Part shown: positions 1-64,000 of the stretch, in pieces | How positions within the stretch are numbered: position 1 is the first letter of the stretch | How the letters are laid out: each line of letters starts with the position of its first letter | Assembly: GCA_937135955.1 (NCBI GenBank) | Contig: CAKZOB010000080.1 | Location: 1 to 64,000, forward strand | Length of the DNA stretch: 64,000 nt | Reading direction: 5' to 3' | Origin: an uncultured Anaerolineales bacterium | GTDB lineage: Bacteria > Chloroflexota > Anaerolineae > Aggregatilineales > Aggregatilineaceae | The notes under the pieces: model-generated | Seen by the model: only the letters and a program-made list of their open reading frames with translations | Told to the model about the DNA's origin: nothing | Database searches by the model: none | Translations under genes and position numbers: made by a program

Positions 1-85
1 GTGAAAGGACATTGCTGTGGATAGTTCCCCACAGCGCGTGCGCTATTATAGCCGTGCCCCAGGGAAGCGTCAATGCTCGTTCTGT

Positions 86-181
86 GGGGGGTGCAAAATG
101 GGGGACACGCCCCGCGGGGCAAGTCGCGAGGAAGAGGGCTGCGGATTACGGCAGACTGTCTGACACATTTTGCACGCCCCC
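86..181 (-). repeat. Small inverted-repeat element, copy 1
   Basis: The right end (149-181) matches the segment 18770-18802, read on the opposite strand, at 30 of 33 positions. The shared core is CATTTTGCAC preceded by CTGnCTGACA. The left end (86-100) carries the same CATTTTGCAC core inverted, so the unit is bounded by inverted repeats. A perfect 12-bp palindrome GCCCCGCGGGGC lies inside at 109-120. Weaker similarity to copy 2 continues inward for some 40 bases. No coding capacity is apparent. It resembles a MITE or REP-like intergenic element; I do not recognise a named family. Confidence 0.6.
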
Positions 182-221
182 TGTTGGTTCGCTTAAGAAT
201 CGCCGTGCTCCGATGCTTCCA

Positions 222-230
222 TGCTATACT
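222..230 (+). promoter_or_regulatory. Probable ppk promoter (extended -10)
   Basis: TGCTATACT is an extended -10 element (TGn plus TATACT) about 70 bases upstream of the ppk start. No convincing -35 hexamer stands at 16-18 bp spacing, as is usual when an extended -10 is used. The leader up to the ATG at 301 holds a weak AGGA ribosome site. Confidence 0.45.
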
Positions 231-300
231 CTGAACAACATCGTTGTGCGTGGCGTAGGAGACCTGTCCTCAGACCGTCTTTGGCAGCAGGAAACATACT

Positions 301-2436
301 ATGGCGAAAGCAGTTGTTGGTGAAGAACAGCCCCAAGAAGTCAGTCTCGATCTGCGCGACCCCAAGCTATACATCAACCGCGAACTCAGTATGCTGGAGT
401 TCAACTATCGCGTGCTCGAAGAGGCGCTCGATCCAGGAATACCACTGCTGGAACGGGTGAAGTTCCTGGCCATTTTTGCCAACAACCTGGACGAATTCTT
501 CATGATCCGCGTTTCGGGGTTGCGCGAGCAGGTAGCTGCAGGCGTCACCGAAACGCCACCCGATGGTCTGACTCCAGCGCAACAACTGGCGGCGATTCGC
601 AAGCGGTTGTTGCCGATGCTCGAGGCCCAATATCGCTGTTTCCGCGAAGAGATCATCCCGCGCCTGCAGGAACACCATCTGGAGATTGTGCTCTTCCACG
701 ATCTACCAGAAGATCGCAAGGAAGCCTTGCGCCTGTTTTTTGAGAGCGAGGTCTTCCCTGTTCTGACGCCTCTCGCTGTTGATCCGGGACGACCGTTCCC
801 GCATATCTCGAATCTCAGTCTCAATCTGGCAGTGCTGCTGGAGGACCGTGCTCAACAACAGCACTTCGCCCGCCTCAAAGTGCCCCAGACGCTGCCTCGC
901 CTAGTGCCAGTGCACGATGTCATACAGCGTTACCTGGGCAAGCGCAGCGGCAAGCACCTGCAATTCGTCTTTCTGGAAGAGCTAATCGCCGCCAATCTCC
1001 TGGTGCTGTTCCCAGGTATGCGGATTTTGGAAGCGCATCCCTTCCGTGTCACGCGCAATGCCGACGTGGAGATTGAAGAGGACGAAGCGTCTGACCTGCT
1101 GGAGACGATTGAAGCGGGAGTGCGTCAGCGTCGCTTCGGGCGGGTGGTACGCCTGGAAGTGCAAGAGGACATGCCCCCGGCGTTGCTCGATTTGCTGAAA
1201 GCTCATCTGGGAGTCGAACGTTCTGAGATTTATCAACTACCCGGCCCTCTGGGTATGAGTCAGCTTTTCGAGCTGGCTGCTCTTGATATCCCCGCGCTCA
1301 AAGACCCACCCTTTGTGCCGGCGGTTCCAGAGATACTCGTCCGTCACGAAGACATCTTCGCAGCCATTCGCCAGCAGGACATTCTGCTGCATCATCCGTA
1401 TGACTCGTTCCTGCCCATTATCCAGTTCTTCCGGCAGGCAGCGTACGATCCACAAGTGCTGGCAATCAAGACGACCTTGTACCGGGTCGGCAGCAACTCA
1501 CCGATCGTGCACGCGTTGCTCGAAGCCCAGGAAAATGGCAAACAGGTGGCCGTGCTGGTGGAATTGAAAGCGCGCTTCGACGAAGAGAACAACATCGTCT
1601 GGGCGCGAAAGCTGGAGGCCCAGGGGGTGCACGTGGTGTATGGCCTGGTGGGTCTCAAGACTCATTGCAAGGTAGCGCTGGTCGTGCGGCGCGAAGAAGA
1701 CGGCCTGCGCCGCTACGTGCACCTGAGCACCGGCAACTATAACGCAACGACAGCCCGTATCTACACCGACCTGGGGCTGCTGACCTGTCGCCCCGACCTG
1801 GGCAGTGATGCCAGTGAGTTGTTTAACCGTCTCACCGGCTATGCGCCGGAGGCGAAATACCGTAAGTTGCTGGTCGCGCCGGAGTACTTGCGCGAACAAT
1901 TCGACCAGTTGCTGTGCCGGGAGATTGCGCACGCGCAGGCGGGGCGCGAGGCCCGGCTCATCCTCAAGATGAACGCTTTAGTGGATGCCCGCCTGATCCG
2001 GCGGTTGTATGAAGCCTCTATGGCCGGGGTGCGCGTGGATTTGCTGGTGCGAGGCATCTGCTGCCTGCGCCCCGGGTTGAAGGGGATCAGTGAGAACATC
2101 CGGGTTACCAGCGTAGTGGGGCGTTTCCTGGAGCACACGCGCATCTACTACTTCGCCAACGGCGGACAACCGGAAATCTACATGGGCAGCGCTGACCTGA
2201 TGCCGCGCAATCTCGATCGTCGCGTTGAGACGGTGTTCCCTGTGGAGGACGAAGCCCTCAAGATACGGCTACTTGACGAGATTCTGCGCATCTCCATGAT
2301 GGACAATGTAAAAGCGCGCGAACTGCAGCCCGACGGGACCTACAAACGATTGCGTCCAGCCAAAGGCGAACCCGCCATTGACAGCCAGGCCTGGTTCATG
2401 GAAAAGGCGCGCGCCGGTTACTCGTCTTCGGGGTAG
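301..2436 (+). CDS. ppk: Polyphosphate kinase 1
   Basis: This is PPK1, which reversibly polymerises the gamma-phosphate of ATP into polyphosphate. The 711-residue length is typical, and all domains appear present: N-terminal helical domain (motif LSMLEFNYRVLEEA near residues 30-45), head domain, and two C-terminal phospholipase-D-like domains. The two conserved histidines fall in KTHCK (His455, equivalent to the autophosphorylated His435 of E. coli) and YVHLSTGNYN (His474, equivalent to His454), with the expected 19-residue spacing. The ATG at 301 is used because the conserved N-terminus follows directly. The last 19 bases overlap the 3' end of convergent comEC. Polyphosphate is linked to stress response and phosphate storage; no exopolyphosphatase is visible nearby. 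Confidence 0.96.
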   Translation: MAKAVVGEEQPQEVSLDLRDPKLYINRELSMLEFNYRVLEEALDPGIPLLERVKFLAIFANNLDEFFMIRVSGLREQVAAGVTETPPDGLTPAQQLAAIRKRLLPMLEAQYRCFREEIIPRLQEHHLEIVLFHDLPEDRKEALRLFFESEVFPVLTPLAVDPGRPFPHISNLSLNLAVLLEDRAQQQHFARLKVPQTLPRLVPVHDVIQRYLGKRSGKHLQFVFLEELIAANLLVLFPGMRILEAHPFRVTRNADVEIEEDEASDLLETIEAGVRQRRFGRVVRLEVQEDMPPALLDLLKAHLGVERSEIYQLPGPLGMSQLFELAALDIPALKDPPFVPAVPEILVRHEDIFAAIRQQDILLHHPYDSFLPIIQFFRQAAYDPQVLAIKTTLYRVGSNSPIVHALLEAQENGKQVAVLVELKARFDEENNIVWARKLEAQGVHVVYGLVGLKTHCKVALVVRREEDGLRRYVHLSTGNYNATTARIYTDLGLLTCRPDLGSDASELFNRLTGYAPEAKYRKLLVAPEYLREQFDQLLCREIAHAQAGREARLILKMNALVDARLIRRLYEASMAGVRVDLLVRGICCLRPGLKGISENIRVTSVVGRFLEHTRIYYFANGGQPEIYMGSADLMPRNLDRRVETVFPVEDEALKIRLLDEILRISMMDNVKARELQPDGTYKRLRPAKGEPAIDSQAWFMEKARAGYSSSG

Positions 2437-4781
2437 ACACGCAACGTATCTCCCTCAACGACCATCTCTATTGTGCCCTGGCGATCGGTGCGGAAGAGCT
2501 GCACGGAGCCAAGTTGTTGCAACCGTTCCAACGTTTCAGTCGCAGGAAAACCGTCGCGTTCGGCCATCACCACTGCTATCTGGGGCGACACGGCGGCTAG
2601 GAACGTTGGAGGGTTCGCCTGATCAGCACCGTGTGACGGCAACACAGCGACCGTGCTGCCCAGATAGTGCCCCGACGCCAGCAATGCCTCAACTGCCTGT
2701 GCGGACAGCCGTGGCATGACCAGAAACGAAGCGTTCCCATAGCTGATCTTCAGGACCAAACCAATCTCTTCAGCCCTGGCCCCTGGTTGTGAAGGGTAGG
2801 GGGAAAAGAGCACTTCGAGATGCACGCCATCGTCTGTTTCGATCTGCTGTCCGGCGACCAATGTGATTCGGGAAACGTGCTTTCTGTCAAGCAGCGCAAT
2901 CAGGGTTTGATAGGCGGAATCCGCGCTTTCCTGAGCACTGGTGGCGACCAGAGTGACTTCGTAGTCTTCCAGCAACGCTGGCAGAGCGCCGATGGCTGAC
3001 GACACGGGTTGAGTCGCGATGACCAGATCAAGGGTACGATCCCAGGCAGGGAGCGCATCCCCGATTTCCTGTCGGAGACGACTCGGATTGGGGCCACCGT
3101 CCACCAGAATATGTGCGCCGCGTGGGGTCTGAAGCAGCACTGCATGGCCGTGCCCTACGTCCAGAAACCACACATGCAGTCTGTCATCGGGTTGCGTCAG
3201 AGCGACGTACCAGACGACAGTCAGTACAAGAAGTGCTGCCAACAGCACGGTGACGGTGCTCAGTTGATGGTGAAGGCGTCTCCACAGTTCAGCGCGATCC
3301 TCTGGATGTTGCAGCTTCAGCCAGCCCAGTCCGAATAGCAGCATGTAGAAACCCCATACGACCGAAGAGGATAGATGCGTCTCCACCGCAGCCCAGGGAA
3401 AACTCGCCAGCCAGCGCGCGATCTCTAGCGTGTATGTCAGCGGCAACCATACTGCCCAGGATACCAGCCAGCCCAGGGGAAAGGCAAGCAAACCGGCTAT
3501 GAGCGCGAGCCAGCCCAGCATCATGACCCAGGGCTGCGCGGGGACGATCAGCGCATTGGCCAGCAACGATACCAGCGAGAGCTGCCCGAAATAGAGTATG
3601 GCCAGAGGAGTAGTCGTCACCTGGGCGGCCAGACTGACAGCAACCGGTTCGGAAAGCCAGGACGCCACCTTTCGCGCCGAGTGTCGCGACAGTAGTCGTG
3701 TCAGCAGATTCTCCAGCCCTTTGGTGAATACCTCACCGAAAAGCACCAGCCCGGCAGTTGCTGCCACGCTCAACTGAAAGCCCGCGTCCCACAGCAACCC
3801 TGGATTCCAGGCGGACATGGCCCACACCGCGAACGCCAGTGACGTGAGTCCATGTGCTTTGCGACCGGTCTGCGCGGCGAACATGACCAGACAGCCCATG
3901 ATTCCCGCGCGCATCACCGTGGGATCGGCACCGACGAAGAGCGCATACCCTGCGACCCCGAACACGGTCAGCAGACGTGCTCGACGTATGCCGAGGGCAG
4001 GGGTCAGCAGATTGAGTAGCACCCTGATGACGATGATGATGTTTGCGCCAGAGATGGCGATGATATGAGCGGTGCCAGTGCGGTTGAATGCCTCACGGAC
4101 TTCTGCCGGCAGTTCAGCATCAAGTCCCAACAAAATGCCGGACAGCAGAGGGGCCTGCGGACTGGGCAGCAGGCGGGCGATTGTCTCATGCGCCCGATCG
4201 CGCAGATCGTAAAGTGCCTGATACCAGATGGGCGCATCCTGGCGTTTGAGCAGATCGACGCGAGCATAGCGCACCAGAGCGTAGACCCCGCGTCGGGCCA
4301 GGTAGTCGCGGTAGGAGAAGGTGTCGAATTCGGGAGGGGTCAGCAGTTCACCATATACACGTATCCGATCACCGTAGGTGTAGCTCCCATAACGCGGAGC
4401 CTGGACCAACACCAGCCCCTTGATGTGGATTGGCCCGCCGGTAGTCTCCAGATATTCAACAGAAACCGTCAGGTTCACGTGAGTGTCACGCACATCTGGT
4501 GTGCGCACAATCTTTCCGACAAAGGCTTGGTTCCCCGTGCTCACGTAACGCGCGATGTGCGCACCGGGCAAGGGGCGCTGTGCCCACGCCTGGCGTGTCA
4601 CCCCGAAAGCAAAGGCGGCGAGCACGACCAGGGCAAGGCGAGTCGGACGGCGTGCCCTGAACAACCAGGCGACCAACAGGCTTACGCCGCCCAGCGCCAG
4701 CCAGACTGACCAGGCTGTTTGCCTGTCATAGGCGATGAGAATCCCCGCCACCCAGGCCGTCGTCAGATAAATCAGTGTCAC
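2418..4781 (-). CDS. comEC: ComEC/Rec2 competence channel protein with degenerate MBL domain
   Basis: ComEC forms the inner-membrane channel for single-stranded DNA uptake. The 787 residues show N-terminal membrane helices, an OB-like region near 80-180, the multi-pass Competence domain at about 210-480 (with HIIAISGANI near 239-248), and a C-terminal metallo-beta-lactamase-like domain from about 535. In that domain the opening FLDVGHGHA and LVDGG strands are kept, but the place of the HxHxDH metal motif reads TQPVSSA (590-596). The later Gly-Asp metal site reads FLVMPRL. The nuclease-like activity is therefore probably lost. The start is GTG, overlapping the cmk stop as GTGA, so the two are translationally coupled. 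The 3' end overlaps convergent ppk. Confidence 0.9.
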   Translation of the reverse strand: MTLIYLTTAWVAGILIAYDRQTAWSVWLALGGVSLLVAWLFRARRPTRLALVVLAAFAFGVTRQAWAQRPLPGAHIARYVSTGNQAFVGKIVRTPDVRDTHVNLTVSVEYLETTGGPIHIKGLVLVQAPRYGSYTYGDRIRVYGELLTPPEFDTFSYRDYLARRGVYALVRYARVDLLKRQDAPIWYQALYDLRDRAHETIARLLPSPQAPLLSGILLGLDAELPAEVREAFNRTGTAHIIAISGANIIIVIRVLLNLLTPALGIRRARLLTVFGVAGYALFVGADPTVMRAGIMGCLVMFAAQTGRKAHGLTSLAFAVWAMSAWNPGLLWDAGFQLSVAATAGLVLFGEVFTKGLENLLTRLLSRHSARKVASWLSEPVAVSLAAQVTTTPLAILYFGQLSLVSLLANALIVPAQPWVMMLGWLALIAGLLAFPLGWLVSWAVWLPLTYTLEIARWLASFPWAAVETHLSSSVVWGFYMLLFGLGWLKLQHPEDRAELWRRLHHQLSTVTVLLAALLVLTVVWYVALTQPDDRLHVWFLDVGHGHAVLLQTPRGAHILVDGGPNPSRLRQEIGDALPAWDRTLDLVIATQPVSSAIGALPALLEDYEVTLVATSAQESADSAYQTLIALLDRKHVSRITLVAGQQIETDDGVHLEVLFSPYPSQPGARAEEIGLVLKISYGNASFLVMPRLSAQAVEALLASGHYLGSTVAVLPSHGADQANPPTFLAAVSPQIAVVMAERDGFPATETLERLQQLGSVQLFRTDRQGTIEMVVEGDTLRVYPEDE

Positions 4782-5503
4782 GGGGCAGTGCCCTTGTCGT
4801 CAGCCGGATGTTGATGCTGTCGTTCCCAGGCCAGCACGATCTGACATGCCGCTTCTATCGCTTCGTCTAGCGACAGCAATGTAGTGTCCAGGTATACCGC
4901 GTCGGGAGCGCGGAGCAGGGGGGCGACTTCGCGCTGACTATCGGTGGTGTCGCGCTGCCGCAGGCCCTCGTAAATGACCCCCAGATCAGCTTCTTCCCCA
5001 GCCTGAAGGCGCTGCCTATAGCGCCGCTCGGCGCGTTGTTCCAGCGCCGCATCAATGTAGATTTTGAGATCGGCGTCGGGCAAGACCACCGTTCCGATGT
5101 CTCGACCAGCCATGATCACGCCGCCACGTGCTGCCAGCGCACGCTGAGCAGCCAGCATCGCCTGCCGCACACCCGGATTGGCGGCAACGACCGACACGTG
5201 TGCGTCAACTTCCGGCGAATGAATTTGCCAGGTAATGTCCTCCCCATTCACCAGCAGCGTATACTGGCGACCGTCGTCGCGCAAGTCGCCCGACAGATCG
5301 ATTGCCGTAGCGCGGGCCAGGGCAGCGACGCGCTCCGCATCGGCGGGATCGATTCCCTGGCGCAACGCCAGTAAGGTGATAGCCCGATAGAAAGCGCCGG
5401 TGTCTACGAAGAGATACCCCAATCTCTGCGCGACAGCGAACGATACGCTACTCTTGCCCGATCCCGCCGGGCCGTCAACAGCGATAGTGCGCGGTAGCCC
5501 CAA
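4778..5503 (-). CDS. cmk: Cytidylate kinase
   Basis: CMK phosphorylates CMP and dCMP using ATP in pyrimidine nucleotide recycling. The P-loop GPAGSGKSS stands close to the N-terminus, followed by the VDTGAFYRA region, MAGRDIGTVVLP, and the RQRLQAG and RDTTDS segments of the lid; all are family hallmarks. I take the start as TTG at 5503 (241 residues), because a good AGGAG ribosome site lies 9 bases upstream and the P-loop then sits about 9 residues in, as in other CMKs. A longer reading from 5614 would add 37 unconserved residues. The gene is first in a cmk-comEC pair joined by a GTGA overlap. A promoter-like TTCGCC-N17-TATAGT lies at 5546-5574. Confidence 0.93.
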   Translation of the reverse strand: MGLPRTIAVDGPAGSGKSSVSFAVAQRLGYLFVDTGAFYRAITLLALRQGIDPADAERVAALARATAIDLSGDLRDDGRQYTLLVNGEDITWQIHSPEVDAHVSVVAANPGVRQAMLAAQRALAARGGVIMAGRDIGTVVLPDADLKIYIDAALEQRAERRYRQRLQAGEEADLGVIYEGLRQRDTTDSQREVAPLLRAPDAVYLDTTLLSLDEAIEAACQIVLAWERQHQHPADDKGTAP

Positions 5504-5545
5504 AGCAACTCTCTCCTGATACAGTGCAGGCTGCCAACGGCCACA

Positions 5546-5574
5546 ACTATAGCGCAACGTTGAGGGATGGCGAA
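5546..5574 (-). promoter_or_regulatory. Possible cmk-comEC promoter
   Basis: On the minus strand TTCGCC (5574-5569) is followed after 17 bases by TATAGT (5551-5546), about 42 bases before the chosen TTG start of cmk. The hexamers match consensus only partly. Confidence 0.35.
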
Positions 5575-5621
5575 CCCCTTTTTGCAGATCGGCCCAGACT
5601 GGCGGCGCTCGCACCTCACGA

Positions 5622-5651
5622 TTGCGACAGAGTCGCTCTCTTGGTTACAAT
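5622..5651 (+). promoter_or_regulatory. Promoter of a probably leaderless GNAT transcript
   Basis: TTGCGA (5622-5627), 18 bases, then TACAAT (5646-5651). The ATG of the next gene begins only 6 bases after the -10 box, which is where transcription would start. The mRNA would thus begin at or next to the start codon, without a ribosome-binding site. Confidence 0.55.
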
Positions 5652-5657
5652 GCAAGC

Positions 5658-6215
5658 ATGAAAACGACAGGGCGCAATCAGTTTATTGTGCGTGTTCTGC
5701 AGTCCGAAGCCGACCTGCTTGAGTGTCTGGCACTGGATCACTCGTACCAGACTGAGCAGGTCTGGCAAATGGACTTGCGCGAAGACCGAGGCGAAATCGT
5801 AGTGCGCTTGCGGCCCGTTTGCCTGCCACGTACTGTGCTGGTGGAGTATCCGCGTGACGTTACTGCTCTGGCACAGCTATGGAAACGGCGAGATTGTTTC
5901 CTGGTAGCAGAAGCGCAAGGGATCATCCTCGGCTATGTGAACGTGCGCGTCACACCTGCGGAAAAGTCCGCCTGGATCGAAGACCTGGTAGTCGGTGCGC
6001 CGTTTCGCCGTCACCGGATCGGAACCGCGCTGCTGGAACAGGCTGCAGAGCATGTCATGGAACGAGGTGTGCAGAGGTTGACCCTGGCCGTGCAGACCAA
6101 GAATTATCCGGCGATCGCTTTCGCCCAGGCCAATGGCTTTGTCTTCTGCGGCTACAACGATCACTATTACGCCAACAGCGATATCGCTCTTTTCTTCGGC
6201 AAGAGCCTGCGCTGA
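5658..6215 (+). CDS. GNAT family N-acetyltransferase
   Basis: A member of the GCN5-related acetyltransferases, which move an acetyl group from acetyl-CoA to an amine. The C-terminal half shows the fold: acceptor strand WIEDLVVGAPFR, the acetyl-CoA pyrophosphate loop RRHRIGTALL (motif A), and motif B ending in FAQANGFVFCGYNDHYY. The substrate cannot be told from sequence; the N-terminal 70 residues are not distinctive. The start at 5658 (185 residues) is preferred over 5622 because the latter coincides with the -35 box of the apparent promoter. The next gene begins 24 bases downstream, so both may share a transcript. Confidence 0.85.
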   Translation: MKTTGRNQFIVRVLQSEADLLECLALDHSYQTEQVWQMDLREDRGEIVVRLRPVCLPRTVLVEYPRDVTALAQLWKRRDCFLVAEAQGIILGYVNVRVTPAEKSAWIEDLVVGAPFRRHRIGTALLEQAAEHVMERGVQRLTLAVQTKNYPAIAFAQANGFVFCGYNDHYYANSDIALFFGKSLR

Positions 6216-6239
6216 TACCTGGCAGGTACGGTGGGGGAC

Positions 6240-8243
6240 ATGACATCCGACGAATTGATCGCCCTCTTGCAGTTGATCAGTGAGACGCTAGCGGCCACGA
6301 TCGTGATCGTGGCAGTGTCCATTTTACTGTACAATCTGGCCCGTAATACGCGCGATCGGGTGACGCGGACTTCCAGTCTGGTTCTGCTGTGCGTCATCTT
6401 CGTCTATGTGGGCGACGTGTTCATCGCCCTGGAACCGGACAAGACCTACCTGGATACGTGGCTGCGGTTTCAGTGGGTCGGCATCGCTTTTGTGCCGGCG
6501 ACGCTCTTGCATCTATCCGATGCGTTGCTGGCGACCACGGGACGCCCCTCGCGAGGGCGACGGCGCGCTGTGATACGCCTGGCCTATGTGCTCAGCGCAG
6601 TGTTAACCTGGCTGGCCGCGTTCACCGATTCCGTCATCGTCGGCCCTGCCTCGCCAGACCTGCCGCACATGAAGGCCGGGCCTGTGTTCCCGCTCTATGT
6701 AGCATACCTGATCGCTGCCGCTGTGCTGTCCATCGTTAACGTGGTACGTGCCCGGCAGCGCTGCCTGACCCGCTATACACGGCGGCGTATGACGTATCTG
6801 CTCTCCGTGTTCCTGACGCCAGCCTGGGGCATCTTTCCTTATTCGTTGCTGGGACGGCTCGGCTCCGAACAGGATGTCCCGCTGCTGGTCGTCATCAACC
6901 TGGCCAATTTGGTCGTGATGCTCATGCTGATCTTCATGGCGTATCCTCTGTCCTTCTTCGGCTCGGAGCGTCCCGACCGGGTAGTAAAGTCGCAACTGGT
7001 GGAATTCATGCTGCGCGGACCATTCACTGGCGCGGCAGTGCTGGCGGTCATTCTGTTCGTGCCACGTGCTTCGAACGTGCTCGGCCTGGATGGCGACGCC
7101 ATCATGCCATTCTTCGCCGTTGCCACAGTGCTGTTCCTGCAATGGTCTATCACGCTGATTCTGCCTTGGCTGCAACGCTGGCTGATCTATACGGAAGACC
7201 AGCAGAAAGCTCAGTGGATTCAACGCCTGAGCGAGCGTCTGCTCACGCAGGCCGACGCCGCACAGTTGCTGGAGTCGATCCTGGCGGCCATCTGCGACAA
7301 CTTGCGCGTGCCGACCGCTTTTGTGGCTCGCGTCGAGCCAGACGGCGCGCAACTTGTGCAGGTTGTGGGCGACCTGGCACCGTCCAGCGAGGCGCTGGCC
7401 TCACCAGAGCTATCAAATATCGTGGCAGAGGGTGAACAGGAAGACAGCGCTGGGTTGCCGCGCTATGGCTCGATCTATCTGTGGCGCTCCTATTGGCTGA
7501 TCCCTCTGCGTCGCACCTATCAGGCCGAGGATGGGCCGCGCTCCTCTTTGATCGGCGTGCTAGGCATCTGGGCGCGCGCTCCGCAACCCGACCTCGATCC
7601 CGAAGAACGGATGGTACTGAGCGCGCTGACCAGACAGGCAGCGCGAGTCCTGGAAGGAGTGCAGCAACAGTCCGAGGTATTCGTTATCCTGGAAGGGCTA
7701 GCCTCGCAAATGGAATTCATGCAACAACTACGAGGGCAATCGCGCTACGGCCACGTGAAGGCACTGCCCGAACCGGATAGCAGCCCCATCTCTACGCCGG
7801 AATTCCAGAACATGGTGCGCGATGCCCTGCGCGATTACTGGGGTGGCCCCAAGTTGACCGAAAGTGAGCTGCTCAAGCTCAATGTGGTGTGGAAGGAGAT
7901 GGAACAGAACCAGGAGCGAAATCCTGTTCGTGCGCTGCGCACAGTGCTGGCCCAGGCGATAGAGAATCTCCGCCCCGAAGGTGAGCGTAACCTGACTACC
8001 ACGGAATGGATTCTCTACAACATTCTGGAAATGCGCTTCCTGCAGGGACGCAAAGTACGTGATGTAGCGCTGCGTCTGGCTATGAGCGAGTCTGATCTGT
8101 ACCGCAAGCAGCGCATCGCCATCGAAGAGGTAGCGCGGCAGATCGAGGCGATGGAGCGGCAGGCTATTGCCGAACGCCGCCGTATCAACGGACTAAACGG
8201 CGGTGCTAGCTCGTTTGACAACGATTCACAGCCTTCACTATAA
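6240..8243 (+). CDS. Multi-pass membrane sensor with GAF-like region and C-terminal HTH
   Basis: About 667 residues. The first 300 hold roughly nine hydrophobic helices, resembling the 7TM N-terminal module of some sensor kinases. Residues of about 320-490 look like a GAF-type sensor region (AAQLLESILAAICDNL, then VLGIWARAP). The C-terminal third has no His-kinase box or ATPase motif. It ends instead in a segment like sigma-70 region 4 or a LuxR-type helix-turn-helix (VRDVALRLAMSESDLYRKQR, about 605-625). I infer a membrane-bound one-component regulator or a protein-interaction scaffold. An alternative GTG start lies 9 bases earlier. The stop codon overlaps the -10 box of the next promoter. 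Confidence 0.6.
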   Translation: MTSDELIALLQLISETLAATIVIVAVSILLYNLARNTRDRVTRTSSLVLLCVIFVYVGDVFIALEPDKTYLDTWLRFQWVGIAFVPATLLHLSDALLATTGRPSRGRRRAVIRLAYVLSAVLTWLAAFTDSVIVGPASPDLPHMKAGPVFPLYVAYLIAAAVLSIVNVVRARQRCLTRYTRRRMTYLLSVFLTPAWGIFPYSLLGRLGSEQDVPLLVVINLANLVVMLMLIFMAYPLSFFGSERPDRVVKSQLVEFMLRGPFTGAAVLAVILFVPRASNVLGLDGDAIMPFFAVATVLFLQWSITLILPWLQRWLIYTEDQQKAQWIQRLSERLLTQADAAQLLESILAAICDNLRVPTAFVARVEPDGAQLVQVVGDLAPSSEALASPELSNIVAEGEQEDSAGLPRYGSIYLWRSYWLIPLRRTYQAEDGPRSSLIGVLGIWARAPQPDLDPEERMVLSALTRQAARVLEGVQQQSEVFVILEGLASQMEFMQQLRGQSRYGHVKALPEPDSSPISTPEFQNMVRDALRDYWGGPKLTESELLKLNVVWKEMEQNQERNPVRALRTVLAQAIENLRPEGERNLTTTEWILYNILEMRFLQGRKVRDVALRLAMSESDLYRKQRIAIEEVARQIEAMERQAIAERRRINGLNGGASSFDNDSQPSL

Positions 8244-8244
8244 T
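8215..8244 (+). promoter_or_regulatory. Strong promoter of the S1-domain gene
   Basis: TTGACA (8215-8220), 18 bases, TATAAT (8239-8244). Both boxes match the sigma-70 consensus exactly. The -10 box overlaps the stop codon of the preceding gene. A leader of roughly 105 nucleotides follows before the S1-gene ATG; I see no clear riboswitch in it. Confidence 0.8.
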
Positions 8245-8357
8245 GAGCACGCTTCGAGTGGTGACTGTGCGATTATTACAGAATTAGCGTAACCGTCGCT
8301 GCCGCTAGTAGTCTCTTTGGCTCGTTGAACAAGTGTTGAAAGCAGGTGGAGAAGAAG

Positions 8358-9341
8358 ATGTCTTCAGAGGCTCGCTATCAAGGCTCTGCACCCCCGCTGC
8401 CACCGGACGAGGCGTATTGGGAAGCGCTGTTACGAGAAGTAGATCAACCCATTGTGGGCGGCCCGTCCCGTGAGACGCGATTCACCTGGGAAAGTGACCC
8501 CACCCTGACACCTTCCTCGTCTCATGCCGATCAGATGCAGATCAGTGGTCCCTCAGCAGATTGGGAACAGGTCCAGCAGGTATTTGACACAGATACAACC
8601 GTAGAACTGAAGGTAATTGGCTGTAACCGGGGCGGGCTGCTGGTGGCCTGGAACAGCCTGCGTGGTTTTGTGCCGGCCAGCCAGTTGGTGAATTTCCCCG
8701 CGATGGCCGATAGTCCGGCCCGACGCGAAGCGCTGGCGCGGCGAGTGGGCCAGAACATCCGTGTGCGCGTCATCGAACTCAATCGCGCTCAGAACCGACT
8801 GATCTTGTCGGAACGGGCCGCACAGGTTCAGCCGGGCACCCGTGCCTCGGTGCTGCAAACCATCAAGCCGGGGGATGTCTGCCGGGGGCAGGTGACCAAT
8901 CTGTGTGATTTCGGTGTATTTGTTGATCTTGGTGGTCTGGAAGGACTCATCCATATCAGCGAACTGAGCTGGGGGCGTGTCGGGCATCCTGGCGATCTGC
9001 TCAGGCGTGGCGACGAAATAGACGTGTACGTGCTCAGCGTTGATGTGGCTCAGGAACGAGTTGCGCTCAGCCTCAAGCGGCTGCGCCCCGACCCCTGGCA
9101 AACGGTAGAGAAACGGTACCAGGTGGGACAGGTGGTTGAGGGTGTCATTACTAACGTGGTTGATTTCGGGGCCTTTGTGTGTATCGAAGAAGGTCTGGAA
9201 GGGTTGATCCACGTCTCGGAACTGGCTGAAGGTCACTTTCTGCACCCGCGTAACGTGGTGCGCGAAGGGGACACCGTGCGCGCGCGCATTATCAACATAG
9301 ATGGGCGCGGGCGACGACTGGGGCTCAGTCTCAGGCGGTGA
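8358..9341 (+). CDS. S1-domain RNA-binding protein (ribosomal protein S1-like)
   Basis: About 327 residues with three S1 (OB-fold) repeats: a divergent first one near 75-150, and two canonical ones near 165-240 and 250-327, each with the G-V/A-FV-L/I-x-x-LEGLIH-SEL signature. Such proteins bind single-stranded RNA. With three repeats it is shorter than the six-repeat proteobacterial S1 and closer to the short S1 homologues of other phyla. It may act in mRNA loading on ribosomes or in RNA turnover. The ATG at 8358 is chosen because GGAG lies 6 bases upstream; a GTG at 8346 is less well placed. It is expressed from its own consensus promoter. Confidence 0.85.
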   Translation: MSSEARYQGSAPPLPPDEAYWEALLREVDQPIVGGPSRETRFTWESDPTLTPSSSHADQMQISGPSADWEQVQQVFDTDTTVELKVIGCNRGGLLVAWNSLRGFVPASQLVNFPAMADSPARREALARRVGQNIRVRVIELNRAQNRLILSERAAQVQPGTRASVLQTIKPGDVCRGQVTNLCDFGVFVDLGGLEGLIHISELSWGRVGHPGDLLRRGDEIDVYVLSVDVAQERVALSLKRLRPDPWQTVEKRYQVGQVVEGVITNVVDFGAFVCIEEGLEGLIHVSELAEGHFLHPRNVVREGDTVRARIINIDGRGRRLGLSLRR

Positions 9342-9504
9342 GCATTGTCTGGTTGTCTGTGAGTGGGCGCACGGTGAGTAAGAAAATAATCAGGTTCTTT
9401 CTATGTGTGGCAAGGGGATTCGGGGAACCCTGCCGATCAGAACTTCTCAAAGGGCCTCTTGTAGACCGTCCTCCCACGAGGATATCTGAGGAGTGAGCAG
9501 AGCG

Positions 9505-10437
9505 ATGAAGTGGCGCGCCCAGGCATTGTTCAGCACTTATAGCATTGTGGCCCGTGACAGCCAGACTGGTCAGCTTGGTGTGGCTGTCCAGACCCATCAG
9601 ATGTGCGTCGGGGCAGTGGTTCCCTGGCTCGCACCTGGCGTTGGGGCCATTGCCACACAGTCTCTCGCCAATATCTCCTTTGGTCCCATCGGGCTGGCAA
9701 TGTTGAAAGCTGGTGTGCCCGCTCCTAAAGTGATCGAGGCTCTGGTGGCTTGCGACGATAATGCTCAAGTGCGTCAAGTGGCCGTCGTAGACGCCGCCGG
9801 TCGTGTTGGGGCGTGGACAGGCTCCGGATGCATTCCAGAAGCGAGCCATCACACTGGCGAAGGGTACAGCGTACAGGCAAACATGATGACTGCGTCCTCT
9901 GTAGTCCCGGCGATGGCCGATGCCTTTGAGCATGCTGAGGGAGACCTGGCCCAACGTATGCTGGCTGCGCTGGAAGCTGCTCAGTCAGAAGGCGGTGACA
10001 TCCGCGGGATGCAGTCCGCTGCTTTGAAGGTAGTGGATGGCAAACCCGACCCGGCGTGGCCGTACATCTACGACCTGCGCGTGGATGAGCACGACGAGCC
10101 GGTGCGAGAACTGGCCCGGCTGGTGCGGCTGCGTCACGCGCAATTGGTCGAGCAGCAAGGTTACGAGGCCTTGGAGCAGGGCGATCGGGAGCGCGCGCTC
10201 TCCCTGTGGGCCGCAGCCCGCGCCGAAGCGCCAGAGCTGGAAGAACTGGCCTTTTGGCAGGCAGTCACTCTGGCCGACGATGCCGGAGACGCGCGAGCCG
10301 GCGCAGACTTGCTCCGTCCGGTACTGAGCAATGACCCCCGGCGCGAACATTGGCTTGACCTCATCGCACGCCTGCAACACTGCGGGCTGATCAAGCGCAG
10401 CGGAGCCGGAGACGAACTCCTGAGCTTGCTGCGCTGA
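9505..10437 (+). CDS. DUF1028 family protein with C-terminal TPR-like extension
   Basis: The N-terminal part (about 1-215) is a DUF1028 domain: FSTYSIVARDSQTGQLGVAV, then TQSLANISFGPIGL, and GSGCIPEASHHTGEGY. DUF1028 proteins resemble Ntn-hydrolases in fold, but their substrate is not established. The remainder (about 215-310) is alpha-helical with tetratricopeptide character (YEALEQGDRERALSLWAAA), a common appendix in this family. No signal peptide is seen. GTG at 9493 is a possible alternative start, but the GAGGAG then touches it. The gene is convergent with sufE, 47 bases away. Confidence 0.8.
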   Translation: MKWRAQALFSTYSIVARDSQTGQLGVAVQTHQMCVGAVVPWLAPGVGAIATQSLANISFGPIGLAMLKAGVPAPKVIEALVACDDNAQVRQVAVVDAAGRVGAWTGSGCIPEASHHTGEGYSVQANMMTASSVVPAMADAFEHAEGDLAQRMLAALEAAQSEGGDIRGMQSAALKVVDGKPDPAWPYIYDLRVDEHDEPVRELARLVRLRHAQLVEQQGYEALEQGDRERALSLWAAARAEAPELEELAFWQAVTLADDAGDARAGADLLRPVLSNDPRREHWLDLIARLQHCGLIKRSGAGDELLSLLR

Positions 10438-10484
10438 GAAGTGCCCGCAGAAAACGTCTGGAGCAGAGGTGAGGTCGTGTCAGG

Positions 10485-10940
10485 TCAGCCTTCCTTCTCT
10501 CTCAGAAAAGCCCTGGCTGCTGCCTGCACCATGCTCACCATGCCCATCAGCCCCTGACCTTTGCCCATAGAAATATCGTTGCCGAAGAGACGCAGAACGA
10601 TATCTGGTGACACGGCAGCCACCTGTTCGACTGGCGCGCCGGATAAGGTTGCGTCCAGGATGGCGGCCAGAGCCATCGCCGAAAGCCCCTGGGGGTTCTC
10701 CACAGCGAAGTAGAACTGAAGCGTGCCGTCCTGGCGCGGGTGTGCCCAGACAAAGGCTTCGGATTCGCAGAAGGGCACACGCCGATCCTCCGGATAGGGA
10801 GGAACAGCAATGTGAGAAGGCACAGGTTTGAAGCGATCTGCCCAGTCAATGAGCAACTCTGCCCGTTCCGCGCGAGAGGTGACAAAGGCGAAATCGGCCA
10901 GAACTTCAGCCAGGGCGGGTGGATAGTCAGTCATACTCAT
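10485..10940 (-). CDS. sufE: SufE family sulfur acceptor
   Basis: SufE accepts a persulfide sulfur on a conserved cysteine and passes it on to Fe-S cluster assembly. The 151 residues are full length for the family. The catalytic cysteine is in VPFCESEAFVWA (about residue 58), and the QFYFAVENPQGLSAMALAAIL segment (about 75-96) matches the core fold. The start lies 3 bases past the sseA stop, so both form one operon. The usual partner of SufE is a cysteine desulfurase (SufS). None is present here; instead the upstream gene is a rhodanese-type sulfurtransferase, an arrangement also known from Actinobacteria. Confidence 0.9.
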   Translation of the reverse strand: MSMTDYPPALAEVLADFAFVTSRAERAELLIDWADRFKPVPSHIAVPPYPEDRRVPFCESEAFVWAHPRQDGTLQFYFAVENPQGLSAMALAAILDATLSGAPVEQVAAVSPDIVLRLFGNDISMGKGQGLMGMVSMVQAAARAFLREKEG

Positions 10941-10943
10941 CGC

Positions 10944-11807
10944 TCAACGTTCGATGGGCACATTGACCAGATTACCCCATTCAGTCCAGCTACCATCATA
11001 GTTGCGTACGTGCTGATAGCCCAGAAGATAGGTGAGCACAAACCAGGTGTGACTGCTACGCTCGCCAATACGGCAATAGACAATGACATCATCGTCGGGG
11101 CGCAGGCCCTGTTCACCTTCGTAGATAGCCCGCAGCTCATTAGCAGACTTGAAGGTGCCATCTTCCGGATTGATGGCCCGGCTCCAAGGCACATTCACCG
11201 CGCCAGGGATATGTCCACCGCGTAACGCTCCTTCGTTGGGGTAATCGGGCATGTGCAGACGCTCACCGCTGTATTCTGCAGGGCTGCGTACGTCTACCAG
11301 CGGCTCGCGCGCTTGTACGTGAGCCAATACCTGGTCGCGGAAAGCGCGAATAGTCGCGTCGTCGCGCTCCGGCGCGCGGTAGTTGGTCGGGGGATACGAG
11401 GGCTTTTCACGGGTAAGCGGACGCTTTTCCAGCTCCCACTTGAGCCGTCCTCCGTCCATGATCCGGGCGTTGCGATGACCAAAGAGCTGGAAGACCCAGA
11501 AGGCATAAGTCGCCCACCAGTTGTTCTTATCGCCGTAGAAGACCAGCGTAGTCTCAGGGGTCACGCCCAGACGTGACATAAGGGTTTCGAACCCCTCGCG
11601 CGTCAGATAGTCGCGCCGCACTGGATCGTTAAGATCGGTTGTCCAGTCCACTTCGACTGCGCCAGGAATGTGACCAGAAGCGTAGAGCAAAGGGTCTTCG
11701 TTCGATTCTATGATCCGCACGGCGGAGTCATGTAGATGAGACGCCACCCAATCGGTTGACACGAGAACTTCAGGGCGCGCATAGCCGCGACGCACGAACT
11801 CATCCAT
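10944..11807 (-). CDS. sseA: Thiosulfate/3-mercaptopyruvate sulfurtransferase
   Basis: A two-domain rhodanese (287 residues) that moves sulfane sulfur from thiosulfate or mercaptopyruvate to an acceptor. The N-terminal inactive domain starts with [10 protein letters not shown] and contains [11 protein letters not shown]. The C-terminal active domain repeats [13 protein letters not shown] and ends with the active loop [11 protein letters not shown]. That loop type is nearer to the CysA/SseA thiosulfate enzymes of Actinobacteria than to CRKGVT rhodanese or CGSGVT mercaptopyruvate enzymes. The ATG at 11807 has GGAGG 8 bases upstream; readings that extend to 11993 cross the promoter. It is the first gene of the sseA-sufE operon. 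Confidence 0.92.
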
Positions 11808-11861
11808 GGTCACATCCTCCGTTACACAGGTTGGGTCAATGGGAAGCATGGCTCGGATAAT

Positions 11862-11892
11862 ATTATAGATGATTTTAATAAAAATTCCGCAA
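11862..11892 (-). promoter_or_regulatory. sseA-sufE promoter
   Basis: On the minus strand TTGCGG (11892-11887), 19 bases, TATAAT (11867-11862), about 55 bases before the sseA ATG. It sits back-to-back with the promoter at 11921-11949 in an AT-rich stretch. Confidence 0.55.
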
Positions 11893-11920
11893 GATTGCAA
11901 GGGAGATATTGGCAGGCAGG

Positions 11921-11949
11921 TTGCGGCGTCGCAGGTGCTACCGTACAAT
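11921..11949 (+). promoter_or_regulatory. Promoter of the PPC-repeat gene pair
   Basis: TTGCGG (11921-11926), 17 bases, TACAAT (11944-11949). A leader of about 30 bases carries GGAGG at 11974-11978, six bases before the ATG at 11985. Confidence 0.65.
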
Positions 11950-11984
11950 GACGGCAGACATCCGGTGACAAGCGGAGGCAAGAG

Positions 11985-14639
11985 ATGATGCACAGGGTAT
12001 TGCGTGCAGTCCTGGCCGTTTGCCTTGCGGGAATGCTGTTAGCAATAGGCGTTGGGCAGCCTGCAAGAAGAGTCCTGGCCGCTCCACCGACACAAGAAAC
12101 CCCGACGCGGCTGGTTTACGGGCAAACTGTAGACGGCAATCTTAGTCCAGAACAGCCAAGCGCTTTCTTCGTCTTCACCGGGCAGGCAGGCGACACCGTG
12201 ACGGTGACCCTGATCGTCACCGGCGGCGCCCTCGATCCCTTCCTGGTGCTCAACGATATGGCCCGCACTCCCCTTGCCGTTGACGATAATGGAGCAGGGG
12301 GGCTGGATGCCCGCCTGAGTTATGTTATACCTGCCGACGGAGACTACATAATCCAGGCCACGCACGCAGGGGGAATCATCCCGCCAGAGGGCGGTAGCTA
12401 CACGTTGAACCTGACTGCAGTGACCGAGACTGCGCCACCAGAAGAGTCAGCAGCAGGCCCTGTGATCACCTCCAATACCCCTCTGCTGGCACCCCTGATG
12501 ATCGGAACAACCATCAGCGATTCCCTCACCCGCCAGACGCCGTTGCGCCTATACTGGTTTGAGGGTCACGCTGGAGACCTGTTGGTCGTCATGCCTCAGC
12601 AACTGGCCGAATTCCAGCCCTTGCTGGCGCTGTACAACAACGTCTTCGGAGAAGTCGGGCGGGCCGCGCCAGGGGCGGCGTTACGGCTGCTGCTGCCCGA
12701 CGATGGCGTGTACTTCCTGGCTGTTGCCTTGCCGCTCACCAACAGCCTGGGGGGAACTTTCACGCTGACAGCAGAACTTGGCGCTGCGCTATCTGTCTCC
12801 GCGGAAGGAGCGATTGACATCGAATATGGGGCCAGTCAACAGGGCAGTATCAACGACAGTGTCCCTCAGGTCACCTATCGCTTCTTCGGCTCAACGGGCG
12901 ATACAGTGACGGTGAGTATGAGTCGCGCGGGTGGAGATTTGAACTGCTATCTCTACCTTTTCGCTGCCAACGGGCAGATGCTGGCCGAGAGCAGCCATAT
13001 AACGGGCGACGGCACAGCGGAGATCAGATATTCCTTGCCCGCAGACGGGGCGTATCTGATAGCGGCCACCAGAGTCGGGGCGGCGGAGGGGACATCCAGC
13101 GGCACATTCCTGCTGGAACTGCGCTCCGATGCCCAGCCGCCGGAGATTGCACCTGCGGCTGAGCCGGTGTTGCCGCCCGATTACGCACAACTGCCGTTGC
13201 TTGGATATGGTGACACAGTGGAAGGTGAAATCAGCGCCAGCAAGTTCATGGATGTGTACGTCTTCCTGGGTCACGAGGGCGAGCCAATCACGGTTGAAAT
13301 GAAGAGCCTGAACGCAGGCACGTCGGCTACTGCGCTCGATCCTTTCCTGGTGCTGCTAGACGATCAGCGCATCCCGCTGGCCGAACACGACGACATTGTC
13401 GAGGGAGTGGAGCGCGATGCCCGCCTGGAGTTCACACTACCCCGCACGGCTTACTACGCGATCGTGGCCACGCGCTTTGACCAGGCAGAGGGCAGCTCCA
13501 CCGGCCCCTATAGCCTGACTCTGTCCGGCCCAGGACAGCATTTGCCAATCACTGCCGAAGAAGGGAGCACATCACCGCTAGCACGCCTGAAGGCTACACC
13601 GCTGATCTCCGATGAGCCGATACAGGCCGTGTTTGAGAGTGCAGGCGCTCTGTACACTTTCACCGCTTTTGCCGGGTCGCTGGCCGACATCGCAGTGACG
13701 GCTGACGCCGGAACGGATATCCTGGTCGTTTTGGCCGACGAGACTCTCAGCGAAATCCGTTCGAGCAACGCGGGAACACTCACTGGTATCGAGATTCCCA
13801 AGACAGGGAGATACGCGGTCCTGGTAGCACCGCGCTTCGGCCCTGCAGATGAAACAGGGAAAGGTTACATGATCGCCCTGGCCCTGGCTGGTGTAGCAGA
13901 AGAGGGAGCAGCAACAGCGAGAACCAGTCGCCTGTTGGTGTATGGAGACCTTGTCAACGGAGCGATTGACGACGACACGACCAGTCAGATGTACACTTTT
14001 GTGGGACTAGCCGGAGAGACGGTTCAGATCACCATGAAGGCTTCCAATGGTTCGACTCTGGATTGCTACCTGGAATTGCAGACGGCTGATGGCACAGTGC
14101 TGGAAGCCAACGACGACATCGTGACCGGCCAGGTGCGCGACTCCCGTATCGTGGCAGAGTTGCCAGCCGATGGCACCTATGTGATTGTGGCATCCAGATA
14201 CCAGGGACCGGATGCAGCACCAACCAGCGGCACCTACGAGTTGTCGCTGGAACGTGTGGACAACGAAGCCCTCATCGGCGTCAGCCCCGTCCTGGTGCCC
14301 ATTGCCTATGGTCAAACGCTGGCTGGTGAAATATCGGACGAGCAATATCTGCTGTTCTACGTCTTCGATGGCAGGGCAGGGGACACGGTCTCTGTGCGGG
14401 TCGCGCATACGAGCGGTAATCTGGATACAGTGCTGCATCTATACCGGGCGGAAGGTACTCAGTGGGTGGAGATCGCCAGCAATGACGATAGCCCCACTGG
14501 AGGCACCTTTGAGCCGATGCTTAGCCGCGTGATTTTGCCCCAGACTGGCAAGTATCTGATCGCTGTTCACCGCTATGGCCTCGACCGAGAGGCTGGTACG
14601 GGCACCTTTACCGTCACACTGACCCAGGAGATTCCGTAA
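11985..14639 (+). CDS. Secreted protein with about seven PPC-like repeats
   Basis: 884 residues. A Sec signal peptide (hydrophobic stretch at about 8-25, probable cleavage near VLAAPP at 31-35) precedes about seven tandem beta-sandwich repeats of about 110 residues. They begin near 40, 160, 275, 395, 530, 640 and 765. Each unit reads roughly YGxTVxGxI, then YxFxGxxGDxVTV, LDPxLxLxD, and ends YxIxATRxG with a Ser/Gly-rich G-T-Y/F-x-L-x-L strand. This is the pattern of bacterial pre-peptidase C-terminal (PPC) domains, here without a peptidase. No anchor is visible, so it is probably exported or wall-associated. The role is unknown; adhesion or glycan binding would be guesses. The adjacent gene encodes a four-repeat relative. 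Confidence 0.8.
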
Positions 14640-14670
14640 GCGCTGAATCCGGTTCAGAAGTGGACACGTG

Positions 14671-16194
14671 ATGATACTGGTCTTCAAGGTGGGACAGGCA
14701 GGAAACGCCAGTGTCAGATGGGTGCTGGCGATAGCGCTGCTCCTTCTGGGGGTTACAGCGCTTCCGGTACCCTCTATTCACGCCGATGAGCTACTTCAGA
14801 GCAGTACCGAGTTGCGTTTGGGAGAGCCAGTGCGCGGTACAATCAGCGATGAATCGCCACGTCATCTCTATTCCTTCGCTGCGCAGCAAAGCGACGTGAT
14901 CACGGTGCGCATGAGCCGCCTTTCGGGCGATCTCGACCCTTTGCTGATCGTCTCCGATGCAAACGGCTCGATCCTGGCAGTGAGCGACGATGACGGCGAA
15001 AGGGCTGACGCCCTCGTCGAATTCCAACGCCTTCCGTCCGATGGACGTTACTTTGTGATTGCCACGCGCTTTGGGCAGGAACATGGTGTCACCCAGGGCG
15101 AATACTCGCTGGTTGTCGAGCGAGCAGGGAACAGTCTGGTAGTGACCAGCACACTGGCCTATGGATCGCAGGTATTGGGGCGGATCAACGCACAAACCCC
15201 ACTGGCTTTCTACTTCCTGAATGCTCAGCGAGGCGATGTGCTCACCATCACTATGCGCCGCACGTCGGGCACGCTCGATCCTCACCTCGATCTGGCCACG
15301 GTAGAAGGGCTGGTGTTGGCCTCGGACGACGACAGCATGGCCGGAGGCAGCACACTGGACGCGGCGATCACCAACTTCACAGTGCCGCAGACAGGTCTCT
15401 ATCTGGTCGTTGCCACGCGCTTCGGGCGCGAGTCGGGCACCACCGAGGGCAGTTATGTGCTGTCTGTGACTCAGACTCCGCCTGAGTCGTTAGGCACTGA
15501 ACCAGGGAATGCCCGGCTAATTGACTATGGGGCTACGGTCACTGGTAGCGTAGATGATGCGGTGCCAGTACGCTATTTCCGCTTCGAAGCACAACGCGGC
15601 GACGTGATCGCGGTGACGCAGAGCCGCCAGGATGGTTCGCTCGATCCCTTTTTGCAGATATTGGATAGCTCCCTTAATGTGATAGCCGAGGACGATAACA
15701 GCGGAGAGAACAAGGGCGCTCGCATTGCCGCCGTCGCGCTTCCTCAACAAGGCATCTACTATGTGGCCGCGTCGCGACGTGGTGGAGCAGAAGGCCAGAC
15801 AGAAGGCACCTTCACTCTCACGTTGAGCGGACGTCCTGGCCTTACCAATGGGCGATCGCTAGAGATCATGTATGGGGCTACTGTAAGCGGGCAGATTTCC
15901 GATCAACACTACGCCGAAGAATATGTCTTCGTCGGTCAGCAGGGAGACGTGATCCGTATCATCATGGAACGCGCCACCGGAGACCTCGATCCACTGGTGA
16001 CGCTCTACGACAGCGAGCGCAAGCAGATCGCCTTCGACGATGACAGCGGCGGAAATCAGAACGCCTTGCTCGACCGCTTTGTGCTTCCCGCTGACGGCAT
16101 GTATATTCTAGTTGCTTCCCGCTACGACCAGATCAGTGGGACTACCAGCGGCGTATACCTCTTGACGCTCGAACTCATTCGGTCCGGGCGTTAA
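14671..16194 (+). CDS. Secreted protein with four PPC-like repeats
   Basis: About 507 residues: an N-terminal hydrophobic signal (about 16-40, ending near SIHADE), then four PPC-like repeats starting near 50, 165, 282 and 400. Every repeat carries an acidic turn of the type D-D-D/N-S/G (SDDDG, SDDDS, EDDNS, FDDDS), a plausible metal-binding loop such as Ca2+. The gene follows its seven-repeat relative by 31 bases, and the two probably arose by duplication and share a transcript. A GTG three bases before the ATG is an alternative start. No catalytic domain is recognisable. Confidence 0.78.
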   Translation: MILVFKVGQAGNASVRWVLAIALLLLGVTALPVPSIHADELLQSSTELRLGEPVRGTISDESPRHLYSFAAQQSDVITVRMSRLSGDLDPLLIVSDANGSILAVSDDDGERADALVEFQRLPSDGRYFVIATRFGQEHGVTQGEYSLVVERAGNSLVVTSTLAYGSQVLGRINAQTPLAFYFLNAQRGDVLTITMRRTSGTLDPHLDLATVEGLVLASDDDSMAGGSTLDAAITNFTVPQTGLYLVVATRFGRESGTTEGSYVLSVTQTPPESLGTEPGNARLIDYGATVTGSVDDAVPVRYFRFEAQRGDVIAVTQSRQDGSLDPFLQILDSSLNVIAEDDNSGENKGARIAAVALPQQGIYYVAASRRGGAEGQTEGTFTLTLSGRPGLTNGRSLEIMYGATVSGQISDQHYAEEYVFVGQQGDVIRIIMERATGDLDPLVTLYDSERKQIAFDDDSGGNQNALLDRFVLPADGMYILVASRYDQISGTTSGVYLLTLELIRSGR

Positions 16195-16231
16195 TCTGTT
16201 TTCATTGTTGCTTGCCAGGGGCATCTCAACC

Positions 16232-17653
16232 ATGACCTCACCTTCAGCCAGGCCGCCTGCACACAGGGCCGTTCCCTTCTGGCGTACCCTGCTGTACTCA
16301 CTGGGCAACGCCGCCGGTCTGTTGACGTATACCACCTTCAACGCTTTCATCCAGTACTTCTACACCGACGTGAAAGGGTTGCCACCCAACTGGGTCGGGC
16401 GAGGATGGTTCGCCTTTGGACTGTGGAATGCCATCAATGATCCGGTGGCGGGTTGGATCTCCGATCGCACCAGCACTCGCTGGGGGCGGCGGCGTTTCTA
16501 CATCGGCTTGCTGGCTATCCCTACTGCCATCGCCTTTGCGCTGGTCTGGCTGCCCCCTCTGGATGCATCCAATCCCTCGGCGTTGCTGGTCTACTTCCTG
16601 GTGATCATCAGCCTCTATGATCTCCTGCAGTCCATTGTCACCCTCAATCAAGATGCCCTGTTCCCTGAGATGTATCAGGACACAGCCGGACGGGCAACCG
16701 GAGCCAGCACGCGCCAATTGGTAGGGTTTGTGGTGGGTAATGGCATGGCCGTGGCGCTCACGCCAACCGTCTATGGCAAACTGGGGTGGAATGCGCTGGC
16801 GATCATGTGGGGAGCGCTGGCAGCATTGATGTATTTTCTGTCGCTGTTGGGTATCCGGGAGAATCCCGCCTATGCCAGGCAGGAGCGCCCCCCGTGGCGA
16901 GCGCAAATGCGCGTCGTTCTGACCAACCGCACCTTCCTGATCGTGCTGTGCATCAACTTCATGACGCGCTTCATCATCGCCGCCATCGTGGCCGCCATGC
17001 CCTTCTATGCCGACTACGTCCTGCGCATCAGCGAGACTCAACTCACCCAACTGCTGCTGGCACTTTTTGCCACGTCTGGGGGTTCGGTGCTGATCTGGCA
17101 GTTCATCATTCGCCGGACAGGCACCCGCCAGGGCATGATGCTCTCCATGAGCGTCGCGGCGGTGTTCGCCCTGCCGTTGTTACTGACTTCAAGCCTGCAC
17201 GCCACAGCTCTTGTGCTGGCCTTGCTGGGCCTGGCCATTGGAGGAGTGGTGCTGGGGCCAGATATGCTCTTCGCCGAAGTGGTGGACGAGGACTACGCCA
17301 AGACCCGCATCCGCAGAGAGGGGACATATCGGGGACTGCTGGGTTTCATCTACCGCTTTCCGCCTGCGGTCGCCGGGTTGTTACTGGGAGAAGGATTGGC
17401 TCTGGCAGGCTACGACGCAGACCTGAGCGCTGAGATGCAGCCAGAAGCCGTGATCCTCGTGATCCGCGCTTTTACGGCCTTTTTGCCCTTGCTGGCGCTG
17501 GTTCTGGGTCTCTTTTTGCTGGCGAAATATCCGCTACATGGCGAATATCTGCGCACCATTCAGAAAAAAGTGGCAGCACTGAACGGGCAATCCGAAGCTG
17601 AGCGTTTCTCGGCAGCAGGCGCTATACCAGATGTCGCTGCGGGTAGCGATTAG
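16232..17653 (+). CDS. MFS transporter of the GPH (glycoside-pentoside-hexuronide) type
   Basis: About 473 residues with twelve expected membrane helices. The N-terminus (YSLGNAAG, then FFYTD-like QYFYTDVKGL) and the first cytoplasmic loop (NAINDPVAGWISDRTSTRWGRRR, shown here only in part as DPVAGWISDRT and GRRR) are typical of MelB/GPH cation symporters. The Asp in NDP corresponds to the cation/sugar site region. Likely substrate is a glycoside or another small organic solute; the sequence does not say which. The ATG at 16232 is chosen over a TTG at 16205 because it follows an AGGGG sequence. It could be co-transcribed with the PPC-repeat genes, 37 bases upstream. Confidence 0.85.
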   Translation: MTSPSARPPAHRAVPFWRTLLYSLGNAAGLLTYTTFNAFIQYFYTDVKGLPPNWVGRGWFAFGLWNAINDPVAGWISDRTSTRWGRRRFYIGLLAIPTAIAFALVWLPPLDASNPSALLVYFLVIISLYDLLQSIVTLNQDALFPEMYQDTAGRATGASTRQLVGFVVGNGMAVALTPTVYGKLGWNALAIMWGALAALMYFLSLLGIRENPAYARQERPPWRAQMRVVLTNRTFLIVLCINFMTRFIIAAIVAAMPFYADYVLRISETQLTQLLLALFATSGGSVLIWQFIIRRTGTRQGMMLSMSVAAVFALPLLLTSSLHATALVLALLGLAIGGVVLGPDMLFAEVVDEDYAKTRIRREGTYRGLLGFIYRFPPAVAGLLLGEGLALAGYDADLSAEMQPEAVILVIRAFTAFLPLLALVLGLFLLAKYPLHGEYLRTIQKKVAALNGQSEAERFSAAGAIPDVAAGSD

Positions 17654-17707
17654 CCAATGCAGCCCGCCATCATTACGCTCTGCGACAGATCGTCGTCTCG
17701 AACAACG

Positions 17708-17971
17708 TCACAGCGAAGCGTCGTCCTCAGGAAAGTCGCTATCTTCCGGGAGTTTGGTCTTGGGTTTACGCCTGTCAACCGGGCGTTCGGGAACAATCAG
17801 CATGAGGATCAGGTAGATCACCAGCCCTGAACCGCTGCTCAGGAGAGTGAGGGCAACAAAAGCGAGACGCACCAGCGTTGGGTCTACGTCGAGATACTCG
17901 CCGATCCCCCCGCATACACCGGCAAACATGCGATCCTGAGTCGAACGATAGAGGCGCTTCTGAGTATTCAT
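17708..17971 (-). CDS. PspC domain membrane protein
   Basis: 87 residues. The N-terminal LYRSTQDRMFAGVCGGIGEY (about 6-25) followed by DPTLVRLAFV and a long hydrophobic helix ending LILMLIVPERP is the PspC signature. These small proteins sit in the cytoplasmic membrane and are linked to envelope stress, sometimes acting as anti-sigma or signalling partners. The C-terminal tail is charged and cytoplasmic. The ATG at 17971 is chosen because the domain begins at once; a reading up to 18085 adds unconserved residues. It lies 79 bases downstream of the SRPBCC gene on the same strand. Confidence 0.88.
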   Translation of the reverse strand: MNTQKRLYRSTQDRMFAGVCGGIGEYLDVDPTLVRLAFVALTLLSSGSGLVIYLILMLIVPERPVDRRKPKTKLPEDSDFPEDDASL

Positions 17972-18050
17972 GACAAGGCTCCCCACAGTCTGTCGGGCTG
18001 TCTCTATCGTGTAATACGCGCGCTGCCGGTTATGGTTGCACGCGCGGCGC

Positions 18051-18686
18051 TCAGTGATAGCCAAGATGGGCGTGCTTTTCCCCATATGCTTTCAACCTGG
18101 CCAGTTGCTGAAACATGAACGCGAAATGCAGCACTTCCAGCCCAAGGTTGAAGAAGGAACTCAAAGGACCGTAGCTGTATCCCCGCCGGCGCACCAACAG
18201 CCGCGTGCTGCCATCGCGGCGGCGCTCCAGCAGATAGGCATACGTCACATCCTGGTGATGCCCTAACGGCAGGGCCAGGTTGAAACCGCCGAACACAAGC
18301 TGTCGCCCTGGCTCCACCGCTAGAATCCGGAACCCCCCGTCCATACTCTGACCTACCTGAGGCGGCGCGACATCCTGGCGAAGGAAATTTACGCTGGGAA
18401 TGCCCTGGTTCTTGATCATATCCAGGCCATAGTACCCCGTGAGAGCGCGTCCCATCTGAGCAATCCACGGCCAAACCGCTTCCGGAGGCGCGTCAATGTT
18501 AACAGCGTGGGTAGTCTCGAAATTGGGGTGGGGGATGTGCTCGTCGCCGGGTAAGCGGCGCTGGGCCTCGCCCAAGCGAGTGCCCCATTTGCGCAACTGG
18601 GGCCGCGCAAAGAAGTAGTACACGCCCAGAACCATCACGACCAGATTGCGCACCGAAATCCAGCAAGTCGTCTTACTCTTGTTCAA
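18051..18686 (-). CDS. SRPBCC-like protein with N-terminal membrane helix
   Basis: 211 residues. An N-terminal hydrophobic segment (about 10-28) probably anchors it. Residues of about 60-190 have the START/SRPBCC pattern: the opening strand VNIDAPPEAVWPWIAQMG, then GGFRILAVEPGRQLVFGG, and a long C-terminal helix LGLEVLHFAFMFQQLARLK. SRPBCC domains bind hydrophobic ligands in a deep pocket; the ligand is unknown here. The start is TTG at 18686, with a GGGAG sequence somewhat far upstream, so the exact start is uncertain. It is probably transcribed with pspC. Confidence 0.7.
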   Translation of the reverse strand: MNKSKTTCWISVRNLVVMVLGVYYFFARPQLRKWGTRLGEAQRRLPGDEHIPHPNFETTHAVNIDAPPEAVWPWIAQMGRALTGYYGLDMIKNQGIPSVNFLRQDVAPPQVGQSMDGGFRILAVEPGRQLVFGGFNLALPLGHHQDVTYAYLLERRRDGSTRLLVRRRGYSYGPLSSFFNLGLEVLHFAFMFQQLARLKAYGEKHAHLGYH

Positions 18687-18769
18687 CGACCACTTTCTCC
18701 CTCATTGCGCCAGCGCTCATTGAGGAGAACTATACCCCTGTGAACAGGTCTGAGCAAGGGCGCTGCAAC

Positions 18770-18948
18770 GGGCGCGTGCAAAATGTGTCAGGCAGTTTGC
18801 CGCTCTCCGCTTTACCTTGCTCCTAGCTCGCTTTGCCCGGTTCATGCCCTGTCCAATGTGAAGGCAACGAGACACGCCAGCGCCGAGTGGGGGTGAGGCA
18901 AATGCCCCTGCGTCAAATAAACCGCTGACAGCCTTTGCATACCCCCGC
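18770..18948 (+). repeat. Small inverted-repeat element, copy 2
   Basis: The left end (18770-18802) matches the right end of the element at 86-181 at 30 of 33 positions in opposite orientation. Looser similarity extends inward to about 18841. About 120 bases further, 18919-18948 holds a degenerate inverted copy of the same end (AAACCGCTGACA, then CTTTGCATACCCCC). The whole could therefore be a 179-bp unit with imperfect terminal inverted repeats. It lies between the SRPBCC gene and the promoter of the DnaB-like gene. No reading frame stands out inside. Confidence 0.5.
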
Positions 18949-18968
18949 ATGACAAAGACACAGGTGAA

Positions 18969-18997
18969 TTGCGCATAATACCACTCGCCAGTACAAT
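18969..18997 (+). promoter_or_regulatory. Promoter of the DnaB-C-like ATPase gene
   Basis: TTGCGC (18969-18974), 17 bases, TACAAT (18992-18997). The leader to the ATG at 19035 is about 30 bases and contains GGGAAG. The promoter starts 20 bases after the inverted-repeat element. Confidence 0.65.
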
Positions 18998-19034
18998 GGA
19001 AATAGCTTGCCGGTTCAAAGGGGAAGAACGGGAC

Positions 19035-20234
19035 ATGTCAACTCGACGATTCCATGACGATATGGCGGATCGCCCCGCTACAGGGCCACGTCCGGCGGAG
19101 CCTGGTGTGCCGCGCGTTTCCGAATCCGAAGCCGGGCAAATAGACGCTACGCGACAGCCGCGCGTGACACCGCGTGGAAGAGCCAGCCGTAACACTGCTC
19201 ATATGCCGCGCACCCTGGCTCAGGTCCTCTCGGAGGCCAACGATATGGTGGTGCGTGGCGATCTGACCGAATACGTCCCCCTTCCAACAGGTTTCGATCC
19301 CCTGGATGGGATGATCGGCGGCGGGCTGCGCAAGACAGAACTGGTCTTATTGGGAGGGGCGCAGGGCATTGGCAAGACCATTGCCACGCTGCAGATTGCG
19401 CGCAACATCGCCATGCGCAGTGGGCAGTTCGCGTTTTACCTTTCCTACGAGCACACCGAAACGCACCTGATGAACCGCCTGCTGTGCCTGGAGAGCATCA
19501 ATCCCCCCGAAATTGACCTGAAGAACGGTGTACGACTGAAAGACCTGTACGACATCATTATTGCCGAGCGTGCCAAGAGCACTCTCCGCGGGGGTGCGGA
19601 TGGACAGGGATCGTTACAGACCATTCTGCGGGAAAATGCGCGGACTGCCATGGCGCTGGCGCGTATGAACCGTTATGCCGACCGCCTGATCCTGGTCAAG
19701 GCCAGCCCCGCGGTTACGACGCTACGTGCCATCCGCGAGATGACCGCGCGCCTGTGCGATGCAACTGGCGGCAATGTGACCGTCTTCGTGGACTACCTGC
19801 AGAAAGTGGCAATTCACCCCGAACGAGCCACCGATGAGGCCGAGAAAGTGACCATTGTGGTTGAAGGGTTGAAGGACACGGCGCTGGCCCTCGGCGTGCC
19901 GGTGTGGGCTATTGTGGCCGCCGACCGCGAAGGTCTCAAGGCTAATCGGCTGCATTTGTTCCATCTGCGCGGCAGCTCGGCGCTGGACTACGAGTGTGAT
20001 ATTGCCATTATTATGAACAACAAGTACCACATCCTCTCCAAAGAGCATGTGGCCTTCAACCCCTATCAGGCGCGGCAATATCGCGATTGGGTCGTGTTCA
20101 CCATCGAGAAGAACCGGGCTGGGCGTGCCATGCAGGATATGGAGTTCCAACTGCATGCACCCTATTTCGCCTTCGACCCACGCGGTCAGCGTGTGCAACA
20201 GCAACTCATTGACGACAAGATCATCGAGAGTTGA
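19035..20234 (+). CDS. DnaB C-terminal-domain-like ATPase
   Basis: 399 residues. After a disordered, Arg/Pro-rich N-terminus of about 60 residues comes a RecA-fold ATPase like the C-terminal half of replicative helicase DnaB. It has TGFDPLDGMIGGGL, Walker A GGAQGIGKT (Lys114), the catalytic-Glu region YLSYEHT, Walker B VFVDYLQ (Asp253), LRGSSALDYECDIAIIM, and the KNRAG segment near the end. The DnaB N-terminal primase-interacting domain is missing. It may be an accessory or plasmid-type helicase, or a KaiC/RadA-like ATPase; true replicative function is doubtful. It has its own promoter and is followed by a strong hairpin. Confidence 0.75.
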   Translation: MSTRRFHDDMADRPATGPRPAEPGVPRVSESEAGQIDATRQPRVTPRGRASRNTAHMPRTLAQVLSEANDMVVRGDLTEYVPLPTGFDPLDGMIGGGLRKTELVLLGGAQGIGKTIATLQIARNIAMRSGQFAFYLSYEHTETHLMNRLLCLESINPPEIDLKNGVRLKDLYDIIIAERAKSTLRGGADGQGSLQTILRENARTAMALARMNRYADRLILVKASPAVTTLRAIREMTARLCDATGGNVTVFVDYLQKVAIHPERATDEAEKVTIVVEGLKDTALALGVPVWAIVAADREGLKANRLHLFHLRGSSALDYECDIAIIMNNKYHILSKEHVAFNPYQARQYRDWVVFTIEKNRAGRAMQDMEFQLHAPYFAFDPRGQRVQQQLIDDKIIES

Positions 20235-20262
20235 GCAAAGTCTTCATCGCCTCCCCAAGAAG

Positions 20263-20286
20263 AAAGGCACCCATGGGGGTGCCTTT
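20263..20286. terminator. Bidirectional terminator between the DnaB-like gene and lipA
   Basis: A perfect 10-bp stem AAAGGCACCC / GGGTGCCTTT with a 4-base loop ATGG. On the minus strand it is followed by TTCTTC, and on the plus strand by a short T stretch within the stem, so it can serve both convergent genes. Confidence 0.85.
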
Positions 20287-20306
20287 GTCGCTTGCGGCAT
20301 GGTACG

Positions 20307-21275
20307 CTACTGCTCTGTACGTAGTCGAAAGTGATACAACTGCGAGAGCTGCCGGACCTGTTGTTCAGCGCGGTAGCTGCTGCGTACCAGCGGACCAGAC
20401 TCCACCCATTTGAAGCCGCGGTCGAGCGCAATACGTTTTAGCTCAGCAAATTCGTCGGGATGGTAGTAGCGGGCGATGGGCATGTGTTGCTTGCTGGGCT
20501 GCAGATACTGGCCGATCGTCAGAATGTCCACCCCCCAACTGGCCAGGTCTTCGATGACCTCGACCACCTCGTCGAAGGTCTCACCCAGTCCCACCATAAT
20601 CCCGCTCTTGGTGAGCACCAGGGGATCAAGTTCCTTGGCGTTGCGCAGGGTCGCCGCGGCCCATTCGTAACGATCTTGAGGCTGAACCTGACGGAACAGC
20701 CGCGGTACAGTCTCCACATTGTGGTTAAGAATTTCCGGCTGCGCCTCCATGACGATCTTGAGGGCATCGCGATTGCCTTTGAAGTCGGGGATGAGCACTT
20801 CGATGCTGCACCCCGGCTGAACCTGGCGGATGCGGCGGATGACCATGGCAAAGATAGGCGCGCCGCCATCGGGCCGCTCGTCGCGGTTGACGCTGGTGAT
20901 CACCACATGGCGCAAATTCATGGCCTTTACCGATTGCGCAATCCGGTTTGGTTCCTGCCAGTCCAGCGGAGCAGGGCGACCGGTTTTGATGTCACAGAAG
21001 CGGCAGGAGCGCGTGCAGATATCGCCCATCATCAAGAAAGTGGCCGTGCCTGCCCCCCAGCACTCGCCCATGTTGGGGCAGCGGGCCTCTTCACAGACGG
21101 TATGAAGCTGCTTGCTGCGCATCAAGCCGCGCACCATTTCGTAAGTAGCGCCGCTCGGAGCGCGCACCTTGATCCATTCTGGGCGGCGTTTGGGGCGCTC
21201 TTCATTCAAAACGCCGATTTGATCAGGATGAACAGGTTCTACCACCAGTCTTCTCCGTGTTAGATGGCCACACAT
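20307..21275 (-). CDS. lipA: Lipoyl synthase
   Basis: LipA is a radical-SAM enzyme that inserts two sulfurs into protein-bound octanoyl groups to make lipoyl cofactors for 2-oxoacid dehydrogenases and the glycine cleavage system. The auxiliary cluster motif is in [14 protein letters not shown], and the radical-SAM cluster in [14 protein letters not shown] and the C-terminal [13 protein letters not shown] complete the family signature. The ATG at 21275 gives 322 residues. A minus-strand TATAAT at 21297-21292 lies only 16 bases upstream, so the leader is very short and readings extending to 21329 are unlikely. No lipB or lplA is seen in the window. Confidence 0.94.
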
Positions 21276-21291
21276 ACCATAGACCAGCCAG

Positions 21292-21297
21292 ATTATA
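21292..21297 (-). promoter_or_regulatory. lipA -10 box
   Basis: TATAAT on the minus strand, 16 bases before the lipA ATG. No good -35 was found at normal spacing. The implied leader of fewer than 10 bases leaves little room for a ribosome-binding site. Confidence 0.4.
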
Positions 21298-21410
21298 GCG
21301 CGCTTGCTGGCAAACGCCGAAGCGAGCACAGGCCAAACGCAGGCGAAGCGTGCGCCGAAGCAGTGGCCGATTACGTTGAGCGACGCTATGATAGCCTGGA
21401 AGAGGGGATC

Positions 21411-22985
21411 ATGAGATCGAGACGATACGCTCAGCTCGCCACAGTCACGCTTGTTGTGCTCCTGTTGCTCGCGTGTGCGCCTGAGCCTGACGGGGAATTA
21501 TCAACTGTCGCGCCGGAGGCTCAGACACTCGCCGCACCGCTGGCAAGTGTCACGCTTGCGCCGCTCCTATCCCCCACGGTCGTCCCCTCGACAGCGCTGC
21601 CAGGTACTGCTACTCCTAACGCCCACGCCTGCAGCGCGAGTAACGTGGCCTACGAGATTGAAGCCACCCTGGATTGGCCCAGCCAAAGCCTCGAAGTAGA
21701 AGAGACGCTGACTTTCCACAACGATACAGGGCACCCCCTGGACGCCTTGGTGCTGGCATTTCCAGGGACGATAGCGCCCGAAGAGCTAACTCTGAAGCGC
21801 ATCGCGCTGGGAAATTCAGCCCTGCGGGACTATATCTTGAACGGCCAACAACTCATCCTGCCCTTGCCAAGCCCGCTACTTCCGACGGAAGTCGTGCAGG
21901 TGAGCCTGCGCTTTAACCTGTCTATTCCCCCTATTCGCTCAGGGTATCGGCACGGTCACCTGGGTTACTGGGGGTACAGCGCTCGTCAGACCAACCTGGG
22001 CCTGTGGTTTCCACAGTTACTCCCCTACAAAGAGGAAAATGGCTGGACCTGGCATCAGTTCTGGCCCGTTGGCGAGACGAATGTCTCGCGTGCCGCCAAC
22101 TATCGCGTCACACTGCGAGTCCAGGGCGCGCCGGATACACTTCGTGTTGCCGGGCCGGGGGCTTTCGTGCGCTCCAGTGCCAATACATGGCGCTTTGAAC
22201 TCTGCGACAGCCGAGAACTGAGTTTGTCCCTCTCTGATCAGTTCAGGCTGCTGACAACGACCTCAGCGGGAGGCACGCCGGTAGAATTGTTTCTGTTGGA
22301 CAGCGGAGACGAACAGGCTATGCATGCCGCACGACACGCCCTGCAGGTAGCTACCGATGCGCTCGACCTGTTTGAGGAACGCTTTGGCCCCTTCCTGTTC
22401 GACCGCCTAGTGGTCGTCGAGGGAGATTTTCCGGATGGGATGGAATTCAGCGGGTTAGTCTTCGTCAGCGAGGCGTGGTTCCGCACCTGGCAGGGAACGC
22501 CCAACGACTGGCTGACGCTCATCACGGCGCACGAGGTGGCCCATCAGTGGTGGTACGCCGCGGTGGGAAACGATCAGGCTGCGGCACCTTACCTGGATGA
22601 AGCTTTGGCTACCTACAGCGAGTTGCTCTTCGTTGAGCATTACTACCCGGAACTGGTCGAATGGTGGTGGGCCTTTCGGGTCAACGCATACTCTCCGAGC
22701 GGCCCAGTGGACATGCCGGTTACAGCCTTCAACGCACCCCGGCCCTACATCAATACGGTCTATCTGCAGGGCGCGCGGATGTTGCATGATCTGCGCCTGG
22801 CGATGGGTGACGAGGCATTCTTCGCTTGGCTGACACACTATGTCGAGGCTATGCGTGGCAAGATCGCCGAACCGGCGGATTTTTGGGGCGCAATGACCGC
22901 CGAGGCGTATGCTCTCACCGCGCCCATCCGTCAACAGTATCTGGCGCAGGCCAGCGTGGTCTCTCTGCCTGACGCCATCCCGTAG
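21411..22985 (+). CDS. M1-like metallopeptidase lipoprotein
   Basis: 524 residues. A lipoprotein signal peptide ends in the lipobox LLAC (Cys22), followed by a Thr/Pro-rich linker to about 65. The N-terminal beta domain precedes a gluzincin catalytic domain with HEVAH (374-378) and the third zinc ligand Glu397 in LDEAL, exactly 18 residues on. The substrate-site motif resembles GxMEN as GMEFSGLVF. It would be an extracellular, membrane-tethered aminopeptidase-like enzyme. The ATG at 21411 has GAGGGG 5 bases upstream and begins the signal peptide, whereas the longer reading from 21264 has no signal logic. It is divergent from lipA. Confidence 0.88.
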
Positions 22986-23025
22986 GCCGATCTGGGGCTG
23001 GACAAGCAGGGAAAATAGATTGCGC

Positions 23026-23031
23026 TATACT
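23026..23031 (+). promoter_or_regulatory. comM -10 box
   Basis: TATACT 47 bases before the comM ATG. A convincing -35 box at standard spacing is absent. Confidence 0.3.
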
Positions 23032-23078
23032 GTTGGCCGCACTGAGTTTGTTCCTGCATACTTCCTTGCGGACACATC

Positions 23079-24614
23079 ATGTTAGCAACTGTCTATTCCT
23101 GCGCTGTTGTGGGCCTCGACGGGGAGATCATCCAGGTCGAGGTGGACTACAATCCGAACTCGTTGCCAGCGTTCACCGTTGTTGGTCTGCCTGACACGGC
23201 AGTCCAGGAGAGCCGTGAACGGGTGCGGGCTGCCATTCGCAATAGCGGGCTACAATTTCCCAACAAGCGCTATACCGTGAATCTTGCGCCGGCGAGCCTG
23301 CGCAAAGAAGGCCCTGCCTATGACCTGCCGATGGCTATCGGCGTATTGGCGGCAACTGATCAAGTGCCGTTGCCCAAGCTCGAAGGATCGGTGTTTGTGG
23401 GCGAATTGTCGCTGGATGGCTCGGTACGGCACGTGAGTGGCATTCTGCCCATCGCCCATCGAGCGTGGGTGGACGGCTACGAACGTCTCTTTGTCCCCGA
23501 AGAGGATGCGCCACAGGCTGCTCTGGTGCCGGAGATCGAAATCATCCCCGTGCACTCCCTGGGACACCTGGTTGAGCACCTGTACGATCTGGCCCCGATT
23601 CCGGCTTACGTCCGCTCCGACATTGACCCCACTCCGCCGCAACATTTGGATGGGCTGACCGATTTCGCTGACGTGAAAGGTCAGGAGCATGTCAAGCGCG
23701 CCCTGGAAGTAGCTGCAGCAGGTGGACACAATGTGCTGATGGTGGGACCGCCGGGCGTCGGCAAGACCCTGCTGGCGCGGGCCTTGCCCGGCATTTTGCC
23801 AAGCATGACTCTGGACGAAGCACTGGAAGTCACACGCATCTACTCGGTTGCTGACCTGCTGCCCGCCGATAAACCGCTCATGCGCGTCCGTCCCTTCCGG
23901 GCACCGCATCACACCATCAGCGAGGCGGGCCTGGTAGGCGGCGGATCGTGGCCTCAGCCGGGCGAAGTCTCGCTGGCGCACCGGGGCATTCTCTTCCTGG
24001 ACGAACTGCTGGAATTCGGCAACCATACGCTGGAAGTCTTGCGGCAGCCTATCGAGGACAAACAGGTGACCATCAGCCGGGCGCGGGTCGCGCTGTCATT
24101 TCCGGCCAATTTTATGCTGGTCGCCGCGATGAACCCGTGTCCCTGCGGCTACTACGGCGATCCCGTGCGCGAGTGCACCTGTTCACCGGCGGCAATTCGG
24201 CGCTATCAACAGCGGCTCTCTGGCCCGATGCTCGACCGGATTGATATTCATGTAGATGTGCCACGTGTGGATTACGACAAGCTCACCGATGAGCGTCGCG
24301 GAGAGCCATCGGCTACGGTGCGCAAGCGCGTAGAGGCTGCGCGCGCCTTGCAACACGAACGCTTCAAAGAAGAGCCGCGCTTGCAGTGCAATGCCGACAT
24401 GGGGGCCAGCGACATTCGGCGCTTTTGCCAGCCAGAACCGGCAGCCAAGCAACTGCTGGATACCACCTTGCGCAAGATGCAACTCAGCGCGCGCGCCTAT
24501 CACCGTATCCTGAAGCTGAGCCGCACTATTGCCGACCTGGACGGGAGCGAAGTTATTCGGGTGACGCACATCGCCGAGGCCATCCAGTATCGCCCCCGGC
24601 GCATTCTCTACTGA
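23079..24614 (+). CDS. comM: ComM/YifB family Mg-chelatase-like ATPase
   Basis: 511 residues. The N-terminal Lon-like fold domain begins LATVYSCAVVGLDG and continues VVGLPDTAVQESRERVRAAI. The AAA+ domain carries Walker A GPPGVGKTLL near 222-231, Walker B ILFLDELLEF near 303-312, and the zinc-type motif NPCPCGYYGDP. The family C-terminal domain ends LDGSEVIRVTHIAEAIQYR. ComM is a hexameric helicase that drives branch migration during integration of transformed DNA. In this window it fits with ComEC, but the two loci are 18 kb apart. It is convergent with mobA, with 7 bases between. Confidence 0.94.
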   Translation: MLATVYSCAVVGLDGEIIQVEVDYNPNSLPAFTVVGLPDTAVQESRERVRAAIRNSGLQFPNKRYTVNLAPASLRKEGPAYDLPMAIGVLAATDQVPLPKLEGSVFVGELSLDGSVRHVSGILPIAHRAWVDGYERLFVPEEDAPQAALVPEIEIIPVHSLGHLVEHLYDLAPIPAYVRSDIDPTPPQHLDGLTDFADVKGQEHVKRALEVAAAGGHNVLMVGPPGVGKTLLARALPGILPSMTLDEALEVTRIYSVADLLPADKPLMRVRPFRAPHHTISEAGLVGGGSWPQPGEVSLAHRGILFLDELLEFGNHTLEVLRQPIEDKQVTISRARVALSFPANFMLVAAMNPCPCGYYGDPVRECTCSPAAIRRYQQRLSGPMLDRIDIHVDVPRVDYDKLTDERRGEPSATVRKRVEAARALQHERFKEEPRLQCNADMGASDIRRFCQPEPAAKQLLDTTLRKMQLSARAYHRILKLSRTIADLDGSEVIRVTHIAEAIQYRPRRILY

Positions 24615-24621
24615 TATGCGC

Positions 24622-25224
24622 TCAGGCTTCGCTCTCGGCGTCGCGCAGCTCGTCGGGCGTGTTGATGTTGTGGAATGATCGGCCCTCTGGATCGAGGTCG
24701 CAGTATTCCTCAGGGATCACGTAGCGAACTTTCACCCGTTCGTAGAAGCCAATGACTTTGAGCCGATCGCGCTTAAGGTCTTCGAAGATGGGTTCCAGGC
24801 ACGTCCGACAGTAGACAGCATGTAACCCCTGGGGTCGGTCGTTGAATATGGGCACGATCACGTCGGGCGGTGTCTCAGGAGTCTCGTCGCATAGACCTAT
24901 CAAGCGTTGCAACAGCGCAGTGCTGAGAAACGGCATATCGCAAGCCACTATCAGGCAGTAATCAGTGGGGCTATGGGTGAGAGCGGAGTAGATTCCCCCC
25001 AGCGCCCCTTTCTCTGGCAGCACGTCGGGATACACTGGCAGTCCCAGGTAGGCGTAGTCCGCGGGGCGATTGGCGATCAGCAGGATGTGAGTGGCACCGA
25101 GTGGCCGGATACGCTCAAGCACATGCTCGATCAAGGGTTTGCCGTGGAGGAGCACAAACGCCTTGTCGCGCCCCATACGCGAACTCTTGCCGCCAGCGAC
25201 AATGACTGCACTGAAGTTGACCAC
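24622..25224 (-). CDS. mobA: Molybdenum cofactor guanylyltransferase
   Basis: MobA transfers GMP from GTP to molybdopterin, forming the bis-MGD type cofactor precursor used by enzymes such as formate dehydrogenase and nitrate reductase. The nucleotide loop VIVAGGKSSRMGRDKA is near the N-terminus, followed by GALGGIYSAL and the metal-binding CDMPF. The start GTG at 25224 (200 residues) is chosen because GAGG stands 6 bases upstream and the protein then begins with the nucleotide-binding strand; the reading up to 25296 adds an unlikely leader. No other Moco genes are adjacent. Confidence 0.9.
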   Translation of the reverse strand: MVNFSAVIVAGGKSSRMGRDKAFVLLHGKPLIEHVLERIRPLGATHILLIANRPADYAYLGLPVYPDVLPEKGALGGIYSALTHSPTDYCLIVACDMPFLSTALLQRLIGLCDETPETPPDVIVPIFNDRPQGLHAVYCRTCLEPIFEDLKRDRLKVIGFYERVKVRYVIPEEYCDLDPEGRSFHNINTPDELRDAESEA

Positions 25225-25283
25225 TGCGCACCTCACCACACATCCTGTCAGTAGAAGCCAGGCGAAGTTGTCTCTAAGAGAGG

Positions 25284-25310
25284 TTGCAAAGAACAACCAG
25301 ATTGTATAAT
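25284..25310 (+). promoter_or_regulatory. Promoter of the sugar ABC importer operon
   Basis: TTGCAA (25284-25289), 15 bases, TATAAT (25305-25310). The spacing is short, but the -10 is perfect. The leader to the binding-protein ATG is about 180 bases and contains a hairpin with stem TCTCCC/GGGAGA at 25419-25436 plus an isolated GAGGAGGTGAG at 25385-25395, suggesting post-transcriptional control. No known riboswitch class was recognised. Confidence 0.45.
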
Positions 25311-25495
25311 ATAGAGGTGCTTACCAACTAGACACCGCTTTACCCATCTGGAAGTTCAGTCGCAGACCTGTCCGAAAATCAGCCGAGGAGGTGAGAAACA
25401 GCGAAACAAACGTCCGTATCTCCCAGCACCGGGAGACAAAAGGTTTCCCGTATCCCTGTTATCTATTTGGTCAAGAGCTAAAGGAGCAAAGGAAA

Positions 25496-26809
25496 ATGTT
25501 TAAGCGTCTTGGTGTTCTCGTGTTGATCGCCATGCTGCTGGTCGGCGTCGCTCCGCGTGGCGGGGCAGGCGCTCAAGGGGAAGTCTGGTGCGGCACGGAT
25601 GAGCCGGTCAACCTGACCTTCATCGCTGGTACAGTTGGCGGCGAGCACGAAGTATACGTCAGCATCGTCGAGAAATTTATGGCTGAGATCTGCCCCAACG
25701 TGACGGTGAAGGTGGTAGAACGGCCCGAAAGCACTACTGACACGCTGGCACAGTATCAGCAGTTCTTTGCAGCGCAGAGTCCGGAACTGGATGTCTTCAT
25801 GATTGACGTGGCCTGGCCGGGCCTGATCGCCGAGCACCTGCTGGATGTCAGCGAATATCTCGACGAGGAAGCGCTCAGCCGCTTCTATCCGGCGCTGATC
25901 GAGGCGTACACCATCGGTGGCCGTCTGGTAGCACTGCCCTGGTTCGCTGGATCGGGTATGCTCTACTACCGCACGGACTTGCTGGAGAAGTATGGCCTGG
26001 AAGTGCCGCAGACCTGGGATGAACTGGCCGCGGCAGCCAAGACCATTCAGGAAGGCGAACGCGCTGCCGGTAACCCCGATTTCTGGGGATTCGTCTTCCA
26101 GGGCAAGGCCTATGAGGGGCTGACCTGCGACGCGCTCGAATGGCAGGTGTCGTATGGTGGTGGTCGTATCCTCAGCCCAGAGGGCGTGATCGAGGTCAAC
26201 GACCCGGCGACCATCGAGATCTTCGACAAGATCGCGAGCTGGGTTGGCGACTTCGTGCCGCCGGATGTGGTGAACTACCAGGAAGAAGATGCCCGCGCCG
26301 TCTGGCAGGCGGGGAACGCCGCTTTCATGCGCAACTGGGGGTATGCCTACACCTTGGGTCAGGCCGAAGACAGCGTGATCAAGGACAAGTTCAGCGTGGC
26401 TCCGCTGCCGGGCAAAGAGCCGGGCATGAGCGCCGCGACGCTGGGCGGTTGGGGCCTGTCTGTTTCCAAGTACTCGGCCAATCCCGAAGCGTCTGTCGCC
26501 TTCATCAACTGGATGACCGACTATGATGCGCTGAAGCTGTTCCACCTGGCCCGCGGTGAAGCGCCTGTGTTGCCCACCCTGTATGAGGATCCGGAACTGC
26601 TTGAGGTGTTGCCCTACCTGGCCTACACGGGCGACGTGCTCAACTTCGCGACGGCCCGTCCGGGCGGTGTAGCTGGCACACAGTATGGCACTGTCTCGGA
26701 ACTGTACTACACGGCTGTCAACAACATCCTGTCCGGCAAGACGGATGCGGCAACCGCTATGGCGGAGTTGGAACTGGCCCTGGCGGACCTGGGCTTTGAA
26801 CTTCCCTAG
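25496..26809 (+). CDS. Extracellular sugar-binding protein of an ABC importer
   Basis: 437 residues of the MalE/UgpB cluster. A signal peptide (about 5-27, ending GAGAQG) precedes the two-lobe binding fold. Landmarks are LDVFMIDVAWPGLIAEHLL, the ligand-side LPWFAGSGMLYYRTDLLEKYG, and AAFMRNWGYAYTL, which resemble trehalose/maltose- or glycoside-binding proteins of thermophiles. There is no lipobox cysteine at the cleavage site, so unlike many Gram-positive binding proteins it may not be lipidated. The ATG at 25496 has AGGAG about 9 bases upstream. A stable hairpin separates it from the permease genes. Confidence 0.9.
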   Translation: MFKRLGVLVLIAMLLVGVAPRGGAGAQGEVWCGTDEPVNLTFIAGTVGGEHEVYVSIVEKFMAEICPNVTVKVVERPESTTDTLAQYQQFFAAQSPELDVFMIDVAWPGLIAEHLLDVSEYLDEEALSRFYPALIEAYTIGGRLVALPWFAGSGMLYYRTDLLEKYGLEVPQTWDELAAAAKTIQEGERAAGNPDFWGFVFQGKAYEGLTCDALEWQVSYGGGRILSPEGVIEVNDPATIEIFDKIASWVGDFVPPDVVNYQEEDARAVWQAGNAAFMRNWGYAYTLGQAEDSVIKDKFSVAPLPGKEPGMSAATLGGWGLSVSKYSANPEASVAFINWMTDYDALKLFHLARGEAPVLPTLYEDPELLEVLPYLAYTGDVLNFATARPGGVAGTQYGTVSELYYTAVNNILSGKTDAATAMAELELALADLGFELP

Positions 26810-26855
26810 GCTGCCCGCAGCAGTCGCTCTGCTGACATGATGAATCGCTGATCAA

Positions 26856-26883
26856 GGCTGGGGGCAGAGGGTTGCCCCCAGCC
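26856..26883 (+). terminator. Intra-operon hairpin after the binding-protein gene
   Basis: An 11-bp perfect stem GGCTGGGGGCA / TGCCCCCAGCC with a 6-base loop, followed by TGCATTTATG rather than a full T tract. It sits in the 112-base gap before the permease gene. It would let some transcripts stop or be protected here, giving more binding protein than permease, a common arrangement. Confidence 0.6.
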
Positions 26884-26921
26884 TGCATTTATGAGGCTGT
26901 ATCAGAGGGGAGGCTGGTGCA

Positions 26922-28826
26922 ATGACGCTCATTCCGCCCTCAGTTGGTCGGCGGCGTCCTAGCGAGCAAGAAGTGATCGCTGTCGAACTGATCAGCGGCC
27001 TGTTGATGCTCATCGGCCTGTTCGCTTTTGCCTATCTCTTCTACGCGATTGCCACTAACGACACCATCCGCGAAGCCACGCAAGGACCGGAGATTCCAGG
27101 CGTGGGGTTGAATGTCGTGTACAAGGCCCCCGAAGGCGAAGAACCGCACTTCGAGCTGCGGCCCATCGAAGGCGGACAGGCAGGGGCTTCTGGGATCAAG
27201 GAAGGCGACTGGCTGGTGAGCATTGACGGGGAAGACGTCAGTGGCATGAGTCTGGCAGAGGTGCAGGCTCGGCTAGAAGAGAAGGACGTCAGCCGCGAAG
27301 AAGACGATTTTGAGATCACAATAGGCTTTCTCCGTCCCAAACCAGACGGCACGTTTTCTCAGCAAGAACGAGTCGTTCCGAAGAATGTTGCCCCCACACT
27401 CACCATTGCCTACCTGAAAAGTTTCGGCTTTGTGGTGCCATTGGTCGTGATCGGCCTGGGCGCGCTCCTGATTCGGCTGGGAAATCGGTTACGGCGCTAC
27501 GACATTGTCGCGGCACGTTGGGCTATAGTCGTCTTCCTGTGGCTGATGATCGGAGCAGTGGTAGGGGCAATCTGGGCTTTCTGGGTGAACGGTAAAGGCG
27601 GACTGGTCGGCAACGCGCCGTTCAATTACGGCAAGGCGATCAGTCGCGCTGTGCCCTATCTGCTGGCAATCATTCCACTGGCGCTATCGTATCGCTGGCT
27701 CAACCAGGTCATTGATGAGATTTTCGACGGCGAAGAGTCGTTGATGTCACGCCAGACGCGCTTTGCCTGGACGCTGTTGGTGCCCACGCTCTCCGTGCTT
27801 ATTTTGGTGGCAGCGCGACCGCTGGAGCAGACTTTCATCAAGAGCCTGACTGACGACGAATTCAGCGCCAACCGCCCGGCTCGCCTCATCTGGTTTGACA
27901 ACTACACGCGCCTGCTCAGCTTCAAGCTGGCGACAGTGGAGTGCAAGAAGGATGACAACGGTGAGTGCGCCCGCTCGCCCAACGGGAGTATCGTGTGGCA
28001 GACTTCATCTGTTGAAGAGGAAGAGCGCAACAAGCTGCGCGAGATGAGCAGCGCCGAACGCAAGCGTTATGCTCGTTACAGTGAAGCCTCTACCCTGGCC
28101 TTGCCGTTCAGCGACAAAGGCCTGCGTATCCTGGGCAAAGACCCTATTTTCCTCAACGCTATTGGCAATACCTTGAAATTCACGGTCGCCTCAGTCATTT
28201 TGGAACTGTTGCTGGGGCTGATCATCGCTATGGCGGTGAATTCGCGCTTCAAAGGACGTGGCCTGATGCGCGCAGCCATGTTGGTGCCCTGGGCAATCCC
28301 GACGGTGGTTTCTGCCGTCCTGTGGTCGGTGATTCTGCGCGGAGATCAGACTGGCATTTTCAACAAACTGCTGATGGACCTGGGCATCATCTCCAAGCCG
28401 CAGCAATGGTTTTCCGCCAACGGCCCCTGGATGGCCTCCATCATCGCTGTAGATGTGTGGAAGACGGCCCCCTTCATGGCCCTGCTGCTGCTGGCCGGGC
28501 TGCAGGTGATCCCTGGCGATCTCTATGAAGCCGCAGCCGTTGACGGGGCGTCGAAGGTGCGTCAGTTCTTCTCAATCACTCTGCCGATGCTGCGTCCTAC
28601 CATCGCTGTGGCACTGATCTTTCGCACGCTCGACGCCTTGCGCGTGTTTGATGTCTTCCAGGTATTGCTGGACACAACACGCCCGTCCATGGCCACGTAC
28701 AACTACAACCGCTTGGTCTTGACCCGTTCTGATGGCTACGCCTCTGCCGTGGGCGTGATGATCTTCATCCTCATTTTCATCTTCACCGTTCTGTACGTCA
28801 GGTTTGTGAGGATTGAGCGAGAATGA
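26922..28826 (+). CDS. MalF-type sugar permease with inserted extracellular PDZ-like domain
   Basis: 634 residues, twice the usual size of about 300. After a first membrane helix (about 22-45) comes a PDZ-like domain at about 60-155, with IKEGDWLVSIDGEDVSGMS (about 88-106) as its signature. Four or so further hydrophobic helices follow (about 165-300), then a charged loop of about 100 residues. The ordinary ABC permease module fills about 405-634, with the EAA loop EAAAVDGASKVRQFFSITLP near 535-554. The C-terminal module is clearly the MalF-like subunit. Reading topology, the PDZ part should face outward. It overlaps the next permease by ATGA. No ATPase gene is nearby, so a shared one must be used. 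Confidence 0.85.
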   Translation: MTLIPPSVGRRRPSEQEVIAVELISGLLMLIGLFAFAYLFYAIATNDTIREATQGPEIPGVGLNVVYKAPEGEEPHFELRPIEGGQAGASGIKEGDWLVSIDGEDVSGMSLAEVQARLEEKDVSREEDDFEITIGFLRPKPDGTFSQQERVVPKNVAPTLTIAYLKSFGFVVPLVVIGLGALLIRLGNRLRRYDIVAARWAIVVFLWLMIGAVVGAIWAFWVNGKGGLVGNAPFNYGKAISRAVPYLLAIIPLALSYRWLNQVIDEIFDGEESLMSRQTRFAWTLLVPTLSVLILVAARPLEQTFIKSLTDDEFSANRPARLIWFDNYTRLLSFKLATVECKKDDNGECARSPNGSIVWQTSSVEEEERNKLREMSSAERKRYARYSEASTLALPFSDKGLRILGKDPIFLNAIGNTLKFTVASVILELLLGLIIAMAVNSRFKGRGLMRAAMLVPWAIPTVVSAVLWSVILRGDQTGIFNKLLMDLGIISKPQQWFSANGPWMASIIAVDVWKTAPFMALLLLAGLQVIPGDLYEAAAVDGASKVRQFFSITLPMLRPTIAVALIFRTLDALRVFDVFQVLLDTTRPSMATYNYNRLVLTRSDGYASAVGVMIFILIFIFTVLYVRFVRIERE

Positions 28827-29707
28827 ACGCCAAACCGGGGATTGCCTCTCAGCAGACTCTTCTGGTACCCAGACGCATCACTGACCTGGTTGGTCGTGCT
28901 CTGTTCTGGCTCCTGATTCTGGCCATCGCCTTCTACACGATGGCTCCCTTTGCCTACGCTATCAGCATCTCTTTCCGCACCAACGCACAGGTACTGGTCT
29001 CTGCCCGTTATCTGCCAGAAGACCCGCAACTGATCAACTATCAGAACCTGTTCGAAGACAGTGATTTCATGCGCACCATGCTGAACTCGTCGTTCGTCTC
29101 CAGCGTCACGGTCGTGTTCTCGCTGGTCGTGGGATCATTCGCCGCCTACGCCTTGGGACGAGTGCAGTTCAAAGGGCGCATGATAGTGCTGTATACTGTG
29201 CTGGCGATGACCATGTTCCCGCAGATTTCCATCCTGTCGGGCCTGTTCGCCATCGTCAACGATCTCAACATCTTTGGTTCGACTGCCGCCCTGATCTTCA
29301 CCTACCCGATCTTCACGCTCCCGTTCACCGTCTGGGTATTGACCAGTTTCTTCCAGGGCTTGCCAGCGGAAATTGAACAGGCCGCACTGGTAGATGGGGC
29401 GACGCCATTTCAGACCTTCTGGCGCATACTGGTGCCGCTCACCGCTCCGGCGCTGGTGACAACGGGCTTGCTGGCGTTCATCGCGGCTTGGAACGAATAT
29501 CTGTTCGCCTTGACCTTCACGCTGGTCAGCAAGAGCGCGCAGACGGTGCCTGTGGCAATTGCCAACTTTGGCGGCTATGGTTACGAAATCCCCGTTGCGG
29601 ACCGCATTGCGGCCACCGTGATCGTGACCGTCCCCGTGCTGGTGCTGGTGCTGATTTTCCAGCGCCGCATCATCGAAGGGCTGACAGCGGGCGCGGTGAA
29701 GGGATAA
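28823..29707 (+). CDS. MalG-type sugar ABC permease
   Basis: 294 residues, six expected helices, the normal size for the second permease of a carbohydrate importer (CUT1). The EAA loop reads EQAALVDGATPFQTFWRILV near 188-207, the site that docks on the ATPase. The start overlaps the stop of the PDZ-permease (ATGA), indicating translational coupling and a heterodimer. It begins with a cytoplasmic stretch of about 22 residues. A hairpin follows downstream. Confidence 0.93.
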   Translation: MNAKPGIASQQTLLVPRRITDLVGRALFWLLILAIAFYTMAPFAYAISISFRTNAQVLVSARYLPEDPQLINYQNLFEDSDFMRTMLNSSFVSSVTVVFSLVVGSFAAYALGRVQFKGRMIVLYTVLAMTMFPQISILSGLFAIVNDLNIFGSTAALIFTYPIFTLPFTVWVLTSFFQGLPAEIEQAALVDGATPFQTFWRILVPLTAPALVTTGLLAFIAAWNEYLFALTFTLVSKSAQTVPVAIANFGGYGYEIPVADRIAATVIVTVPVLVLVLIFQRRIIEGLTAGAVKG

Positions 29708-29737
29708 ACTGTTCAGCTCTGCTGGCTGTACAGCGAA

Positions 29738-29765
29738 GAACGGGCCGCCCAGATGGGCGGCTCGT
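29738..29765 (+). terminator. Terminator-like hairpin after the ABC operon
   Basis: A 12-bp stem AACGGGCCGCCC / GGGCGGCTCGTT (one G-U pair) with loop AGAT, 30 bases after the permease stop. There is no T tract, so it may depend on other factors or merely protect the RNA. Confidence 0.55.
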
Positions 29766-29812
29766 TCGCTAAACAGGAGTGAAGGTTTCGGCAGACAGGA
29801 CTGGCGTGGGAT

Positions 29813-29841
29813 TTGTGCTGCCTGAAGTGTTCATGTACAAT
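29813..29841 (+). promoter_or_regulatory. Promoter of the 29906 membrane-protein gene
   Basis: TTGTGC (29813-29818), 17 bases, TACAAT (29836-29841), 64 bases before the ATG. Confidence 0.5.
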
Positions 29842-29905
29842 GCTCACAGCGCAGGTGAGGAAAGCGAGCTTTTTAGCTCGATAGCGCAAGAAAGGCGAGA
29901 TCTCG

Positions 29906-31069
29906 ATGATAAAGCGCCTGACAGGACAGTTTAATATCATAGGCAAGGCGGCTTTAAGCACTCTCGCGCCCTCTCTTTACCGGCTTGGCTTCGTGCTTCT
30001 GGGGGTGATTATCGGCCTGGCGTGGGCCTATCAGGGAGCACCGATCAAGTTCCGCGACGCCGAGCCAGTCCACCTTGCCGCTGGCTACAAAGATCAGTGG
30101 ATCAAGATGATCGCTGTCGAATATGCCGAGACAGGTGACACAGCAGAGGCCCAACGTAAGATTGTTGCGGGCGGAGTCAGCCCTGCCATGATCCAGGCCC
30201 TTATTGACGCCAATGCGGTCACCGAACCGGACCTGGCTCGCAAATTGCAGGCCTTGCTGCCCATCGCCGAAGAGAGCCGCGCTGCCGCCGGCAAACAGAC
30301 CCAGAAGATCGAAACAAGCTTCTTGGGAGGCATTCTAGGGCCGCTAGCCTGTATCGTGGGCACCGCGGTGATAGGGTTGGTGCTCGCAGTCTTCTTCACT
30401 TTCTACTGGGCTGTGCCGCGCCAGGGATTGTCACGGCGCAGGGCCGAACCCATTTCTGGAGCAACTGTCCCCACTGGGGGAGCAGCCGCTCCCGCGCCGG
30501 CGAGTATTCTGGCTGCCAAGCGCGATGCAGCGCGAGAGAAAACAGATTTCAAGGCGCGCGGAGAAGTGCCGCCGGTCTGCCAATTTGTCTCTACTTACGT
30601 CCTGGGCGATAGCTTATACGACGAGTCCTTCCCCATTGAGACTGCGAAGGGCATGTTCCTGGGCGAGTGCGGTTCCAGCATTGGCGAAACGATTGGGGTA
30701 GGGGAACCCAAAAAGGTCACAGCGACAGAGGTCTGGTTGTTCGACAAGAACGACATCACGACAGTGACCAAAGTGATCATGTCGGAACATGCCTATTACG
30801 ATCAGGCGCTGCGCACTAAGCTGGCCTCCAAGGGCGAGGCTGTGCTGGCCACGCCGGGCATGACCACTGTCCTTGAGACTCAGACGCTGCGCGCGCAGGT
30901 GCGCATCGTAGACGTGCAGTATGGGGAAGGAGCATTGCCGCCGCACAGTTTCTTCGAGCGGTTGGTAGTCGAAATCGCTGTGTGGGCCAAGGAGGGGGCA
31001 GAGGGCGGAGCCGGAGAACCCGACACCTCCGCCGCTTTCGGAGATACCGCCGAACTGCTCAACTATTGA
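29906..31069 (+). CDS. Membrane protein of unknown function
   Basis: 387 residues; family not recognised. There are two membrane helices, one at about 25-45 and one at about 145-172. The loop between them (about 100 residues, charged, with VTEPDLARKLQALL) would be on one side. A low-complexity Ala/Pro stretch at about 185-205 leads into a C-terminal domain of about 170 residues that contains CQFVSTYVLGDSLYDESFPI and FLGECGSSIGETIG. The cysteines and the mixed alpha/beta pattern suggest a globular cytoplasmic domain. It has its own promoter and a strong terminator, so it is a single-gene unit. Confidence 0.7.
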   Translation: MIKRLTGQFNIIGKAALSTLAPSLYRLGFVLLGVIIGLAWAYQGAPIKFRDAEPVHLAAGYKDQWIKMIAVEYAETGDTAEAQRKIVAGGVSPAMIQALIDANAVTEPDLARKLQALLPIAEESRAAAGKQTQKIETSFLGGILGPLACIVGTAVIGLVLAVFFTFYWAVPRQGLSRRRAEPISGATVPTGGAAAPAPASILAAKRDAAREKTDFKARGEVPPVCQFVSTYVLGDSLYDESFPIETAKGMFLGECGSSIGETIGVGEPKKVTATEVWLFDKNDITTVTKVIMSEHAYYDQALRTKLASKGEAVLATPGMTTVLETQTLRAQVRIVDVQYGEGALPPHSFFERLVVEIAVWAKEGAEGGAGEPDTSAAFGDTAELLNY

Positions 31070-31090
31070 CAGACCGCGCCTGACAAACGT

Positions 31091-31130
31091 CGGGGCCTGG
31101 CATCGGCACAGGCCCCGTTCTTTTTCTGTC
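31091..31130 (+). terminator. Rho-independent terminator
   Basis: A 9-bp perfect GC-rich stem CGGGGCCTG / CAGGCCCCG with a 9-base loop, followed by TTCTTTTTCTG. It lies 21 bases after the stop of the membrane-protein gene and just before the convergent greA end. Confidence 0.92.
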
Positions 31131-31138
31131 GAGGGTGC

Positions 31139-31615
31139 TCAGCGCACGACCTCAAGAATCTTGAATTCAGTCACGCCACCGGGCGTAGTGACGCGCACCG
31201 TTTCGCCCGCGCGCCGACCGAGCAACGCTGCGCCCAGTGGACTCTCGTTCGAGATCTTCCCATTGCGGGGATCGGCTTCAGCAGCGCCCACGATACGATA
31301 AGTCTCCGGCGGCTCGCCGTCGGCCTGAACGGTCACCAGGGAGCCGGGCTGAATGTGTGCCGCATTGCCATCATCACTTTCTTCGATGATAACTGCCGAG
31401 CGCAGCAGGTTTTCGAGATACTTAATTCGCCCTTCCAGGAACGCCTGCTGCTCTTTGGCGTCTATGTAGTCGGCGTTTTCCGACAGATCGCCCTGGCTGA
31501 TGGCTTCTTTGAGCAATGCAGCCAGCTTGGGACGCTTGACATTGACCAGTTCTTCCAGTTCCTTACGAAGCTCAGCGGCCCCTTTTGCTGTGAGGAATTG
31601 TTGCTCTTCGGCCAT
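31139..31615 (-). CDS. greA: Transcription elongation factor GreA
   Basis: GreA enters the secondary channel of RNA polymerase and triggers cleavage of backtracked RNA. At 158 residues it has the standard size: an N-terminal coiled coil with the tip motif GDLSENADYIDAKEQQAF (near 42-59, containing the acidic pair D/E that holds the catalytic Mg2+) and a C-terminal FKBP-like domain with SPLGAALLGRRAGE. The ATG at 31615 has GAGGGTG upstream. It follows dgt by 39 bases on the same strand and probably shares its transcript. Confidence 0.96.
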   Translation of the reverse strand: MAEEQQFLTAKGAAELRKELEELVNVKRPKLAALLKEAISQGDLSENADYIDAKEQQAFLEGRIKYLENLLRSAVIIEESDDGNAAHIQPGSLVTVQADGEPPETYRIVGAAEADPRNGKISNESPLGAALLGRRAGETVRVTTPGGVTEFKILEVVR

Positions 31616-31654
31616 GTGCTCACCCTCATATTCTGCTCGTTAGAAACACCTGTC

Positions 31655-32812
31655 TCACGTGCGCGTAAAAGGGTCGAAAAGCCTCTGCCACTCTTGTAGC
31701 GCATAGCGATCGGTCATCCCCGCAATGTAATCGGTGACTGCCCGATGCAGACCCCGTTCTTCTGCGGCCTGCTGTACCGAGGGCGGCAGTTGCCGGGGTT
31801 CTTTGATATACGTTTCGAAGATTTGGGTAATGAAGCGCTCGGCTTTTACTGCCATGCGCACTACACGATGGTGCCGGTACATCTGATGGTACAGAAACGC
31901 CTTCAATTCCGCATTCAGTCGTGCCAACTCATCCGAATGCCGCACCACATTGTACGGCAGTTGCTGGATGGCCTGTGGTGAAGTCGGCTTGAGTTCTTCC
32001 AGCACCGCGCTGGTAGCCTTGATCACGTCGTCAATCTCAATGCCCAACATGCGCCGGATCATACGATGCCGAATCTGCTCGCTGAACTCTTTGCCGTCCC
32101 AGCCGATGCTCTCCTTGAGCATCTGCCATATACCCAACCCGTCAAGCTGATCGGCAGTGATCAGTTCAGAACGGAGGCCGTCATCGAGATCGTGCGCATT
32201 GTAGGCTAGCTCATCGGCGACATTGGCGATCTGCGCTTCCAGGCTGGCACGTAGCGTGGGGTCAAATCCCTCCGCCCGCGAATCGCTGAGGTCATATTGT
32301 GTTTCGTGCTTGACAATGCCCTCGCGCAGTTCATAAGTCAGGTTAAGTCCCGGCCAGTCTGGGTAGCGCGACTCCAGTTTGGTCACGATGCGCAAAGACT
32401 GCTTGTTGTGATCAAAACCGCCGTGATCGGCCATCAGCTTGTTGAGGATCGCTTCGCCGGAATGCCCGAACGGCGGATGGCCGAGGTCGTGGCCCAGGCA
32501 GATCGCCTCCACCAGGTCTTCATTAGCGCCAAGCGCACGCGCCAGGCTGCGCCCGATCTGTGTGACTTCCAGCGTGTGCGTCAGGCGGGTGCGGTAGTAA
32601 TCGCCCTCGTAGTTGACGAAAACCTGCGTCTTGTATTCGAGACGCCGAAAGGCCGTCGTGTGCAGAATGCGGTCGCGGTCGCGCTGGAAGGCTGTGCGGA
32701 ATTCCGGCTCCGCTTCAGGATATTCGCGCCCTTTGCTTTCGCCGCTCAGCAGGGCATATGGAGCTAGCGTGCTCCGCTCAAGCGCTTCGAGCTGTTCGCG
32801 CGTGATCAACAT
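31655..32812 (-). CDS. dgt: dGTP triphosphohydrolase-like HD protein
   Basis: 385 residues. HD-domain enzymes of this group hydrolyse dNTPs to deoxynucleoside and triphosphate, adjusting dNTP pools. Signature parts are FQRDRDRILHTTAFRRLEYKTQVF (the substrate-site segment; only its ends are distinctive), HTLEV, the metal motif GHDLGHPPFGH, and DELAYNAHDLDD. The length and the absence of the E. coli Dgt insertions put it with the shorter dGTPase-like type. The ATG at 32812 starts a conserved LITREQLE; an earlier start at 32872 is unsupported. It lies between uvrB and greA on the minus strand. Confidence 0.92.
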   Translation of the reverse strand: MLITREQLEALERSTLAPYALLSGESKGREYPEAEPEFRTAFQRDRDRILHTTAFRRLEYKTQVFVNYEGDYYRTRLTHTLEVTQIGRSLARALGANEDLVEAICLGHDLGHPPFGHSGEAILNKLMADHGGFDHNKQSLRIVTKLESRYPDWPGLNLTYELREGIVKHETQYDLSDSRAEGFDPTLRASLEAQIANVADELAYNAHDLDDGLRSELITADQLDGLGIWQMLKESIGWDGKEFSEQIRHRMIRRMLGIEIDDVIKATSAVLEELKPTSPQAIQQLPYNVVRHSDELARLNAELKAFLYHQMYRHHRVVRMAVKAERFITQIFETYIKEPRQLPPSVQQAAEERGLHRAVTDYIAGMTDRYALQEWQRLFDPFTRT

Positions 32813-32948
32813 CGTTTTGCCGCCAAAAGACTCAGACTGCGACGAGGTTGCGTCGCACGTACAAACAACCATAGCCGCGTTCTCTCAGCGGCACATGGTT
32901 TTCAAAAGATAACCGATTCAGGCCAGGTTGGCAATGCCGATTATTCAG

Positions 32949-32983
32949 AGCGTGTGCAAAGGTTGTCAGCTTGCACGCGCCTT
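32949..32983 (+). repeat. Short hairpin related to the inverted-repeat family, copy 3
   Basis: GCGTGTGCAA and TTGCACGCGC form a 10-bp arm pair (one G-U) around AGGTTGTCAGC, between uvrB and dgt. The left half (GTGCAAAGGTTGTCAG) resembles GTGCAAAATGTGTCAG of the elements at 86-181 and 18770. It would be a minimal or decayed member. It has no T tract and is not a standard terminator. Confidence 0.4.
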
Positions 32984-33033
32984 TATCAGTAGCTGGTCGT
33001 TCCAGCGCCGTGCAGAGCAGCAAAGGCTCACTT

Positions 33034-35088
33034 CTACAGGTCGAGGCGGCGGGCGCTGTGCTTCACCAGAGTCAGGCTGGGATCACCGGCTTCGGCTTCT
33101 TTCAACACCAACACCTGGCGCAACTCCAGCAGTTGATCGCGCAGCACAGCCGCCTTCTCGAATTCCAACGCTTTGGCCGCTGCTTTCATTTCGGCTTCCA
33201 GTGTCTGGATCAGCCTGTTCAGTTCCGACTTGGACAGACTGGCTGGTGTAGCGGCGCGCTGGGGTTCGCGCTGAGCTGCCTCGGTCGCCAGGTGCTGCAC
33301 GCGCTCTGTCAGATCGCGCACTTCTTTGACAATGCTGGCCGGCACAATGCCGTGCTCTACATTGTACTGATGCTGGATGGCACGGCGGCGTTGCGTCTCT
33401 TCGATGGCGACCTGCATCGCCTCAGTGATCTTGTCCGCATACATGATCACATGGCCATTGACGTGACGTGCAGCCCGGCCAATTGTCTGGATGAGCGCAG
33501 GGGCAGAACGTAAGAAACCCTGCTTATCCGCATCGAGGATTGCTACCAGCGATACCTCAGGCAGGTCAAGACCTTCGCGCAGCAGGTTGATGCCCACTAC
33601 TACGTCGTAGACCCCCAGGCGCAGGTCGCGCAGAATCTCCACGCGCTCGATGGTCTCGATTTCGCTGTGCAGGTAGTGAACGCGAATGCCCATCTCCAGC
33701 AGGTAGTCGGCCAAGTCTTCTGCCATGCGCTTGGTGAGCGTGGTTACCAGGGCGCGTTCGCCGCGCTGCACGCGCGCGTGAATCTCGCGCAGCAGATCAT
33801 CCACCTGGCCCATCGTCGGGCGCACATCTATGGTGGGGTCGAGCACCCCGGTCGGACGGATGACTTGCTGCACCACCTGGCTGCTATGCTCCTGTTCATA
33901 GGGGCCGGGAGTCGCGCTCATGAAGATCGTCTGCCCGATACGCTGCTCAAATTCCTCAAAGCTCAGCGGGCGATTATCCAGGGCACTGGGCAGACGGAAA
34001 CCATATTCGACAAGCGTCTCCTTGCGCGAACGATCCCCGCCAAACATGCCCCGCACCTGGGGGATGGTCATGTGTGATTCATCTACCACCAACAAGAAAT
34101 CGGGCGGGAAGTAGTCGAGCAGCGTCCACGGAGGGCTTCCTGGAGGCCGCTGGTCAAGGTGACGAGAGTAGTTCTCGATGCCACTGGTATAGCCTAGCTC
34201 GCGGATCATCTCCAGATCGTAACGGGTACGCTGTTCCAGACGCTGCGCTTCCAGCAAACGTCCGGCGGCCTTCAGTTCCGCAACGCGCTGTTCCAGTTCC
34301 TGTTCGATGTCGTGTAATGCCTGCCGCAAGAGTTCGTCTTCGGTGACAAACTGCTTGGCCGGGAAGACCTTGAGCGCGTCGTGCTGTGCCAACACCTCGC
34401 CGGTCAGCGGATCGAACTCGATCAGCCGCTCGATTTCGTCGCCGAACATCGCCACGCGATAGGCCGAGGTGCTGTAGGCGGGCATGATTTCGAGAGTATC
34501 CCCGCGCACCCGAAAAGTGCCCGGTCGCAACTCGAAATCATTGCGGCCATACTGGATGCCCACCAGATGGCGCAGGATCAGGTCGCGGCGGAACTGCGCG
34601 CCTGAGCGTAGTTCGAGAGTTGCCTTGCCCCAGGTGACTGGGTTGCCAATGCCGTAGATGCACGACACTGAGGCCACGATGATCACATCGCGCCGGCTGA
34701 GGAGAGCCGCTGTGGCTGAAAGGCGCAACCGATCTATTTCCTCATTGATCTCTGTCTCTTTCTCGATGTACAGATCGTGGCGAGGGACATAGGCTTCCGG
34801 CTGGTAGTAGTCGTAGTAGGAGACGAAGTATTCGACGGCGTTGTGCGGGAAGAATTCCCTGAACTCCGCGTACAATTGAGCTGCCAGAGTCTTGTTATGG
34901 GCCAGCACCAGGGTGGGGCGCTGGGCCGCAGCAATGACATTGGCAATAGTATAGGTCTTGCCAGTGCCCGTCGCGCCCAGCAGTGTCTGGAAGCGGTATC
35001 CCGCCTCCAAGCCTTTCAAGAGCGCCTCGATAGCCTGGGGTTGATCCCCCGTCGGACGATAGTTGGATACAAGCTGAAAGCCAGGCAT
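33034..35088 (-). CDS. uvrB: Excinuclease ABC subunit B
   Basis: UvrB verifies DNA damage and loads UvrC in nucleotide excision repair. At 684 residues it is full length. It shows [15 protein letters not shown] at the N-terminus, Walker A GATGTGKT, the beta-hairpin region [23 protein letters not shown], the helicase motif [11 protein letters not shown], the Q-R region IGRAARH, and the C-terminal UVR motif ([14 protein letters not shown]) that contacts UvrC. The ATG at 35088 has GGAG 7 bases upstream. An extension to 35103 adds five unconserved residues. Confidence 0.97.
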
Positions 35089-35245
35089 GGCATCGCTCCG
35101 CACTCAGCCGAACGCAAGTTCTATAATATAGCACAAAGATGCTGTTCTGACGAACCTGATTCTGAACATAGCAGGAGCGCTTTCGGATTTGGGGGCGAGA
35201 AGGGGTTCAAAATAACTGCCCCAAAAGCGATGGCCCTCTTCTGGA

Positions 35246-36340
35246 CTACGGGCGCAGCGAACCCGGGTTCGGCTCCACGTAAATGGGATTGCTGAGAATC
35301 CAGGCGCGTTCGACGCCACGATACGTCTTCCAAACCTCCACACGGTATGCGCCTGGTGAGCGAACGACGTGCGTCAGGTTCTCCGCCTGCCTTTCTTCGG
35401 CTACCACCGTCCCGTTACAGATGAGGCGAATGCGTGCCCGCGCCGGAGCCATCGCCTGTAACGTCACGCCATGACCCAGGCGGATCGACTCACCCATGAT
35501 CGCAGTGGTATTCTGGCCCTGTGCCGAGAAGCGAAAACCCGCCGTCGCGCCAGGAATGTCGTAGCCGATGAAGGCGCGCCCGGCCTTCAGTGCCTGATAA
35601 AGCTGAACTTGGTCGTATTCCGCCTCTCCGCTCAGCGGAGCCTTAGTAAGGACATGGGTATTGACTGCGCTGAACAGAAAATCGTAGGGGAACACTTCGT
35701 ATTCCCACAGTCCCAGCCGGACGCGCGTACCGTGAGCGTCCGCTGCCCCAATCCCCACCACGCGATGCCCCCGTTCCAACAGGTCGTCCCACAGAGCCAA
35801 TGTTGCTGGCGACGGCCCGATGATGATCTCCTCAGGTCGAAAGATATGGCGCAGCGCCTGTTTGCGGTCAGGCAGATATTCCTTGAAGCACGACATGTAA
35901 TTCCAGATTTCCAGGCCCGTGAAGCCGTCCACATAGCGATCGACCCAGGGAATGGCGGGTTCGCCCAGCCATGCCACAGCCAGATCGTCAGGATGAGCCA
36001 TGAACGTCAGTCCACCCAGCCGGTCAACGTCCTGCAATAGCGCAGGCAAACTGTAGGCGTGGGGAGCCATCTCGTCCTCGACGCCGAAGACCAGGACGTG
36101 GTTGCATTGCGGGTTGCGGGTGCGATCGTGCACTTCCTCCCCGGAGAGCAGTAACACATATCCTCGTTCCTCATCGCCGTAGTAACCTTCAATACCTGCC
36201 ACCCGCACGTTGTGGTCGGTGAAAATGACAAAGTCCAGACCTGTTAGCAACGCCGCCTCGGCAACCTGTTGATGCGATGCCTCTCCATCTGAATAGGTGG
36301 TATGGACATGAACGTTGCCTACATACTCGTAATATGGCAT
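35246..36340 (-). CDS. PHP domain metal-dependent phosphoesterase-like protein
   Basis: 364 residues. The PHP motifs are in order: HVHTTYSDG (about 10-18), FTDHN (about 40-44), the MAHPDD segment near 113-118, and GAADAHG near 198-204. Together these form the trinuclear metal site of PHP phosphoesterases, a group that includes histidinol phosphatase and RNA/DNA exonuclease-like enzymes. The last 100 residues look like an all-beta domain that includes GAYRVEVWKTYRG. The substrate is unknown. The ATG at 36340 has GGAGG 5 bases upstream. A TTGACA with a weak -10 (TACGCT) lies upstream at 36400-36371. Confidence 0.82.
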   Translation of the reverse strand: MPYYEYVGNVHVHTTYSDGEASHQQVAEAALLTGLDFVIFTDHNVRVAGIEGYYGDEERGYVLLLSGEEVHDRTRNPQCNHVLVFGVEDEMAPHAYSLPALLQDVDRLGGLTFMAHPDDLAVAWLGEPAIPWVDRYVDGFTGLEIWNYMSCFKEYLPDRKQALRHIFRPEEIIIGPSPATLALWDDLLERGHRVVGIGAADAHGTRVRLGLWEYEVFPYDFLFSAVNTHVLTKAPLSGEAEYDQVQLYQALKAGRAFIGYDIPGATAGFRFSAQGQNTTAIMGESIRLGHGVTLQAMAPARARIRLICNGTVVAEERQAENLTHVVRSPGAYRVEVWKTYRGVERAWILSNPIYVEPNPGSLRP

Positions 36341-36484
36341 GGTGGCCTCCGCTCTGCGATCTTGCGGCCAAGCGTACAGCATGCGCTGGCCGACTGTCAA
36401 GAAACCGGCGCCCGTCTCAAGTGCCCCTGTGGTATACTAGGCAGCGTGGTATGATGCTGAGCTGACAAATGTGGTGCAGAACCC

Positions 36485-37378
36485 ATGAGCGAGCGGATGC
36501 AGCCACCCGAAACTGGCGAGCCTCAGGATCGCCTATCGCCCTCCAGCCGCCTGCCGAACGCTGCTGAGCCAGCCCGACAGGGTGATACAGACGCGCTACA
36601 GCCCACCCGCCCGCTCCCTCCGGCATCGCAGATACCGCCAGCCAGCAGGCCGGTGACCAGGACACCCCAGACGCCTGCTCAGCAGCCTGCTCGCAAGGCA
36701 CGGCAGCGACACGAGCGACGACAGACAGCGGCGGCTCCACCACCAGTGAGTGCTGCGCCGCCCGGAACAGCGTGGGCGAGCACACCTCCACCTCCTGTAC
36801 GTCCGAGGACGGCGATCGCCCGTCCTCCAAGCCAGAGTGGGTTATATTTCCCCTGGTGGTCGCTGCTCGTCTTGATTGGGGTGGTGGGGATTGTCACGCT
36901 GGGCCTGGTGCTGGCCCTCTCTGCCATGATGGAACCGAACATCCCCGGCGACCAACTGCCGCGCGTGCAGGTTATCACCGCGCAGCCGACACTCAGCCAG
37001 GACTTTCTGGCCGCTCCGGCGCAGGACGGCGGAGCAGACCAACCGTTGTGGCCAACGCCCATCCGCCCGGCACAGCCCACCGCTACCCTGCCATTGCCCA
37101 CCCCCATCCCCAGTCCGACTTTGCCGCCGGGTGACTTTGCGATTGGCATCCTGGTGCGCGTTGTGGGTGTCGGAGCGAGCGGTCTTAATATTCGATCTTC
37201 ACCTGGTTACAGCGGCACGCCGCGCTTTCTGGCCGCTGAGGACGAGATCTTCGCAGTAGTGGATGGCCCTCAAACCATAGATGGCCTGGAATGGTGGCGC
37301 GTAGAAGACCCAGATGACCCGCAGCGTTTCGGCTGGGCAGCGCGCAATTACCTGATGGTAGTGACCCAAAGTGAGTGA
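36485..37378 (+). CDS. Membrane-anchored SH3b-domain protein
   Basis: 297 residues. A Pro/Gln/Arg-rich cytoplasmic tail of about 115 residues, one membrane helix (about 122-146), a Pro/Thr-rich linker to about 215, then a bacterial SH3 (SH3b) domain with GLNIRSSPGYSG near 236-247 and WWRVEDPDD near 273-281. SH3b domains often bind cell-wall peptides, so the protein may sense or attach to the envelope from outside. It is the first gene of a run with ligA (9 bases on) and rlmI. Possible -10 boxes TATACT (36433-36438) and TATGAT (36450-36455) precede it. Confidence 0.8.
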   Translation: MSERMQPPETGEPQDRLSPSSRLPNAAEPARQGDTDALQPTRPLPPASQIPPASRPVTRTPQTPAQQPARKARQRHERRQTAAAPPPVSAAPPGTAWASTPPPPVRPRTAIARPPSQSGLYFPWWSLLVLIGVVGIVTLGLVLALSAMMEPNIPGDQLPRVQVITAQPTLSQDFLAAPAQDGGADQPLWPTPIRPAQPTATLPLPTPIPSPTLPPGDFAIGILVRVVGVGASGLNIRSSPGYSGTPRFLAAEDEIFAVVDGPQTIDGLEWWRVEDPDDPQRFGWAARNYLMVVTQSE

Positions 37379-37384
37379 GGTTGA

Positions 37385-40620
<3,236 letters not shown>

Positions 40621-40644
<24 letters not shown>

Positions 40645-41562
40645 GCGATAGCGCTCGGCGAGTTGCGCGATTTTCTGGCTGGTCTCGCGCCAACTGATCC
40701 GGCTTAACCCCATTTTCTCGCGCAACCCTTCAGGATCGAGGCCGCTACAATAATCTCGGACGGCACTCGTCCAGCGCAGAATCTCGAACGAGACGCGCGA
40801 GTTTACGCCTGCGGCGACAGCCGTATCGTGCAACACGTATTCCAGATTGCGTGCCGTGCAATCGAAGATGGTGTCCGTAGGCTGGTATTGAGCCATATAC
40901 TCATCGAGCACGGCTGGCCAATCCGGATCGAGGGCGATTTTGCGTTCGCGATACACGTTACCCGGACGAGGATGGCGCACCAGCAGGTAGGGACGGCTCG
41001 GATCGACCCGTATCACGTCCCCAGGGCGCAGGCGCATACATTCACTCTTCTTGATACCGGTGTCCAGCAGCAGGCGCACCAGCAGATCAGGCCGCGGATC
41101 GGGGTGCTCCGCTACCCGCAGACTGGCAGTGAAAGCCAGAAGCTGCGCGATCTCGCCTTCGGACAGGATGGGTTGCAGCGGCGCTGAGCCAGAACGTTGC
41201 AGCAGGGCTTCTGCCGGATCGTGCGCCAACACGCGCTCCGCTCGCAGAAACTTGAAGAACACTTTCAAGGTAGTTACCCGGCGCGCGTAGCTCTTGCGGC
41301 TGCAGGGAACTCCGCGACCGTTTTCCAGCCAGTCCAGAAAGCGGTTGAGGCGGGTCGTCGTGAAATCTTTCAGAGCGAACTCTTTTCCGAAAAACTCTTC
41401 GACCAGCCGCAGGTCGGACGAGAAAGCTTTCAGCGTATGCTCACTGCACCCTTCGCTCCGCAGATAGGCCAGGAAGGGGCCGTGCGCATCGGCCAGATGG
41501 CTGTGCCTGGTGAGTGCGTGCTCTTTGTCGGAGGGAAACAGCGGAAGCTGGCGCGCAGCCAT
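40621..41562 (-). CDS. Tyrosine-recombinase-fold protein lacking catalytic residues
   Basis: 313 residues with the XerC/D-like plan: a core-binding SAM-like domain (about 25-110) and a catalytic-type domain (about 130-300). The usual active-site residues are mostly gone. The first Arg of TGxRxSE is Lys171 (TGIKKSE). The HxLRH box reads EILRW, keeping only Arg263. LGH reads MGL, and the nucleophilic Tyr position is about Ser295. It therefore cannot be expected to cut DNA in the standard way, and probably binds DNA as a regulator or accessory factor. There are no att-like repeats or phage genes beside it. Its 3' end overlaps rlmI. Confidence 0.75.
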
Positions 41563-41748
41563 TGCTCTTCTTGCCTCATGCTGATCCAGCGAATAGTGAA
41601 TGCAAGCCCATTGAACTTTGCCGAAAGACCCTTTAAAATCAATGATATCAAAACAATTGTCTCTTACGTAGATATGCCCCTCTTGATTGTCGCTGTGAAC
41701 ACATGGCCAAAGTATAGCATGTCAGCACAAGGGAAAGGAAAACAGAAC

Positions 41749-43512
41749 ATGGTGACTTACCAAGATAAGCCCTGGCTCAGACGGTATGATCCAGATGTTC
41801 CGCACAGTCTTGCTCCCTATCCTGACCACCCGCTGCATCACTTTCTGGAGCGGGCCGCAGCAACGCGAGGCCACGCCCCCGCCATCATCACCGCTGCACA
41901 CCTGCCGTTGCTGGGGTATGTGGCCAGCGAAGTCTCCTATAGCGCGCTGAACAGCAACGTTGACGCTCTGGCGACGGCCCTGGTTGATCTGGGACTGAAG
42001 AAGGAAGACCGCGTCGCCCTGATCATGCCCAACTGCGCTCAGTTCGTCATGGCCTTCTATGCAACGCTCAAGGCAGGCGGGATCGTTGTCGCAGTCAATC
42101 CTACGTTTCCGCCCGCCAAGATGGCTGAGCAACTGCTGGATAGTGGAGCCACCGTAGCGATCACTCTGACCCTCTTCTACGAAGCAGTGAAAAGTATTCA
42201 GTCTCAGACCAAAGTCCAGCATGTTATCGCCACCAACATCAAAGAGTATCTACCGCCGGTCGCCCGCACCCTCTTCACGCTGGCGAAAGAGAAGAAGGAA
42301 GGGCATCGCATCGCCAAGCGGCCAGAAGATCACTGGTTGCAGGACCTTCTGCTGCGTTACGCAGGTCGCCGCCCAGCAGTAGAGGTGCATGGAGACGACA
42401 TTGCCATTTTCCAGTACACGGGTGGAACCACTGGCATTCCTAAGGCAGCCATGTCGTCACACAAGGCGTTGGTGGCCAATACCCTGCAGTGTCAGGCTTG
42501 GTTGGCCCGTAAGGATGTTGACGAGCGCTTCCTGGCAGCCATCCCGCTCTTCCATGTCTTTGGCATGGTCGCGGTAATGAGCTTTGCCGTGTCGCTGGGC
42601 GCAGCCATGATCATGGTGCCCAATCCCCGCGACATCACCGATGTGGTCGCCAAAATCGACCGCTACCGGCCTACTCTCTTTATGGGCGTACCGGCGCTGT
42701 TCAACGCCATCAACAATCATCCGGGTGTGGTGGCGAGCAAGTATGATCTGAGTTCCATCTATGCCTGCATCAGCGGATCGGCCCCACTGCCACCCGCTAC
42801 TAAGCGCCGCTTCGAGGAGTTGACGGGGGGAGTGTTACTCGAAGGGTTTGGGATGAGCGAGGCTCCGACTGCCTCTCACGCTAACCCAGTGAAAGGAGAA
42901 AATCGCACCGGGTCTATCGGTTTACCGTTCCCGGATATGGAAGTGCGCATTGTTGACCTGGACGATGGGGTCACCGATGTGCCGGTAGGGGAGGTGGGGG
43001 AACTGATCATGCATGGCCCGCAGTTGATGCGCGGCTACCACGGCATGCCCACCGAAACCGCCAACGCTTTGCGCGAGGATGCCGAGGGCAAGAAATGGTT
43101 GTACACTGGCGACATTGCGCGCATGGACGAGGATGGCTACTTCTACATTGTGGATCGTAAAAAAGACATGGCCTTGATCGGTGGCTTCAACGTCTATCCG
43201 CGGATAGTTGAAGATGTGCTTATGGAACACCCCGCTGTCCAGGAAGTAGGTGTGGCGGCAATCCCTCATCCTGATCCCGCCAAAGTGGGGCAAGAGGCGC
43301 TCAAAGCGTGGATTGTGCTCAAGCCAGGTCAGACGGTCACGGAAGAAGAATTGATCGCCTTTGCCAGTCAGAAACTCGCCCCCTACGAGGTGCCTAAGCG
43401 TTTCGCTTTTGTCAACGAGCTGCCACGCACGACCGTGGGGAAGATTCTACGACGCGAACTGGCACGAATGGAAATGGAGGCGCGCGAACAGCAGTCGCAA
43501 CAAACCCAGTGA
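41749..43512 (+). CDS. Long-chain fatty-acid-CoA ligase
   Basis: 587 residues of the adenylate-forming (ANL) superfamily, activating fatty acids to acyl-CoA through acyl-AMP. Motifs: the AMP-binding loop YTGGTTGIPKAA, the ACS core GEGFGMSEAPT-like LLEGFGMSEAPTAS, YTGDIARMDEDGY, DRKKDM, and the catalytic lysine region TTVGKILRREL near the C-terminus. It resembles FadD-type ligases. The ATG at 41749 is chosen because a promoter-like TTGTCG-N19-TATAGC at 41688-41718 would start transcription downstream of the ATG at 41719. Frames extending back to 41197 overlap the divergent recombinase-like gene and are not coding. Confidence 0.9.
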   Translation: MVTYQDKPWLRRYDPDVPHSLAPYPDHPLHHFLERAAATRGHAPAIITAAHLPLLGYVASEVSYSALNSNVDALATALVDLGLKKEDRVALIMPNCAQFVMAFYATLKAGGIVVAVNPTFPPAKMAEQLLDSGATVAITLTLFYEAVKSIQSQTKVQHVIATNIKEYLPPVARTLFTLAKEKKEGHRIAKRPEDHWLQDLLLRYAGRRPAVEVHGDDIAIFQYTGGTTGIPKAAMSSHKALVANTLQCQAWLARKDVDERFLAAIPLFHVFGMVAVMSFAVSLGAAMIMVPNPRDITDVVAKIDRYRPTLFMGVPALFNAINNHPGVVASKYDLSSIYACISGSAPLPPATKRRFEELTGGVLLEGFGMSEAPTASHANPVKGENRTGSIGLPFPDMEVRIVDLDDGVTDVPVGEVGELIMHGPQLMRGYHGMPTETANALREDAEGKKWLYTGDIARMDEDGYFYIVDRKKDMALIGGFNVYPRIVEDVLMEHPAVQEVGVAAIPHPDPAKVGQEALKAWIVLKPGQTVTEEELIAFASQKLAPYEVPKRFAFVNELPRTTVGKILRRELARMEMEAREQQSQQTQ

Positions 43513-43623
43513 AGGTAAGTCAGGCCTTGAGCTAGCTGACAGATCGGCGGGATGGGCGTGAATATCAACGACTGTGGCGTGGTGATGCAGGTCCAGCCAC
43601 TTGGGGTGATTGTCGTGACTCAT
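43447..43623 (-). pseudogene. Possible 5' remnant of an amidohydrolase/dipeptidase gene
   Basis: An ATG at 43623 with GGGAGG 6 bases upstream opens a frame that begins MSHDNHPKWLDLHHHATVVD and continues with IHAHPADL. This resembles the N-terminus of M19 dipeptidase or amidohydrolase proteins, where HxH ligates metal. After about 30 residues the frame runs antisense into the 3' end of the acyl-CoA ligase and stops at 43447 (58 residues in all). I read it as the start of a gene whose body was deleted. It could also be a chance match. Confidence 0.4.
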
Positions 43624-43714
43624 GAGAGCCTCCCGCAGTGATTCCCCATCAACGCGAATTGACTTGCAGGCATTGTACACGCAGGTGGTTTCTGGCAAAA
43701 GCGAGGCTGCGCCC

Positions 43715-43742
43715 AAAAACAGCCCCCGTCTGACGGGGGCTG
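43715..43742 (-). terminator. ftsH terminator
   Basis: A perfect 9-bp stem CAGCCCCCG / CGGGGGCTG with loop TCTGA at 43720-43742. On the minus strand it is followed directly by TTTTTGGGC. It lies 22 bases after the ftsH stop. Confidence 0.9.
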
Positions 43743-43763
43743 AGCAACTGGCATTAGAGGATG

Positions 43764-45704
43764 TCACGCAGGGGAGGGCGCTGTCCCCAGTGGCGCTGGA
43801 GGCATTTCGCTATCCGTCTTGCCTTCTGGCGCTTCAGCCGCGCCGGATGGCCTTGGTTCGCTAGGGCGCGCAGGCGCAGGCGTTTCGGGTGGCTCGCCCA
43901 TCAACGCCAGGAATTCCTCGCGGCCAATTGTCTCGACCTCCATCAATCGCTGAGCCACCGCTTCCAGCTTGTCACGGTTCTCGCGCAGCACCTGCAGTGC
44001 GCGCTCGTACGCCTGCGAGACGATGGCGTGCACTTCTTCGTCTATCTGCTCGGCGATGCTCTCGCTGTAATCGCGCTGCTCGCCGATCTCGCGGCCCAGG
44101 AAGACCAGCTCTTCCTTCTGCCCGAACACGCGCGGCCCCAGCTTGCGGCTCATACCCCAGCGAGTGACCATGGTGCGGGCAATACGGGTGACATTCTCCA
44201 AGTCGCTCGAAGCACCGTTGGTGATATCTCCGAAGACGATCTCCTCAGCCGCACGCCCGCCGAGCGCGCCCGTGATCTGATCGATGTAACGCTGTGTCGT
44301 GCCGAGCATCGAGTCGTTTTCGGGCATCACCCAGGTCACGCCCCCTGCCATGCCTCGCGCTACAATGGTGACCTTGCGTACAGGATCGCAGTTCGGGAGC
44401 ATGTGGAAGACGACCGCGTGCCCTGCCTCGTGGTAGGCGATCAGGCGCTTCTCTTCCTCTGTGATGATCCGGCTGCGGCGCTCAGGCCCCAACACCACAC
44501 GCTCGATGGCTTCTTCGAAATCGCGCATGCTGATGCTCTTCTTGTTCTTACGCGCCGCCACGATCGCAGCCTCGTTGACCAGGTTCTCCAGGTCGGCCCC
44601 GACAAAACCGGGCGTGGATTTGGCCAGCACGGTCAGGTCAACATCGGAGGCCAGCGGCTTGCCGCGCGTATGCACTTTGAGGATCGCCTCGCGTCCACGC
44701 ATATCAGGCCGGTCGAGCACCACCCGGCGGTCAAAACGCCCCGGGCGCAGCAAGGCGGGATCGAGGATGTCCGGACGGTTGGTGGCGGCCATGATAATCA
44801 CATTGGTATCTGTGTCGAACCCGTCCATTTCGACCAGAATCTGGTTGAGCGTCTGCTCGCGCTCGTCGTGACTGCCGCCCAGGCCAGCCCCACGATGACG
44901 CCCCACAGCGTCAATCTCGTCCACGAACACGATGCACGGACTATGTCGTTTGGCCTGGTCGAACAGGTCACGTACGCGGCTGGCACCCACACCGACGAAC
45001 ATCTCGACGAATTCGGAACCGGAGATGCTAAAGAATGGCACGCCCGCTTCGCCACTGACTGCTTTGGCCAGCAACGTCTTGCCCGTGCCGGGGCTGCCTA
45101 CCAGCAACACGCCCTTGGGGATGCGCGCGCCAAGCTGAATGAAGCGCTCCGGGTCCTTGAGGAACTCGACGACTTCCTGCAATTCTTCCTTGGCCTCGTC
45201 CGCACCCGCCACATCGTCGAAGGTCACCGAGGGCTGATCACCCGTGAACATGCGGGCGCGGCTCTTGCCGAAGGAAAGCGCCTGGTTGTTCGACCCCTGC
45301 GCCTGGCGTAGCATCAAATAAATGAAGCCACCAATGAGCAGTAGCGGCAGGAACGTGCCGATTAGCCCGATCCAGTTAAAGAGATTGCTGGGCTTGGTGA
45401 ACTCGAAGTCAATCTGCTGCAGCATCTCCCGCGAAGCGCCAAGCGATTCCAGCAGGGCCGCGGGATCATCTGTATTGGGATTGATCTGGGTCTTGCGCGT
45501 TTCATTGTTACGGTACGTGGCGGTCACTTCGCCCTCGTCCGAGATCTCAATGGAACGCACCAGCCCATCGTTGATATCGCGCGCCAACTCGCTCGCGGTC
45601 AACTGCTTTGCATCGGTACTGTTGCTGCGTACCCCAAAGACTATCGCAGCAATGGCTGCGATAATCAGGATGTACACGAAGAGATTGCGCGAACGGTTAT
45701 TCAC
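43764..45704 (-). CDS. ftsH: ATP-dependent zinc metalloprotease FtsH
   Basis: FtsH is the membrane-bound AAA+ protease that degrades misfolded membrane proteins and some regulators. 646 residues: two membrane helices (about 9-25 and 108-133) around an extracytoplasmic domain, Walker A GSPGTGKT (203-210), Walker [12 protein letters not shown], the arginine-finger region, and the zinc motif HEAGH (425-429). The start is GTG at 45704 with GGAGG 6 bases upstream; a reading to 45785 adds a Cys-rich stretch across the leader. The promoter is probably at 45813-45841. The C-terminus is Pro/Glu-rich, as is often the case. Confidence 0.96.
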
Positions 45705-45812
45705 TCCCTGCCTCCAGCACGTTTCCCAACCCGATTTGTCTCCACAGCCTGGGCTACCAATCGCGTTGCCAGGACGGCAGCGCATGATAGATTTGCATAA
45801 TTCCTAATCAAA

Positions 45813-45841
45813 ATTATACAGGAAGGGAGAGTTAAAAACCA
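45813..45841 (-). promoter_or_regulatory. ftsH promoter
   Basis: On the minus strand TGGTTT (45841-45836), 17 bases, TATAAT (45818-45813), about 108 bases before the GTG start. Confidence 0.45.
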
Positions 45842-45888
45842 GCCTTTTGCTCACCGGAAGAATTAATGTCGCATAAGAAAGTCCGACG

Positions 45889-47136
45889 TCATCCCATCCA
45901 GGCCTGATACACAGCAATCCACAAGGGAATGAGCAGCATGACCGCCAGAAAGGCGATGAAGGCCAGCACCAGCGTGACCAGATCGAGCTGTGGTGGCTCC
46001 TCAACTGCCCGATAGCGCGATTGGATCATAGGGGCAGGGGGAACCGGCGCAGAATAGCCTGGTCGTACGACCGAGGGTACTCCCGGCATAGTCGGCGGAC
46101 TTTGGGCGGGCATCTCGGAGTAGATATAGGTCGGCGCTTCTGAACGCGCACTGCTTGCCGACGCGCGCGGTGCACTTCCTGGAGAGGGCACTGCGGCACT
46201 GCGTGGCACAGGAAGCGGCGCTTCTGGTGGAATGGTAGCAGCCGTGGCCGGGAAAGAAGCTTCGGAGCCCACCTCCGGTACCACATCGGTGGTGATCTGT
46301 CCGCGTCTACGGTAGCTGAGCAAGATGCGGCCTAACTGATCGGCTGTGCGATAACGCGCCGTCGGCTCCTTGGAGAGCACTTTCATCAGGATGCGATCCA
46401 GATGTTCCGGCACATTGGGGTTGAATTGCGACGGCTTTGGGGGCGTCTCGCGGATATGGGCCATGGCCAGTTCTTGCTGATCTGTGCCCACGAATGGCAG
46501 ACGCCCGGTAAGCATTTCAAACAGGACAATGCCGATGGAGTAGACGTCTGACGCCGGTGTGGGGGGTTCTCCCTGGGCCTGTTCTGGCGAGAAATAGTGC
46601 GGGCTACCCCACACGACCCGCTGCCGCTCCTGGTCGCGGGGCTTGGTAGCCGTCAGAGCCTGGGCAATGCCAAAGTCCGTCACCTTGACGTTGTCGTTCT
46701 CGGTGACCAGCACGTTCTGTGGCTTGACATCGGCATGAACCAGACCGGCGCGGTGCGCATAGCCCACGCCTGCACAAATCTTGATCGCAATACTCAAGGC
46801 GCGATCAATAGAGAAAGGCGCGCTGGCGCGAATCAGCTTCTTGAGGTCTTCCCCATCTACATATTCCATCACCATGTAGTGCGTGTTGCCATCTTGCCCT
46901 ACATCGTGGACAGTGACAATATTGGGGTGCGACAGGTTGGCAACGTTTCGAGCCTCCTGCCGAAAGCGCTTAAGGAACTCCGGGTCGTTGGTCAGGCTAG
47001 GGCGCAGGATTTTGACCGCAACGGTACGGCCCAACGCCAGGTCCGTCGCTTTGTAGATGACCGCCATGCCACCCGACCCCTGTTGGGCCAGCAGGCGATA
47101 ACGACCGTTGAGCAGAGTTTCCTGAGAAGAAGACAT
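45889..47136 (-). CDS. PknB-like Ser/Thr protein kinase, membrane-anchored
   Basis: About 415 residues. The N-terminal Hanks-type kinase (about 10-280) has the Gly-loop GSGGMAVIYKA, VAVKIL lysine, the catalytic loop VHADVKPQNVL (catalytic Asp136), VTDFGIA, and SPHYFSPEQA. The catalytic loop reads HAD instead of the usual HRD, so activation-loop control may differ. A Ser/Pro/Ala-rich linker (about 285-375) leads to one C-terminal membrane helix (about 383-408), with only a few residues outside and no PASTA domains. An ATG at 47145 is an alternative start closer to GGAGG. It is divergent from the GT-C-like gene. Confidence 0.9.
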   Translation of the reverse strand: MSSSQETLLNGRYRLLAQQGSGGMAVIYKATDLALGRTVAVKILRPSLTNDPEFLKRFRQEARNVANLSHPNIVTVHDVGQDGNTHYMVMEYVDGEDLKKLIRASAPFSIDRALSIAIKICAGVGYAHRAGLVHADVKPQNVLVTENDNVKVTDFGIAQALTATKPRDQERQRVVWGSPHYFSPEQAQGEPPTPASDVYSIGIVLFEMLTGRLPFVGTDQQELAMAHIRETPPKPSQFNPNVPEHLDRILMKVLSKEPTARYRTADQLGRILLSYRRRGQITTDVVPEVGSEASFPATAATIPPEAPLPVPRSAAVPSPGSAPRASASSARSEAPTYIYSEMPAQSPPTMPGVPSVVRPGYSAPVPPAPMIQSRYRAVEEPPQLDLVTLVLAFIAFLAVMLLIPLWIAVYQAWMG

Positions 47137-47251
47137 CGGGCACATGCCCTCCGGCTACCGACGGGCCGGACAACAGCTAGCGAGTCACTCTAATAATGCT
47201 CGGTCCTGCGCGATCTTGCAAATGTTTTTCAGATAATGGGGAAACACTGTT

Positions 47252-49747
47252 GTGAAACGACAGCGGGGGGTGACTTTGCCGGCAGGTCTTCGGCCCGAAG
47301 ATCTGCCAGAATGGATGCGCAACAGCCAGAAAGAGACTGATTTTCTATGGCTGGGCATATTACTGCTGGCGCTGGCCTTGAGCACACCACTCTGGATGCG
47401 CAGGGGTCTTCCGCCAACGCCGGAAATACAACAGCAGCTTGTGCGGACTCTCGAGATGTCGCACAGCTTTCAGGCCAGGGTGATTTACCCTCGCTGGGCC
47501 GCTGATTTCAACCACGGATACGGCTCTCCTCTCTGGAACTATCTCCCTCCGCTACCGCACTGGTTGGCTGGTTTCTATCATGCCCTGGTGCAGTCTGACT
47601 CCACTATCGCGGTCAAGGCGGTCACTACGCTGGGAATCATGACGGGAGTTGTGGCGCTCTTTGCCTTTGCCAGGCGCCGCTGGGGAACCTATGCCGGGCT
47701 GCTGGCCGCTTTGAGCTATGGCCTGTGCCCTGCTGTGATATGGGATATGCCATTTATCACCGGCGGGGTTGGGACGTTACTGGCCGTTGGTATGTTTCTC
47801 TCCGCCTTGTGGAGCTACGACGTATTAATGACTACCGGCCATCGGCGCGACCTGGTATTCGCCACCCTGTTCACAACTGCCTTATGGCTGTCGCATGCCC
47901 CGCTCAATATCTGGCTGACTCTGGTGCTGCTGGGTTGGGTGACCTGGAACCGATGGCTGGGAGGGTACGCCGCGCATACTGCGCCCCGGGCCGCGCTGGC
48001 CTGGTTGCTGGGCCTGTTGCTAAGCTCGTTCTACCTGCTTCCGGCCATCCTGGAATGCGACCTGATCCGCTGGCAGGCGGCAACAGCCTGGCCGCTGGCG
48101 AACTGGCAACCGTTGTCCCTGACGAAGCTACTGGCACTACCCTCACGTCCCGATCTCAGCGCTGCCAACCCGCCTGGCACCAATGCGATCGGGATTGCCT
48201 TGTGGGGAATGGCTGTCCTCAGTCTGGGGACCTGCTTCTACCAAGACTGGCGTCGTACTCCTGACCCCGCTGCCTGGATCAGCCGGGGGGAAGCCTGGCA
48301 GGCGCGCCTGGCGGCCCTACCTCGGCATATGCCTGCTGCTCATCGCGAAATGATCTACTTCGCTCTGGCTGGCCTGCTGACCTGCGTGCTCGCTACGCCC
48401 CTGGCAGAAACCTTGTGGAAGCACGTTCCCGCCTGGCTGAACGCCTATCCGCGCGATCTGGTACCTGCGCTCAGTGGCATTTGTGCCCTGGTAGTAGCGC
48501 AAATGGGTGCATCGCTGCAACAGTTGCGCTCGCAGCGCCTCGGACTCGCGGGCATGGTTGTTCTTGGAGGAATGCTTCTGATCGCCGCTCTGCCCCTGCG
48601 GAGCGAACCCCGCTGGCCTGTGTCGCGAACCCCCGCCAGCGTTGCGGACATTTTGCGCGACGAAGGGCGCGGGTATCTGGCTGGCTCGTTCGTGGACGGC
48701 TGGCTCTTGCCATCTGATCTGGCAGCAGTGCCGCAACCCTTGCCGTCATTGATGGCTTCGTACCAGAGCGGTTTCACAGACCGCGTGATACGTGAGCGGC
48801 TGCCAGCCGCCACTCAGGCCGATGTCATCGAAAGCGGGCCTCAGACACAGCGGCTGATCGTCAACGCTCGTCGCCCCGCCACAGTGGTGCTGGCACTCCT
48901 GTATTTCCCAGGCTGGAAAGCCACAATAGATGGCAGGGAAGTAAACGTACAACGCGATCCACAAACAGGCTTCGTCAGCCTGGATGTCCCTGCTGGGCGG
49001 CATGAAGTGCGAGTGGAATTCGGCAGCACCTCTGCGCGCGATGTTGGTTGGACTATATCCGCCCTTGCGCTGGCATCTCTGGTCGGTATAGCGCTGTGGC
49101 GAAAGCCCCTCTTGCTGGAAGCTGTTCCCAGGACCACCCCGAATGGGATAGGGATGGAACAACCACTCCAAACGTGGGCATTGAGCGCCCTCAGCGTGTC
49201 AATCGCCCTTATTGCTGCGGCGATGCCCTTCTTGCACGCTTGGCCGGTGCGAGAATCACCGCCCGGCGTTGTCGAGGGAGCCACCAGTTTTCCCCGCGCT
49301 TTTCAGGGAGGCATTGACCTGTTGGCCTTCAGCCTGGACGCTGCGCAACCTCTGCGCGCCGGAGACAGGTTCACCTTGCATCTGTACTGGCGTGCCGTGC
49401 AGCCAGATTTGCCGGACTATCAGGCTGAGATCGAACTGATATCTGATGAGGCGGAAAGCACGACCGCCTGGCCTATCGTACAACGCCGTCATCCGGCGGG
49501 CATCCCCACCAGCCAGTGGACATGGTGGCCGCTACTGAGGACCTACGTGCGCGATTCCTACTACCTGAGATTACCGGACGGATTGCCCGCGGGCACCTAC
49601 AGGCTTGCGGTGCGACTCGAAACATGCAATCTTACCAGCATTGCACCGTGTGGAACGGGCACACCGCTCTTCGTCCATGATGGGCGCGGCACCAGCCTGG
49701 GCGCGCAGGCGATTTTGCCAGTATCCCTCAGCGTGCTCGCTGACTGA
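47252..49747 (+). CDS. Large GT-C-like membrane protein (6-PTP-synthase-related type)
   Basis: 831 residues with about 12 membrane helices in the first 420 residues plus others near 430 and 590-640. The first external loop reads YPRWAADFNHGYGSPLWNY, the hallmark of the PTPS-related/GT-C-like membrane family seen in many Chloroflexota. The Asp in that loop is in the position of a GT-C catalytic Asp. A soluble all-beta domain at about 520-580 and a C-terminal beta domain (about 680-830, with RFTLHLYWRAVQPDLPDY) complete it. It probably transfers a lipid-linked sugar, but no substrate is indicated. The start is GTG at 47252. Confidence 0.7.
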   Translation: MKRQRGVTLPAGLRPEDLPEWMRNSQKETDFLWLGILLLALALSTPLWMRRGLPPTPEIQQQLVRTLEMSHSFQARVIYPRWAADFNHGYGSPLWNYLPPLPHWLAGFYHALVQSDSTIAVKAVTTLGIMTGVVALFAFARRRWGTYAGLLAALSYGLCPAVIWDMPFITGGVGTLLAVGMFLSALWSYDVLMTTGHRRDLVFATLFTTALWLSHAPLNIWLTLVLLGWVTWNRWLGGYAAHTAPRAALAWLLGLLLSSFYLLPAILECDLIRWQAATAWPLANWQPLSLTKLLALPSRPDLSAANPPGTNAIGIALWGMAVLSLGTCFYQDWRRTPDPAAWISRGEAWQARLAALPRHMPAAHREMIYFALAGLLTCVLATPLAETLWKHVPAWLNAYPRDLVPALSGICALVVAQMGASLQQLRSQRLGLAGMVVLGGMLLIAALPLRSEPRWPVSRTPASVADILRDEGRGYLAGSFVDGWLLPSDLAAVPQPLPSLMASYQSGFTDRVIRERLPAATQADVIESGPQTQRLIVNARRPATVVLALLYFPGWKATIDGREVNVQRDPQTGFVSLDVPAGRHEVRVEFGSTSARDVGWTISALALASLVGIALWRKPLLLEAVPRTTPNGIGMEQPLQTWALSALSVSIALIAAAMPFLHAWPVRESPPGVVEGATSFPRAFQGGIDLLAFSLDAAQPLRAGDRFTLHLYWRAVQPDLPDYQAEIELISDEAESTTAWPIVQRRHPAGIPTSQWTWWPLLRTYVRDSYYLRLPDGLPAGTYRLAVRLETCNLTSIAPCGTGTPLFVHDGRGTSLGAQAILPVSLSVLAD

Positions 49748-49750
49748 CGC

Positions 49751-49778
49751 TTGCTATCTTGAAGCCCAGCAGTATAAT
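49751..49778 (+). promoter_or_regulatory. Promoter of the TPR-UroD-rsmD operon
   Basis: TTGCTA (49751-49756), 16 bases, TATAAT (49773-49778), 74 bases before the ATG at 49852. Confidence 0.6.
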
Positions 49779-49851
49779 CCCAGCAGATTCGCTTCTGTCT
49801 GGAATCTGCCCCAAGCTGTTGCCCTGGCGGGCCACGACTGTGGAGAATCAC

Positions 49852-50163
49852 ATGGATCAAAACGAAATCAAGACAAAGATTGATGCTGCCTGGCGAGCTT
49901 ACCGGGCGGGCCAGCAACAGGCCGCCGTTGAGCATTTCAGCACGATCCTGGCTGAAGCCCCCGACGAGATTGACGCGCATTGGGGGCTTGGTCTGTCGTA
50001 TCGTCACCTGGGCGAAAGGGAAAAGGCCCGCCAGGCGTTCGAGAAAGTAGCTGAACTGGCCACTCAGGCGCTTCAAAACGAACCGGAAGACCGCGAGCGC
50101 TATTTCATGCTGCAGCGCATGGCCAGGCAACAGATCGATCAGATCGCTGAGTTCCTCAACTGA
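49852..50163 (+). CDS. Small TPR protein
   Basis: 103 residues, wholly alpha-helical with tetratricopeptide pattern (WRAYRAGQQQAAVEHFSTIL, then HWGLGLSYRHLGEREKARQA). Such proteins mediate protein contacts; the partner is unknown. The ATG at 49852 has GGAG 6-7 bases upstream; the frame extends to 49759 but across the promoter. It lies 18 bases before the UroD-family gene and is presumably co-transcribed. Confidence 0.8.
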   Translation: MDQNEIKTKIDAAWRAYRAGQQQAAVEHFSTILAEAPDEIDAHWGLGLSYRHLGEREKARQAFEKVAELATQALQNEPEDRERYFMLQRMARQQIDQIAEFLN

Positions 50164-50181
50164 CCTGCACGGCAAGAACTT

Positions 50182-51174
50182 ATGACTCTCAGCAAACGCG
50201 AGCGCCTAGAAAAGACCATTGCTGGAGAGGAGACCGATCGCGTCCCCGTCGCTCTGTGGCGGCATTGGCCGGGTGATGATCAGCGTGCCAGCGATCTGGC
50301 TGAAGCGACCATTCTCTTTCAGCGCCAGTGGGATTTCGACTTTGTGAAAGTCACTCCCGCCAGCAGCTATTGCCTAGTTGACTACGGAGTACAGGATCGC
50401 TGGGTAGGCCATCTGGAAGGCACGCGAGAATACGTGCGACGTGTCGTGCAACGCTCACTCGACTGGACGGAATTGCGTGTGCTCGACCCGACGCGCGGCG
50501 CGCTGGGCCGTCAACTGGAGACGCTGCGCCTGCTCAAAGAAGCCTTCGGCGATGAGGTGCCTTTTATCCAGACAATCTTCAGCCCTCTGGCGCAGGCCAA
50601 AAACCTGGCTGGCAAAGAAGTGTTGATCGAGCACATGCGCACTGCGCCAGACCGCCTGAAGACCGGCTTGAACACCATCACCGAAAGTACTCTGCGTTTC
50701 ATCGACGCTATGCGGCGCAGCGGTGTTGCGGGCATTTTCTACGCCATCCAGCATGCTTCCTACGCTGTGATCAGCGAAGCCGAGTACCGCGAGTTTGGGC
50801 GTCCCTACGACCTGCAAATCCTGGAGGCGCTACCCGATTCGTGGTGGTTCAACATGGTTCATCTGCACGGATCGGCGCCCATGTTCGATGTCGTAGCCGA
50901 CTATCCAGTTCAGGCTATCAACTGGCACGACCGTGAGACAGGCCTGACGCTGGCCGAGGGTAAGCTGCGCTTCGGCGGGGCCGTTTGCGGCGGTCTGGGC
51001 CGATGGGACCCCATGCACAATGGCACGCCTGTGGATGTGCGCGCTCAGGCACGAGAGGCCATCGAGCAGACCTTCGGGCGGCGTTTCATCCTCTCGACTG
51101 GCTGCGTGATCATGACCACAACGCCGCTCTCGAACATTCGCGCTGCGCGCGAGGTGGTAGAGAGCAAGGGCTGA
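50182..51174 (+). CDS. Uroporphyrinogen decarboxylase family protein (not HemE)
   Basis: 330 residues with the UroD TIM-barrel pattern: KRERLEKTIAGEETDRVPVA at the N-terminus, QTIFSPLAQAKNLAG, HLHGSAP near 232-238, and the C-terminal LSTGCVIMTTTPLSNI. The HemE signature RQAGR is absent (WRHWPGDD in its place). It therefore belongs with the MtaA/CmuA-like corrinoid methyltransferase or uncharacterised UroD branch. I cannot name a substrate. It is followed by rsmD after 14 bases. Confidence 0.82.
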   Translation: MTLSKRERLEKTIAGEETDRVPVALWRHWPGDDQRASDLAEATILFQRQWDFDFVKVTPASSYCLVDYGVQDRWVGHLEGTREYVRRVVQRSLDWTELRVLDPTRGALGRQLETLRLLKEAFGDEVPFIQTIFSPLAQAKNLAGKEVLIEHMRTAPDRLKTGLNTITESTLRFIDAMRRSGVAGIFYAIQHASYAVISEAEYREFGRPYDLQILEALPDSWWFNMVHLHGSAPMFDVVADYPVQAINWHDRETGLTLAEGKLRFGGAVCGGLGRWDPMHNGTPVDVRAQAREAIEQTFGRRFILSTGCVIMTTTPLSNIRAAREVVESKG

Positions 51175-51188
51175 GCGGGAGACATACC

Positions 51189-51752
51189 ATGCCCATCCGG
51201 GTCATCGCCGGAACCGCGAAGGGCCGCAAGTTGAAGATGGTGCCCGGCTCGTCGACCCGCCCTGTCATGGATCGCGTGAAGGAAGCGCTGTTCAACATCC
51301 TGGGGCAGGGGGTTGTAGACAGCACCTTTCTCGATCTCTTCGCAGGCACAGGTTCTGTGGGGATCGAGGCGCTGAGTCGGGGAGCGGCGCTGGCCCGTTT
51401 TGTCGAGAATCACCCGCTAGCCGTGCGCACGATTCACGAGAATCTGGTCCATACGCGGCTGACAGATCGTGCCCAGGTGATACGGGCGAATGTCTTTCAT
51501 TATCTGCAATCTCCCAGACCAGAGCCTTTTGAATATATTTACATTGCGCCACCGCAGTATATGGGCCTGTGGAAACAGACTCTGCTCTTGCTTGACGAAA
51601 ATCCTGGGCACGTGCAGGAGGATGGAATCGTCATCGTGCAGATCGATCCCCGCGAGCGCGAGGATGTCTCCCTGCGACATCTGCAGCCCTACGACGTGCG
51701 CATCTATGGCAAAACCATGCTGTGGTTTTTCGAGCGCGTCTCGTCCGGCTAG
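51189..51752 (+). CDS. rsmD: RsmD family RNA methyltransferase
   Basis: 187 residues. RsmD makes m2G966 in 16S rRNA. The N-terminus IRVIAGTAKGRKL, the segment TRPVMDRVKEALFNIL, and the SAM loop LDLFAGTGSVGIEALSRGA match the family well. The catalytic (D/N)PPY motif is altered: it reads APPQY at 120-124, so the acid is Ala and one residue is added before Tyr. It may be a lineage variant that still works, or an inactive or differently specific relative. The ATG at 51189 has GGGAG upstream. It is convergent with the CCA-type gene, 9 bases apart. Confidence 0.82.
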   Translation: MPIRVIAGTAKGRKLKMVPGSSTRPVMDRVKEALFNILGQGVVDSTFLDLFAGTGSVGIEALSRGAALARFVENHPLAVRTIHENLVHTRLTDRAQVIRANVFHYLQSPRPEPFEYIYIAPPQYMGLWKQTLLLLDENPGHVQEDGIVIVQIDPREREDVSLRHLQPYDVRIYGKTMLWFFERVSSG

Positions 51753-51761
51753 GGAAGTTTT

Positions 51762-53273
51762 TCAGAGCAGCGCTTTTCCCGACAGAAAGCGCCTGGCGAA
51801 AGCCAATGCCTCTTCTCTGGAAGTGATCTCGCCCATTACCTGCGCTTCGGTCAGGCGCTCGATCAATTCTCCTACCAGTGGCCCTGGCCGTAACTGCAAT
51901 TCCTGAATCAGGTCGCGCCCAGTGAGCAGTGGCGGCGGGGCTACGTCGGTTTCGCGGCGACGCAAGTAACTCTGCAACAGGTCGCGCCCCAGCTCCAGAT
52001 AATAAGTCCACCGCTGAGTGTCGAGCATAATCCCATAGGTCGCCAGATAGTCGGCCAACGCCAGCAAACAGACATCTATGCCCGCTTCGCCTGTGTCACG
52101 CCAGAAACGGTAAACAGCCCGGCGCGTCAGTGGCTGACTGGCAAAGAGCCAGTGAGGGCGCATGTGATGGCGTACAATCACTTCCAGGCGGGTAGCTTCT
52201 TCGTTGCTCAGGCGGAGAGCGCGAGCGCGATCCCGAGCGATGACGGCCCCGATACGCTCGTGTCCATGGAAATTGAGCCTCTCACCCGTCTCCTGCCTGG
52301 CAGCGGGCTTGCCGATGTCGTGCAGCAGAGCCGCCAGCATCAGCAATCCTCGGTGTGTGTGATGGTTGGCCCACTCTTGTTTCAGATGCTCGCTCAGGCT
52401 TTCTCGCATGCCGCTGAACGCAAAAGCGATCAAGCCCAGTTGCACGTTGGCAGTGTCGTCAGTGGAGCGCTGGCCTTCTAACATAGTCGCGATTTCGTAC
52501 AACCGCTCTACGGCGAGCAGTGTATGCCGCCATACGTCGTACTGATGGGGGGGCGGCTGTGCCACTCCTATCAGTTGTTCAGCTTCCGGGATGATTTGTT
52601 GGAGCAAGCCGAGCTGTTGGAGCGCCGCCAACCCTGCCTGCGGTCGAGGTGCTTGCAAGATCGCAAAGAACTCATCGCGAATACGTTCTACGGAGCACTC
52701 TTTCAAACGATGCACATTGTCGCGCAGCGCAGCCCGCGTCTCTGGCTCGATGAACAGGCCGAACACGAGACTGAAGCGCACTGCGCGCAAACTGCGCACC
52801 GGGTCGTCCGCAATGGCCCCTGGCGCGCAAAAGCGGAGCCTTTTCGCTTGCAGATCGGCCAGACCACCTAAGGGATCGTACACATGCTGCCCGCCGCCCG
52901 CCAGAGGTGCGGCCATGGCGTTGATGGTGAAATCGCGCAGGGACAGGTCGGTCAGCAAGTTTGGCCCACGGATGCGGGCCACATCAACTGTGATGGTTTC
53001 TTGTTCCCATGGGATCAGCGCTCTTCCCACGCCGCGCTCAACGTCGAGCGGATAATAAGCGCCCCCCAATTTGTCAGCGATCACCCTGGCGACAGCGCAG
53101 CCGTCATCTTTCGTCACCAGATCGAGATCGTGGGAGGGCCGCTGGAGCAGCGCGTCGCGCACCACTCCTCCGACAAGGTAGATATCTGGCTGATCTTGCA
53201 GGAGGGCACGCAGGCGTTCAACAAGCGGCGGCCAGACCAGCGGGCGCGCTGGTACGACAGGCTCCCAAGCCAA
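51762..53273 (-). CDS. CCA tRNA nucleotidyltransferase / poly(A) polymerase family
   Basis: 503 residues, class II nucleotidyltransferase. The N-terminal head has LVGGVVRDALLQ (about 34-45) and the catalytic DLDLVT, then RDFTINAMA and DPVRSLRAVRF. The later part includes an HD domain (LHDIGKPAARQETG near 317-330, with HGHERIG). Head-plus-HD proteins either add CCA, add A only, or do poly(A) tailing; sequence alone does not decide. The tRNA in this window lacks CCA, so a CCA-adding activity is needed in the cell. The TTG start touches the hpt stop (TGA-TTG) and has GGAGG 5 bases upstream. Confidence 0.88.
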   Translation of the reverse strand: MAWEPVVPARPLVWPPLVERLRALLQDQPDIYLVGGVVRDALLQRPSHDLDLVTKDDGCAVARVIADKLGGAYYPLDVERGVGRALIPWEQETITVDVARIRGPNLLTDLSLRDFTINAMAAPLAGGGQHVYDPLGGLADLQAKRLRFCAPGAIADDPVRSLRAVRFSLVFGLFIEPETRAALRDNVHRLKECSVERIRDEFFAILQAPRPQAGLAALQQLGLLQQIIPEAEQLIGVAQPPPHQYDVWRHTLLAVERLYEIATMLEGQRSTDDTANVQLGLIAFAFSGMRESLSEHLKQEWANHHTHRGLLMLAALLHDIGKPAARQETGERLNFHGHERIGAVIARDRARALRLSNEEATRLEVIVRHHMRPHWLFASQPLTRRAVYRFWRDTGEAGIDVCLLALADYLATYGIMLDTQRWTYYLELGRDLLQSYLRRRETDVAPPPLLTGRDLIQELQLRPGPLVGELIERLTEAQVMGEITSREEALAFARRFLSGKALL

Positions 53274-53837
53274 TCACGCCTCCTCCACCTGTACGTCTGG
53301 CTTGCACACGCCGATGAAGGGAAGGTTGCGGTAATACTCATCCAGGTCGAGTCCATAACCGAAGACAAACTTGTCCGGAATCTCGAACCCTACGTAGTCC
53401 AGATCAATATGTACCTGGCGACGACTGGGCTTGCTCAGCAGGGTGCATATCTTGACGCTGGCGGGATCGCGGGTTGCCAGGATGTTGAGGATATACTGTA
53501 GCGTGTGCCCACTGTCCACAATATCCTCGACGATAATCACGTGTTTTCCAGCGATATCCTGTCTCAGATCCATGTCTATGCGCACGCGCCCTGAAGTCTC
53601 GCGCACGCCGCTGCCGTAGCTGGCAATCGCCATGAAATCTACGCTGTGCGGGAAGTCAAGGTGGCGCATCAGGTCTGTCAGGAACATGACACCACCCTTA
53701 AGTACACAAATCAGGAGCACCGGACGCACATTGGCATAGTCGGCGCTGATCTGACGCCCCAGCTCAGCTACGCGCGCCTGTACCCTGTCGCTATCAATCA
53801 AGATTTCCTGCAGATATCGTTCGTATGGTTTGGACAT
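53274..53837 (-). CDS. hpt: Hypoxanthine phosphoribosyltransferase
   Basis: HPRT salvages hypoxanthine and guanine with PRPP. 187 residues, normal length. PPi loop region LKGGVMFLTDL, the PRPP-binding motif VIIVEDIVDSGHTLQ (about 98-112), and DYVGFEIPDKFVFGYGLD with the purine-site residues near the C-terminus. The ATG at 53837 gives the family's usual N-terminus (SKPYERYLQEILI); upstream AAAGGG is 10 bases away. It is embedded in the minus-strand operon between an unknown gene and the CCA-type enzyme. Confidence 0.95.
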   Translation of the reverse strand: MSKPYERYLQEILIDSDRVQARVAELGRQISADYANVRPVLLICVLKGGVMFLTDLMRHLDFPHSVDFMAIASYGSGVRETSGRVRIDMDLRQDIAGKHVIIVEDIVDSGHTLQYILNILATRDPASVKICTLLSKPSRRQVHIDLDYVGFEIPDKFVFGYGLDLDEYYRNLPFIGVCKPDVQVEEA

Positions 53838-53873
53838 CACTGTTGACCCTTTGCATGAGGGCAAAGTCTCATT

Positions 53874-54410
53874 TCAATGCACACGCGCCGTGTCGCCAGA
53901 GACTCCTGCCAGGGTATAAATGCCGATCAGATCGCGTGAAGCGGAGATGCTCAGCGCCATCCACCAGTCCATGACTGTCTGGTACAGGTCTTCAGCTATC
54001 TGAATGTCCGCTGCCAGTTGATGCGCCACATCCAGCAGTGAGCGGATGGCTTTGCTGAGTGGGGGGAACTCCTCAGTTGGGAATAGAAGAGCCTGCCCTG
54101 CTGTTTCGAGAGCGGAAAACCCCTGCGGCGGGAGGTCTGAAGAATGATCCGACAGCGCTGCCGAAATCTGTTCGCCCATATCAAGCTGTTGTTCGCGCAA
54201 TCGCAAGAGGCGGAGATGCAATTCGTCGGCGATATTGCGCAACAGCTCCAATCGAGGCGGAGAACTGAGCACCTGTGATTCCAGAAACTCCAGGAATGCG
54301 GTGCTGTCCCCTTTGGTCAGGCAGTACTCAAGGGTCTCGATCGCCTCGAAGCGCAGGAGTTGAAACTCAGCGGACAGTGCTCCAAAGGAATCATCCAGCG
54401 GGTCAGTCAT
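53874..54410 (-). CDS. Unknown helical protein
   Basis: 178 residues, no family recognised. Strongly alpha-helical and acidic, with heptad-like stretches (LRFEAIETLEYCLTKGDSTAFLEFLE, shown only as evidence of helix; and ELLRNIADELHLRLLRLREQ). No signal peptide or membrane helix. The ATG at 54410 shares a base with the stop of the DUF971 gene (TGATG), and GGAGGG precedes it, so it is translated within that operon. Confidence 0.65.
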   Translation of the reverse strand: MTDPLDDSFGALSAEFQLLRFEAIETLEYCLTKGDSTAFLEFLESQVLSSPPRLELLRNIADELHLRLLRLREQQLDMGEQISAALSDHSSDLPPQGFSALETAGQALLFPTEEFPPLSKAIRSLLDVAHQLAADIQIAEDLYQTVMDWWMALSISASRDLIGIYTLAGVSGDTARVH

Positions 54411-54739
54411 CAACCCTCCTCCGACGGACACAACCGGTACAGATACTCCCAGGTGTAAATGCCGGTATGATGACCATCGTTCCAGTAGAACTGCAGGGCG
54501 TAGTTGCCCACGATCTCCAGGTTTTGAACCGAATAATGGCGGGTGGGGATCAGGTGCAGCAGATTCTCTGGGTCGGAATGCCTTCCCATGTTGGCGTGCC
54601 CTCCCCGACACTCGGCACATGGACAGGCGAGACGCAGGGGGCCAAGCGGATAGCGACAGACACGGCCATCGTTCCAGCGAATGAGTAACACGTTGGACTT
54701 CTGATCGAGCGTGATGTCGTCTGGAAGAGGGGTGTCCAT
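54410..54739 (-). CDS. DUF971 (GBBH-like N-terminal) domain protein
   Basis: 109 residues. The domain matches the small DUF971 proteins: LLIRWNDGRVCRYPLGPLR, then the cysteine pair CPCAEC, and LEIVGNYALQFYWNDGHHTGIYTW (family end). The fold is shared with the N-terminal zinc-binding domain of gamma-butyrobetaine hydroxylase. In bacteria these stand-alone proteins often lie near Fe-S genes, and a role in Fe-S or metal handling has been proposed. The ATG at 54739 follows the HhH gene stop by 5 bases. Confidence 0.85.
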   Translation of the reverse strand: MDTPLPDDITLDQKSNVLLIRWNDGRVCRYPLGPLRLACPCAECRGGHANMGRHSDPENLLHLIPTRHYSVQNLEIVGNYALQFYWNDGHHTGIYTWEYLYRLCPSEEG

Positions 54740-54744
54740 AGTTT

Positions 54745-55179
54745 TTATCTGCTGGAATTCGCCAGTTGCCTGGCCTGACCGATCCAATCGTTGTTGCGAA
54801 TACGCTGAGGCCGCACCGTCACGAATGGGGCCAGGCGCTCGGCCAGCGTCTCTGGCGTCATGGCAGCAAGCTGCGCAAAACTGACAATGCCCGCGTCGCG
54901 CAGAGCCTGCGCAAAACGGGGACCAACATCCTTGATCAGCGTGAAATCGTCACCTGGCATGGCGGCATCAACGGCGGGCGCAGGCTCTGCCTCCAGGGTA
55001 TCCAGTGGTAGTTTGATCTCCGGAAGTGGCTCTGGCCCGGCATCAGGAACACGAGAACGAACCAGGAAACGCGCAGCGAGCTTGCCACGCTTGCTTTCTT
55101 TGAGCAAAAGCCATCCCACAACCGCGCTGGCTGCCAGCCCAGCGCCCAGCACGATCGAATTTCTCACCGCTTTGTACAT
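54745..55179 (-). CDS. Membrane-anchored helix-hairpin-helix protein
   Basis: 144 residues. One N-terminal membrane helix (about 8-26) with a basic cytoplasmic flank (KESKRGK), an acidic/Pro linker, and a C-terminal helix-hairpin-helix domain (about 78-143): LIKDVGPRFAQALRDAGI followed by FAQLAAMTPETLAERL. This HhH type (as in DUF4332/ribosomal-L21-like fusions) binds DNA or proteins. It could tether nucleic acid or partners to the membrane. It heads the five-gene minus operon with DUF971, an unknown protein, hpt and the CCA-type gene. Confidence 0.75.
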   Translation of the reverse strand: MYKAVRNSIVLGAGLAASAVVGWLLLKESKRGKLAARFLVRSRVPDAGPEPLPEIKLPLDTLEAEPAPAVDAAMPGDDFTLIKDVGPRFAQALRDAGIVSFAQLAAMTPETLAERLAPFVTVRPQRIRNNDWIGQARQLANSSR

Positions 55180-55280
55180 GGCGCGCTCTCTTTCACTCTG
55201 GTCTCAGGCACAAATTGTGCAACACAGACCAATCACAACGGCCCGCCGGTTCCCCCGACTCTTCCCGTGATGGTGCGCGT

Positions 55281-55311
55281 ATTGTATCATGGGAGGCAAG
55301 AGGGTGTCCAA
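55281..55311 (-). promoter_or_regulatory. Promoter of the HhH-DUF971-hpt-CCA operon
   Basis: On the minus strand an extended -10 TGATACAAT (TACAAT at 55286-55281) with TTGGAC at 55311-55306, 19 bases upstream. The leader is about 95 bases. The surrounding gap 55180-55527 also holds a markedly AT-rich stretch at about 55355-55395 and the divergent promoter of the next gene; nothing else was recognised in it. Confidence 0.45.
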
Positions 55312-55460
55312 TGCGCTGCTCCGAATTTCCTTGGCCCTTGCTGAAAATGCACCATTATATATCAAGTAATATATTTTAATAATGCAAATGCGTCTGTTAG
55401 ACAGGAGAGATTAATATTTTGGGCTATGCGCGTAATGTGAAAGAACACAATCCTTAGCAC

Positions 55461-55489
55461 TTGCCTTATCTCTCAACATCCTCTATACT
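55461..55489 (+). promoter_or_regulatory. Promoter of the SARP-like regulator gene
   Basis: TTGCCT (55461-55466), 17 bases, TATACT (55484-55489), the -10 being doubled as TATACTATACT. The leader is about 33 bases, with AGAGG before the ATG at 55528. Confidence 0.7.
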
Positions 55490-55527
55490 ATACTCTGGTA
55501 ATTGCTTACAGACAAGAGAGGCCAGCC

Positions 55528-56799
55528 ATGGAACTGAATCAGATGGTGTCAAGGGTCCTTGAGGCGGTACACATGCGTGGGGCAGGAGCACAAGTGATCT
55601 TGTTGCACCCGGCCAGTCGCTACCGGTCAATGGTCGTCGCGCAGCTCATGAATTCGACAGAGCAGCGCGTATTCTATTACGCGATGGGGCCGGACGATGT
55701 GGATGTGCGCTCGTTCCTGTCCGGCATCACTCATGATCTCGCCAACCAGCATCCTACTTTTGGCCGCCACGTCAATCTGATCCAGTTCGACCCGGAGCAA
55801 AAACTGGTAGACTTGCTGGATGCTTTCGTAGCTGATCTGGCCGATCTCTCCAGCGACCCATTCATGCTGATCCTGGACGAATACGACCGTACCGACAGCG
55901 CAGACGACATCCAGTGGTTCATCGAACAAACGATTCTGCGCGTTCCCTCTCGTTGCCAGATCATTATCAACAGCCGGACGCTGCCTCGTCTCCCCTGGAT
56001 CTCGCTGATCGCTCAGAAGAAAGCGGTCATTCTACGCGATGACCAATTGGTGACCAGCAACTTCTACGACATGCGCACCGACGGCGTGATTCACCTGCAG
56101 GTGAACGCACTGGGACCTGGCATGGTCATTCACAACGGTGAAGTGATCAACACCTGGGAAGGGCACTTGCCTCGCCTGCTATTCTTCTTCGCGTTGGACA
56201 AGCCAGTAGTAACCCGCTCGGAGATCTGCCAGGCTTTCTGGCCCGATCTGGCCAGCGACCAGGCGGTCAACGTCTTCCATGTGACCAAGCGCCGCCTGCA
56301 CAAAGCGCTCAACTTCGATGTGCTAGTACACGAAGGGGGCTATTACCGCATCAATCCGGAAGTGTCCGTCGAGTACGACATCGCCGAGTTTGTCGGCGCT
56401 TTGGTGCGTGGACGCGCGCCGGAAACCCAGGACAAAACCAGTGCCTGGCAACAGGCGATTGATCTCTACAAAGGGCCTTTCCTGCAGGGGCATGTTGACC
56501 AGTGGATTCTAGATCGCCGTGCCGACTATCAGAAAGGCTACCTGGAGGCCCTGAGCGAGATGGCACGGATTCGCCTGGTTGAGGGGCGTCAGGAACATGC
56601 TCTGGGGCTGTTGCTGCGAGCAGTGAACGAGAATGATCGCTACGAACCCATTCATCGGCAGATCATGCAACTCTACGCCGATCTGGGGCGTCGCAGCGAG
56701 GCTGCCGCACACTACCGCAAGTTGGCCGATCAACTGAAGCAAGAAGGCAAAGAGCCGGAGCCGGAAACCAAGGCACTCTACCAGTCCATCATGTCCTGA
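55528..56799 (+). CDS. SARP/BTAD-type regulator with degenerate NTPase-like N-terminus
   Basis: 423 residues. The first 190 resemble the P-loop NTPase part of MalT/LuxR (STAND) regulators, but the Walker A site reads HPASRYRS with no GxxxxGK. A Walker B-like MLILDEYDR (about 112-120) and IINSRTLPRLPW remain. Residues of about 205-290 form an OmpR/SARP-like winged helix (SEICQAFWPDLASDQAVNVF, then HVTKRRLHKAL). About 295-423 is a bacterial transcriptional activation (BTAD) TPR domain. It probably activates transcription in response to a ligand or partner. It has a clear promoter and is followed by a terminator. Its targets are unknown. Confidence 0.8.
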   Translation: MELNQMVSRVLEAVHMRGAGAQVILLHPASRYRSMVVAQLMNSTEQRVFYYAMGPDDVDVRSFLSGITHDLANQHPTFGRHVNLIQFDPEQKLVDLLDAFVADLADLSSDPFMLILDEYDRTDSADDIQWFIEQTILRVPSRCQIIINSRTLPRLPWISLIAQKKAVILRDDQLVTSNFYDMRTDGVIHLQVNALGPGMVIHNGEVINTWEGHLPRLLFFFALDKPVVTRSEICQAFWPDLASDQAVNVFHVTKRRLHKALNFDVLVHEGGYYRINPEVSVEYDIAEFVGALVRGRAPETQDKTSAWQQAIDLYKGPFLQGHVDQWILDRRADYQKGYLEALSEMARIRLVEGRQEHALGLLLRAVNENDRYEPIHRQIMQLYADLGRRSEAAAHYRKLADQLKQEGKEPEPETKALYQSIMS

Positions 56800-56833
56800 G
56801 CGTGCACTTCCGACAAGGAAAGACCGAACAGAA

Positions 56834-56864
56834 AGCGGCAGGCTGTCTCACCTGCCGCTCTTTG
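56834..56864. terminator. Terminator between the regulator gene and tRNA-Arg
   Basis: A perfect 9-bp stem AGCGGCAGG / CCTGCCGCT with an 8-base loop, followed on the plus strand by CTTTG and on the minus strand by TTTC. It can end both the regulator transcript and the convergent tRNA transcript. Confidence 0.75.
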
Positions 56865-56870
56865 CTTGCA

Positions 56871-56943
56871 CGCCCCTGGAGGGGATCGAACCCCCGACCG
56901 TCTGCTTAGAAGGCAGCTGCTCTATCCACTGAGCTACAGGGGC
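56871..56943 (-). tRNA. tRNA-Arg (anticodon TCT)
   Basis: 73 nucleotides on the minus strand. Acceptor GCCCCTG / CAGGGGC pairs fully, the D arm GCTC/GAGC is standard, the anticodon loop CTTCTAA gives TCT (reads AGA/AGG), and the T arm has TTCGATC. The anticodon stem has one G-A mismatch at its outer pair (27-43). CCA is not encoded, so the 3' end must be added after transcription. Confidence 0.95.
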
Positions 56944-57002
56944 ATTGCTCCGTCATTGTACGGTCCACATCTGACCATGTCAAGCGCGATCAAGCAATCG
57001 GT

Positions 57003-57473
57003 TTATTCTTCGTCGAGGCAAGGACGAATGCCCTTGTACACCGTGCCACCACTGAGTGTTCTCAGGATAGTCATGGGTGGACGACCGATCAATTCGCTCA
57101 GCTCTACAGGGGTAAGGGGCGTGTTGCCGTTGGCCAGAAAGACGCGAAAGACAGCGTCCACCAGCGACAGGTGAGGGGTGATGAAATCAGGCTGTTTGCT
57201 CGCCTCGCGCAGCGCGCGCTGCAGCGCATCTACTTTGCGGACTTCTGCAGTGACGGGATCGATCCAGTCTACCTCCTCCGTGTCGCGATGCTCGGAGAAA
57301 AAATCGCGTTGTTCCGGAGGCAGGTGACTTAGTAGATAGACACGCAGATCGCGCCCCTCCCGCTCCCACCAATTGTAGTCAATGTGGAACTTGGTATCGA
57401 GCGTAGGTCGTATGCGTTTACTGGCAATCCCAGTCGAAGAATTCACCGTGTCCCCTGATCTGCGTTCTGCCAT
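57003..57473 (-). CDS. Unknown protein, partner of the 57473 gene
   Basis: 156 residues, family not recognised. The N-terminal part contains FHIDYNWWEREGRDLRVYLL (about 29-48) and an acidic DTEEVDWIDP. The C-terminal 50 residues (VFRVFLANGNTPLTPVELSE, then LIGRPPMTILRTLSGG) look like a winged helix-turn-helix ending in VYKGIRP. No signal peptide or membrane segment. The start codon shares a base with the stop of the upstream gene (TGATG), so the two are made together. I infer a nucleic-acid-related function, not more. Confidence 0.65.
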   Translation of the reverse strand: MAERRSGDTVNSSTGIASKRIRPTLDTKFHIDYNWWEREGRDLRVYLLSHLPPEQRDFFSEHRDTEEVDWIDPVTAEVRKVDALQRALREASKQPDFITPHLSLVDAVFRVFLANGNTPLTPVELSELIGRPPMTILRTLSGGTVYKGIRPCLDEE

Positions 57474-59050
57474 CAGGCCAGCCGCCAGTATGGCCCACCC
57501 ACGTGCTCAAACTCAGGATTAGAAACCAGTGTCGCGAAGATCGGCCCTGGTGGACACCGGCGGATGACATTCACTGCGCTGTAGAGCGTCTTGGCATGCA
57601 CCGTGCGCTGTGGGGTGAGCTTCGCCAGTTCGGCAATTAACTCGCGCATGATATCCGCCAGACCTCGTTGCGGCTTGTCAGTCGAAATCCACAGCGCATC
57701 AATGCCTTTGAGATCGTCAGCGCCGAGCACCATCAGCTCGTCGTATTCGGCTCCGATCGCACGCTTCTGGCTTTCGAACAGCAGTCGGTTGTTGGGACCC
57801 GGCACCGCGAGACGAATCCACTCAGTCCGGGGGCGATGCGCGTGAAAGTCAACGACAACCCGTGAAGGATCATCAGTGCGTCTGACGATGATATAGGCTC
57901 CCACAGGCAGGCGATGTCGGCGATAGAAATCGGCCAACCCATAGACATAGCGGTGCTCGCGCACGACCCAGCCGGGCATCTCCTCGCCCGTCTGACCATC
58001 GATCAGTGTCATCAGGATGCGTTGCGCTTCATACGCTGTCGGGAACAGGTGCCGCAGATGCGAGTTCAGCGGCAACGTCCCCGTCCGGCGATGAGGGAAG
58101 TTTAGACTAAAGGTCACCGAGTCCGCTGGCGAGGCTGGGGAACGCAAGTTCGATAGCTCGTCATCAATTTCATATTCGAGCTGCGCGAGTTCCTCTGTCA
58201 GCAGCCGCCAGTCATACTCAATCGGCTTGTAACGCAGGCGCTCCGGTACCTTGACCACTTCGGGCGGCTCAAGGTCGCGCAAATACCACAACACACGCCC
58301 CGCCGGCCCCACTTCGTCAAAGCGCGGGTCGTGGAACATCGCATATTCGAGCGAAAAGATTTGCAGGCGGCGGTTTGCCTCGCTGGGCAGTCCAACTTCC
58401 TTGATAATGCGCTCTGTTTCAAGCGGGCCGCCGTTGTGCATGACCAACACCGCCTCGGCCAAGTGCAGATGGGCGATGGTCACCTCTACCAGCAGGGACT
58501 TGAGGAACCACCGTCCGGCGAAGTAGACGACATCCTCTTCTTTGCGCAGCCGCTCTTCCAGCAGGTAGATGATGTCGTCCCCATAATCACGCATGATGAC
58601 GTCAATGTCAGCCTGCGTGGCGGTAGGAAGCTGAGTATCAACGCTGAAGTCAATGTTCAGTTGATGAGGCGTTTGCAGCGCGCTGGCAAATTCGCGCGCT
58701 GCCCCGTCCTCGAACTCAACCCGAATCACCTTGAACTCGCCATGTTCTGGGTTGTTCCCCGGACGGACACCAACCACCCGGCCTACAGCGTAATCGAGCG
58801 CAGGGAAGACCAGCGTCTGCCCAACCTGATATTCGTGCCGGGGCTGGAAAACCTCGCCGCGCTGAAACTGCCGCCGCAGCAACTGCGCTTCTTTTTCGAT
58901 CCGGAACACCACCAGGCGTCGGGCCAGTTCCTGGCTGGAGAGAGGCTTCTCATCTTCGAGGAAGACGTTGAACAGGAACTCAATATCTTCGTCTGTTACC
59001 TCGAAGTGATCGGTCCAGTAGTGTTCAGAGGCTGTCTGATGTCGAAGCAA
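57473..59050 (-). CDS. Unknown multi-domain protein with possible HARE-HTH-like parts
   Basis: 525 residues, no family named. An N-terminal helical part (EDEKPLSSQELARRLVVFRI) leads to an SH3/KOW-like strand-rich stretch (YQVGQTLVFPALDYAVGRVV, about 75-94). Near 190-265 a segment with GGPLETERIIKEVGLP and DPRFDEVGPAGRVLWYLRDL resembles HARE-HTH winged helices, such as that of RNA polymerase delta. The middle (about 320-450) is beta-rich. The end has AKTLYSAVNVIRRCPPGPIF. Start is TTG at 59050 with AGGGG 6 bases upstream. It forms an operon with the 156-residue gene under a good promoter. Confidence 0.65.
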   Translation of the reverse strand: MLRHQTASEHYWTDHFEVTDEDIEFLFNVFLEDEKPLSSQELARRLVVFRIEKEAQLLRRQFQRGEVFQPRHEYQVGQTLVFPALDYAVGRVVGVRPGNNPEHGEFKVIRVEFEDGAAREFASALQTPHQLNIDFSVDTQLPTATQADIDVIMRDYGDDIIYLLEERLRKEEDVVYFAGRWFLKSLLVEVTIAHLHLAEAVLVMHNGGPLETERIIKEVGLPSEANRRLQIFSLEYAMFHDPRFDEVGPAGRVLWYLRDLEPPEVVKVPERLRYKPIEYDWRLLTEELAQLEYEIDDELSNLRSPASPADSVTFSLNFPHRRTGTLPLNSHLRHLFPTAYEAQRILMTLIDGQTGEEMPGWVVREHRYVYGLADFYRRHRLPVGAYIIVRRTDDPSRVVVDFHAHRPRTEWIRLAVPGPNNRLLFESQKRAIGAEYDELMVLGADDLKGIDALWISTDKPQRGLADIMRELIAELAKLTPQRTVHAKTLYSAVNVIRRCPPGPIFATLVSNPEFEHVGGPYWRLA

Positions 59051-59107
59051 TGCGACCCCTGTGAGCGCATACTAGGTCGAGCGGGATTTAATGAAAACCG
59101 GAGACGT

Positions 59108-59136
59108 ATTATAAGGCAGCATAGGGCTTCTGACAA
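59108..59136 (-). promoter_or_regulatory. Promoter of the two-gene unknown operon
   Basis: On the minus strand TTGTCA (59136-59131), 17 bases, TATAAT (59113-59108), 57 bases before the TTG start. Confidence 0.65.
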
Positions 59137-59253
59137 GCAAGACACGCGGAAAAAAGTCTACGATTGTGTTGGGTGTACAAATTCCTGTCTTTTCTCCACG
59201 GCGCCTCCGCTTGGCCTGCGCCCAATGGGTTACGAACGTTCCCTGCCTCACGC

Positions 59254-59259
59254 TATAAT
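59254..59259 (+). promoter_or_regulatory. acnA -10 box
   Basis: TATAAT 69 bases before the acnA ATG; the best -35 candidate is a weak TTACGA (59230-59235) at 18-base spacing. Confidence 0.4.
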
Positions 59260-59328
59260 CTGCAGAGAATTGGCCTCCCCACCATAGTTTTGGGGATCGA
59301 CAAGCCGCAGCACAAGGAAGGAACGCTC

Positions 59329-62067
59329 ATGACAAGCTCGACCAGACCTCTGCGCGATTCTTTCAACGCGCGCGCGACACTCGACATCCCCGACGGGCGG
59401 CTGACCTATTACCGACTGTCCGCGCTGTCTGAGCAGGGCATTGGCGACATTGATCGGCTGCCATTCTCGATCAAGGTCTTGCTGGAAGCAGCGCTGCGCA
59501 ACAATAACGGTTTTGAGGTCACCGACGATGACGTGATCAAGATCGCACGCTGGTCGCCGTCTATGGCTGAGGATCACGAAATTCCATTCAAGCCCGCTCG
59601 CGTGATTCTGCAGGACTTCACAGGGGTTCCATCCCTGGTAGACCTGGCCGCGCTGCGCTCGGCGTTGCAGCGTATGGGAGGCGATCCGAGCCGCATCAAC
59701 CCGGCCATTCCCGTTGATCTGGTCATTGATCACTCAGTCCAGGTTGACGTGTTTGGGACGCCAGACGCACTGCAGATCAACGCGGAAATGGAGTTCGAAC
59801 GCAACCGCGAGCGTTACGAATTCATCCGCTGGGGACAGAAAGCATTCCGCAATTTTCGCGCTGTGCCCCCTGCGACCGGAATCGTGCATCAAGTCAACCT
59901 CGAGTATCTCGCGCGCGGGGTGTTAACTAGGGAACAAGATGGAACCACAGTGGTGTTCCCCGACAGTCTGGTCGGCACCGACTCGCATACCACCATGATC
60001 AACGCCCTGGGAGTAGTAGGCTGGGGGGTAGGGGGCATCGAGGCAGAAGCCGTGATGCTGGGCCAGCCGATCTACATGCTCTTGCCCGAAGTGATCGGCT
60101 TTAAGCTGATCGGACAACTCCCAGAAGGCGCTACGGCTACTGACCTGGTGCTGGTGGTGACGCAGATGTTGCGTAAAAAGGGCGTCGTGGGCAAGTTCGT
60201 TGAGTTCTACGGTAGCGGTCTCAGCAGTCTGAGCCTGCCCGATCGGGCTACGCTGGCTAACATGGCCCCAGAATATGGGGCGACCATGGGTTTCTTCCCG
60301 GTGGATGCGGAAACCATCCGCTATCTTGCCTATACGGGCCGTCCGCCACAGCTAGTACAGCTTGTCGAGCAGTATGCCCGTGCCCAGGGGCTATTCCGTA
60401 CCGACGATACTCCCGATCCGTCCTTCACGGACACGCTCGAACTCGATCTGAGCACTATCGAACCCAGTTTGGCTGGCCCCAAGCGCCCTCACGACAGGGT
60501 ACCGCTGACTGAGATGCGAGCGAAGTTTCGGCAGGCGCTCAGTGCACCGGTGTCCGAGCGTGGCTTTGCGCTGACACCCGAAGCGCTCACGCGCCGCGCT
60601 CAGATCAGGCTGGCGCGGAACGGGCATCAGTCGTTCGAGGTTGGGCATGGCGTAGTGGTTATCGCCGCGATCACCAGTTGTACCAATACCTCCAATCCCT
60701 CGGTCATGATCGGGGCGGGTTTGCTTGCCAAGAAGGCGGTCGAGCGCGGCTTACAGGTTGCCCCCTACGTCAAAACGAGCCTGGCCCCAGGCTCGAAAGT
60801 GGTCACGGCTTACCTTCGAGAAGCCGGCCTGCTCCCCTACTTAGAACAACTGGGCTTCTATGTGGTCGGTTATGGGTGTACCACCTGCATCGGCAACAGC
60901 GGGCCGCTGACTCAGGCCGTCGCCGAAGCTATCAGCGAGAACGACCTGATCGCGGCGGCAGTCCTGAGCGGCAACCGCAATTTCGAAGGGCGTATCAACC
61001 CATATGTTCGGGCCAATTACCTGGCCTCACCGCCACTGGTGGTAGCCTACGCCATCGCAGGGACAGTGGATATTGATCTCACATCAGAGCCGATCGGGAT
61101 AGATCGGGAGGGGCAACCGGTCTTCCTGCGCGATATCTGGCCCAGCCAGGAGGAAATTCAGCAGACCATCGCTGCCGCCCTCAAGCCAGAGATGTTCCGC
61201 GAGCAGTACAGCAATGTCTACGACGGCAACGAAACCTGGAACGCCATACCTGTCGCCGACAGTCCCGTGTATGCCTGGGATCCCAACTCCACCTATATTC
61301 AGGAACCGCCGTTCTTCACGGACCTTTCACCGGAACCTGAGCCAATCCGCGACATACGCGGAGCACGGGTATTGGCCCTCTTCGGTGACACCATCACTAC
61401 CGACCACATTTCTCCTGCTGGCTCTATCGCGCCCGACAGCCCCGCAGGGCGTTATCTGATAGCGCAAGGCGTCGCGGTGAAGGACTTCAACACTTATGGC
61501 ACACGGCGCGGTAACGACCGTGTGATGGTCCGCGGCACCTTCGCCAACATTCGCCTGAAGAACCTGCTGGTGCCCGGCGTAGAAGGCGGAGTGACCGTGC
61601 ATCTGCCCAGCGGGGAGCGTATGTCCATCTTCGATGCGGCGGAGCGTTACCGGGCGGAAAATACCCCCCTGCTGATCATCGCGGGGAAGGAGTATGGCGC
61701 GGGCAGTTCGCGCGACTGGGCCGCCAAGGGGACGATGCTCCTCGGCGTGCGGGCAGTGCTGGCTGAAAGCTTCGAACGCATTCACCGCAGCAACCTGATC
61801 GGCATGGGCGTGCTCCCGTTGCAGTTCAAAGAGGGCGAGAATGCCGCCTCCCTCGGCCTGAGCGGGCACGAAGTCTACGATATCGAGGGTCTGAACGACA
61901 GTTTGACGCCGCGTCAGCCGTTGCTGGTGCGGGCCACTGCTGCCGACGGCAGCGTCCGTCAGTTCACTGTGATCTGCCGTCTCGACACTCCGGTTGAGGT
62001 ACACTACTACCGTCACGGTGGCATCCTGAACGCCGTGCTGCGGGCTATCCTGCAAGAAAACTCATAG
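59329..62067 (+). CDS. acnA: Aconitate hydratase A
   Basis: Aconitase interconverts citrate and isocitrate in the TCA cycle. The 912-residue monomeric form matches AcnA/IRP type. The [4Fe-4S] cysteines are in [13 protein letters not shown] and [14 protein letters not shown], substrate motifs include [21 protein letters not shown], and the C-terminal swivel domain has [15 protein letters not shown] and [17 protein letters not shown]. The ATG at 59329 has AAGGAAGG upstream and begins the conserved N-terminus; a reading from 59164 crosses the -10 box. It is followed by a hairpin terminator. Confidence 0.97.
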
Positions 62068-62091
62068 TTTCCTGTCCACAGACAAGGGATC

Positions 62092-62130
62092 AGGGCTGGT
62101 CTCTTCTGCCAGAGGCCGGCCCTTTCATTT
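62092..62130 (+). terminator. acnA terminator
   Basis: A 13-bp stem AGGGCTGGTCTCT / AGAGGCCGGCCCT (two G-U pairs) with a 6-base loop and TTTCATTT after it, 24 bases past the acnA stop. Confidence 0.8.
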
Positions 62131-62215
62131 GCCCAGGATGCGCAAAACAACATGTCTGAGTAAGATTAGGGCATTGACAGACCTCAGAGCATGAACAAAA
62201 GGAGTTTGCGCCAGT

Positions 62216-63139
62216 ATGCCTCGCGTCATTGTGGTTGGGAGCGCCAATGTAGATTTCGTTGTGCAGACCCCACACATTCCCCGGCCCGGTGAGACAGTCT
62301 TGGGCCACAGCTTCGTAATGGCCATGGGAGGAAAGGGCGCTAACCAGGCTGTGGGTGCAGCTCGCCTGGGAGCCGATGTCCTGTTCGTCGCCCGTGTAGG
62401 CATGGATATCTTCGGCGATCAGTGTCTACAGACCTATCGCGCAGAAGGCATTGATACCACCTATATCACGCGCGATCCCGAAGAAGCAACAGGAGTCGCG
62501 TTGATCGCTGTTGCGGCAGACGGCGAGAACAGCATCACCGTGGCGTCCGGAGCCAATATGCGCTTGATGCCGGAACATGTAGAGGTTGCGCGCGAGGCAT
62601 TTTCACGCGCAGATGCTCTGGTCATGCCGTTGGAAGTGCCTCTAGACACAGTGATGACAGCGGCGCGCATAGCGCGTGCACATGGCGTGAAGGTAGTGCT
62701 CAATCCCGCGCCCGCGCGCACACTTCCGCGTGAGCTTCTACAAGCGGTTGATGTGTTGACTCCCAACCGCATTGAGCTGGCGCAGCTCGCCGGGATGGCC
62801 GAGGGGGATATCATGAATCTGACGGACGAGCAGTTGGGACAGGTACTACTCGGCCTGGGAGTCAGTCAGGGTATTGTCACACTGGGGGCCGAAGGGGCAC
62901 TGGTAATTGATCGCAACGGGACTGTCCGTATACCAGCTTTTCGGGTCCGGGCGGTTGACACCACGGCTGCAGGCGACGCATTTAACGCGGGGCTGGCGGT
63001 TGCCTTGGGGCAGGGGAATAACCTGCAGGAGGCAGCGCGCTATGCCAGCGCCTGCGGCGCTTTGGCGGCCACCAGGATGGGCGCTCAGCCTTCATTGCCT
63101 GTTGCCGACGAGGTCACTGCTTTTCTGGCACAGCACTGA
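62216..63139 (+). CDS. rbsK: Ribokinase (PfkB family)
   Basis: 307 residues. Phosphorylates ribose to ribose 5-phosphate. PfkB signature 1 reads GGKGANQAVGAARLGA (about 39-54), and signature 2 with the catalytic Asp reads DTTAAGDAFNAGL (about 248-260). The N-terminal VVGSANVDFVV and NPAPAR are ribokinase-like rather than fructokinase-like, but a different sugar cannot be excluded. The ATG at 62216 follows AGGAG at a rather long distance (about 13 bases). No ribose transporter is adjacent; the sugar importer at 25-30 kb is of another type. Confidence 0.88.
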   Translation: MPRVIVVGSANVDFVVQTPHIPRPGETVLGHSFVMAMGGKGANQAVGAARLGADVLFVARVGMDIFGDQCLQTYRAEGIDTTYITRDPEEATGVALIAVAADGENSITVASGANMRLMPEHVEVAREAFSRADALVMPLEVPLDTVMTAARIARAHGVKVVLNPAPARTLPRELLQAVDVLTPNRIELAQLAGMAEGDIMNLTDEQLGQVLLGLGVSQGIVTLGAEGALVIDRNGTVRIPAFRVRAVDTTAAGDAFNAGLAVALGQGNNLQEAARYASACGALAATRMGAQPSLPVADEVTAFLAQH

Positions 63140-63208
63140 CCAGACTCTACTGACCGATCATCAAGCGCCTGTAAGCCTACGGGGTTGCAGGTGAGGCGGG
63201 GAGATGAG

Positions 63209-63919
63209 ATGATGACGGCCAAAGTACTGATCGTAGACGACGAATTCGCCATTCGGGATGCCCTGGGACGCAAACTGCAGCGCGAAGGGTTCGAAGTTGT
63301 CCTGGCAGGGGACGGTCTGGAAGGCTTGCGCCTGTTTCACTCGGAGCGGCCCGATCTGGTTGTGCTCGATATCGTGATGCCAGAGATGAGCGGGCTTACT
63401 GTGTGCACGCGCATCCGCGAAGTGGCCGAGACTCCGGTGATGATGCTCTCGGCGCAGGCTATCACAGAAGAGGACATCATCGAAGGGCTGAATGCGGGGG
63501 CTGACGAGTATCTCGTCAAACCCATCCGGCTCAACGAGTTTGTCGCCCGCGTCAAAGCTCTGCTGCGTCGGTCACAGATGGTCTCCCCACAGGCGGAATC
63601 TGGATACCATGACGGCTACTTGAATATAGACCTGCTGCGTCGGCAGGTCTATGTCAACGGGCAGAAAATACACCTGACGCCCACCGAGTTCAAGCTGTTG
63701 ATGGTCCTGTTCGAAAACGCCGGGCGAGTAGTATCGCAGCGAGACTTGCTCGAACAGGTATGGGGGCCGGAGTACGTGGACGACGTATACTACCCCCGCG
63801 TCTATATCAGTCAGTTGCGCCGCAAAATCGAGCCAGACCCGGCCAATCCAACCTACATTCAAACCGAGCATCGCGTCGGCTATCGTTTCGAAAAACAGGG
63901 CAACTTCCTGCGCAGATAA
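63209..63919 (+). CDS. OmpR/PhoB-type response regulator
   Basis: 236 residues. Receiver domain: acidic pair in IVDDE (about 6-10), phospho-acceptor Asp in LVVLDIVMPEMSG (about 53), conserved Ser in MMLSAQ and Lys in YLVKPI. The winged-helix output domain has LTPTEFKLLMVLFENAGRVV and RVYISQLRRKIEPDP, then TEHRVGYRF. It is the DNA-binding half of a two-component system. The start at ATG 63209 (or 63212) has GGGGAG upstream; 63185 is less likely. The next gene starts 19 bases later and may be its sensor kinase. Confidence 0.93.
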   Translation: MMTAKVLIVDDEFAIRDALGRKLQREGFEVVLAGDGLEGLRLFHSERPDLVVLDIVMPEMSGLTVCTRIREVAETPVMMLSAQAITEEDIIEGLNAGADEYLVKPIRLNEFVARVKALLRRSQMVSPQAESGYHDGYLNIDLLRRQVYVNGQKIHLTPTEFKLLMVLFENAGRVVSQRDLLEQVWGPEYVDDVYYPRVYISQLRRKIEPDPANPTYIQTEHRVGYRFEKQGNFLRR

Positions 63920-63938
63920 CTCGCCACTGGCGACCACT

Positions 63939-64000
63939 ATGAGTCTCACGGCCCTCGTTCTGCTCCTGGACGGCCTGACGCTAATCTTCGCGTTGGGTCT
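63939..64000 (+). CDS. Partial membrane-protein gene, possibly the partner sensor
   Basis: The first 20 codons of a gene that runs off the window. The peptide MSLTALVLLLDGLTLIFALG is a hydrophobic membrane helix. Its position 19 bases after a response-regulator gene suggests a sensor histidine kinase, but no kinase sequence is in view. Confidence 0.45.
   Translation, partial: MSLTALVLLLDGLTLIFALG

Follow-up and report, generated by a model that had tools for sequence, protein, structure and literature searches.

An importer locus with an enlarged permease

The window, that is, the whole 64,000-nucleotide stretch analysed here, carries three genes of a sugar importer: an alpha-glucoside-type, extracellular sugar-binding protein of the SBP_bac_1 family (25496..26809, +; 437 aa; PF01547, 129 bits), a MalF/SugA-type permease that bears a PDZ domain (26922..28826, +; a 634-aa ORF) and a MalG-type partner permease (28823..29707, +; PF00528, 55.8 bits), whose gene overlaps the end of the first permease gene by four bases; an ATPase gene is absent from this three-gene stretch. 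The PDZ-bearing permease starts 112 bases 3' of the binding-protein gene, with a Shine-Dalgarno-like GGAGG 5' of its ORF. In Pfam searches, BPD_transp_1 (PF00528, 69.5 bits) covers its residues 429-629 and a PDZ match covers residues 80-121. The permease core (28143..28823, +; residues 408-634), recognized by PF00528 and by structural similarity to SugA (Z 22-23), includes the EAA loop, which is given as residues 529-545; an EAA-type sequence, EAAAVDGASKVRQFFSITLP, occupies residues 536-555. Judged by its core, its EAA loop and its SBP_bac_1 and MalG-type neighbours, the permease is a MalF/SugA-type subunit of a CUT1 ABC sugar importer.

The binding protein is about 44% identical to a Thermus alpha-glycoside-binding protein (6j9w/6jar), of which structures with maltose, trehalose and glucose exist; its identity to the Thermococcus trehalose/maltose-binding protein (1eu8) is 36% (both values from structural alignments). 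The substrate of the importer is thus probably an alpha-glucoside such as trehalose, maltose or sucrose. The protein begins with a plain Sec signal that has no lipobox at the cleavage site (MFKRLGVLVLIAMLLVGVAPRGGAGAQ), just as the earlier note had read it.

Two further elements flank the permease genes. A GC-rich hairpin with a 13-bp stem (26855..26884, +) lies between the binding-protein and permease genes and is reminiscent of the stem-loops found between malE and malF in E. coli; similar hairpins with changed bases occupy the same place in 10 PDZ-bearing relatives, and the z-score of the whole region is only -2.0. The hairpin probably sets stoichiometry. Directly downstream of the MalG-type gene, a 387-aa protein (29906-31069) matches no Pfam family and seems to have two membrane helices; its gene is found in 17 of 18 genomes of the family, whether the transporter permease is present or not.

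A PDZ domain on the outer face

The earlier note had described a 634-residue permease with a PDZ-like domain after the first membrane helix, and the ORF, the profile match, the structural model and Foldseek all bear this out. The domain occupies approximately residues 48-156 (27063..27389, +) and is of the S41/CtpA type by profile, model, Foldseek and phmmer. The PF00595 score is 25.4 bits for the entire permease and 29.3 bits for a fragment covering residues 50-160 (cut-off 23.2), and PDZ_6 scores 28.0 bits on the same fragment (cut-off 27), so that the profile search proposed as a check on the PDZ assignment does not refute it. The nearest solved PDZ by sequence belongs to the photosystem II D1 protease D1P/CtpA, an S41 carboxyl-terminal processing protease (phmmer, E 1.1e-6). 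An AlphaFold2 model of the whole protein, with the PDZ within it, was built from 42 homologues and has a mean pLDDT of 83.7; across most of the PDZ the value is about 88-94, with a single block at 75. In Foldseek searches with this model, the core finds SugA and MalF, and a part of about 110 columns finds CtpA proteases (chains 8sxg and 9ku3). The domain also contains a GLGF-type carboxylate-binding loop, PGVGL (27096..27110, +; residues 59-63), which aligns with GVGLEI of D1P and in which G60 and G62 are invariant in all 13 single-PDZ rows aligned. Profile, alignment and model together confirm residues ~48-156 as a genuine PDZ domain.

Which side of the membrane does it face? The first helix, TM1 (26964..27053, +; residues 15-44), is placed by the model, by hydropathy and by an RRR N-terminus, with its N-terminus inside. 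In the MalF/SugA permease family the EAA loop is cytoplasmic. Counting helices back from residues 529-545 gives 503-528, 447-471, 408-442, 274-308, 236-267, 195-225, 160/171-191 and 15-44, and this parity, which the comparison with SugA repeats, puts the PDZ on the outer side and the N-terminus in the cytoplasm. Loop charge agrees, the N-terminus and the TM2-TM3 loop being net positive and the PDZ net negative; the TM4-TM5 and TM3-TM4 loops break the charge rule. The outward orientation claimed in the earlier note is therefore upheld, and a cytoplasmic placement, which the note had named as a way to overturn it, is not what the parity gives.

The extra helices reported before the core are present too: TM2-TM4 (27399..27722, +; residues 160-267) precede it and occur in PDZ-less relatives as well. 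The charged loop of about 100 residues had been misplaced: it is not before the core but at residues 305-407 (27834..28142, +), after the helix equal to SugA TM1, and forms the large loop between the canonical core TM1 and TM2, that is, an extracytoplasmic loop at the position of MalF P2. This placement comes from the structural alignment of residues 273-634 with SugA and MalF; the VIA-align structural rows span mainly residues 272-634 and thus say little about the PDZ. Within the loop, two cysteines (VECKKDDNGEC, residues ~341-350, window 27942-27971) recur in the family consensus as VxCRxDxxGxC and could form an extracellular disulfide.

One reading has the PDZ stand in for the MalF P2 loop. 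This idea is rejected: a loop at the P2 position exists here and, according to the alignments, in PDZ-less relatives, and the PDZ lies elsewhere, between TM1 and TM2. Since the P2-position loop is common to both kinds of permease, the PDZ adds to this loop and does not replace it.

A single insertion in one bacterial order

Two kinds of long permease emerge when 84,980 species genomes are scanned and the window's relatives searched: those with a PDZ, mostly of ~620-670 residues, and those without, of ~500-590 residues. In the PDZ-less orthologues TM1 leads almost straight into TM2; by alignment, the PDZ is a clean insert into an otherwise alignable permease family. The PDZ-bearing form is found in 19 species, all in the window's order, and no PDZ-bearing permease was found outside this order among 396 sampled genomes of the class and 400 of the phylum; besides the window's own, the matches in the phylum are ORFs of S41-protease size, and all four of those tested carry Peptidase_S41. 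On a maximum-likelihood tree of the permease region that follows the PDZ, all PDZ-bearing rows fall into a single clade (100/100 support). The label changes a single time on this tree; neither a repeated independent gain nor a secondary loss, either of which would have made the association stronger, was found. The domain, as far as this phylogeny tells, was acquired once in evolution.

Some permeases carry more than one copy. Two species have two (L021 and L148, with two stretches each found by Pfam). In a third species, G045, there appear to be three, one clear by Pfam and the others read from the alignment. This apparent three-copy permease is the largest version seen (L145:913-3909, minus strand; 999 residues), and its copies are separated by a long charged stretch that is probably helical. 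In another locus (L019), the binding-protein and MalG genes (6555-7857 and 9908-10763) are each split into two overlapping frames, probably by sequencing or assembly frameshifts.

Is the domain simply a neutral passenger of a chance insertion? It does evolve faster than the permease core, as a passenger might; however, its omega of 0.05-0.23 indicates purifying selection, which contradicts this reading, and the domain has been kept in 19 species and multiplied in three. A neutral passenger is thus hardly believable.

The missing lipid anchor

The absence of a lipobox from the binding protein had been offered as the reason for the PDZ. In its strict form, this idea holds that the PDZ substitutes for a lipid anchor and tethers a binding protein that would otherwise be lost by diffusion, a proposal that suits both the lipobox-free signal peptide and the classification of the phylum among monoderms (PMC10608941). 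Yet among 35 other SBP_bac_1 ORFs examined in the same genome, two or three of which have an unclear start or an incomplete gene and cannot be judged, only one (L203) has a plausible lipobox; plain signal peptides are likewise what the binding proteins read from PDZ-less relatives carry. Nearly all of these systems have neither lipobox nor PDZ, so a need for a tether is not special to the PDZ system and the missing lipobox does not explain the domain; we reject it as the reason for the PDZ and regard a lipid-anchor substitute as very unlikely.

The pattern is curious in its own right: almost all of the ~36 SBP_bac_1 proteins of this genome have a plain signal peptide without a lipobox, an unusual situation in a lineage that is believed to have no outer membrane.

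Changes that came with the PDZ

If the PDZ acts on its own importer, where would its traces lie? In E. coli, both P2 of MalF and P1 of MalG are interaction sites of MalE (Daus et al., 2007, 2009, as cited in PMC3150292); altered docking would therefore be expected to show at such sites. PDZ-bearing systems differ from their PDZ-less relatives in all three proteins.

In the binding protein, the difference is a C-terminal tail, GFELP (26792..26806, +; residues 433-437), which occurs only with PDZ-bearing permeases: it is present in 19/19 PDZ-bearing and 0/32 PDZ-less loci, in variants that include GYELPE, GFEFPEE, DFYLPE and GFEAPEME. No other readable substrate-binding protein of the window's own genome matches the pattern. 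Eight of the 437 binding-protein columns discriminate fully between the two groups, and three of these are among the five C-terminal residues (scan p 0.01, a value that, like all our scan p-values, assumes randomly placed columns and ignores differences in variability along the proteins). Another discriminating residue, T83, aligns with R49, which is mutated in the ligand-bound Thermus structures; a change of substrate on the same branch is thus possible. Compared with the Thermus (6j9w) and Thermococcus (1eu8) proteins, the binding protein differs in both respects, having the added tail and T83 instead of R49.

In MalG, residues 45-59 (28955..28999, +), where TM1 reaches the outer side and the P1 loop begins, contain 7 of the 12 fixed differences between the groups, compared with 3-4 in control splits; the motif reads Y..SISFRTN in PDZ-bearing systems and W..(S/T)S(F/L)K(T/S)E in their relatives. 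In the MalF-type permease, 12 of 15 discriminating columns are extracytoplasmic (p 0.0016), whereas control splits drawn within PDZ-less groups, independently of the PDZ, give 34-52%; the loop residues that changed along with the PDZ are 226-227, 319, 362, 402 and 404. All these co-occurring changes lie on one branch and so count as one event, for which a change of substrate might also account.

What do the altered sites suggest? One answer is that the PDZ is a structural accessory that touches the P2-position loop or MalG P1 and stabilises or regulates the assembly, with no peptide binding at all. The joint change of MalG 45-59 and of the MalF loop residues fits such a role; however, the role does not require conservation of the carboxylate-binding loop, and the PDZ-less relatives possess the same helices and loop. 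On balance, we consider a structural accessory unlikely.

The tail points elsewhere, to the binding protein, and is the leading candidate for the surface that the PDZ would bind. The most specific form of this idea is that the PDZ binds the new tail directly, as a non-covalent peptide tether to the importer, tandem PDZs holding more than one binding protein. Two observations argue against direct recognition: (i) the tail is modelled as ordered (pLDDT ~95, with a bridge at 435); and (ii) its terminal residue is P, E or Q, whereas PDZ ligands usually end in a hydrophobic residue. The peptide tether is distinctly unlikely.

A possible docking role for the PDZ

The best explanation, to which we tentatively give a little under an even chance, is that the PDZ functions as part of the surface on which the sugar-binding protein docks outside the membrane. 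A MalF-like subunit gained an S41-protease-type PDZ once, between TM1 and TM2, on its outer face; according to this model, the PDZ would recruit, hold or orient the non-lipidated binding protein, or gate its docking, acting beside MalG P1 and the P2-position loop. The domain, its side as given by helix parity, its one origin, the purifying selection and the accompanying changes are computational results; from them we infer both a contact between the PDZ and the binding protein and an effect of this contact on transport. Against docking stand the many other transporters of the genome, which manage with neither a PDZ nor lipidated binding proteins. The earlier note thus fares unevenly: a real, outward-facing PDZ next to a non-lipidated binding protein holds, its lipobox rationale and its replacement of P2 do not, and docking of the binding protein by the PDZ is plausible, with indirect support from the accompanying changes in the binding-protein tail, in MalG P1 and at extracytoplasmic sites of MalF.

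The partner could also be a different molecule. C-terminal peptides are frequent ligands of PDZ domains (PMC2891790), and the PDZ of CTP proteases binds the substrate and regulates the protease (PMC6686036); by analogy, the permease PDZ may bind the C-terminus of some other protein that is exported or sits on the surface, such as a glycosidase, a protease or an envelope protein. It would thereby bring the importer beside that protein or sense it, and would make no contact with the binding protein. The conserved GLGF-type loop is what such binding would use, and tandem copies would suit a multivalent scaffold. Yet no gene for such a partner stays linked across the PDZ-bearing loci, and an unrelated partner leaves the changes in the tail and in MalG unexplained; we find this alternative somewhat unlikely. 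The downstream gene at 29906 was considered as a partner and rejected, being conserved without the permease and located on another contig in G006.

Comparison with known systems

Taken singly, permease, PDZ and operon are of known kinds; their combination and the position of the PDZ appear undescribed, and a narrow, exact-word search of the open literature gave no paper that describes an ABC importer permease with a PDZ domain. The nearest relatives of the PDZ in sequence and fold are those of S41 proteases (D1P, 1fc6; CtpA, 8sxg), which share the GVGL loop; unlike them, the permease PDZ has no S41 catalytic domain and is fused to a membrane permease. The rest of the protein resembles mycobacterial SugA of LpqY-SugABC (7cad, 8ja7): SugA superposes nearly whole on residues 273-634 (structural alignment, Z 22-23, ~32% identity) but lacks both the four extra helices and the PDZ, and LpqY is annotated as a lipoprotein, whereas the binding protein here has no lipobox. 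With E. coli MalF (2r6g, 3puy) the permease shares the core and an enlarged P2-position loop; the element added here is the PDZ, which sits at another site, and the extra helices number four, as compared with two in MalF.

OpuA and GlnPQ are ABC importers in which a binding domain is fused to the permease and binds the solute. They too have an extracytoplasmic domain on the permease; here, by contrast, the domain has a fold of a kind that binds proteins, and the sugar-binding protein has a gene of its own. Should the PDZ prove to bind peptides, its place on the outside of the permease would be a new way for a binding-protein-dependent transporter to employ an accessory domain, in addition to fused binding domains, lipid anchors and the P2 loop of MalF.

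The closest comparison is with the PDZ-less long permeases of Anaerolineae and Trueperaceae (L022-L052), which share the extra helices, the P2-position loop and the operon order; those systems differ in having no PDZ and a binding protein without the tail. The existence of both versions in closely related bacteria makes the role of the domain testable by comparison or exchange.
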